Of a stretch of 35,430 bases of DNA, positions 1 through 35,430 are shown in pieces. A program made the translations under genes and the position numbers. The notes under the pieces were generated by a model. That model had not been told where the DNA came from and ran no database searches. It saw nothing but the letters and a program-made list of their open reading frames with translations. Positions within the stretch are counted from its first letter, which is position 1; each line of letters opens with the position of its first letter. Source of the stretch: Ruminiclostridium sp. (lineage in GTDB: Bacteria; Bacillota; Clostridia; Oscillospirales; Ruminococcaceae); the NCBI GenBank assembly GCA_017465545.1, contig JAFTVY010000008.1, positions 1-35,430 of the forward strand, read 5' to 3'.

Positions 1-38
1 AAACGGCTTCCCTAAAGCATTTTTGCTTACTTCGTCAC

Positions 39-138
39 CTGACGCCTACCGTACCATCGTACGCCGACGACGTCAGTTTCCTCGTCTGCGTGCGTTTTTC
101 ATCGTCTGACAGTGTGTAGACAAATAACTTTGTCTACA
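39..138. repeat. Intergenic hairpins upstream of rtcB
   Basis: No gene is seen in bases 1-261. The stretch is rich in inverted repeats: CTGACG (39-44) against CGTCAG (71-76) enclosing CGTAC/GTACG (50-54, 59-63), and a perfect 10-bp stem 115-124/129-138 with a TAAC loop. They may be the 3' region of a gene lying left of the window. Their function is unknown. Confidence 0.5.
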
Positions 139-143
139 AGCTG

Positions 144-175
144 AGCGGAAAAGTAAAGCTTTTCCGCTTTTTTTC
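144..175 (+). terminator. Rho-independent terminator
   Basis: A perfect 10-bp stem (AGCGGAAAAG at 144-153, complement at 159-168) with a 5-nt loop runs into a T tract. It presumably ends a rightward transcript entering from left of the window and insulates rtcB. Confidence 0.75.
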
Positions 176-194
176 CTCTCGCAGCTTTTTTTCC

Positions 195-223
195 GTGAAA
201 AGCCTTTCATCATCTGCTAAAAT
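195..223 (+). promoter_or_regulatory. Weak candidate promoter for rtcB
   Basis: A TAAAAT box at 218-223 with an upstream TG (TGC) resembles an extended -10. The 17-bp-distant GTGAAA at 195-200 is a poor -35. It is the only candidate between the terminator and the rtcB ribosome site. Confidence 0.3.
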
Positions 224-261
224 ATCATCAAGGGCAGAGAAAATGAAAGGAATGATTTATT

Positions 262-1473
262 ATGACAGAAATAATCGGAAAATACAATACGGCAATATGC
301 TTTACCGATAATATCGAGCAGACTGCTACAGAGCAGATAAAGACAGTATGCGACGAGGCGGCGTTTTCCTCTTCAAAAATCCGCATAATGCCTGACGTTC
401 ATGCAGGTAAGGGTTGCACTATAGGTACAACTATGACTATCACCGATAAGGTAGTACCCAATATGGTGGGCGTTGATATCGGATGCGGAATGCTTACCGT
501 TCTTTTAGGCAAGATTGATATTAACCTTCCCGCCTTTGACGAGGCGGCACATACCATCCCCAGCGGCAGAAACGTATGGGAGGGCAGACAGGAACATTTT
601 GACCTGACTGTTCTTCGTTGCTACAGAAATCTGAAGGACACAAAGCGTCTTGAAAGAAGCCTTGGTACTCTCGGCGGCGGTAACCACTTTATCGAAATCG
701 ACACCGATGATGAGGGCAATAAGTATCTTGTCATCCATTCGGGTAGCCGTAATTTAGGTACTCAGGTAGCGGAGTATTATCAGAATATAGCAATTGATCT
801 TAATATGGGTAAGGCGGAAAATTATTATCAGAAGAGAGAAGAGATAATCCGTACATATAAGGAGCAGGGAAGAAGAACAGAAATTCTGAGCACCTTAAAG
901 GCACTTGACAGGGAATGGGAGCTTAAAGAGCCCACAATGCCCCGTGAGCTTTGTTACCTCTATGGCTCCTTTATGGAGGACTATCTGCACGATATAGAGA
1001 TATGCCAGCAGTTCGCAAAGAGAAATCGTGAAAAGATGGCGGAAATCCTGCTTTCAAAAACGGGACTCAATGCGCACGACAGCTTCCAGACTATCCATAA
1101 TTATATCGACGTTGCTGAAATGATTTTAAGAAAGGGCGCAGTCTCCGCAAAGGCGGGCGAAAGACTGCTTATTCCTATCAATATGCGTGACGGTAGCCTT
1201 ATCTGTATCGGTAAGGGCAACCCTGACTGGAACTATTCCGCACCCCACGGTGCAGGCAGACTGATGTCAAGAAATATGGCATTCGAGCGACTCACTATGG
1301 AGGAATATAAGGCACAGATGAAGGGCATATATTCCACCTGCATAAATACCTCTACCCTTGACGAGTCCCCTATGGCATATAAGAGCATTGACGAGATTAT
1401 TGCCAATATAGAGCCTACCGCCGATATAATGACAAGAATAAGACCAATCTACAATTTCAAAGCATCCGAATGA
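262..1473 (+). CDS. rtcB: RtcB-family RNA-splicing ligase
   Basis: Predicted GTP- and Mn2+-dependent RNA ligase of the cytosol, joining 2',3'-cyclic-phosphate (or 3'-phosphate) ends to 5'-OH ends, as in RNA repair or tRNA healing. The metal-site and guanylylation motifs are visible in order: DVHAG (D45, H47), VGVDIGCGM (D72, C75), GGGNHF (H142), HSGSRNLG (H159), HNYID (H279) and SAPHGAGR, whose H329 matches the histidine that is guanylylated in the family. At 403 aa it belongs to the shorter bacterial RtcB group. GAAAGGA upstream of the ATG supports the start. No archease or RtcA/RtcR gene is adjacent, so it appears to be a single-gene unit. Confidence 0.95.
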   Translation: MTEIIGKYNTAICFTDNIEQTATEQIKTVCDEAAFSSSKIRIMPDVHAGKGCTIGTTMTITDKVVPNMVGVDIGCGMLTVLLGKIDINLPAFDEAAHTIPSGRNVWEGRQEHFDLTVLRCYRNLKDTKRLERSLGTLGGGNHFIEIDTDDEGNKYLVIHSGSRNLGTQVAEYYQNIAIDLNMGKAENYYQKREEIIRTYKEQGRRTEILSTLKALDREWELKEPTMPRELCYLYGSFMEDYLHDIEICQQFAKRNREKMAEILLSKTGLNAHDSFQTIHNYIDVAEMILRKGAVSAKAGERLLIPINMRDGSLICIGKGNPDWNYSAPHGAGRLMSRNMAFERLTMEEYKAQMKGIYSTCINTSTLDESPMAYKSIDEIIANIEPTADIMTRIRPIYNFKASE

Positions 1474-1474
1474 A

Positions 1475-1599
1475 GGATGCCCCTTCAGCCAATTCCGCCG
1501 CACGATGAATAGTGCTTTACACAGTCTTACTGTGCGACGGTCTCAAAATAGCGTGAGAAAAAAGAGAGAAGGGTGCCCCTTCTGGCAATTCCGCCGCAC
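1475..1599. repeat. Imperfect direct repeat (two 29-bp copies)
   Basis: Copies at 1475-1503 and 1571-1599 differ at 3 of 29 positions; both contain TGCCCCTTC followed by CAATTCCGCCGCAC. They lie 96 bp apart in the non-coding stretch just after the rtcB stop. No gene is visible between them. Confidence 0.7.
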
Positions 1600-1613
1600 A
1601 ACAAATATCACTT

Positions 1614-1649
1614 ATACCCGAAGAATCAAAAACTCCTTCGGGTATTTTT
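1614..1649. terminator. Bidirectional terminator between rtcB and the DUF4363 gene
   Basis: A 10-bp stem (ATACCCGAAG 1614-1623 with CTTCGGGTAT 1636-1645) is followed by TTTTG on the + strand. It lies between the convergent ends of rtcB and the leftward DUF4363 gene. Confidence 0.75.
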
Positions 1650-1652
1650 GTA

Positions 1653-2030
1653 TCAGAAAATATTCGCAAGAGTAGGCGTCTGCATATCTATAAAGGAATC
1701 AAGCAGGGTGAACAGCACACGGCATTCCTCGAAAATATCATCATCCTGCTGACGTGCCATTTCGGATATTCTGGCAAGCGTCATTTCTATTTCAATATCG
1801 TTCTGTATATCCTCTACGAAAACAGTTCTGTCCGACAGCTTGTGCCAGAGTATAATTGCCTTATCCGAAAATTCTGTAGCGGTGACGTAATCCTCATTCT
1901 TAAAGCATCTTGCCGCCGATTCTATTTCCTGCTTTATCTCCACGGCACAGTCCTTACAGCTGAAAAATGCATATGAGCCGAATAAAGCCATCGAGATTAT
2001 CAGAGCCAGACATAGTGAAAGTCTTTTCAT
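1653..2030 (-). CDS. DUF4363-family protein
   Basis: Small protein (125 aa) with one N-terminal hydrophobic segment (about residues 4-24), either an uncleaved membrane anchor or a signal peptide, followed by a mostly helical acidic domain outside the membrane. Its sequence and its position directly behind a DUF421 gene match the DUF4363 family, which is typically paired with DUF421 in spore-forming Firmicutes. Its ATG overlaps the stop of the DUF421 gene by 4 nt (ATGA), implying translational coupling. Biochemical function is unknown; a role with the DUF421 partner in the spore membrane is inference. Confidence 0.8.
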   Translation of the reverse strand: MKRLSLCLALIISMALFGSYAFFSCKDCAVEIKQEIESAARCFKNEDYVTATEFSDKAIILWHKLSDRTVFVEDIQNDIEIEMTLARISEMARQQDDDIFEECRVLFTLLDSFIDMQTPTLANIF

Positions 2031-2704
2031 TTTTTCTTATCCTTTAAAATTATATTTATCCCCTTATCATCGGAAAAGGTCATAATAAAAATATCCCTTG
2101 CCGACAGATGCTTTTCCGAAAGCAGGTTCATAAGCCTTTGCTCACCTCCGTCAAAGCGGGACAGAGCAGGAATATTTATCTCCCCGTCCTTTATAAGAAG
2201 GGAGGGCGGATTGCAGTTTGTCTGCTTTATACCGAAATCGCCCTTTTCCACGTTTCTGTAACAGCTTTTCTGAAAGAAATTTATCTTTCCCGTAGTTTCT
2301 ACTATGGCGTACTGTACTTCGGATAAATCGAATATCATACACTCTCTCATAGCCTCCATAAGCTCGTCTATGGAATAGCGAAGCCGTTTCATCACCTGCT
2401 GATCTATCTTTCCGTCGGAAATTATTATCTGCGGAGTACCCGTCACCATCCTTCTGATATTTGTACTTTTCAGCATTACATGGGACATGATGACGTCCAT
2501 ACTGACCACCATCAGAATAGGGATAATACCATAGATCATAGGTACCGACAGATCTTCAAGTGACAGGGTAGCTATATTTGAAATAAGAATGGTAGTCACA
2601 AGCTCCGAGGGCTGTAGCTGGGCAAGTTGTTTTTTTCCCATAAGCCTTAGTGACAGTACGATTATAAAGTAAAGCAACACCGACCTTATTATAACGATAA
2701 GCAA
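2027..2704 (-). CDS. DUF421 (YetF-like) membrane protein
   Basis: 225-aa membrane protein. The first ~85 residues contain three hydrophobic segments with the DUF421 signature (LMGKKQLAQLQPSELV, then a loop with SLEDLSVPM). The remainder is the soluble YetF C-terminal domain (GTPQIIISDGKI, YSIDELMEAMRE). Translation starts at TTG (2704-2702), chosen because AAAGGGTG lies 7 nt upstream and no ATG fits. YetF-type proteins of spore formers are linked to spore membrane properties and heat resistance; the gene lies back-to-back with a gerA operon, which fits. The two units share a ~100-bp AT-rich divergent region. The spore role is inferred. Confidence 0.88.
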   Translation of the reverse strand: MLIVIIRSVLLYFIIVLSLRLMGKKQLAQLQPSELVTTILISNIATLSLEDLSVPMIYGIIPILMVVSMDVIMSHVMLKSTNIRRMVTGTPQIIISDGKIDQQVMKRLRYSIDELMEAMRECMIFDLSEVQYAIVETTGKINFFQKSCYRNVEKGDFGIKQTNCNPPSLLIKDGEINIPALSRFDGGEQRLMNLLSEKHLSARDIFIMTFSDDKGINIILKDKKK

Positions 2705-2806
2705 TATATCACACCCTTTAAAATTCTTGTATTATTATTTTCTTTTACGGATAAAAAAATACGTAAAGGGGAAAATAAACGAAGAACGTAAAAAGGAGAT
2801 AGCAAG

Positions 2807-4336
2807 ATGAAGGATAAAATCCCTGATTTTTCTGAAAAAGAAGTAAATAACACCCTTGAAAATATAAAGCTGACAAACTCCCTTGAGGAAAACTGTGTAA
2901 ATATAAGGGCAATGATAAATAACAGTACCGACCTTATAGTAAAGCCAGCCGTTATCGAGGGTAGAAAAATAGTTTTCATCACCTGCGAGGGTATGATAGA
3001 TAAAATGAAGCTTGCCGACCTTGTCTACAGACCGCTTACCGAAAATCCACCGAGGGACTGCCACACCGCAAAGGAGCTTTTTGATAAGATAGCCTCCACT
3101 ATGCTTATAGCGGAGGAACAACGCCAGCTCTATTCCTGCGACGAGGTACTGCAAGCGGCAATGTCAGGCTTTGCGGTGATGCTATGTGATGAGGTAAACT
3201 ATGCAATAGCAATAGGCATTCAGGGTTTTTCCCACAGAAGCATAGACGAGCCGAGTACACATATTAATCTGAGAGCCTCAAGAGAAGGCTTTATAGAGGT
3301 CATCAGGATAAATATCGCTATGGTAAGGCGCAGAATGAAATCCCCCACCTTAAAGACCGAGCTTATGAAGGTGGGACAGCGTAGCAATACCGATATATGC
3401 ATATGCTATCTTACCGACAGAGCGGACAGCAAAGCGGTTATGCAGGTGAAGGACAGACTGAAGAATATACCGCTTAATACTATCCTGAGCAGTGAATTTC
3501 TCCAGTCCTTTTTAGAGGAAGGAAAACCGGGACTCTTTCCGCAGGTTATGACCAGCGAACGCCCCGACGTTTTCGTATCAAAGCTCTATGAAGGCAGAAT
3601 CGGAATAATAGTAGACGGCACTCCCTTTGCTCTTATACTGCCGACTCTTTTTATAGAGAATTTCCACACCATGGACGACTATACCCATAAGCCTTATTTC
3701 TCCGCCTTTATGCGTATACTCCGCTTTACCGCCTTTATTTTAGCGGTAATATTACCGGGACTTTACGTGGCACTCTGCAATTTCAACCCCGAAATGCTAC
3801 GTAGCAGTCTGCTTCTTAATATCTATTCCTCGGTGCAGACTACCGCTTTTCCCATATTCGGAGAATGTCTTATAATGTATTCGCTTTATGAGATTATGAG
3901 AGAGGCGGGACTGCGATTGCCTAAAAGCGTAGGTCATGCAGTCAGTATCGTAGGCGGCCTTGTTATAGGAGAGATTACGGTTTCTGCAGGACTTATGAGC
4001 GCACCTGTGGTGCTTATTATAGCCGCCACGGGGCTATGCTCCTTTGCAGTGCCCGATTTATACGAGAGCCTTATGATAATGCGGCTTGTATTTATTTTAG
4101 CAGGCGGCATTTTCGGGCTTTTCGGAATAACCGTTGCAGGCACGCTTTTTCTTTTCAGACTTTGCTCAAAGAACGCCTATGGAGTACCATATATGGCACC
4201 TTTTGCGCCCTTTACCCTGAAAAGTATAATCCGTGATACCTTTGTAAGAATAAGCTGGAGAAGGCTGTCCCGTACCGACGTGACCTTACAGCAGTTATCG
4301 GGTAGAGCAAAGAGAAAAGCAGATAAGGAGGGCTGA
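2807..4336 (+). CDS. gerA: Spore germination receptor subunit A (GerA family)
   Basis: Predicted large subunit of a germinant receptor in the spore inner membrane. Residues 1 to about 295 form a hydrophilic N-terminal region with the family segment SSEFLQSFLEEGKPGLFPQ and VDGTPFALILPT. The following ~160 residues hold about five membrane segments (FTAFILAVILPGLYVAL onward), then a short basic tail. At 509 aa it is close to the usual GerAA length. AAAGGAGA before the ATG is a strong ribosome site. It is the first gene of a tight A-B-C operon; a sigma-G promoter would be expected but no convincing box was recognised in the 100-bp upstream region. Confidence 0.95.
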   Translation: MKDKIPDFSEKEVNNTLENIKLTNSLEENCVNIRAMINNSTDLIVKPAVIEGRKIVFITCEGMIDKMKLADLVYRPLTENPPRDCHTAKELFDKIASTMLIAEEQRQLYSCDEVLQAAMSGFAVMLCDEVNYAIAIGIQGFSHRSIDEPSTHINLRASREGFIEVIRINIAMVRRRMKSPTLKTELMKVGQRSNTDICICYLTDRADSKAVMQVKDRLKNIPLNTILSSEFLQSFLEEGKPGLFPQVMTSERPDVFVSKLYEGRIGIIVDGTPFALILPTLFIENFHTMDDYTHKPYFSAFMRILRFTAFILAVILPGLYVALCNFNPEMLRSSLLLNIYSSVQTTAFPIFGECLIMYSLYEIMREAGLRLPKSVGHAVSIVGGLVIGEITVSAGLMSAPVVLIIAATGLCSFAVPDLYESLMIMRLVFILAGGIFGLFGITVAGTLFLFRLCSKNAYGVPYMAPFAPFTLKSIIRDTFVRISWRRLSRTDVTLQQLSGRAKRKADKEG

Positions 4337-4337
4337 T

Positions 4338-5420
4338 TTGAACAGGATAAGCAGTAAACAGCTGGCTATAGCCTTTATAGTTTCCAGACTGACAACAGAA
4401 ATGATAATGATACCGGGCGAGCTTATCCGTTACGGTAGTGAACGCTTTGTCGCAATCCTTGTGGCAAAGCTTGCAGTATTGATTTTATATCTGCCGCTTT
4501 TATTTCTGACAGTAAAATTCAAAGGGGATAACTTTCTCACAGCGGCAATCAGAAGAAACCGCATCTACGGGATAATATTAAGCCTTCTTTTTGGTATAGT
4601 ATTGCTGTCGGTTACGGTAAACTCCGTTCTTAACCTTCAGCTTTATATAACCGATACCCTTATAGGAGAATTACTGCTGATAAGCGGTACTGCACTTATA
4701 ATTGCGGTAGCTCTTTACGGAGCTTATAAAGGTGCAAGCTCCATAACAAGAACGGCGGTATTTGCAGTTTCGGTTTTTGCCTTTCTGCTCCTCCTGATTT
4801 TTGTTACAATGGCAGATAAGCTGGATTTTTCATACCTCTATCCCGTATTTATCGAGGACGGAAACTACCTTTTCCGTGCAGTTATATCGGAAATAAGCTG
4901 TAACAGTGAGATGCTTGTTTTTGCGGTGCTTTGCAAAAATATAACCGACAAGCCGAACAGAGCCGTATACTATTCTCTTGCGGTGATATTCGTTATTTTA
5001 GAGATAGTAAATCTTCTCTACAATCTTATTTTCGGACCTTATTTAAACGAGCTTGAATATCCCTTGTACGTTATATCATCCCTTTCGGACGTGGTGGTAT
5101 TCCAGCGGCTTGACGGTATAGACGCCATAGTGTGGCTTCTTTGCGGAATAATAAAAATATCACTTCTTTTTACCTCGGCAGGCGAGCTTTACAAAACCTC
5201 CTTGGGAAAAAGGAAAAAGGGCTGGTTTCTTGCTATATACGGAGTTTTGACGCTTATCTTATGTATGCTTATAGGTTCGGACAGAAGATATTACGATGCT
5301 CTGCAGATGATAATCCACAGCGCAATACCCCTTGTTTTTGCAGGCGTTGTGATTCCGCTTGCTGTACTATTTACGGGTAAGAAGCTGCCACGAAAGGAAA
5401 AGGAAAATGAAGAAAATTAG
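4338..5420 (+). CDS. gerB: Spore germination receptor subunit B (GerB, APC-like permease)
   Basis: 360-aa integral membrane protein with about ten hydrophobic segments, as expected for the GerAB/GerKB endospore-germination permease family (amino acid-polyamine-organocation fold). In the complex this subunit recognises the germinant. The start is TTG at 4338, one base after the gerA stop, with AAGGAGGG at 4325-4332. The N-terminal pattern (ISSKQLAIAFIVSRLTTEMIMIPG) matches the family, where the first helix carries a similar sequence. The 3' end overlaps gerC by 14 bp, consistent with co-translation. Confidence 0.92.
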   Translation: MNRISSKQLAIAFIVSRLTTEMIMIPGELIRYGSERFVAILVAKLAVLILYLPLLFLTVKFKGDNFLTAAIRRNRIYGIILSLLFGIVLLSVTVNSVLNLQLYITDTLIGELLLISGTALIIAVALYGAYKGASSITRTAVFAVSVFAFLLLLIFVTMADKLDFSYLYPVFIEDGNYLFRAVISEISCNSEMLVFAVLCKNITDKPNRAVYYSLAVIFVILEIVNLLYNLIFGPYLNELEYPLYVISSLSDVVVFQRLDGIDAIVWLLCGIIKISLLFTSAGELYKTSLGKRKKGWFLAIYGVLTLILCMLIGSDRRYYDALQMIIHSAIPLVFAGVVIPLAVLFTGKKLPRKEKENEEN

Positions 5421-6609
5421 CATAGCTCTTATGCTGTCCCTTGTGCTGTCATTATCTCTGTCAGGTTGTGTGAGGTACGTGGAGCTTTCTGACAGAGCGA
5501 TAGTGCAGGCACTCGGAATAGATTATATCCCAGATAGAAATATCTATAGGATAAGTATGCAGTATTTCTCCCAGACAAGCGAGGGCGGACAGAATCAGAT
5601 CGATAAGACACAGCCAAACGTTCTTAAATCCGTGGGCGAGGGAGACAGCATACTGACAGCGGCAAAAAACGCCTCCATCCTATCAGGCAAGGACCTTCTG
5701 CTCAGCGAAAACAGGCTTATTATAATAGGCTCAAAGCTTTGTAATGAGGATCTTTCGAGAACTCTGCAGTTTTTTATTTCAAACTATCATTCCCACCCAA
5801 AAACCTATGTCTGTGCGGCAGAGAATACCGCCGAGGAGCTTATAGATATACGCTTCAAGGAGGGCTACGTATCCTCTCAAAGGCTTATAAATCTTATCGA
5901 AAACGCCTCATCGGAAGGACATACCGTAGCAGATTACGCCTATCAGATAATGAGCAGTCTTTGTAACAGCACGGGTAGTGCATATCTGCCGAAACTTAAA
6001 ATATCCGAGCAGAAGACCGATGGCACAGTACCGAAGGAATCGGGAGAAGGGCAGAAGGGTGGCGGCGAAGAGCAGGAGACGGAAAAGACTATAGTTCTTG
6101 ACGGTGGTGTGGTGTTTTCGGGTAAAAGAAAGAGCGGAATTATAGATTCTGATGCCGCCACGGGACTGCAGTTTTTAAGTAACAGAATGGCGGAGTATTC
6201 CGTTACGGTAAATACGGAGGATTATAACCGTTCTACCATTACTCTTTTCAGCGTAAGAACGGCTATTACTCCAGGCTTCAATGAAGAATCGGAGCTTTAT
6301 TTTGATATATCCGTAACCGCCGACGGCAGATTTGACGAGCGTGGCGGAATATCCGAAACTGATACGGAAAAGATTATCTCGGTCAAAGCCAGAGCAGAGC
6401 AGGAGGTCACAGCTCTTATGGAAGAAGCCGTAATGCAGATACGGGATAACTGTCACAGCGATATATTCGGACTTGAAAAGGCGTTACGTCATCACTATCC
6501 TGAATTTATCGCAGAGAATAAGAAAAATATCACGGATATTCTGCTTTCTGCTCCTTGCATTGTAAAAGTGAAATGTAACACCTTCAGCCTGGGACTGGAA
6601 AGCTATTAA
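5407..6609 (+). CDS. gerC: Spore germination receptor lipoprotein (GerC)
   Basis: 400-aa lipoprotein subunit of the germinant receptor. The start at 5407 was chosen because it gives a clean lipoprotein signal peptide (basic MKK, hydrophobic core, LSGC lipobox); an upstream in-frame ATG at 5359 would bury it inside gerB. The downstream pattern (VELSDRAIVQALGIDY, GKDLLLSENRLIIIG) fits the N-terminal domain of the Ger(x)C family. A hydrophilic Gly/Glu-rich insert lies near residues 205-230. It is the last gene of the gerABC operon; no clear terminator follows, and the next gene has its own promoter. Confidence 0.93.
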   Translation: MKKISIALMLSLVLSLSLSGCVRYVELSDRAIVQALGIDYIPDRNIYRISMQYFSQTSEGGQNQIDKTQPNVLKSVGEGDSILTAAKNASILSGKDLLLSENRLIIIGSKLCNEDLSRTLQFFISNYHSHPKTYVCAAENTAEELIDIRFKEGYVSSQRLINLIENASSEGHTVADYAYQIMSSLCNSTGSAYLPKLKISEQKTDGTVPKESGEGQKGGGEEQETEKTIVLDGGVVFSGKRKSGIIDSDAATGLQFLSNRMAEYSVTVNTEDYNRSTITLFSVRTAITPGFNEESELYFDISVTADGRFDERGGISETDTEKIISVKARAEQEVTALMEEAVMQIRDNCHSDIFGLEKALRHHYPEFIAENKKNITDILLSAPCIVKVKCNTFSLGLESY

Positions 6610-6621
6610 ATTTTCACTTTG

Positions 6622-6650
6622 TTGTAATTTTACCCGGATAGTGGTATAAT
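6622..6650 (+). promoter_or_regulatory. Promoter of the GH2 gene
   Basis: TTGTAA (6622-6627) and TATAAT (6645-6650) are separated by 17 bp. The predicted start of transcription lies about 30 bp ahead of the GH2 start codon. Confidence 0.8.
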
Positions 6651-6686
6651 TGATTTATATCAATTTATTATGGCGAGGTGACAGAC

Positions 6687-8396
6687 GTGAGACTTTGCGA
6701 GCTTTCCACGCCCTTTGAAAAGGACGGATGCGACTGGACGGAATACCCAAGACCACAGATGAAAAGGGATTCTTATCTTTCCCTTTGCGGAAAGTGGAAG
6801 TTATCGGTAATAAAAAATGAAAAAGAAACTCCTCTCGGAGAAATAATAGTACCCTATCCGCCCGAATCGAGGCTTTCAGGCATACAAAGACCTCTTGCAA
6901 AGGATGAAGTGTACCTCTACCGCAGAAAATTCACCTTGACGGAGGAATTTAACAAGGATAGGATACTCCTTCATTTCGGAGCGGTAGACCAGTTCTGCGA
7001 GGTGAGGATAAACGGCACGGCTATCGGTGGGCATAACGGCGGATATACACCCTTTTCCTTCGATATTTCCGGCTGTGTAAAGTGCGGAGAAAACCTTATC
7101 GAAGTTAAGGTCACGGATACTCTTGACACCGACTATCCCTATGGAAAGCAACGCTTTAAGCGTGGCGGTATGTGGTATACTCCTATCAGCGGAATATGGC
7201 AGGCGGTATGGCTTGAAGCTCTTCCTGACGGATATTTCACCGATTTAAAGCTCACCCCTTCCCTTGACGGCATTACTATAGAAACTTCAGGCGGTAAAGA
7301 AGAAAAGACAGCAGTTATCCATACGGATGAGGGTGATATTATCCACAGGTGGACGGGAGAAGTTACTACGGTAAAAATTCCTTCACCAAGGCTGTGGAGT
7401 CCCGACGATCCCTATCTTTACACCTTTACCCTTACAGACGGAGCTGACAGGATAGAATCCTATTTTGCATTAAGAACAATAGATATAAGAAAAGAAAAGG
7501 ACAGAAGCTATATCTGTCTTAACGGCAAGCCCTGCTTCTTCCACGGGGTACTGGATCAGGGATATTTCAGCGACGGAATATATACTCCCGCCTCCCCGAA
7601 GGGTTACGAATACGATATTCTGACAATGAAGAAGCTCGGCTTCAATATGTTAAGAAAGCATATCAAGCTTGAACCTGATCTATTCTACTATTACTGCGAT
7701 AAATACGGAATGATAGTCTTTCAGGATATGGTAAACAGCGGAAAATATAATTTCCTTATCGATACCGCCCTGCCTACTGTAGGACTTCGCAAGGGAATAA
7801 AGCACAGAGCCTCAAAACGAAGAAGAGCGTTATTTGAAAGAACGGCGGAGGAAACTGTAAAGCTTCTTTATAATCATCCCTCGGTGTGCTATTATACTAT
7901 TTTCAACGAAGGCTGGGGACAGTATGACGCCGACAGAATCTATAATGAAATGAAGGCGCTCGATTCTACCCGTGTATGGGACGCTACCTCAGGCTGGTTT
8001 AAGGAAAAGCTGAGCGACGTTGACAGCGAGCATATTTATTTCAAAAAGATAAAGCTTACAGCAAGTGCTGAAAGACCTCTTGTATTATCCGAGTTCGGCG
8101 GATATTCCTGCAAGATAGAAAATCACAGCTTCAATCTTGATAAGAATTACGGCTACAAGACTTTTGCCACCGAAGGGGAGCTTTGCGAAGGAATACGTGC
8201 TCTTTATACTGATGAGATAATCCCGGCGATAAAGGACGGACTTTGTGCTGCTGTCCTCACCCAGCTCAGCGACGTGGAGGACGAGACCAACGGACTTGTC
8301 ACCTATGACAGACAGATAGTCAAGGTGGATGAAAAGCTGATGCAGGAGCTTTCCGAAGGGATAGAAAAAGCGTTCAGAGAGGGAACGGAAGGATGA
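6687..8396 (+). CDS. Glycoside hydrolase family 2 enzyme
   Basis: 569-aa retaining glycosidase with the GH2 layout: N-terminal jelly-roll sugar-binding domain (LYRRKFTL, HFGAVDQFCEVRING), an immunoglobulin-like segment (LWSPDDPYLYTFTL), then a TIM barrel (GVLDQGYFSDG, KLGFNMLRKHIKLEPD). The acid/base is E408 in FNEGWGQYD and the nucleophile is E469 in SEFGG. There is no signal peptide, so it should act in the cytosol on imported oligosaccharides. The GTG at 6687 is preferred over the GTG at 6678 because GAGGTG (6675-6680) is then spaced 6 nt away. Substrate (beta-galactoside, glucuronide or mannoside) cannot be read from the motifs. It is a single-gene unit, convergent with the WYL regulator, which may or may not control it. 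Confidence 0.9.
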   Translation: MRLCELSTPFEKDGCDWTEYPRPQMKRDSYLSLCGKWKLSVIKNEKETPLGEIIVPYPPESRLSGIQRPLAKDEVYLYRRKFTLTEEFNKDRILLHFGAVDQFCEVRINGTAIGGHNGGYTPFSFDISGCVKCGENLIEVKVTDTLDTDYPYGKQRFKRGGMWYTPISGIWQAVWLEALPDGYFTDLKLTPSLDGITIETSGGKEEKTAVIHTDEGDIIHRWTGEVTTVKIPSPRLWSPDDPYLYTFTLTDGADRIESYFALRTIDIRKEKDRSYICLNGKPCFFHGVLDQGYFSDGIYTPASPKGYEYDILTMKKLGFNMLRKHIKLEPDLFYYYCDKYGMIVFQDMVNSGKYNFLIDTALPTVGLRKGIKHRASKRRRALFERTAEETVKLLYNHPSVCYYTIFNEGWGQYDADRIYNEMKALDSTRVWDATSGWFKEKLSDVDSEHIYFKKIKLTASAERPLVLSEFGGYSCKIENHSFNLDKNYGYKTFATEGELCEGIRALYTDEIIPAIKDGLCAAVLTQLSDVEDETNGLVTYDRQIVKVDEKLMQELSEGIEKAFREGTEG

Positions 8397-8397
8397 A

Positions 8398-8431
8398 TAA
8401 AAAGCGTTGCATTTTTGATGCAACGCTTTTT
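8398..8431. terminator. Bidirectional terminator between GH2 and WYL genes
   Basis: A long stem of AAAAGCGTTGCAT against ATGCAACGCTTTT has A and T tracts on both flanks, so it can end both convergent transcripts. Confidence 0.85.
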
Positions 8432-8432
8432 G

Positions 8433-9404
8433 CTATTCATTGTAATTATCCGCCATTTTCTTTATTTCCGTTTTCATATCCTCTGCGAATTCGGGAGGAG
8501 AAATTACCTTTACCCACGAACCCTGACTGAGTAGCCACATTTTAATTCCGTCGCCGTAGACCTCAGCTTCGATAAGGTATTTATTGTCTTCCTGACGTTT
8601 TACGATTCTTGCCGTGGGTAGCTTGTCCAGAACTGCCTGAACAGACGGTCCGCCAAACTGAAAGCGTATGGTGCGAAGCTTTCCGGGCCACATAAAAAGA
8701 CTTCTCTTGCGGAGCATACCTTCATCAAAGTCGCAACGTCCTGCCTTGTCGGAAACGGTGCGGTGAACGGTAATCTGTTCTATTCTGTCAATACGGAAGT
8801 AAAAGGGTTTTTCTTCCTCTTCTCCGACACGGAATGCAATAAGATAGAAATAATAATCCGCAAACATAATGGATGCAGGTATAAGACGGTGAGTTACCCA
8901 TTTTCTGTCCATACGGAAATACCCGATGGTTATTTCCTTTCTGTCCGTTATACAGCCTGCCAGCTTCCATAAATTATCCTGAACGCTTTCACAGTCGTGC
9001 TTTATTTCAGCGTAGTGGAGCATTTCCTTGCTTATCAGATTGCTTATTTCTGACCTTTCCTCAGGCGTTATGAATCTCTTCAGCTTATTTATAAGTAAGG
9101 TAAGCTCTGCTTTTGAAAAGGCTCTTGCCCCGATTGCTATCTCAAGAAGGGAAAACAGCTCCTTGCCTGACAGAAATCTATCCATATGCAGATGATAGCA
9201 CTTGTCGCTATAGGAATACTGAAGATCTGCATTACCGGTCAGCTCTCTGTGATCTGCAAGAAAGTTTTTAAGCTCGCTGATGCTACGGGCAATGCTTTTT
9301 GTGGATACTTTATATTCATCCGATAGCTTGCGTACCGAAATGTCCTCTCCCATCAGGCCACGGAAAAATATCTCAAGAATGCGGTTTTGCTTTGTGCTTT
9401 TTAT
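8433..9404 (-). CDS. WYL-domain transcriptional regulator (apparent ATA start)
   Basis: Predicted DNA-binding regulator: N-terminal winged helix-turn-helix (LSDEYKVSTKSIARSISELKN near residues 25-45), a central WYL domain (ITIGYFRM, HRLIPASIMFADYYFYLIAF, FRIDRIEQI) and a C-terminal WCX region. WYL domains sense ligands, including nucleic acids, and control stress, DNA-damage or defence genes. The first ATG is at 9353, but the reading frame is open upstream and encodes KSTKQNRILEIFFRGL, the usual start of this family's helix-turn-helix. A GGAGGAG (9411-9417) lies 6 nt before an ATA codon at 9404-9402, and a strong promoter lies just upstream, so ATA is the most likely initiation site (323 aa). 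An ATG start at 9353 would lose the first helix. Confidence 0.82.
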   Translation of the reverse strand: MKSTKQNRILEIFFRGLMGEDISVRKLSDEYKVSTKSIARSISELKNFLADHRELTGNADLQYSYSDKCYHLHMDRFLSGKELFSLLEIAIGARAFSKAELTLLINKLKRFITPEERSEISNLISKEMLHYAEIKHDCESVQDNLWKLAGCITDRKEITIGYFRMDRKWVTHRLIPASIMFADYYFYLIAFRVGEEEEKPFYFRIDRIEQITVHRTVSDKAGRCDFDEGMLRKRSLFMWPGKLRTIRFQFGGPSVQAVLDKLPTARIVKRQEDNKYLIEAEVYGDGIKMWLLSQGSWVKVISPPEFAEDMKTEIKKMADNYNE

Positions 9405-9451
9405 TTTTCTCTCCTCCGCTTCTACGTATGAAGTAGGTTTTGTTTACGTCT

Positions 9452-9480
9452 ATTATACTACAAAAGTTTAATCGGGGCAA
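9452..9480 (-). promoter_or_regulatory. Promoter of the WYL regulator
   Basis: On the minus strand TTGCCC (9480-9475) and TATAAT (9457-9452) are 17 bp apart. Transcription would begin near 9445, about 28 nt before the GGAGGAG ribosome site, which supports translation starting at 9404 rather than 9353. Confidence 0.75.
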
Positions 9481-9496
9481 CTCGTTTTGCAATAAA

Positions 9497-9529
9497 AAAT
9501 CAGGAGTGCGTACTCCTGATTTATTTTTT
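9497..9529. terminator. Terminator hairpin
   Basis: The 9-bp stem ATCAGGAGT/ACTCCTGAT (9499-9507, 9512-9520) has T-rich flanks on either strand. The only gene it could serve on the minus strand is the XRE gene, whose transcript would then run antisense through the 9553-9972 ORF. Confidence 0.65.
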
Positions 9530-9552
9530 ATATGGACACCCATTTGTCCCTT

Positions 9553-9972
9553 ATGCCTGATAGAATAAAGACAGAAAATATGATAAAGCTTACAAATCTC
9601 ATCGGAATCTGGTTGGCTGACAGCATACCGCAGTATATTGCTGACAGCATGGAACGGCATATGTTAAAACTCTGCAGAAAATATATGACGCTTGATATTT
9701 CGGATTCCGTGGCATTTTACTACGTAGAGGCTCCCAGCGATTTTGACAAGCTTTCCCTGATTTTTCATGGTGAGCGTATCGAAAATGCCCAGCCACGTTA
9801 CATAGAAATCCTGAAGGATATAGAAACGGGCAGGTGCTGTTATAGGGCAGACTACGTCATCCATACTGATTTTGAAATCGTGGTTTTCTGTGAGCACGAT
9901 ACAGCAAGGCTTATCCCTTCAGCTCGTCAAGACATTGCAGATAGCTTTCCACCATCTTCAGAGCAGATCTGA
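9553..9972 (+). CDS. Hypothetical protein, convergent with the XRE gene
   Basis: An open frame (139 aa from this ATG) with codon use like its neighbours and no recognised domain. It contains SDSVAFYYVEAPSDFDKLSLIFHGERI and RADYVIHTDFEIVVFCEHD, patterns consistent with a small alpha/beta soluble protein. No membrane segment or signal peptide is seen. Its start is uncertain: ATGs at 9532, 9553 and 9580 all lack a good ribosome site. Its last 62 bp overlap the 3' end of the opposing XRE gene, where the peptide is probably just antisense of the regulator. Whether it is expressed is doubtful. Confidence 0.4.
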   Translation: MPDRIKTENMIKLTNLIGIWLADSIPQYIADSMERHMLKLCRKYMTLDISDSVAFYYVEAPSDFDKLSLIFHGERIENAQPRYIEILKDIETGRCCYRADYVIHTDFEIVVFCEHDTARLIPSARQDIADSFPPSSEQI

Positions 9973-10246
9973 TTTCTTCGGGCTTTCTGCCGTGGATAAG
10001 ATTCTGCCACTCGACGGTAAAGGACTCGTCGGAACGGGAGGAGGTATCTAAAACTATGTGGTCGGTGGTAAGTCCAAGCTCTTCGGCAATTTTTGTAAGT
10101 ACGTTTATACTCGGATTGCGTTTGTTGGATTCGATAAGAGCTATGTAGCTCTCACTTACGAAAATTCTGTTGGCAAGCTGCCACTGGGTGAGTCCTGCCG
10201 CCCTGCGTGCCTCACGGATTTTATCACCTATCAATTTTTCTTTCAT
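9911..10246 (-). CDS. XRE-family helix-turn-helix repressor
   Basis: 111-aa regulator with a Cro/C1-type helix-turn-helix at residues 5-60 (IREARRAAGLTQWQLANRIFVSESYIALIESNKRNPSINVLTKIA split as recognition and stabilising helices) and a short helical C-terminus that may dimerise. AAGGAG precedes the ATG. It is divergent from the 497-aa gene at 10394; the intergenic region between them holds a consensus promoter with repeated AGTAAAG boxes. It is therefore likely to autoregulate and control that neighbour (inference). Confidence 0.88.
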   Translation of the reverse strand: MKEKLIGDKIREARRAAGLTQWQLANRIFVSESYIALIESNKRNPSINVLTKIAEELGLTTDHIVLDTSSRSDESFTVEWQNLIHGRKPEEIRSALKMVESYLQCLDELKG

Positions 10247-10304
10247 CGTATCACACTCCTTAAATATAATAATACCATTTTGAAGCGAATATGCACTTAA
10301 AAAG

Positions 10305-10344
10305 AGTAAAGAAACTTGACAAATAGTAAAGTTTGTGATACAAT
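10305..10344 (+). promoter_or_regulatory. Promoter with candidate XRE operators
   Basis: TTGACA (10316-10321) and TACAAT (10339-10344) with a 17-bp spacer form a strong promoter for the gene at 10394. Two AGTAAAG copies at 10305-10311 and 10325-10331, 20 bp apart (about two helical turns), flank the -35 box and are candidate repressor sites. Confidence 0.7.
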
Positions 10345-10393
10345 AAGAAAAGCGAAACCGTACTAAAATTATATCAGAAAAGGAGAAAATCCT

Positions 10394-11887
10394 ATGAGCA
10401 ATTTAGTTTTATTTGGAATCGGGTACGAAGTTGCAGATGAATCCGTAACGTACAACGATTACCGCAAAGAATTCTTTATCGAAGCGACAAAGGCAGAAAA
10501 GCATCTTCGTGAGCAGTTCAAGGCAACAGAGCTTTCGGACAGAAGTGATTTTGATAAGCTTGTTGCTGACGGCAGGGCGCAGATTGACAGCGCTGTGGCA
10601 AGCGTTGTAGCTATGCTTACTGAAAAGGAAATTTACGAGTACAGCGTCGATTCGATAAAAAGAAGCGTTGTAGTACCTCTTGAAAAGTTCGGAAATGCTG
10701 CTGACGAAGTATATGCGGTCCTGGATGCAATAGATTCAGAGCTCAGAATCGCAGAAGCTCAGAGACAGCGCGAAATAGACAGCGCTTCATCCAGTTGGTC
10801 AGGTGGCGGCTTCGGAATCGAGGGCGCATTGGCAGGTGCGGCTCAGGCGGCAATGCTGAACGTGGCAAGCGGTGCTGTTACCAAGGCTCTGACCTCAGGA
10901 GATGCGAAAAGAGCGAGATCTGCACACGAGATGAGAATATACAACCTTCTCAACGGACGTGCTACCGTTGACAGTATGTGTACGGCACTTTACGAGGATA
11001 TTTTTCAGCTTGTAAAGACATTCGTAAAGATTCTTGTTCAGGATAAGGGCGAAAATATCAAGGTGGTATCCGACGAAGAAATCCTTAAATCGAAGGACAT
11101 CTTTAACAACATAAAGACAGGAGTATATAACAGTAAGCCTGACGTTGAAAAGCAGATGTGGATAAAGACTCTGACTCTTTACCCTTATGATACCGAATAT
11201 TTTATCCACCTTCTGAATACTCACGACGAGGCGTTTGACGAAATCAAGGAGCTTATATCCTGGTACAATCTCCCTATGGATGATATTGCAGATACCCTGC
11301 TTGCAGGAAAATACGATTTCAGCAATATTACAGAGCTTGAAGAAGCACGCAGGCAGAAGGAGCTTCTTATTGCCGACCTTTCAAAATTCGGTATAAAAGA
11401 ATCAAGACTCACAGACGATGCGGATGCTAAGATTGAGGAGATTCTCGTTCAGCGCAGAACCTATGAGGATATTACCTACGATACCGAAGAAGACTGCGGC
11501 TATGCAAGAGAGCTTGACGGCAGACTCGGTGCCGAGGTGGAGGCCGCCGCAGGTAAAAATCTGCCCGAACTGGTAGAACTTTATACAGGTATGACTGACT
11601 GCGAGGATGCGGAAAAGTACGCTGTTATCTGCACTAAAAATGCATTACTCCTTCATACTCTGCTTATAAATGCAGTCAAAGGCTGTGCGTCGGCAGAGGA
11701 GCTTACTTCGTATAAGGAGAGAATCGAAGGATCAAAAGCAAAGGAAATCAGCACACCTGTTATAAAACAGATTGACAGCAAGATAAAATCCATCAATCTG
11801 TCAGGTAACCTGAACGATGCAAAGGAAAAGCTTGTAGGCTCTGCAAAGGATATATTCGGAAAGGCAAAGGGCTTATTCAAGAAGTAA
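10394..11887 (+). CDS. Uncharacterised 497-aa helical protein
   Basis: No family was recognised. The protein is acidic and mostly helical, without a signal peptide. A Gly/Ala-rich hydrophobic stretch near residues 135-170 (GGGFGIEGALAGAAQAAML) could insert into or lie on a membrane. A middle section (LTLYPYDTEYFIHLL) recalls TPR-like helical hairpins seen in bacterial proteins with the pattern NPYNPEYY. The C-terminus (LNDAKEKLVGSAKDIFGKAKGLFKK split here for length: LNDAKEKLVGSAKD then IFGKAKGLFKK) looks amphipathic and basic. AAAAGGAGAAA precedes the ATG. Its consensus promoter and divergent XRE regulator suggest tight control, as in stress or defence genes, but no function is assigned. Confidence 0.8.
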   Translation: MSNLVLFGIGYEVADESVTYNDYRKEFFIEATKAEKHLREQFKATELSDRSDFDKLVADGRAQIDSAVASVVAMLTEKEIYEYSVDSIKRSVVVPLEKFGNAADEVYAVLDAIDSELRIAEAQRQREIDSASSSWSGGGFGIEGALAGAAQAAMLNVASGAVTKALTSGDAKRARSAHEMRIYNLLNGRATVDSMCTALYEDIFQLVKTFVKILVQDKGENIKVVSDEEILKSKDIFNNIKTGVYNSKPDVEKQMWIKTLTLYPYDTEYFIHLLNTHDEAFDEIKELISWYNLPMDDIADTLLAGKYDFSNITELEEARRQKELLIADLSKFGIKESRLTDDADAKIEEILVQRRTYEDITYDTEEDCGYARELDGRLGAEVEAAAGKNLPELVELYTGMTDCEDAEKYAVICTKNALLLHTLLINAVKGCASAEELTSYKERIEGSKAKEISTPVIKQIDSKIKSINLSGNLNDAKEKLVGSAKDIFGKAKGLFKK

Positions 11888-11907
11888 TTGCCGTAAATCG
11901 ATAAGTA

Positions 11908-11946
11908 AAAAAAGCTCTGCTGATACTATATCGGCAGAGCTTTTTA
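11908..11946 (+). terminator. Rho-independent terminator
   Basis: AAGCTCTGCTGA pairs with TCGGCAGAGCTT (one G-T pair) and is followed by TTTT, 20 bp after the stop of the 497-aa gene. Confidence 0.85.
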
Positions 11947-11948
11947 TA

Positions 11949-11977
11949 TTGCAATCATCCTATTGCTGTGTTATAAT
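11949..11977 (+). promoter_or_regulatory. Promoter of the GH26 gene
   Basis: TTGCAA (11949-11954) and TATAAT (11972-11977) are 17 bp apart, starting directly after the upstream terminator. The 5' leader is about 40 nt. Confidence 0.8.
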
Positions 11978-12023
11978 AGTCCTGAACAAGTGTTTTAAAA
12001 ATCAGGAAAAGGAGTCTGTTATT

Positions 12024-13712
12024 ATGAAAAGACTATTATCCGTTTTACTTATCGCATCAATATTAGTATCCCTTTCGGGATGCAATAACGGTCAGCCGAC
12101 AGATAATTCATCTGCACCGGCTACAACCGTCGGTACGACCGCTCCGAATACTACCACACAGCCGTCTGAAGAAGTTACCTCTTCAGCTACCGAAAAGCCC
12201 GAAGAGACGACCACAACGGCACAGACGACTACAGCACCTGAAACGACCACCACAGCCGGAACAACTACAGCGGACACCACTCCCTCACCCGAAACCACAA
12301 CAGAGGTAAAGGAAGATGAGCCTGCAGCAGAAATAATCTACGAGGCGGAAAATGCAAGACTGGGCGGAACTCTTAAAATATCGTCAGGTAGCGATTTTTC
12401 GGGCGGTAAGGCGGTAGAAAATTTCGGAGGAAAGACTGACTATCTCTGCTTTGACGTTGATATTCCCGCCGACGGAATGTACGATATTACCTTCGTTTCA
12501 TCAGGTATCGGTTCGTATAAGGAAAATAACCTTGTTATCGATAATACACCCGTCGGAGTTTTCAAGAGCGAGAAGGATGTTCTTTCTGAAAATACCGTTC
12601 CCAGCATCAGCCTTACAAAGGGCAGTCACGAAATAAAGATTACCCCCTCCTGGGGCTGGATAAAGCTTGACTGTATAAGAATAGGCAAATCCGAAGGCAT
12701 AAAGGACGAAATTTACGAGGTTTCGGATACTCTTATAAATAAAAATGCCGATGATAATACAAAGGCACTTTTCAGCTTTCTTTCCGACAGCTACGGAAAA
12801 TACGTGCTGTCAGGTCAGGTGTGCGACGATGGATATAACGGCAAGGAGTTTACCGCAATAAGAAAGGTGACGGGCAAGACTCCTGCTATCTTAGGCCTTG
12901 ACTTTATGGATTACACTCCGTCAAGAACAGCTCTGGGAGCAAGAAGTCACGCTGTGGATAAGGCGATAGAATTCGGCAATATGGGTGGTATCGTCACCTT
13001 CTGCTGGCATTGGAATACACCCACGGAATACCTGAAGGACGGAAATGACAGCGACAACGGAAATCCCCGTTGGTGGGGCGGCTTCTATACAAGAAACAGC
13101 ACCTTCGATATTGCAAAGGTTATGAACGGTACGGATAAAGCAGGTAAGGAGCTTATTGACCGTGATATAAAGGAGATAGCAAAGCAGTTAAAACGCCTTG
13201 AAGAGGCGGGCGTACCCGTGTTATGGCGTCCTCTCCACGAAGCGTCAGGCGGTTGGTTCTGGTGGGGAGCAAAGGGCTCCGACGCCTACAAAAAGCTCTG
13301 GATATACCTTTACGAGGAGCTTACCTACAAGTATGAATGTAATAATCTCATCTGGGTATTCAACGGTCAGAATGACGAATGGTATCCCGGTGACGAGTAC
13401 GTTGATATAGTAGGCGAGGATATTTATCCCGGAGAACGTGTATATGCACCTCAGACGGCAAAATTCAAGGAAGCGACCGCTTACAGCAACAGCAATAAGA
13501 TTGTTGCTCTTACCGAAAACGGCTGTATCTTTGATATAGATCAGGCTGTAGCTACCAATACAATGTGGGCGTGGTTCTGTACCTGGGGAGGCGAGTTTGC
13601 TTCCTACGGCACGGAATACAGCGAGAAATATACCGAAAAGAGTATTATCAAAAAGGCGTATGACAGTAGCTACGTGCTGACTCTTGACGAGTTGCCGGAT
13701 ATATATGATTAA
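12024..13712 (+). CDS. Secreted GH26 beta-mannanase with CBM35-like domain
   Basis: 562-aa lipoprotein predicted to cut internal beta-1,4-mannosidic bonds at the cell surface. Order: lipoprotein signal with LSGC (Cys20), a Thr/Pro/Ser-rich linker (about residues 24-105), a beta-sandwich carbohydrate-binding module of CBM35/CBM6 type (EIIYEAENARLGG to WIKLDCIRI, about 110-225), then the GH26 barrel. The acid/base is E406 in WRPLHEASGGWFWWG and the nucleophile E498 in ALTENG; CWHWNTP is also typical. The start at 12024 is chosen for its AAAAGGAG and clean signal peptide; the frame is open further upstream from 11949 across the promoter. A terminator follows. The hydrolase fragment downstream is convergent. 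Confidence 0.94.
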   Translation: MKRLLSVLLIASILVSLSGCNNGQPTDNSSAPATTVGTTAPNTTTQPSEEVTSSATEKPEETTTTAQTTTAPETTTTAGTTTADTTPSPETTTEVKEDEPAAEIIYEAENARLGGTLKISSGSDFSGGKAVENFGGKTDYLCFDVDIPADGMYDITFVSSGIGSYKENNLVIDNTPVGVFKSEKDVLSENTVPSISLTKGSHEIKITPSWGWIKLDCIRIGKSEGIKDEIYEVSDTLINKNADDNTKALFSFLSDSYGKYVLSGQVCDDGYNGKEFTAIRKVTGKTPAILGLDFMDYTPSRTALGARSHAVDKAIEFGNMGGIVTFCWHWNTPTEYLKDGNDSDNGNPRWWGGFYTRNSTFDIAKVMNGTDKAGKELIDRDIKEIAKQLKRLEEAGVPVLWRPLHEASGGWFWWGAKGSDAYKKLWIYLYEELTYKYECNNLIWVFNGQNDEWYPGDEYVDIVGEDIYPGERVYAPQTAKFKEATAYSNSNKIVALTENGCIFDIDQAVATNTMWAWFCTWGGEFASYGTEYSEKYTEKSIIKKAYDSSYVLTLDELPDIYD

Positions 13713-13794
13713 CAGACCAAACGCTTTGAGCTATATATAGAATAACGACGGTTTCTCTTTCAGCATCGCAACCGGAATCGGAGAACAATTGAAT

Positions 13795-13840
13795 AAAAAA
13801 TCGGAATACCTGAAGCAATTCGGGTATTCCGATTATTTTT
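13795..13840. terminator. Bidirectional terminator
   Basis: AATCGGAATACC pairs with GGTATTCCGATT, with A and T tracts on the two sides. It separates the GH26 gene from the convergent hydrolase fragment. Confidence 0.85.
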
Positions 13841-13848
13841 ATAAAGTT

Positions 13849-14144
13849 TTATACAAATCTTCTGAAGAATATGCACTCTTCATCATTGCAGATTTCCGCT
13901 TCCTTAAGTTTACAATCCACGTGGAAAACGTGTCCGATTTCGGGACGGTTTTTGTCACCGTAAATTCTTATTTCTGACGGAATGCCAAGCCTTGTCAGAT
14001 GCTCGTGCATAGGCTCTGCACAGTCGTGCAGAAAGTCGCATTCGGTAGTCATAATAAAGGCGGGTGGGAATTTGTTATTAATATACCTGATAGTATCGAT
14101 TCTTTCAAGCAGCTCCTCGTCGGGGCTTTATCGGTACAGTCTAT
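13849..14144 (-). pseudogene. 3' fragment of an alpha/beta-hydrolase gene
   Basis: This segment aligns base by base with the 3' end of the intact hydrolase gene at 23806-24696 (13849-14144 against 23806-24102). It encodes the last ~99 residues, nearly identical over the final 67 (MTTECDFLHDCAEPMHEHLT and onward), differing mainly near the C-terminus (ECIFFRRFV here, ECEFFRKYV there). A one-base deletion near 14127 breaks the frame, and the similarity stops abruptly at 14144. The oxyanion HGGGW and nucleophile GDSAGG regions are missing, so it cannot be an active enzyme. Like the intact copy it sits convergent to a glycosidase gene. Confidence 0.88.
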
Positions 14145-14213
14145 CCGTAAACGTGATAAGTGTCCGATTCGTAAACGCCTCAGGACGTTTTTATGTAAGG
14201 CTTTAAACGTATA

Positions 14214-14306
14214 ATAACCGCAAGGTTATGGTATAATCGTCCGATCCGCAGGAAGCAAATCTCCGATTTGCGAATCTGCGAGGACAATTGAAATAAAAGT
14301 ATAATA
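14214..14306 (+). repeat. 93-bp dispersed repeat, copy 1
   Basis: Matches 20955-21047 in the same orientation with a single mismatch (G14290 against T21031). It contains two potential hairpins: ATAACC-GCAA-GGTTAT, and a nested one with outer CGCAG/CTGCG and inner GCAAATC-TCC-GATTTGC. It begins about 70 bp after the hydrolase fragment. It has no coding potential. Confidence 0.85.
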
Positions 14307-14491
14307 AAAAATCCCGTTATTCAACAGAAATCCGCACTTTCCATATGTCTTTTTGCGCTTACGTGACCTTGCCCCTCCTTATCTTTCGGAGGAATTTACC
14401 ATAAATCAGTCGATATATCTACCATATTATGAAAAATCAACAAACTTTTATATTTTTTTGTCACAAAGTTGTCAAAATTCAACATATATGC

Positions 14492-14520
14492 TTGACAACG
14501 GCAATTATTTTTTATATAAT
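14492..14520 (+). promoter_or_regulatory. Strong promoter of the BspA-like adhesin gene
   Basis: A consensus TTGACA (14492-14497) and TATAAT (14515-14520) with a 17-bp spacer in a very AT-rich region. It gives an unusually long leader of about 140 nt. Confidence 0.85.
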
Positions 14521-14526
14521 ATAAAT

Positions 14527-14668
14527 ATATATATAAATTAGCTTTACAGTGATGGCTTATGACGGGCGGAAAATCTTACGTAACTTAATTTACAGACGTT
14601 GACTTAACGTGATATATATCCCAAGGGCATACGCAAACCCCTGTAAAAACATATGAGAGGTAAATATT
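14527..14668 (+). other. Long 5' leader of the adhesin mRNA, possibly structured
   Basis: TTTACAG at 14543-14549 can pair with CTGTAAA at 14641-14647, enclosing about 90 nt. A second TTTACAG at 14589-14595 could compete for the same partner. ACGTT/AACGT (14596-14600, 14606-14610) forms a small inner hairpin. The alternative pairings close to the ribosome site (GAGAGG) suggest regulation, but no known riboswitch consensus was recognised. Confidence 0.35.
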
Positions 14669-17600
14669 ATGAAAACAACATGCTTAAAGAAAAACAAACG
14701 CTTTGCGGATACGCTTCTGTATTGCGTTACAGCTTTAGCGCACGCTATGGCGGCAGGCTTCAGAAAGCTTGGTACAGTTCCTGCAAAGGTGATGGCTTTA
14801 TCCTTTGCAATGGTGCTTGCCGTTTCAGTTATGCCGTCGATTGCATCAGCGTCAGAGGTGACTACTGATATTTACTGGTCTGTAGTTCAGTCAGGTACAG
14901 ACGTAATATTATATCTAGGTAATGCAGAGCATACGGTAGCATCAGGAGAAAGTATGTACCCCGACGGAATCGAAAGCTCCGCAAATAAGGGCATAAGCGG
15001 TCTTGTATTCTCCTACGATTCAGATGCTCCCTACTACGCTCACAGCGCATATATTACAAAGGTAGTTATTGAATCGGATATCGCTCCCGTTTCCTGCTTA
15101 AGCTGGTTCAGCGGTTTTTCTTCCTGCACAACAATCGAAGGAATCAGCTATCTTGACACCTCCAACGTAACGAATATGTCAGGTATGTTCCAGGATTGTA
15201 CCGCTCTTACAACACTTGATCTTACAGGCTTTGACATGTCACAGGTTACAAATATGTCAGGTATGTTCAAGGGTTGTTCAAACCTTACTTCCGTTACCTT
15301 CAACGGTGCGGTTGATACCTCCGAAGTAATGTATATGCAGAATATGTTCCAGGGCTGTAAGAATCTTACCACCCTTGATTTATCTGCCTTCAATACGGCA
15401 AACGTTACAAATATGACAAGTATGTTCGACCGTTGCTCAGCTCTTACTACACTTACTCTTGGCGCAGGCTTCGATACTTCAAAGGTACAGTATATGTCAA
15501 AGATGTTCAAGGACTGCTCAGCTCTTGCTTCTGTTGATCTTACCACCTTCAACACAGAAAACGTCACAGATATGACAAGCATGTTTGCAAATTGCTCATC
15601 CCTTACATCTCTCAACCTTTCAGGCTTTGATACGGGTAAGGTTACCAATATGTCAAATATCTTCGACGGCTGTTCAGGTCTTACTTCTCTTGACCTTTCC
15701 ACCTTCAATACGGTAAACGTCAAGGATATGCAGTTTATGTTCAGCGACTGCTCATCCCTTACTTCTCTCAACCTTTCAGGCTTTGTGACAGGTAACTGCA
15801 CGGATATGCAGAATATGTTCCAGGGCTGTACGTCACTTGCTACACTCAACGTTTCTGGCTTTGATACTTCAAAGGTTCTTGATATGTCGGGTATGTTCAA
15901 GGACTGTTCAGTTCTTACCTCCCTTGATATAAGCAGCTTTGATACAACAAACGTAAGATATGTGGACGATATGTTCAAGGACTGCTCAAAGCTCAAGAAT
16001 ATAAAGACACCTAAGATAAACAACAAGATAACGATAGTTCTTCCCGATTTCGCAACGTATTACGATACAGACGGAAACGAATATACAAATCTTCCCGTAA
16101 CCACAGGCACAGGCAAGACACTTGTTGCAAAGCACGAGTTTATAGTAAATTACGGCGGTGTGCTGAAAAACGAAACACAGCTTGTTTCCGATGGCGAAAC
16201 AGCCGTACTGAAGGATCCTGTAGTTGATGGCTACATATTTATGGGCTGGTTCAAAAACAGCGATTATACCAGCGAATTCAGTGCAGAGTCCGCTATCACA
16301 AAGGATACTGAAATATACGCAAAGTTCGTTAACTACAACAGCGATATGAAGGAAGTTGCAGACGCAATTGCCGACATCGAAAAGTCAATGGATAACCTTG
16401 ATAAGGCACTTGACAGCAAGGCGGATGCAAAGGATCTTGCCGATGCCGTTTCCGACCTTGACAAGGCAAAGAAGAATATCCAGACTCTCTTAAGCCAGAT
16501 GGACGATTATGCCGACGCTGACGAAAGCCTTGAAAAAAGACTGAACAGCAAGATAGAAAAGGCTGATGCCGCTATCAATAAGGCAATTGATACTCTTACC
16601 GACAGAGTTACCTATCTTGAATCAGAAATCAATCAGGCAAAGACAAACATCACAACTAACGTAGGTAGTATCGCTACACTTACAACTAACCTCGTAGCTC
16701 TCAATTCAGCACTGAGCGACCTCAACGATAAGGTAATAGACGATTATGCTACCAAGAAGGAGCTCAGCGAAGCTATCAACTCCGCATCAAATACTATAAA
16801 TAAGACAATCCAGTTACTCACAGACCGTGTATCCACTCTTGAAAACGAGCTTACAAACGCAAAGTCTGATATAAAGACGAATATATCCGACATTGCAGGA
16901 CTTACAACAGGCCTTGCAAATCTCAAGAGCGCCCTCACAGCTCTGGATAAAGAGATGACTGACGACTATGCAACAAAGAAGCTTCTTGCAGACTCCATCA
17001 AGTCAGCAACCGACACGATCAATGCTACAATAGACGCCCTTACAGCAAGAGTAGAAGCTCTTGAAAAGGGACTTGCAGATGCAAATCAGAAAATCGACAT
17101 CAACAAGAACGATATAAACGTACTCAAGGCAGACGTTGAGAAAATCAAGGAATGGAAGGAAGAGGCACAGGCAATGATTACAGCCCTTCAGAGCCTTACT
17201 TCTATTCAGGGAGCAGACATTGCCGATCTCAAGACTGCAGTGAACAGCCTGAACGACGAGCTTGATGCAACAAATGCAAGAATCGATGCCGCAGAATTTA
17301 AGATCGCCGCATTAGAGGGCAGAGTAGACGTTCTTGAAATCGCAGACCAGAACCTGCAGAGTGCTATCGACGCTCTTGAAAAGGCTCTCGCTGACAAGGC
17401 TGACGTGGCAACCCTCAATGAAAAGATAGCAGAACTCAATGCCGCTATCGCCGCTGCCGAAGCTATCGCAAAGACCTATACGGACGATAAGGTAATATAC
17501 CTTTCAAATATCATTGCACAGTCAAAGGCTGACGCAATAAAGGCGGCTGAAGAGCTGGTAAACAAGGCAACTACAGAGCTTCAGAATGCTATCGATAAAA

Positions 17601-18556
17601 AGGCTGACACCGAAACTCTCAATCAGAAGGTAGACGCTCTCAACAGCGCCATTGCAACAGCTGAAGCTACTGCAAAGGCATATACCGATCAGAAGGTATC
17701 TGATCTCAACAATGTTATCGCAACCGCAAAGAAGGATGCTGTAGATGCGGCAAAGGCTCTTGTAAACGATGCAAAGACAGAGCTGAAGGACGCCATTGAT
17801 AAGAAGGCAGACACTACAACGGTAAACTCCTCCGTTGCTAATCTGCAGAATGCAATTGCGGCACTTCAGAAGGCAAGCGACGATTATATCGACGCCGATG
17901 CGGCTCTTAAGGCAGAGCTTGAAAGAGAAATCGAAAGCGCAAAGCAGGAAGCTATCGAAGCGGCTAAGGGCTACGCTCCTTACATAGGTCTTAACGGCAA
18001 CTGGTGGATAGGCGACAGCGATACCGGCGTAAACGCCAGCGGTATCAAGGGCGACACCGGTAACGGAATCGCAAACGTAACCACCGAAAAGAAGGATGGT
18101 ATAACAACAGTTACCATTACCTTTACAGACGAAACCAAGGAACCCGTAGTATTCACTATTGCAGATGGTGCAAACGGTGCTGACGGTGTTGGTATTTCAA
18201 AGATTGAAAAGACCTCTACCGACGGCAACGAGGATACGTATACTATCACGTTTACAAATAACAAGACCTTCAAGTTCACAGTAACCAACGGTAAGGATGG
18301 TAAGGACGGTCTTACACCCTTTATCGGTGATAACGGCAACTGGTGGATAGGCGACACCGACACGGGCGTAAAGGCGGCGGCTGACAGTGCACCCTTCGGC
18401 ATGGGCGGTGGTACCAACACCTTCGCAATAATTGCGATTATAATTGCCGCACTTGCTCTTATCGGTAACATCGTGCTTCTCGTATGGACACTCGGTAAGA
18501 AGAAGTCAAAATCACCCGCACCGGCTTCATCAAGTAACGAAACTGATGCTGAATAA
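14669..18556 (+). CDS. Giant BspA-like leucine-rich-repeat surface adhesin
   Basis: 1295-aa surface protein. A long signal region (residues 1-62, hydrophobic core MALSFAMVLAVSVMPSIAS) is followed by about 11 repeats of 25-26 residues between roughly 160 and 450, of BspA/DUF285 type (MSGMFKDCSxLTSLDLSxFDTxxV). Next come an InlB B-repeat/Flg_new-like module (about 487-557, GYIFMGWFKNSDYT), a long coiled-coil stalk (about 560-1098) with recurring DDYATKK...SA heptad blocks, and two PFIGDNGNWWIGDTDTG-type motifs (about 1107 and 1222) separated by collagen-like G-rich stretches. It ends with a membrane segment (about 1252-1274) and a basic tail; there is no LPXTG. A role in adhesion to host, fibre or other bacteria is inferred. 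Confidence 0.88.
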   Translation: MKTTCLKKNKRFADTLLYCVTALAHAMAAGFRKLGTVPAKVMALSFAMVLAVSVMPSIASASEVTTDIYWSVVQSGTDVILYLGNAEHTVASGESMYPDGIESSANKGISGLVFSYDSDAPYYAHSAYITKVVIESDIAPVSCLSWFSGFSSCTTIEGISYLDTSNVTNMSGMFQDCTALTTLDLTGFDMSQVTNMSGMFKGCSNLTSVTFNGAVDTSEVMYMQNMFQGCKNLTTLDLSAFNTANVTNMTSMFDRCSALTTLTLGAGFDTSKVQYMSKMFKDCSALASVDLTTFNTENVTDMTSMFANCSSLTSLNLSGFDTGKVTNMSNIFDGCSGLTSLDLSTFNTVNVKDMQFMFSDCSSLTSLNLSGFVTGNCTDMQNMFQGCTSLATLNVSGFDTSKVLDMSGMFKDCSVLTSLDISSFDTTNVRYVDDMFKDCSKLKNIKTPKINNKITIVLPDFATYYDTDGNEYTNLPVTTGTGKTLVAKHEFIVNYGGVLKNETQLVSDGETAVLKDPVVDGYIFMGWFKNSDYTSEFSAESAITKDTEIYAKFVNYNSDMKEVADAIADIEKSMDNLDKALDSKADAKDLADAVSDLDKAKKNIQTLLSQMDDYADADESLEKRLNSKIEKADAAINKAIDTLTDRVTYLESEINQAKTNITTNVGSIATLTTNLVALNSALSDLNDKVIDDYATKKELSEAINSASNTINKTIQLLTDRVSTLENELTNAKSDIKTNISDIAGLTTGLANLKSALTALDKEMTDDYATKKLLADSIKSATDTINATIDALTARVEALEKGLADANQKIDINKNDINVLKADVEKIKEWKEEAQAMITALQSLTSIQGADIADLKTAVNSLNDELDATNARIDAAEFKIAALEGRVDVLEIADQNLQSAIDALEKALADKADVATLNEKIAELNAAIAAAEAIAKTYTDDKVIYLSNIIAQSKADAIKAAEELVNKATTELQNAIDKKADTETLNQKVDALNSAIATAEATAKAYTDQKVSDLNNVIATAKKDAVDAAKALVNDAKTELKDAIDKKADTTTVNSSVANLQNAIAALQKASDDYIDADAALKAELEREIESAKQEAIEAAKGYAPYIGLNGNWWIGDSDTGVNASGIKGDTGNGIANVTTEKKDGITTVTITFTDETKEPVVFTIADGANGADGVGISKIEKTSTDGNEDTYTITFTNNKTFKFTVTNGKDGKDGLTPFIGDNGNWWIGDTDTGVKAAADSAPFGMGGGTNTFAIIAIIIAALALIGNIVLLVWTLGKKKSKSPAPASSSNETDAE

Positions 18557-18564
18557 AATTTTCA

Positions 18565-18600
18565 GGGAGAACCGCAGATGCGGTTCTCCCTTGGTTTTTA
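18565..18600 (+). terminator. Rho-independent terminator
   Basis: A perfect 12-bp stem GGGAGAACCGCA (18565-18576) with TGCGGTTCTCCC (18579-18590), then TTGGTTTTTA. It closes the adhesin transcript. Confidence 0.85.
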
Positions 18601-18640
18601 TGGTGGTATTAAGATTCTTTGCGTGAGAAACCGCATTTCC

Positions 18641-18669
18641 TTGCAAACGGCACTTTGCTGTGATATAAT
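18641..18669 (+). promoter_or_regulatory. Promoter of the 190-aa gene
   Basis: TTGCAA (18641-18646) and TATAAT (18664-18669) are separated by 17 bp, about 85 bp upstream of the start codon. Confidence 0.75.
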
Positions 18670-18752
18670 GATATTACAGATTCGGGTTCGCAGAACGGGC
18701 GATTATATCAAAGTCCTGCGGAAAATACAGCGAATGATAAAGGAGAACGGAA

Positions 18753-19325
18753 ATGACAGAGCTTGAAAAAATTGAGTATGCGAAATCCTTTGTGGATAAG
18801 CTGGCGAACGGAATAAATCCTTTGGATGACTCTCTTATTCCCGAAAACGATATTGTTAATAACGTGCGGTTATCCAGATGCTTCTTCTACGTGTCGGATA
18901 TTTTGCGGCAGGTGATCGAAAACGGCGGTGTACAGCCTGCTAAGACAACAAACCGCGGTAAGAAAGAATTTTCGCTTACAGATGAGCAGAGGAGTAAAAT
19001 TCAGATTTCCGAAACTGCGTTATCGGTAAGTGAAATATGTGAATATCTGAATTCTCTTGTGGATACGGAAACCACAAGAAAATTACCTACTACTGCAATT
19101 ACGAACTGGCTTGTCGGTCTGCAGTTATTGGAAGTGGTCGTTCAGCCGGACGGCAAGAATAAAAAGATTCCTACAGGAGAGGGAAGAAACGTCGGAATAA
19201 TTGCCGAAGAAAGAGCCGGCAGATACGGAAGATACACAGTCGTGCTTTATTCCCCGAATGCTCAGCAGTTTATATATGATAATATCGATGCAATAGTTGA
19301 TGAAAAAAACAAAAGCAAAAAGTAA
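18753..19325 (+). CDS. Uncharacterised 190-aa protein
   Basis: No named family can be assigned with certainty. The N-terminal part (FVDKLANGINPLDDSLIPENDIVNNVRLSRCF, here cited in pieces: LANGINPLDDSLIPEND and VRLSRCFFYVSDIL) resembles a short module found in bacterial accessory proteins and near helicases with the pattern ANGINP...G..+PEDD. The middle looks like a winged-helix fold (SVSEICEYLNSL...AITNWLVGLQLL). The C-terminus ends GRYGRYTVVLYSPNAQQFIYDNI. AAAGGAGAACGGAA precedes the ATG. It has its own promoter and is convergent with the TPR-nuclease gene, whose terminator lies between them. A nucleic-acid-binding role is possible but unproven. Confidence 0.82.
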   Translation: MTELEKIEYAKSFVDKLANGINPLDDSLIPENDIVNNVRLSRCFFYVSDILRQVIENGGVQPAKTTNRGKKEFSLTDEQRSKIQISETALSVSEICEYLNSLVDTETTRKLPTTAITNWLVGLQLLEVVVQPDGKNKKIPTGEGRNVGIIAEERAGRYGRYTVVLYSPNAQQFIYDNIDAIVDEKNKSKK

Positions 19326-19360
19326 AGAGACAACGGCTGATCGTTTCGATGAAAAAAACA

Positions 19361-19391
19361 GGGCTGACCGAAAGGTCAGCCCGTCTTGCGT
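19361..19391 (-). terminator. Terminator of the TPR-nuclease gene
   Basis: GGGCTGACC-GAAA-GGTCAGCCC (19361-19382) is followed on the minus strand by a TG and a run of seven T. A near-identical hairpin occurs at 21112-21129, on the other side of the gene. Confidence 0.75.
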
Positions 19392-19392
19392 A

Positions 19393-20919
19393 TTAGCGTT
19401 CTGTGTACGAAATCTGATATTCAAATACTCTTATTCGTGGATTGTTATGAACTTTATCCAATAAAGCCTGTGTAGGATCGTTTAAACATATTATTCCGTA
19501 AATATTATTCACTTTACCTTTCCAATTCTCGTCAAACCACTTCAAATAATCTACGGTTTGTTCATATGCATCGTCATATCCGCTATCCTTTTTTAGCTCG
19601 ATAACGTATAAATTACCTTCGGAATCTTCTGCTAACAGATCAGGTCTTCTGCCGTTGGATAAGATATACTGGCGTCCATAAATGCCTTTGCGTCGATAAA
19701 TCTTTAGCTTCTTACCAAATACCTCCATTCCGGATTCAATACGCAGCATTAACTCATCTTCAAGAATTTTTTCGCTGGTGAATTGTTGTTTTTTTACACC
19801 AATACCTACATTTCTTTCAACAGTGGCATCCGCTTCTTCGTGTATCGGTTCGATGATAGGCTTATCAGCAGAAATGCGTTTGTTTGTGTTTTCGGCGTTT
19901 TTTAGTTTTTCAAGTAATGTTTTATCGATCTTACAGGGCGGATTTTTTGCGAAGTTCTTTGCATCTTTAAAACGCTTCATTGCGAGAAGCGTTCTCACAT
20001 AGTTGTTTACAGCATAATTCAAATCACAGTTATCGTCTATACATCTTTGGAAACACTCCAACGCCTTATTGTACTGCTTCGCTTTATAATATGCATATCC
20101 CAAATTATTCATAATAAACGGACCTTCAGGATATATTTCAGCTGCTTTTTCGTATGCCGATATTGCGCTTGAAGTTTCCTTAAGCTTGCTGTAACAATAT
20201 CCCATCATAAAGTACATGCTATCATTAAACAGTAAAATAGGTGTTTCATCAATTTGTTCAAATAATGCAACTGAATTTCCCCACATATTCGCATTATAGT
20301 AATTTATTGCGAGAATTTCTTTTACAAACGAACTATCTGGAGCAAGAGTAAGCACTTCTTCTAAAGCGGCGCAACTTTCAAGGGCGTCCGTTGAGTTGTA
20401 AAATAAGGGCATTGCCTTGCACAATTCGAGGACACCCTTTTCAGTAGGGATGCTTGAAAGTATCTTATATACGTCTTCCCAAAAACCATCGAATGCCTCT
20501 TTAAATGGAGCAACAAAAGAATAAACAAAATTCCAGATTGAAACTTCCGACTCATTAGAATCCATTGACGAATAAACTTTTTTAATATATTCGATTGTAT
20601 GCTTCTTGTTTCCTCTATAAAATTCTGCTACCGCAAAATAATAAGGGAACTTATCTTTATCAAGAAACTCAGTTGCCCTAAGATAAAGTTTTATAAAATT
20701 TGTTTCTCTAGGCTGTTTGTTTTTATACTCCTCAAAATACTTATCGTATTTAAGAAACATTCGTTGAATCTCATCCAAGAATATATCGCAACAATATTCA
20801 ACAAGCGCTTCGAAATTTTCAGTATGCTTATTTTTCTCTATATAGTGTATTAACGACTCGTCGATGATTATTTTTTCTAAATCTTTTATGTATGGCTTTA
20901 ACTGTTGTTCGGTATACAT
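19393..20919 (-). CDS. TPR protein fused to a NucS-like PD-(D/E)XK nuclease domain
   Basis: 508-aa cytosolic protein. Residues about 180-330 contain tetratricopeptide-type helical pairs (SAISAYEKAAEIYPEGPFIM, MNNLGYAYYKAKQYNKALEC). The last ~120 residues form a nuclease domain like DUF91 and the NucS C-terminal domain: E395, D427 in RRPDLLA, E441-x-K443 in VIELKK and Q454 in YEQTVDYL. The D-14-E-2-K-11-Q spacing fits the NucS catalytic site. Known NucS proteins cut branched or mismatched DNA; here its N-terminal DNA-binding domain is replaced by helical repeats. The gene is visibly more A/T-rich than its neighbours and sits between repeat elements, suggesting transfer. AGAGGTAA precedes the ATG. 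Role in defence or repair is inference. Confidence 0.82.
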   Translation of the reverse strand: MYTEQQLKPYIKDLEKIIIDESLIHYIEKNKHTENFEALVEYCCDIFLDEIQRMFLKYDKYFEEYKNKQPRETNFIKLYLRATEFLDKDKFPYYFAVAEFYRGNKKHTIEYIKKVYSSMDSNESEVSIWNFVYSFVAPFKEAFDGFWEDVYKILSSIPTEKGVLELCKAMPLFYNSTDALESCAALEEVLTLAPDSSFVKEILAINYYNANMWGNSVALFEQIDETPILLFNDSMYFMMGYCYSKLKETSSAISAYEKAAEIYPEGPFIMNNLGYAYYKAKQYNKALECFQRCIDDNCDLNYAVNNYVRTLLAMKRFKDAKNFAKNPPCKIDKTLLEKLKNAENTNKRISADKPIIEPIHEEADATVERNVGIGVKKQQFTSEKILEDELMLRIESGMEVFGKKLKIYRRKGIYGRQYILSNGRRPDLLAEDSEGNLYVIELKKDSGYDDAYEQTVDYLKWFDENWKGKVNNIYGIICLNDPTQALLDKVHNNPRIRVFEYQISYTER

Positions 20920-20946
20920 AATTAATTACCTCTGAATTTTTTTCTT

Positions 20947-21065
20947 ATTATACCATAACCGCAAGGTTATGGTATAATCGTCCGATCCGCAGGAAGCAAA
21001 TCTCCGATTTGCGAATCTGCGAGGACAATTTAAATAAAAGTATAATAACCGTTTACGGTTATTAT
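20947..21065. repeat. 93-bp dispersed repeat, copy 2, with flanking palindromes
   Basis: The core 20955-21047 equals 14214-14306 apart from one base. This copy is extended on the left into a 14-bp-stem palindrome (20947-20960 with 20965-20978, loop GCAA), and on the right ATAATAACCG-TTTA-CGGTTATTAT (21042-21065) forms another. The palindromes carry TATAAT in both directions, close to the start of the TPR-nuclease gene, so the element may supply or modulate its promoter. Confidence 0.85.
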
Positions 21066-21111
21066 ACCACAAAAAACAAAAAACCGCAATGGCTAAGGTA
21101 AAAAGAGAAAA

Positions 21112-21129
21112 GCTGACCGAAAGGTCAGC
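21112..21129. repeat. Hairpin shared with the 19361 terminator
   Basis: GCTGACC-GAAA-GGTCAGC repeats the stem-loop at 19361-19382 exactly over 20 bp. A degenerate relative lies at 28009-28036. It is probably a terminator-like dispersed element. Confidence 0.6.
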
Positions 21130-21142
21130 CCTACGTTTTTCC

Positions 21143-21171
21143 TTGACAACCTATAGCTTTTACTATATAAT
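21143..21171 (+). promoter_or_regulatory. Consensus promoter
   Basis: TTGACA (21143-21148), 17-bp spacer, TATAAT (21166-21171). It drives the small membrane protein gene at 21233. Confidence 0.85.
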
Positions 21172-21232
21172 CTAAATTAAGATAATAAACGGAACGACGA
21201 AAATTTCATTTTGCTGTCACGGGGTGATAAAA

Positions 21233-21832
21233 ATGTTATTTACGCTTATCAGATACACAGTTTCAGCCATAATTTTTATACCGATACTAATCGTGCTTAA
21301 CAAAAAGAAGCTACTGCGGAAAAAATCGGTTGCTATCATAACTATAGTATCAATCATTGCATTTACTTCTCTTATATCAATATTCCCCGTAGAAAACGCA
21401 TTTATCCGTTTTGATACGCCTGAACAGGCTTTTTCCTACGTGGAAACGGGTAAATTTGATTACGTTGTAGAAGGCGAAAGCTCGTCTATGGTGGTGTATA
21501 AGAAGGATAGTAATACATATTCGCAGATTTTTCTTCTGAAGGATGAAAAAGGATATATGCTGAATTCGTTTTATGGATATACCCTCACCGATAGAATGCT
21601 TGATGGAAACTATGCACTGGATATTTTCAAGGTAAAAAACACAGACGATTATTATATAACGGGTGTTCTGGTTTCTGACACAAGCAACGTAGAACTTAAA
21701 AGCGATACAAGAGATGTTAAATACGATATTCGTTATAATGAAAATAATAATTTTTTCTCTGCTTATATAAAAGAGTATGCTGACGATATCTATTTGGTTT
21801 GTGACGGGGAAAAGGTAGAAATCGGAGGTTGA
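21233..21832 (+). CDS. Uncharacterised membrane protein, 199 aa
   Basis: Two N-terminal membrane segments (about residues 5-22 and 31-50) are followed by a ~145-residue hydrophilic domain, probably extracellular (SVAIITIVSIIAFTSLIS then VENAFIRFDTPEQAFSYVET). No family is recognised. The start at 21233 is chosen because GGGGTG (21221-21226) is correctly spaced; a GTG at 21224 lies inside that ribosome site. It has a consensus promoter. A GH44 gene follows after 143 bp with no terminator seen between, so read-through is possible. Confidence 0.8.
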   Translation: MLFTLIRYTVSAIIFIPILIVLNKKKLLRKKSVAIITIVSIIAFTSLISIFPVENAFIRFDTPEQAFSYVETGKFDYVVEGESSSMVVYKKDSNTYSQIFLLKDEKGYMLNSFYGYTLTDRMLDGNYALDIFKVKNTDDYYITGVLVSDTSNVELKSDTRDVKYDIRYNENNNFFSAYIKEYADDIYLVCDGEKVEIGG

Positions 21833-21862
21833 AGTAGGGAGATATTTTTATAAGCCCCACTA

Positions 21863-21872
21863 CTGTCGACAG
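21863..21872. repeat. 10-bp palindrome upstream of the GH44 gene
   Basis: CTGTCGACAG is a perfect palindrome in the gap between the membrane protein and GH44 genes. The nearby ACAAATTACAACAAAAC resembles a stretch at 26030-26047, suggesting remnants of a dispersed element. An operator function is only a possibility. Confidence 0.35.
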
Positions 21873-21975
21873 CAACTAAAGGGATAAGCTGACAAATTAC
21901 AACAAAACAGCAATAACCTATGACTCAAAAACGGATAGTAATATCCAAAATAATTTTAATAAATACGAGGTAAAA

Positions 21976-23748
21976 ATGAAAAAATCAAGAATAGCCGCTA
22001 TGCTTATGGCGGTGATAACAGGTGTAACTATGACCGGTGTAGCTTATGCACAACAGGAAACAGTCAAAATCAGGGTAACCCCATCCGAAGAGCATAAAGC
22101 CATATCTCCGTATATCTACGGTGTAAATACGGGCGTTGATACGGAAAAGGTTTCAGCCGGCTCAATACGACTGGGCGGTAACAGACTTGCCGCATATAAC
22201 TGGGAAAACAACGTTTCAAATGCAGGCTCTGACTGGAATCATCACTCGGATATGTATCTTGTAACCGACGTGGACGAGGATATAAAGGAATTGCCCGGAT
22301 CTCCTGCATTGCAATTATCCCGTGATGCAAAGAATCACGATATTCCATATACTCTGCTTACGTTACAGATGCTCGGTTACACCTCCTCCGATAAGATGGG
22401 TGCTGTAAAGGAAGAAAAAGCAGCTCCCTCTGAATTCTGGAACAAGGTAATAAACCGCAAGGGTAGTGAATTCACGTTAACACCGGATACCAAAGACGGT
22501 TACGTCTATATGGATGAATACCTGAACTACCTTATAAACACTCTAGGGGATTCTTCAAGCGAAACAGGTATAAAAGCCTATGCTCTTGATAACGAGCCTG
22601 CTTTATGGCATCATACCCATAGCCGTGTCCAGAGCCAGCAGATAACCTGCGAGGAGCTTATGGGAAAATCCATTGACCTTGCAAAAACGATAAAGGAAAT
22701 GGATAGCGGTGCGGAGGTATTCGGTCCGTCGCTTTTCGGTTATTCAGCCTTTGATAATCTGGCAGGGGCGAGCGACTGGAGAAGCATAAGAATAAAGAAT
22801 CTCTATTTCTGGTTTATTGATTACTATCTCGATGAGATGAGCAAGGCGGAAAAGGAATACGGAACTCGTCTGCTTGACGTACTTGACGTGCATTTCTACA
22901 CCGAGCAGAAGGGTGCTTGCGGTGAGCGTTCCTGCAGTCACTACGATAACGACGAATGCATTCAGGCAAGGCTTGACAGCGTGCGTTCTCTTTATGAAAA
23001 GGGATACCGAGAAAATAGCTGGATATCCGATATGGGAGGAAGATTATTCCCGCTCCTGCCGACAATTGAAAAGTCCATAAATACCTACTACCCAGGTACA
23101 AAGCTCGCCTTTACCGAATATAATTTCGGCGGTGGCGATCATATTTCGGGTGCGGTAGTGCAGGCGGATATGCTCGGCATTTTCGCAAAGTACGGCGTAT
23201 ATTTTGCAAGCATATGGTCCTTCGATAAAAACGAATATCAGCTTTCAGCCATCAATATGTTTACAAATTACGACGGTGCAGGAAACGGCTTTGGTGATAC
23301 TCTTGTAAAAAGCGAATATGAAAGCAAGAATATTTCCGTCTATTCCTCCATCGACAAGGATGATGAAAATAAAGTAAAGGTAATGGTGATAAACCGTTCT
23401 ATCCATGATGAAACTCCCGTTAATATCTCCCTTTCCTCCGATAAGGAATATATCGGAGCCGAGGTTTATTCTCTGTACGGAGATAATCCCGAGATAAAAC
23501 AGCTTCAGAAGGTTGACGAGATTACGGACAACGCCTTTTCCTATACTCTTCCCGCACTTTCGGTAACAGAATTTATTATAAATACTGCGCAGGCGGATAA
23601 TCTGAACGGACAGGAGAATAGTGCAGACGGACAGAATGACGGCGTTAACGTTCCTCTTATAGCAGGAATCGGTGCAGGTGCTCTTGCACTTATCACGGGC
23701 GCTGTTGCGCTGGTTTGCCGCCGCAGAAAAAGAAAGAGCGGCAATTAA
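21976..23748 (+). CDS. Membrane-anchored GH44 endoglucanase/xyloglucanase
   Basis: 590-aa retaining beta-1,4-glucanase of family GH44, probably acting on xyloglucan or other beta-glucans outside the cell. A signal peptide (residues 1-25, ending VAYA) precedes the TIM barrel (ISPYIYGVNTG, SIRLGGNRLAAYNWENN, typical of the family). The acid/base is E207 in LDNEPALW and the nucleophile E381 in FTEYNFGGG. A beta-sandwich domain follows (about 450-545), then a C-terminal membrane segment and RRRKRK tail (about 562-590). No dockerin or binding module is present, so it would be held at the membrane rather than in a cellulosome. GAGGTAAA precedes the ATG. Confidence 0.95.
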   Translation: MKKSRIAAMLMAVITGVTMTGVAYAQQETVKIRVTPSEEHKAISPYIYGVNTGVDTEKVSAGSIRLGGNRLAAYNWENNVSNAGSDWNHHSDMYLVTDVDEDIKELPGSPALQLSRDAKNHDIPYTLLTLQMLGYTSSDKMGAVKEEKAAPSEFWNKVINRKGSEFTLTPDTKDGYVYMDEYLNYLINTLGDSSSETGIKAYALDNEPALWHHTHSRVQSQQITCEELMGKSIDLAKTIKEMDSGAEVFGPSLFGYSAFDNLAGASDWRSIRIKNLYFWFIDYYLDEMSKAEKEYGTRLLDVLDVHFYTEQKGACGERSCSHYDNDECIQARLDSVRSLYEKGYRENSWISDMGGRLFPLLPTIEKSINTYYPGTKLAFTEYNFGGGDHISGAVVQADMLGIFAKYGVYFASIWSFDKNEYQLSAINMFTNYDGAGNGFGDTLVKSEYESKNISVYSSIDKDDENKVKVMVINRSIHDETPVNISLSSDKEYIGAEVYSLYGDNPEIKQLQKVDEITDNAFSYTLPALSVTEFIINTAQADNLNGQENSADGQNDGVNVPLIAGIGAGALALITGAVALVCRRRKRKSGN

Positions 23749-23767
23749 ATCCGCTTTTAAAGACAGA

Positions 23768-23800
23768 AAAAGCCGTACCTATTACGTAGGTACGGCTTTT
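23768..23800. terminator. Bidirectional terminator
   Basis: A perfect 13-bp stem AAAAGCCGTACCT (23768-23780) with AGGTACGGCTTTT (23788-23800) between the convergent GH44 and hydrolase genes. Confidence 0.9.
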
Positions 23801-23805
23801 ATATT

Positions 23806-24696
23806 TTATACGTATTTTCTGAAAAACTCGCATTCTTCATCATTGCAGATTTCCGCTTCCTTAAGCTTACAATCCACGTGGAAAACGTGTCCGATTTCGG
23901 GGCGGTTTTTGTCACCGTAAATTCTTATTTCTGACGGAATGCCAAGCCTTGTCAGATGCTCGTGCATAGGCTCTGCGCAGTCGTGCAGAAAATCGCATTC
24001 GGTAGTCATAATAAATGCGGGAGGGAAATTTTCGTTGATATATTTTATGGTATCGATTCTTTCAAGAAGCTCCTCGTCGGGCGTTTTATCGACGCAGTCT
24101 ATATATTCGAGGAATACCTCATCCTCTCTCTTAAGCGCCATTGCACGCCCGTCGTAAGTACCGCAGTTAAGAGCGACAGCTTTAACCTTTACCTTTGCGG
24201 TTTCAAAATCAAATAGCCTTGCAAAATCGGGATTTGTGAGAATGGTTGCAAAATGGCTTACAAGCTGACCGCCTGCGGAGTCTCCTACAAGAATAAGCCT
24301 GTCCTTGTCGGCAAAGTATTCCTCTCCGTGCTTTTCTATAAATTTAAGAGCATTATTGATATCGTGAACTGCCCCGGGAAAACGTGTTTCAGGAGCAAGT
24401 CGGTAGTTGATGTTTACAACGGTAAAGCCTTTTTGTGCAAGTCGCATACAGTAGAACTGGTACACTTCTTTGCAGCCGTAAACCCAGCCGCCACCGTGAA
24501 TATTTACTATAGTCGGTCTTATGGTTTTCGTATCCTTTAAAACGTATATATCGAGCAGGTTATCCTTCCCGTAAGGACCGTAGGAAATATCGTCAAAGCG
24601 CATGATATCGTCGGGCGTAGTAAGACCTGCGTCACGCTTAGCGTCACCGATAGCCCAGTTTATCCGTATATCCTGTACAAGCTTGCTGATTTCCAT
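23806..24696 (-). CDS. Alpha/beta-hydrolase (esterase/lipase, HSL-like)
   Basis: 296-aa cytosolic carboxylester hydrolase of the alpha/beta-hydrolase-3 type. The oxyanion-hole motif is HGGGWVYG (H67), the nucleophile elbow GDSAGG (S140), and the likely acid and base are D235 (TTECDFLHD) and H270 (IGHVFHVD). There is no signal peptide. GGAGGTAAA precedes the ATG. The gene is convergent with the GH44 gene; a decayed paralogue lies convergent with the GH26 gene at 13849. The repeated pairing with glycosidases suggests removal of acetyl or other ester groups from imported oligosaccharides, which is inference only. Confidence 0.9.
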   Translation of the reverse strand: MEISKLVQDIRINWAIGDAKRDAGLTTPDDIMRFDDISYGPYGKDNLLDIYVLKDTKTIRPTIVNIHGGGWVYGCKEVYQFYCMRLAQKGFTVVNINYRLAPETRFPGAVHDINNALKFIEKHGEEYFADKDRLILVGDSAGGQLVSHFATILTNPDFARLFDFETAKVKVKAVALNCGTYDGRAMALKREDEVFLEYIDCVDKTPDEELLERIDTIKYINENFPPAFIMTTECDFLHDCAEPMHEHLTRLGIPSEIRIYGDKNRPEIGHVFHVDCKLKEAEICNDEECEFFRKYV

Positions 24697-24742
24697 AATT
24701 TTTTACCTCCGTATTGGTGAAAAAACGGGGACGAGTGATAGT

Positions 24743-25285
24743 TCAGCCCGAATAAGTATCTGATGACCAGGAATACCAATTGTCACAGAATGGATTCTTT
24801 TGCTTTTTGTCGATGTGAAGTTCTGAGCTTCCGCTATAGCTTTCATCAATATACACAAGATAATAGCATCTTATATCAGGACTGTCAATGCCGTCTCCCT
24901 TTTTAAGCTTTTCCTTCTTCGCCTGAAGATATAGTAAAACGTTGCCGTTTTCATCATAGTCTGCATTAACAGAGGTAAACACCGGATAATCGCTGTCCTT
25001 CTGATATTGCTTCTGCAGACTTTCGAGAATAGCTTTTGCTTCCTTTTGCAAGGCTTCGGGCAAATTATTTTCATCAGCTTTTTCCGATACGATTCCATCG
25101 CCCTGAAGCTCTTTGAAATAACCCACTAACGTCTCAAAGTCTTCCTTATTTGAATAAAAACAATTTTCAACGTATCTGTACGGAGCATAATAATATGCAG
25201 TTAAAAATAAGGCGGATGATATGATGATAAGTAGTGGCACTATAATTATGATGGCGATTGTGATTCTTTTATGTTTTATACTCAT
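24743..25285 (-). CDS. Uncharacterised single-pass membrane protein
   Basis: 180 aa with one N-terminal membrane segment (about residues 9-32, IAIIIIVPLLIIISSALFL) and a soluble domain of about 145 residues, probably outside. That domain begins with a helical stretch (FETLVGYFKEL, ALQKEAKAILESLQKQYQK) and ends with a beta-rich part (GNVLLYLQAKKEKL, RCYYLVYIDESYSG). No family is recognised. GAGGGGTGA upstream and an 8-bp gap to the preceding cyclase gene indicate co-transcription with it. Confidence 0.78.
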   Translation of the reverse strand: MSIKHKRITIAIIIIVPLLIIISSALFLTAYYYAPYRYVENCFYSNKEDFETLVGYFKELQGDGIVSEKADENNLPEALQKEAKAILESLQKQYQKDSDYPVFTSVNADYDENGNVLLYLQAKKEKLKKGDGIDSPDIRCYYLVYIDESYSGSSELHIDKKQKNPFCDNWYSWSSDTYSG

Positions 25286-25293
25286 TTATTAAT

Positions 25294-25893
25294 TCACCCC
25301 TCGCTATCTATCAGTACAGCTCTGCAGGGAGAACCGTCCGAGCCCGATAAATTCAGCGGTGCGGCATTTAAAAAGTAAACGCCTTCGGTAACCTCTGATA
25401 AACGGATTCCTTCAAGTAAGACAACGCCTGCGCCAAGAAGTATAAGATGTACCTCCATAGGAGCATTCTGCGGACCTACCGTCTGAGGCTCATTGCCTAA
25501 AAGCAGAATATCACAAGCCGCAAATACCCTTGCCGCCTCTGCCGATACCTCTATATCGCCCTTTATCAGAATTCTTTTTGCAGATTCTGAATTCTGTGCT
25601 CTGGCTTTTCTGATTATATTTTCGGCATCATCTGCTGTGACAACTCCGCTATGCTCTGCTACGTAAGCCATTCCTACAAATGCCTCTAAAGGTATTTTAT
25701 CCACGGTTTTTCCGTCTTTGATAAAATGAAAGGGAGCGTCTATATGGGTGCCGTTGTGTGCACACATACTGAAGGTTGTAAGGTTATATAATGCACCTTC
25801 TTCTATTGAGCTGACCGTCTTTTTTTCAGGGACAGGATCTCCCGGAAACACCTGACAGTTGAAAACTTCCTGAGAAATATCGTATATTTTCAT
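25294..25893 (-). CDS. Cyclase-family protein (kynurenine formamidase-like)
   Basis: 199-aa metal-dependent hydrolase of the cyclase family (PF04199), which includes arylformamidase and several uncharacterised amidohydrolases. The metal-binding signature H-N-G-T-H-I-D-A-P-F-H-F is intact (H46, H50, D52, H56). PGDP near residue 17 is also conserved in the family. Length is typical (about 200). GGAGA lies 8 nt before the ATG. No tryptophan-degradation genes are adjacent, so the substrate is unknown. It is the first gene of a probable two-gene operon with the membrane protein at 24743. Confidence 0.9.
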   Translation of the reverse strand: MKIYDISQEVFNCQVFPGDPVPEKKTVSSIEEGALYNLTTFSMCAHNGTHIDAPFHFIKDGKTVDKIPLEAFVGMAYVAEHSGVVTADDAENIIRKARAQNSESAKRILIKGDIEVSAEAARVFAACDILLLGNEPQTVGPQNAPMEVHLILLGAGVVLLEGIRLSEVTEGVYFLNAAPLNLSGSDGSPCRAVLIDSEG

Positions 25894-25966
25894 AGCCTGA
25901 TTCTCCGTTTTGGGTTTTTATTAAACTTATCATATCACATAACGCCACATATTTCAAGTACAAATC

Positions 25967-26067
25967 CGCCCTCTTACGAGGGCGAATTAATTGTTTTATA
26001 AATCGGGAATTGTCCGGAAGATATAACTTAGCAAATTACAGCAAAAACGGGCGAATGAAATTCGCCC
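25967..26067. repeat. Intergenic hairpins between cyclase and S51 peptidase genes
   Basis: CGCCCTC-TTAC-GAGGGCG (25967-25984) and GGGCGAAT-GAA-ATTCGCCC (26049-26067) lie in the gap. The second could end the leftward S51 peptidase transcript. The text around 26030 resembles 21895-21910, suggesting a decayed dispersed element. No gene is seen here. Confidence 0.5.
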
Positions 26068-26079
26068 CTACTACAATAC

Positions 26080-26718
26080 TCATACTCGTTCAATAATTTT
26101 ATGACTGAGCTTATATATCTCTCCGTAGAATTCTATTGTTTTTCCTGAACATACAATGAAACTTTCGTCGCATAGCCCGTAAATTGTATATTTTTCAGAT
26201 AGATCGATTAATTCGTCGGATACTTCATTTCTGATAAAATGAGGCTCTACAGAAATGTCTACACAAGCAAGCCCGTTATAAATTTTCTGTTTGAAGTGTC
26301 CGCAGGACAAAGTGCATATTGATGTTTTCGCCATATTGATAGATCCTGCACTCATACCTATGACAACACCGCTGTGTTGTTTTATTGTTTTTTCTAAACC
26401 ATATTTCTGAAAATAACGGAACTGTGTGGGAGTGTCACCGCCTGACAGCCATATTACGTCGGCTTCTGCAACCTTTTTTTGTGCTTCATCAGCTGTCATT
26501 CTTCCGTCTATAACGTAAGCTTCTTTGAAATGAATACCCGCTTCCTTAAACATATTCAGAAAAAAGCAAAAATATTTATCTGTTTTTTCGTGTATTTTTT
26601 CAAATTCTGATGCAACAAAAGCAAACTTGTTTCTTTTACTTATCTTTTGTCTGAACACCTCTGCGGCTTGTAAATTAAATCCACCGTTGAACATACTTGT
26701 CAATATGTATGTACTCAT
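26080..26718 (-). CDS. Peptidase E-like protein (S51 family)
   Basis: 212-aa protein of the class I glutamine amidotransferase-like fold, closest by motif to peptidase family S51 (alpha-aspartyl dipeptidase PepE). The nucleophile is S123 in GMSAGS and the histidine H160 in EPHF, 37 residues later as in PepE; the LSGGDTPTQ motif is also typical. There is no signal peptide, so a cytosolic serine peptidase is predicted. The exact substrate is unknown. GGAGGTGTG precedes the ATG. It lies 30 bp behind the 376-aa gene in the same direction and is likely co-transcribed with it. Confidence 0.88.
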   Translation of the reverse strand: MSTYILTSMFNGGFNLQAAEVFRQKISKRNKFAFVASEFEKIHEKTDKYFCFFLNMFKEAGIHFKEAYVIDGRMTADEAQKKVAEADVIWLSGGDTPTQFRYFQKYGLEKTIKQHSGVVIGMSAGSINMAKTSICTLSCGHFKQKIYNGLACVDISVEPHFIRNEVSDELIDLSEKYTIYGLCDESFIVCSGKTIEFYGEIYKLSHKIIERV

Positions 26719-26748
26719 TTCACACCTCCGCTTGATTTTTGATTATAA

Positions 26749-27879
26749 TTATTCCGTCTGCTCTGCCGCACGCTTCCAATAGTCAGAAATCATCTTAATT
26801 ATGCTTAAAGCCTGCTCCTTGTAATTATCGCCTATCGGCTCGAAATCGGAAAAGGTGTGACCGGTTTCGTTATCCGAAATCATATCCTTGTCATATCCAC
26901 CCGCAACGCCTATCATAAATCCACGATCCTGAAGCTTCGGTGCGGTGGAGGTGTACTTGAATATGTAATACAGATACTCATTGTGGATAAGCGTGTCCAC
27001 AAATTCTAATTTGTCTAAAGTATCTCCACATTCGCTCGGATGAGAAAGCCAGTTTCTCATCTCCGAATAAGCTATCTTTTCCTGCGTAATATTACTTTCG
27101 TTTAATAAATCCATTCTACCGATAGAAGATAGGATTCTTAAAAGTCTGCTTGCGTCAAAATCTATTAATCTGTTTACAGCTTCTGCCGATACGGGCATAT
27201 TGTTAAGAGCCATAGCCTTGACAAGGAATAATTCGCTTTCCGTATCTAACTGAATCTGGGATATTTTTCTTAAAACCGCCATTATTTCATCGTTATTGAT
27301 ACGTGCCGCCATATCCAATGTAATCGAAAGAGCTGATATTACTTCGTTATCGTCGCAACCGTTCTCTGAAACGTAGTTGTGTAAAAGCTCCAGTCGTTTC
27401 TGTACGCCACTGATAATTCGCTGTTTTTCCTCCTGCGGTGCAAGAGAAAGCTCGGGATCATTATTAAGAATAATCAGAGCCACACAGTCACCTATACCGT
27501 TGTAGCAGCAGGTGAAGACCTCCGCCAGAGTATGATATATGTATTCAAGCTTTGCCTTGAATAATGGCAGACTTTCAAGAGCTGTTACGTAGGGAATATC
27601 CATGCAGGTAAATTCAAAAAGCATACAGAAAATCATAGTCTTGATTTTCTGTTCGCTCTTGTATAAGCTCTCAATTGCAAGCGGTACGTTCGCCATACAA
27701 AGCTCGCTATAGCCTTCTGAAAGCTCGTCTATAAAGCTGTCGATTTTATCGGTATCGACCTGCCAGTTTTTGATAGCCTCATCCATAGCCGCCTGATTGT
27801 CATTATTAAGGATAATGTCCTTTAACGTCTGAAAATCAGATTTTTGTGCCTGATTGCCATTCTTTTTGCTGAAAAACAT
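26749..27879 (-). CDS. Uncharacterised 376-aa helical protein
   Basis: No family was recognised. The protein is soluble, acidic and mostly helical with no signal peptide or membrane segment. The N-terminus (MFFSKKNGNQAQKSDFQTL) is polar. Central repeated helices (IIISGVQKRLELLHNYVSE, ALSITLDMAARINNDEIMAV) suggest a repeat-type scaffold fold. A C-terminal segment (GFMIGVAGGYDKDMISDNE) is the most distinctive stretch. CAAGGAG precedes the ATG. It is the first gene of a probable operon with the S51-like peptidase. Confidence 0.78.
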   Translation of the reverse strand: MFFSKKNGNQAQKSDFQTLKDIILNNDNQAAMDEAIKNWQVDTDKIDSFIDELSEGYSELCMANVPLAIESLYKSEQKIKTMIFCMLFEFTCMDIPYVTALESLPLFKAKLEYIYHTLAEVFTCCYNGIGDCVALIILNNDPELSLAPQEEKQRIISGVQKRLELLHNYVSENGCDDNEVISALSITLDMAARINNDEIMAVLRKISQIQLDTESELFLVKAMALNNMPVSAEAVNRLIDFDASRLLRILSSIGRMDLLNESNITQEKIAYSEMRNWLSHPSECGDTLDKLEFVDTLIHNEYLYYIFKYTSTAPKLQDRGFMIGVAGGYDKDMISDNETGHTFSDFEPIGDNYKEQALSIIKMISDYWKRAAEQTE

Positions 27880-28414
27880 AATATCTTACTCCTTGAATAT
27901 ATTGAGAAATATCGGAATTTTATTAAACTGTATAACAATATTTTACACCTTTTCAGTTCTGTCGTCAACAGGTTTTTTATGTAGGTGGTGCTTGGGTGAC
28001 AGTATAAAACAGAGCTGACCGGGAGGGTAGCTCTTATTCTATTCTGCCATAAAAAAATTTCAGGTGTATGTGTCGTCGAAAAAGCTGTCAGAAACTCTGA
28101 ATGTTTTTTTGCAGAATATGCAGATTCCTTTGCTATATCGGTGAGGAACGGCGCCAATACCCGACTTATATTATAGCTGATGCATTTTGCACAAAAAAAC
28201 GTCTTGTGATTTAGTGAAGTCTACAAAATAAAAAATATTTAAAAAACCATCTAACAAAATCTGCTGTTTTATCAATATTATATATAGTAGAGAAAACTTT
28301 TATTGCCGTTACGGATGATTATACCAAAATGCAAGATTCGGTATCGAAGTACTGGAAATAGGACAGGCTGTCTGTTATACTGAAAAAGAGTATACAATTC
28401 TGAGGCTTCAAACC
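27880..28414. other. Non-coding stretch between the 376-aa gene and tracrRNA
   Basis: About 535 bp without a supported gene. It contains a degenerate copy of the GCTGACC hairpin (28009-28036) and AT-rich runs at 28220-28240. On the + strand the frame ending near 28152 (ECFFAEYADSFAISV) is open but lacks a start and may be a gene remnant. Confidence 0.5.
28353..28381 (+). promoter_or_regulatory. Candidate cas operon promoter
   Basis: TGGAAA (28353-28358), a 17-bp spacer and TATACT (28376-28381) with an upstream TG form a moderate extended -10 promoter. Transcription from here would give a ~184-nt cas9 leader running antisense to the whole tracrRNA. An alternative is the TATAAT at 28541-28546, which lacks a -35 box. 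Confidence 0.35.
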
Positions 28415-28535
28415 AAAAAATAAAGCTCTCACAAAGAGAGCTTAAGTTTACACACACTGTGTAGTCGGAAAACCGACGATTTGAATAAATTTTTATTTGA
28501 ACTCGTAGTGTAATTTCATAGGGGACTATGAAACT
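28415..28535 (-). ncRNA. tracrRNA
   Basis: The minus-strand transcript, about 120 nt, starts with an anti-repeat (28534-28495). It is perfectly complementary to the CRISPR repeat over a 24-nt core (28505-28528), with further pairing at TTTGA (28496-28500) and AAAC (28531-28534) and a bulge between, as in type II-A duplexes. Downstream come hairpins GTCGG-TTTT-CCGAC (28477-28464) and TACACA-CAC-TGTGTA (28463-28449), then a terminator AAGCTCTC/GAGAGCTT (28443-28423) and six U (28420-28415). It pairs with crRNA, is presumably processed by RNase III, and loads Cas9. The 5' end is inferred from the promoter. Confidence 0.9.
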
Positions 28536-28541
28536 ATCTAT

Positions 28542-28570
28542 ATAATAACACATTTTCAGGAGGATGTCAA
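28542..28570 (-). promoter_or_regulatory. tracrRNA promoter overlapping the cas9 start region
   Basis: On the minus strand TTGACA (28570-28565), a 17-bp spacer and TATTAT (28547-28542) lead directly into the anti-repeat. The -35 box lies between the cas9 ribosome site AGGAGGA (28558-28564) and the cas9 ATG (28572). Confidence 0.8.
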
Positions 28571-28571
28571 T

Positions 28572-31500
28572 ATGCAGGAAGAAAAAATTTTTGTCGGGCT
28601 TGATATAGGCACGGATTCAGTCGGCTATGCCGTAACGGATCAGAACTACAAGCTGAAGAAATTCCGAGGGGAAGCTATGTGGGGCGTCACTCTCTTTGAT
28701 GAAGCAAGTCTTAGTGATGAAAGACGAATGCACCGCACGGCAAGACGCCGTCTTGACAGAAGACAGCAGAGAGTTTCGCTTGTTTCGGAGCTTTTTGCAA
28801 AGGAAATTTCAAAGGTGGATGAAAGATTTTTCATAAGGCTTAAGGAAAGCAGTCTTTATCGTAGTGAAAGCGAAGCTCCCTTTACACTCTTTAATGATAA
28901 GGATTTTACCGATAGGGACTACCACAAGATATATCCGACCATTCACCATCTTATTGTAGAGCTTATGAGCTCAGACGAGCCTCACGACGTCAGACTCGTT
29001 TACCTTGCCTGCGCATGGCTGGTTGCACACAGAGGACATTTTTTGAGTGAAATAAGTATGGATAATCTGTCTGCACTTACAGACTTCAGTCTTGTTTATA
29101 AGGAGCTTACGGACTACTTTGCAGATAACGGCTTTTCTCCCTTATGGCAGGACGTTGATGAAGGCGAAATTCAGAATATACTGAAGAAAAAGCTCTCGGT
29201 CAGTGCAAAGGGTAAGGAATTATCCCTTGCCATGTTCAAAGGCCAGAAGGTACCTAAGGAACCTACGGAAAGCTTCCCCTTCAATACTGAAATAATACTC
29301 AAGGCTATTTGTGGCAGTAAAATTACCGCAAAGGATATGTTCTGCAACGAAGAGTATGCGGATATTCCGTCATTTACCCTTGCAAGCGATGAGGAGCTGG
29401 AGGAGATAACGGGTCTACTTGGTGATGACGGCGAGCTTATAAAAAAGCTGAAGGGAATATTTGACTGGACTTTACTTGTAGATTCCTTGCAGGGCGAAAA
29501 CACCATATCTCAGGCGAAGGTCAGAGTATATGAGAAGCATAACAAGGATTTAAAGGCTCTTAAGTATATCGTAAAGAAGTATCTTAAAGGCAGTTATTAC
29601 GGGCTTTTCAGAGGGGATAAGGATAACAGCTATTCTGCTTACGTTGAAAGCTCAAAGAACAGCGAGGCCTTCTTTAAAAATATTTCAAAGCTTACAGAAA
29701 AGCTGGACGTGGAAGAATCCGACAGACCGCTTTATGAGAAAATGCGTTCAGATATGGAAGCGGGAATATTCTTAAAAAAGCAGAAGGATGGAGATAACAG
29801 AGTAATACCCTATCAGCTTTACCTCTACGAGCTTCAGCAGATGCTTAAAAAGGCAGAGAGCTATCTTGGTTTCCTTTGTGAAAAGGATGAAAACGGACTT
29901 ACCGTATCTGATAAGCTTGTTTCTGTATTCGCCTTCCGTGTACCTTATTTTGTAGGACCGCTGAACAGACATTCACAAAAAGCCTGGTTTGTCCGCAAGA
30001 CTGAAGGAAAGATATACCCCTGGAATTTCACCGAAAAAGTTGACCTTGATTTAAGCGAAGAGGGATTTATAAAAAGAATGACCAACACCTGCACGTATCT
30101 GCCCGGTGAAACGGTTATCCCTAAGGAATCCCTGATTTATCATAAGTACTCTGTGCTGAATGAAATAAATAATATCAGAATAGACGGAGTATCTCTGCCT
30201 GTCAAAGTTAAACAGCGACTTTATAACGAATATTTTATGGAAAACAGAAGAGTGTCAGCAAAGGGTGTAAAGGGCTTTTTAAAGAGTATAAACTGCTTTA
30301 GCGAAGGTCAGGTGCTCAGCGGAATTGATATTCAGATAAATTCCAATCTTAAGCCGTATCATGATTTTAAAAGACTTATGGAGAGCGGAATGCTTTCTGA
30401 AACCGACGTTGAAAGGATAATTGAAAGACTTACATATTCTGAGGACAGAAGAAGAATCGCCAAGTGGCTGAAGGATAATTTCAGCGGCTTATCCGAAGAG
30501 GATGTAAGATATATTTCAAGACTGAATTATAAGGATTTCGGCAGACTGTCCAAAAAATTCCTTTGCGACTTTGTCGGAACGGAAAAAAGTACGGGAGAAA
30601 CTGCCACTATAATCGACTTCTTATGGAATACAAATAACAATCTGATGATGCTTTTATCTGAAAGGTTTACCTTTACGGAAGAATTGGAAAAGCTTCGCAG
30701 GGAGTATTATTCTGACGGCGATAAGAGCATTGACGAGCAGCTTAATGATATGTATATTTCCAATGCGGTAAAGCGCCCTATCATCAGAACTATGGAAATA
30801 ATGAAGGAAATCAAAAAGGCCTGCGGTAGAGCGCCCGACAGAATATTTATTGAAATGGCAAGAGGCGGTACTGCTGACCAGAAGAACAAGAGAACCTTAT
30901 CCCGCAGAAAACAGCTTGAAGAATTATACAAGAAGTGCCGTGATGAGGACGTAAGACTTGTAAAGGCACAGCTTGAGGAGATGGGAGAGCTGGCAGATAA
31001 TAATCTGCAGAGTGACAGACTTTATCTTTATTTTATGCAGCTTGGCCGTTGTATGTATAGCGGAGATGCTATTGATATTTCTGCGGTAAGGGGCACGACC
31101 TACAATATAGACCATATTTACCCTCAGGCTTTTGTTAAGGATGACAGCGTATTAAATAATAAGGTGCTGGTAAGATCGGAAGACAACGGACAGAAGAGTG
31201 ATACTTATCCCATAAACCCTGCAGTTCAGAGTAAAATGAGAGGCTTCTGGAAGATGCTGAAGGACAACGGACTTATTACAGAGGAAAAGTATAAGCGCCT
31301 TATAAGAACAGATGCGTTTTCCGATGAAGAAAGACTTGGCTTTATCAACCGTCAGCTTACTGAAACTACCCAGTCCACGAAGGCGGTAGCTACACTTTTA
31401 AAGAAATACTATCCCGAAACTGAAATCGTGTACGTAAAGGCAAGACTGACGTCTGAATTCCGTCAGGAGTTTGATATGCTCAAATCCCGTACATATAATG

Positions 31501-32600
31501 ATCTCCATCACGCAAAGGACGCCTACCTCAATATTGTAACGGGTAACGTGTACCACCACAGATTTTCAAAGAACTGGTTCAGGCTGACCGATCATTACAG
31601 TATGAGAACAAGCAGAGTATTCGGTAGTGAGCTTGTCCGTGGCGGTGAGGTTATCTGGAATAAGGATGAGATGCTCGGCACTATCAGAAAGATTGTGGCT
31701 AAGAATAATGCCCATATGACGAGATACGCTTACTGTAAGCAGGGAGGCTTGTTCGATCAGATGCCGGTCAAGGCTTCGGAAGGACTTGTGCCGAGGAAGA
31801 AGGGACTCTCAACAGAAAAATACGGTGGATACAATAGACCGTCAAATTCCTTCTTTATGGTAGTAGGGTACACTATAGGTAAAAAGACTGACGTCATGAT
31901 AATGCCGGTAGAACTTCTTTTTGCGGATAAGGCTTGTGCAAGCAAGGAGGCAATGGCTGAATATGCTAAGGACAGAATAGGCAGAATTACAGGAAAGACT
32001 GTAGATTCCGTATCCTTCCCTCTTGGTATGAGAAAGATAAAAATCAATACAATGCTGTCGCTTGACGGTTATCGCGTTTGCATTACAGGTTCATCAAGCG
32101 GAGGCAGATGTATCATACCTATGCCTTTCGTTCCCTTTGTTGCCGATAGTAAGACGGAGCTTTATATAAAGCGTCTTGAAGCCTTTGTGGAAAAGTGTAA
32201 GGAAAACCCCAACTTTGTATACAGGGTGGATTATGACAAGGTAACGGAAGAGGAGAATATCCGGCTTTACGATCTGTATATTGAAAAGCTGACAAATTCT
32301 ATATTCGTAAAGCGTCCCAATAATCCCGCAAAAACACTTGTTGACGGAAGAGCGATTTTTGCAAAGCTTGATATAAAAGAGCAGTCGAAGGCATTGCTTT
32401 CTATACATCAGGTGTTCGGAAGAATATCCAGCGGTTGCAATCTGGAGGCTATTGGTGGCAAGTCAAGGGCGGCGGCAACGGTAAGCTTCAGTGCTAATAT
32501 TTTAAACTGGAAAAAGCAGTACAAGGACGTAAGAATAATAGACGCAAGTGTATCTGGACTCTGGGAAAAGAAATCACAGAATCTTCTGGAATTATTATGA
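28572..32600 (+). CDS. cas9: Cas9 endonuclease, type II-A
   Basis: 1342-aa RNA-guided DNA endonuclease, similar in size to the Streptococcus pyogenes enzyme (1368). RuvC-I: D11 in VGLDIGTDSVGYA. An arginine-rich bridge helix follows (about 51-70, RRMHRTARRRLDRRQQR). RuvC-II: E761 in IFIEMARG. HNH: D847-H848 in NIDHIYPQ with N863 and N872, aligning with D839, H840, N854 and N863 of SpCas9. RuvC-III: H980 and D983 in HHAKDAYLN. The C-terminal third, with KYGGYNRPSNSFFMVV, is the PAM-interacting side. All nuclease residues are intact. AGGAGGA lies 7 nt before the ATG. Its stop overlaps the cas1 start by 4 nt. PAM preference cannot be read here. Confidence 0.98.
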   Translation: MQEEKIFVGLDIGTDSVGYAVTDQNYKLKKFRGEAMWGVTLFDEASLSDERRMHRTARRRLDRRQQRVSLVSELFAKEISKVDERFFIRLKESSLYRSESEAPFTLFNDKDFTDRDYHKIYPTIHHLIVELMSSDEPHDVRLVYLACAWLVAHRGHFLSEISMDNLSALTDFSLVYKELTDYFADNGFSPLWQDVDEGEIQNILKKKLSVSAKGKELSLAMFKGQKVPKEPTESFPFNTEIILKAICGSKITAKDMFCNEEYADIPSFTLASDEELEEITGLLGDDGELIKKLKGIFDWTLLVDSLQGENTISQAKVRVYEKHNKDLKALKYIVKKYLKGSYYGLFRGDKDNSYSAYVESSKNSEAFFKNISKLTEKLDVEESDRPLYEKMRSDMEAGIFLKKQKDGDNRVIPYQLYLYELQQMLKKAESYLGFLCEKDENGLTVSDKLVSVFAFRVPYFVGPLNRHSQKAWFVRKTEGKIYPWNFTEKVDLDLSEEGFIKRMTNTCTYLPGETVIPKESLIYHKYSVLNEINNIRIDGVSLPVKVKQRLYNEYFMENRRVSAKGVKGFLKSINCFSEGQVLSGIDIQINSNLKPYHDFKRLMESGMLSETDVERIIERLTYSEDRRRIAKWLKDNFSGLSEEDVRYISRLNYKDFGRLSKKFLCDFVGTEKSTGETATIIDFLWNTNNNLMMLLSERFTFTEELEKLRREYYSDGDKSIDEQLNDMYISNAVKRPIIRTMEIMKEIKKACGRAPDRIFIEMARGGTADQKNKRTLSRRKQLEELYKKCRDEDVRLVKAQLEEMGELADNNLQSDRLYLYFMQLGRCMYSGDAIDISAVRGTTYNIDHIYPQAFVKDDSVLNNKVLVRSEDNGQKSDTYPINPAVQSKMRGFWKMLKDNGLITEEKYKRLIRTDAFSDEERLGFINRQLTETTQSTKAVATLLKKYYPETEIVYVKARLTSEFRQEFDMLKSRTYNDLHHAKDAYLNIVTGNVYHHRFSKNWFRLTDHYSMRTSRVFGSELVRGGEVIWNKDEMLGTIRKIVAKNNAHMTRYAYCKQGGLFDQMPVKASEGLVPRKKGLSTEKYGGYNRPSNSFFMVVGYTIGKKTDVMIMPVELLFADKACASKEAMAEYAKDRIGRITGKTVDSVSFPLGMRKIKINTMLSLDGYRVCITGSSSGGRCIIPMPFVPFVADSKTELYIKRLEAFVEKCKENPNFVYRVDYDKVTEEENIRLYDLYIEKLTNSIFVKRPNNPAKTLVDGRAIFAKLDIKEQSKALLSIHQVFGRISSGCNLEAIGGKSRAAATVSFSANILNWKKQYKDVRIIDASVSGLWEKKSQNLLELL

Positions 32601-33469
32601 GCTGGCGGACGGTAGTAATATCAAAACGCTGTAAGCTGGATTATCGTATGGGCTATATGGTAGTACGGGCAGAGGAAACAAAGCGGATTTTCATTGATGA
32701 AGTGGCGGTGCTTATGATAGAAAATCCTGCCGTTTCCTTTACCGGTTGTCTTTTGGAAGCACTTACTGAAAAGAAGGTAAAGGTTGTATTCTGCGACAGT
32801 AAGCACAATCCTATGGCGGAAATAATTCCCTATCATATTGCCTATGACAGCTCACAGAAAATCAGGAGGCAGATATCCTGGGATGAGGATATAAAAGATC
32901 TTGTCTGGACAGAGATAGTCGCTGAAAAGATAAGAAAGCAGGCTGATTTCCTTTTGGAAAAGGAAAAACAGAAGGAGGCAGAAATGCTTTATTCCTATAT
33001 AGGTCAGATGGAGCATGGCGACGTCACAAATAGAGAAGGGCATGCGGCAAAGGTTTATTTCAATGCCCTTTTCGGACCTGATTTTACAAGAAGTGAAAAC
33101 TGCTTTATAAACTCGGCACTTAATTATGGATATAGTATAATTCTGTCCGCATTTAACCGCGAGATAGTCTCCAAAGGCTATATGACACAGCTTGGGTTAT
33201 TTCATGATAATATGTATAACCCCTTCAACCTTGCCTGTGATCTTATGGAGCCCTTCCGTATTCTTGTGGACAGAGAGGTGATAAAACTATCACCGCAGAA
33301 ATTTGAAAAGGAAGAGAAATACGCTCTTTGTGATATTCTGAATCATATCGTTATGATAGACGGAAATCAGCAGACGGTAATAAATGCCGTGAGGATATAC
33401 ACGGGTAGCGTGTTTGAAGCAATGAATCAGGAGGATATCCTGAAGCTGAAATTTTATAATTTGCTATGA
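32597..33469 (+). CDS. cas1: Cas1 integrase
   Basis: 290-aa CRISPR adaptation integrase. With Cas2 it inserts new spacers at the leader end of the array. The metal-binding residues are E147 (TNREGHAAKVYF), H203 (LGLFHDNMYN) and E218 (LACDLMEPFR), the same pattern and nearly the same spacing as in other type II-A Cas1 proteins. An N-terminal beta domain (residues about 1-95) and C-terminal helical catalytic domain are as usual. Its ATG overlaps the cas9 stop (ATGA), so translation is probably coupled. Confidence 0.97.
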   Translation: MSWRTVVISKRCKLDYRMGYMVVRAEETKRIFIDEVAVLMIENPAVSFTGCLLEALTEKKVKVVFCDSKHNPMAEIIPYHIAYDSSQKIRRQISWDEDIKDLVWTEIVAEKIRKQADFLLEKEKQKEAEMLYSYIGQMEHGDVTNREGHAAKVYFNALFGPDFTRSENCFINSALNYGYSIILSAFNREIVSKGYMTQLGLFHDNMYNPFNLACDLMEPFRILVDREVIKLSPQKFEKEEKYALCDILNHIVMIDGNQQTVINAVRIYTGSVFEAMNQEDILKLKFYNLL

Positions 33470-33786
33470 GTTACAGATTTATGAGAATGTTAGTGATGTT
33501 TGATCTGCCTGTGGAAACAAACGAGGATAGAAGAAACTACAGAAAATTCCGTAGTATGCTTATGAAAAACGGCTTTGTAATGATGCAGGAGTCGGTATAT
33601 TGCAGGATGGTAGTAAATCATTCGGTTGAAAGTGCGGTAATCGAAACAATAAAAAAGGACAAGCCGCCCAGAGGACTTGTTCAGGTTATGTCTGTTACTG
33701 AAAAACAGTTTGCTAAAACTGTTTACATTGTCGGAGATTCAGACAGAGACGTTATAGACAGCGATGAAAGGCTGATAATACTATGA
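33466..33786 (+). CDS. cas2: Cas2 adaptation protein
   Basis: 106-aa ferredoxin-fold protein that dimerises and bridges two Cas1 dimers in the integration complex. The early strand with D13 (LVMFDLPVET) and the YRKFRSMLMKNGF helix match the family, as does the central MQESVYCRMV. Length is normal for type II-A. The start overlaps cas1 by 4 nt (ATGA) and the end overlaps csn2 in the same way. Confidence 0.96.
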   Translation: MSYRFMRMLVMFDLPVETNEDRRNYRKFRSMLMKNGFVMMQESVYCRMVVNHSVESAVIETIKKDKPPRGLVQVMSVTEKQFAKTVYIVGDSDRDVIDSDERLIIL

Positions 33787-34454
33787 GATTCGTCTATCCG
33801 CTGATAACGGAGGAGTTTGAAACAGACAAGGGATATTTCAATACTATAGTCATAGAAAATCAACAGCTTTTATCTGAAATTATAGAGGATATCTATAATC
33901 AGAAGAACGGCAACGAGGGAAAGGCTGTGGTGTCTGAGAAATACGTTCCTCTCCCTTTTTCAAAAAACGTTGAGATTATTGACAGATTCATACCTCTGGA
34001 GCTGAACACAAAGCCGGTTATAAACGGAGTCTGTTCAGCTTTGGAAAGGTATGCACTAAACGAAGAAAACTATAGCCGTACTTGTAGAATAACAGCGGAG
34101 CTGGAGCAATATCTGTACGAGCTTTCTATGGAAATTCCCTGCAGTATTTCCTTTGGCTCAGTTACGATGCCTTCTATAATAAAACATTCGGGTGTTGAAA
34201 TAGACACAAACGGCTCGGGAATAGCCGAAAAGCTATGTGAATATATAGAGCTTGTAACAGAATTTGATAGAAAAAAGCTCTTCTTTCTTATAAATATGAG
34301 AAGCTTTGTAAATGATAAGGATATGGAAAATTTTATTCATACAGTCCTTACTCACGGATATCACGTTATAGCTATCGAGAATCATACCTACAGCAAGCTG
34401 ACAAGTGAAAAAAGAATTATAATTGATAGCGATATGTGTGAGTTTCCCGGTTGA
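33783..34454 (+). CDS. csn2: Csn2, type II-A adaptation protein
   Basis: 223-aa subunit that forms a tetrameric ring around double-stranded DNA ends and is needed for spacer acquisition in subtype II-A. It begins with the short-form csn2 pattern (MRFVYPLITEEFE), and contains LELNTKPVINGVCSALERYA and, near the C-terminus, KKLFFLINMRSFVNDKDMEN and HGYHVIAIENH. Its presence without cas4 fixes the subtype as II-A. The ATG overlaps the cas2 stop. Its own stop codon overlaps the -35 box of the downstream promoter at 34451. Confidence 0.95.
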   Translation: MRFVYPLITEEFETDKGYFNTIVIENQQLLSEIIEDIYNQKNGNEGKAVVSEKYVPLPFSKNVEIIDRFIPLELNTKPVINGVCSALERYALNEENYSRTCRITAELEQYLYELSMEIPCSISFGSVTMPSIIKHSGVEIDTNGSGIAEKLCEYIELVTEFDRKKLFFLINMRSFVNDKDMENFIHTVLTHGYHVIAIENHTYSKLTSEKRIIIDSDMCEFPG

Positions 34455-34479
34455 AAATGTCTTCGTATTGTGATATAAT
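34451..34479 (+). promoter_or_regulatory. Candidate promoter at the end of csn2
   Basis: TTGAAA (34451-34456), a 17-bp spacer and TATAAT (34474-34479). The -35 overlaps the csn2 TGA. Transcription would start near 34486, at the foot of a hairpin, and run through about 315 nt into the CRISPR array. It is the clearest promoter candidate for the pre-crRNA. Confidence 0.65.
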
Positions 34480-34486
34480 TTATATT

Positions 34487-34591
34487 ATGGGAACTTGTTC
34501 CCATAAGCTACCGTCAGGTTGCCGACGCAAAGCGTCGAATATACATTTCAAGGTTCTCTCAGCCGTCGAAATCTTCGATTTCGTTAACGGC
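34487..34591. repeat. Three hairpins between csn2 and the CRISPR leader
   Basis: ATGGGAA-CTTG-TTCCCAT (34487-34504), CGACGC-AAA-GCGTCG (34523-34537) and a nested one with outer GCCGT/ACGGC and inner CGAAATC-TTC-GATTTCG (34562-34591). The last has the same architecture as the nested hairpin in the 93-bp repeats (inner xxAAATC/GATTTxx, outer 5-bp stem). Function is unknown. Confidence 0.6.
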
Positions 34592-34619
34592 GTGAGGTTC
34601 TTATAATAATATTAGCGAA

Positions 34620-34801
34620 ATTACACTTTATGGGAATTTTCTGTAGTGTTCTGAATAAAGATAGGTTTTACCCCTTTACACGAATATTTCAGGTCGGCAG
34701 TTCGTAGGCTGTTTAAACGGAAATGGTTTCGTTGACCTGATTTTATCAAGCCTCAGATCGTTTTTTAGAAAGCTTTCTTTCCAAAAAACTCCAGATTTGA
34801 G
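34620..34801 (+). promoter_or_regulatory. CRISPR leader with leader-anchoring sequence
   Basis: The AT-rich leader ends in ATTTGAG (34795-34801), directly against the first repeat. This is the known type II-A leader-anchoring sequence that guides Cas1-Cas2 integration. An imperfect inverted repeat (CCTCAGATC at 34751-34759 against GATTTGAGG ending at 34802) encloses it. The leader side is next to csn2, so new spacers enter at 34838. Confidence 0.8.
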
Positions 34802-35430
34802 GTTTGAGAGTAGTGTAATTTCATAGGGGACTAAAACAAATACCTGCTTCATTCCGTCTTGTGTTGTGTTTGAGAGTAGTGTAATTTCATAGGGGACTAA
34901 AACCTTTATTTCTATATAAGCTAATTTATTTGCGTTTGAGAGTAGTGTAATTTCATAGGGGACTAAAACATCGGAGTATTATCACCTGCATAGGCTCTAG
35001 TTTGAGAGTAGTGTAATTTCATAGGGGACTAAAACAGATTGGGATTCATCGTTTGAGAATTTCATGTTTGAGAGTAGTGTAATTTCATAGGGGACTAAAA
35101 CAAGATCTTTCTCGCCGCCACCGACATATTTGTTTGAGAGTAGTGTAATTTCATAGGGGACTAAAACTACAGCAACAAGTAATACCACAAACTCCACGTT
35201 TGAGAGTAGTGTAATTTCATAGGGGACTAAAACTACGGAAGGATAAAAAACAATATGAACAAGGTTTGAGAGTAGTGTAATTTCATAGGGGACTAAAACA
35301 ATCAATGTAAATTTATACCTAAAGTATGCGTTTGAGAGTAGTGTAATTTCATAGGGGACTAAAACTCTTTATATTCATTTGATTGCTGAATATCGTTTGA
35401 GAGTAGTGTAATTTCATAGGGGACTAAAAC
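34802..35430 (+). CRISPR. Type II-A CRISPR array, at least 10 repeats
   Basis: Ten identical 36-bp repeats (starting GTTTGAGAGTAGTGTA, ending GGGGACTAAAAC) begin at 34802, 34868, 34934, 35000, 35066, 35132, 35198, 35264, 35330 and 35395. Eight spacers are 30 nt and the last (35366-35394) is 29 nt. The repeat matches the tracrRNA anti-repeat at 28495-28534. No degenerate final repeat is seen and the window ends exactly on a repeat, so the array probably continues. Confidence 0.99.

Follow-up and report, generated by a model that had tools for sequence, protein, structure and literature searches.

A predicted tracrRNA promoter within the cas9 translation start region of type II-A CRISPR-Cas loci, mostly from Clostridia

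Described systems and the analysed locus

In the literature that we found, the control of Cas9 level has been described for streptococci. In Streptococcus pyogenes, a second tracrRNA promoter makes a long form, tracr-L, which guides Cas9 to the cas promoter, Pcas, as reported in PMC11417352. In Streptococcus agalactiae, an RNA antisense to the 3′ end of tracrRNA has been observed, and strains devoid of P1cas are reported to drive cas from P2cas alone; P1cas and tracr-L are also present in this species, and P2cas, which is repressed by CovR, is termed newly evolved (PMC12216829, PMC4448216). A single-guide-like RNA has been predicted upstream of cas in Listeria monocytogenes SLCC2428 (PMC6199352). 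In synthetic convergent promoters of E. coli, antisense RNA and collision were about equal in repression (PMC4731013), and models of coupled collision and antisense effects are described as giving switch-like behaviour (PMC4519249).

The window, by which we mean the whole stretch of 35,430 bases analysed here, coincides with its contig and carries a CRISPR-Cas locus of type II-A, to judge from its four Cas proteins, an array, and a tracrRNA with an anti-repeat and a terminator (Table 1). Cas9, Cas1, Cas2 and Csn2 all scored above the cut-offs of their families. The array reaches the contig end; hence, its spacer number is a lower bound. Rfam gave zero matches at gathering score within the window, and no relative was found in viral contigs searched with a single-protein query. 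On the minus strand at 26080-26718, the window encodes a relative of PepE/cyanophycinase-like peptidases with a score under the curated cut-off; it is adjoined by a 376-amino-acid protein (26749-27879) with no NCBIfam match.

Table 1. Features of the type II-A locus in the window.
Feature	Positions	Strand	Basis or remark
Candidate cas9 operon promoter, TGGAAA-17-TG.TATACT	28353..28381	+	9/12 + TG; predicted start near 28388
Predicted cas9 mRNA leader, antisense to whole tracrRNA	28388..28571	+	inferred
tracrRNA	28414..28535	-	predicted from -10 and terminator; start 28535, end near T run after stem
Intrinsic terminator stem of tracrRNA	28423..28443	-	sequence scan
Anti-repeat	28495..28533	-	core 28506-28528 exact complement of repeat; outer bounds approximate
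5′ hairpin of tracrRNA, anti-repeat paired with itself in cis	28511..28536	-	folding, swap control
tracrRNA promoter, TTGACA-17-TATTAT, extended -10	28542..28570	-	sequence; same place in 79/96 loci
cas9 Shine-Dalgarno (SD) sequence, AGGAGG	28558..28563	+	within spacer of tracrRNA promoter
cas9, 1342 aa	28572..32600	+	TIGR01865, 864 bits
cas1	32597..33469	+	TIGR03639
cas2	33466..33786	+	TIGR01573
csn2 (type II-A marker)	33783..34454	+	TIGR01866, 154 bits
CRISPR array, 10 perfect 36-nt repeats	34802..35430	+	ends at contig end

The likeness to the S. pyogenes tracr-L system lies in the type, II-A, and in a tracrRNA locus that adjoins cas9 and would be coupled to cas expression; the window differs in having neither a long form nor a guide match and in that its predicted promoters converge. 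It resembles more the P2cas layout, with a tracrRNA promoter additionally built into the cas9 start: a plus-strand promoter, a consensus match only, is predicted at or beyond the tracrRNA 3′ end. Unlike S. agalactiae, however, the window leaves no place for a P1cas, and 79 of 96 loci have a tracrRNA promoter that overlaps the cas9 start. As in the Listeria RNA, two overlapping repeat-like segments fold together and are followed by tracrRNA-like hairpins; whereas that RNA was proposed as a single-RNA regulator, the hairpin of the window lies at a predicted transcription start and has no guide (PMC6199352). With convergent-promoter pairs the window shares face-to-face promoters and overlapping RNAs, and from the predicted starts, collision, occlusion and antisense pairing would be expected. 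The published pairs are synthetic or modelled, whereas here both partners belong to one Cas9 complex and the effect is a predicted one. A description of an overlap between a promoter and the cas9 start was not found in our searches of open-access papers.

The tracrRNA promoter at the cas9 start

On the minus strand of the window, a near-consensus promoter predicted to serve tracrRNA overlaps the translation start region of cas9 and fires away from it. Its -35 (TTGACA, 28570-28565) and -10 (TATTAT, 28547-28542, preceded by TG) match the consensus at 11 of 12 positions and form the top-scoring promoter-like site in both scanned stretches. Read on the plus strand, the complement of the -35, TGTCAA (28565-28570), stands between the SD and the ATG at 28572, and the 17-nt spacer includes the complement of the SD. 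The initial annotation had placed the -35 box between the ribosome site and the start codon and the -10 across a plus-strand TATAAT (28541-28546), and both can be read in the letters, the former position being also conserved. It had further called the two units divergent, which holds for their opposite strands but not for the predicted promoters; these converge face to face, with predicted starts of tracrRNA and cas9 about 150 bp apart. Because shuffles yield 2.7 promoter-like sites per region (4 were found in one scanned stretch and 7 in the other), a single match is weak evidence, and the case for this promoter rests on its conservation.

Relatives, mostly from Clostridia, were chosen by Cas9 similarity from three sources. 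A search of 396 genomes of the family gave matches in 39, some of them weak, and one of 398 genomes of the phylum gave 13 above the family cut-off; from named genome contigs, the best 80 of 508 confirmed loci among the matches listed were taken. The first set comprised 110 loci, 20 of them without a recognised cas9 start; after the removal of three duplicates and two loci with short upstream sequence, 85 were left. Of 30 later loci, 18 yielded a start, of which 11 had not been in the set before, bringing the total to 96; the 12 that yielded none are L116-L121 (shorter Cas9-family proteins), L022, L025, L048, L049, L050 and L077. Also outside the count are L015, L021, L023, L026, L029, L042, L087, L091 and L100, which belong to the first set and have no start, and L124-L140.

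A minus-strand promoter whose -35 begins between -9 and -5 relative to the start codon was found at 79 of the 96 distinct cas9 starts, against 1.2 expected from shuffling each 63-nt stretch; as the sample was picked by likeness to the Cas9 of the window, this share is not a prevalence among Cas9 at large. In L048, L049, L050 and L077, the anti-repeat adjoins cas9 and the promoter there is below the threshold, only a degenerate TTGATT-17-TATATA being visible by eye at the cas9 start; with these loci included, the count is 79 of 100. The same four have SLDIGTDS in place of GLDIGTDS at the start of RuvC. Within the core set of 74 loci, TTGACA is exact in 68, and the spacer measures 17 nt in 67, 18 in six and 16 in one, the scan having allowed 16-18 only. 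The -35 keeps its position in loci with Cas9 identities as low as about 40%. A tree of 90 Cas9 rows, built by a quick method and uncertain in its root, requires 7 changes of the overlapping layout versus 11.4 when shuffled, which indicates that the layout is clustered yet does not form one clean clade. The comparison of sequences confirms that the predicted layout is conserved in most relatives examined and is not a local accident. Its carriers include the cultured Acetitomaculum ruminis (L056) and Mediterraneibacter glycyrrhizinilyticus (L084).

The hexamer might also belong to cas9: TGTCAA, which in the core set sits between the SD and the start codon, could be a translation element of the cas9 mRNA that resembles a -35 by chance. 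We find this scarcely credible and reject it, since the location of the box follows tracrRNA in the exceptions. In L009/L106, tracrRNA together with its TTGACA is ~113 nt farther from cas9 (the -35 begins at -120), the box is missing from the cas9 start, and the gap holds TTGCAA-17-TATAAT (-78 to -49), a plus promoter. In L020, with a layout similar to that of L009, the tracrRNA box is at -243, and no clear near plus promoter was seen. That the box travels with tracrRNA in L009 assigns TTGACA to the tracrRNA promoter. The cassette, with -35 and -10 intact, lies upstream of the SD and at a distance from cas9 that is greater by 17-24 nt in L016/L017, L024, L027, L112 and L114, and TGTCAA is upstream of the SD in six loci. 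Relative to the start codon, TGTCAA is found anywhere between -6 and -9 (-13 in L097), whereas its spacer to the -10 stays at 17 in 67 of 74. Moreover, the box (at least 5 of 6 bases) is present near the start in 78 of 87 loci with an anti-repeat motif within 220 nt and in none of the nine loci without one; these nine include L028, L030, L122 and L123 (another Cas9 kind), L027 and L112, in which the motif missed the tracrRNA, and L020, in which tracrRNA is farther out. L009 (= L106) and L020 encode sister Cas9s and have a long stretch between the tracrRNA promoter and cas9; that of L009, with its own cas9 promoter candidate, represents an S. pyogenes-like divergent layout in the same family.

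The start of tracrRNA was placed by rule, seven bases after the -10. The segment 28535-28413 folds with a z of -5.4, and 71 of 74 loci show a self-paired predicted 5′ end, one of these, L008, with another partner in the best fold; the tracrRNAs of L036, L072 and L097 lack the 5′ arm and have no 5′ hairpin. In the swap control, 70 of 71 loci folded better with their own 5′ arm than with foreign arms on average, and in 31 of 71 the own arm beat 95% of the foreign ones; an average of 12% of foreign arms equalled it. As the hairpin begins at the predicted start, it backs this start independently of the promoter match, and the layout may likewise help to locate tracrRNA starts. Part of the tracrRNA's own anti-repeat is concealed in the hairpin, whose C-rich loop in the window faces the G-rich portion of the repeat; the hairpin may serve as a toehold or as a 5′ guard. 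Counted across the loci to tell the two strands apart, G-U pairs make up 65 of 651 hairpin pairs on the tracrRNA strand and 49 of 601 on the leader strand, and the tracrRNA strand is more stable in 42 of 74 loci and the leader strand in 27 of 74, differences that do not decide between the strands.

A transcript that starts with the hairpin and the anti-repeat leaves zero spare bases for a guide. This bears on a feedback of the S. pyogenes kind, suggested earlier for this locus, in which a long tracrRNA would act as a natural single guide and lead Cas9 to repress the cas promoter. Such a loop is known in S. pyogenes and is reported to be supported in S. mutans (PMC11417352), and the 5′ hairpin of tracrRNA does resemble the upper part of a single guide. 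Guide-length sequence, however, is absent 5′ of that hairpin, and a scan of cas9 from +1 to +600 in 74 loci found no conserved minus-strand promoter (six locus-bins in all, each of them beyond the first 300 nt). For the window, for which a pairing check of a long form against the cas promoter had been proposed, the longest match between tracrRNA and Pcas is 6 nt and that of the upstream stretch 9 nt, within shuffle range; both fall short of the 11 nt that, beside a PAM, make up the guide match in S. pyogenes. On the grounds of the scan and the match test we reject a tracrRNA of this kind here as very improbable.

Transcription of cas9 from beyond the tracrRNA gene

The sequence data support the view that cas9 transcription begins on the far side of the tracrRNA gene, at a promoter of its own, in the window the candidate at 28353-28381. 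Two other plus-strand matches lie farther upstream, at 27854-27882 (10/12, no TG) and 27902-27929 (9/12, no TG), and transcripts from any of the three sites would run across tracrRNA. Among relatives, a plus promoter was found at -250 to -151 in 33 of 65 loci versus 4.4 expected from shuffles within 50-nt windows, and the three bins between -151 and the start codon contained one in 0, 1 and 1 loci. A search anchored at the terminator, which began 120 nt ahead of the tracrRNA 3′ end and stopped 20 nt past it, gave a plus site with a score of at least 10.5 in 37 of 71 loci, with -10 ends at -84 to +3, and no good plus promoter in the other 34. The closest relative, L031 (93% Cas9), is represented by only a weak plus site with a score of 10, which is reached by 24% of shuffles; the upstream stretch holding it is largely diverged, and the tracrRNA and start region are nearly identical to those of the window. 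Taken together, the comparison backs both promoter places, that of tracrRNA strongly and that of cas9 moderately. The proposal of a cas9 transcript that starts at 28353-28381 and runs antisense to all of tracrRNA agrees with the layout and with the enriched position class in relatives, the starts being predicted ones.

Part of the missing plus promoters may be explained by the orientation of the upstream ORF. In a post hoc analysis with mechanical stop-to-stop ORFs that left 14 of 71 loci unclassed, 15 of 20 loci whose upstream ORF runs in the opposite direction had a plus promoter, versus 14 of 37 with a co-directional ORF (Fisher p 0.012). Among the co-directional cases, the ORF ended within 110 nt of tracrRNA in 14 of the 23 loci that lack the promoter and in 0 of the 14 that have one. 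In some relatives, cas9 is probably transcribed by read-through from a co-directional gene; whether by its own promoter or by read-through, cas9 transcription would cross the tracrRNA gene either way.

Alternatively, cas9 could be driven by the plus-strand -10 at 28541-28546 that mirrors the minus-strand one, so that one bidirectional promoter would serve both units and the cas9 leader would measure about 19 nt. The overlap of the plus TATAAT with the minus -10 occurs in both the window and L031, and a -10-like hexamer lies between -48 and -18 in 49 of 74 loci. Such plus hexamers, however, partly follow from the minus -10 itself, and only 30 of 67 have the T needed to complete the mirror -10. 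Since supporting elements are found in only 2 of 74 (the TG of an extended -10) and 3 of 74 loci (a -35 with at least 4 matches), we consider it improbable that this is the main cas9 promoter and prefer the distal one.

Possible mutual restraint of the two units

With the distal promoter as the source of cas9 transcripts, we propose a conserved face-to-face promoter module, mostly of clostridial type II-A loci, in which the tracrRNA and cas9 units would restrain each other; we give this reading a probability of about 0.58. Polymerases serving cas9 would run through the tracrRNA gene and across its promoter, and a polymerase that sits on the tracrRNA promoter or is leaving it would block or collide with cas9 transcription, which in turn would occlude the tracrRNA promoter. 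The near-consensus tracrRNA promoter would presumably be the stronger partner. The cas9 leader would carry the full complement of tracrRNA, with a predicted duplex energy of -208 kcal/mol versus -46 for the repeat:anti-repeat, and the leader:tracrRNA duplex would be cut by RNase III. The expected outcome is a cas9 level that is low relative to tracrRNA, with no guide-based repressor. Competition between tracrRNA and cas9 is plausible by layout, although conservation of the layout is in itself no proof of a regulatory effect.

Compact packing may account for the same arrangement: the tracrRNA cassette would simply abut cas9, and both would be transcribed too rarely for interference. A -35 hexamer fits the usual spacing from SD to start codon, and that of the tracrRNA promoter does fit the free bases there. 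The layout is also graded, with the cassette farther out in L016/L017, L024, L027, L112 and L114 and the box degenerate in L048, L049, L050 and L077. Furthermore, five tested bidirectional promoters of E. coli are reported to show no competition at basal activity (PMC12825309). On the other hand, the -35 position is held in the 79 loci across Cas9 identities to about 40%, though relatives show that a shift is possible, and the plus promoter beyond tracrRNA is likewise enriched. We therefore regard packing with no regulation as rather unlikely and retain mutual restraint as the preferred reading.

A more far-reaching version, unlikely in our estimate and put forward tentatively, is that a hard-wired stoichiometry governor replaces the tracr-L loop in a broad, mostly clostridial II-A group, the supply of tracrRNA setting the Cas9 output. 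The strong, embedded tracrRNA promoter and the distal cas promoter would exclude each other in cis, the pairing of free tracrRNA with the cas9 leader would offer both a perfect antisense and a pseudo-repeat to RNase III, and Cas9-guided repression would play no part.

Should the layout function as predicted, many Clostridia would tune Cas9 by another route, one that sequence alone is enough to reveal. Cloning of cas9 with its native start region would bring along a strong opposing promoter. The occurrence of both layouts in natural relatives (L009 and L020 versus the rest) makes the question testable.

It is unlikely that tracrRNA masks the ribosome site by pairing. The predicted duplex stops at 28535, 37 nt before the start codon and 22 nt before the SD, so that masking is not expected in the window, and in 63 of 71 loci tracrRNA is predicted to start at -36 or -37, which is upstream of the SD. 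Accessibility of the ribosome site showed no clear difference among three predicted forms of the leader. The leader is also unlikely to act as a self-targeting noncanonical crRNA, an idea suggested by PMC8224270, as the target flank would be repeat-like.

As a minor observation on the start codon, the TGTCAA box stands directly before it (-6) in 15 loci, of which one (L040) starts with ATG and 14 with GTG (L005, L006, L007, L008, L010, L011, L013, L073, L074, L098, L102, L103, L109 and L110), as if the box set the context of the start codon.
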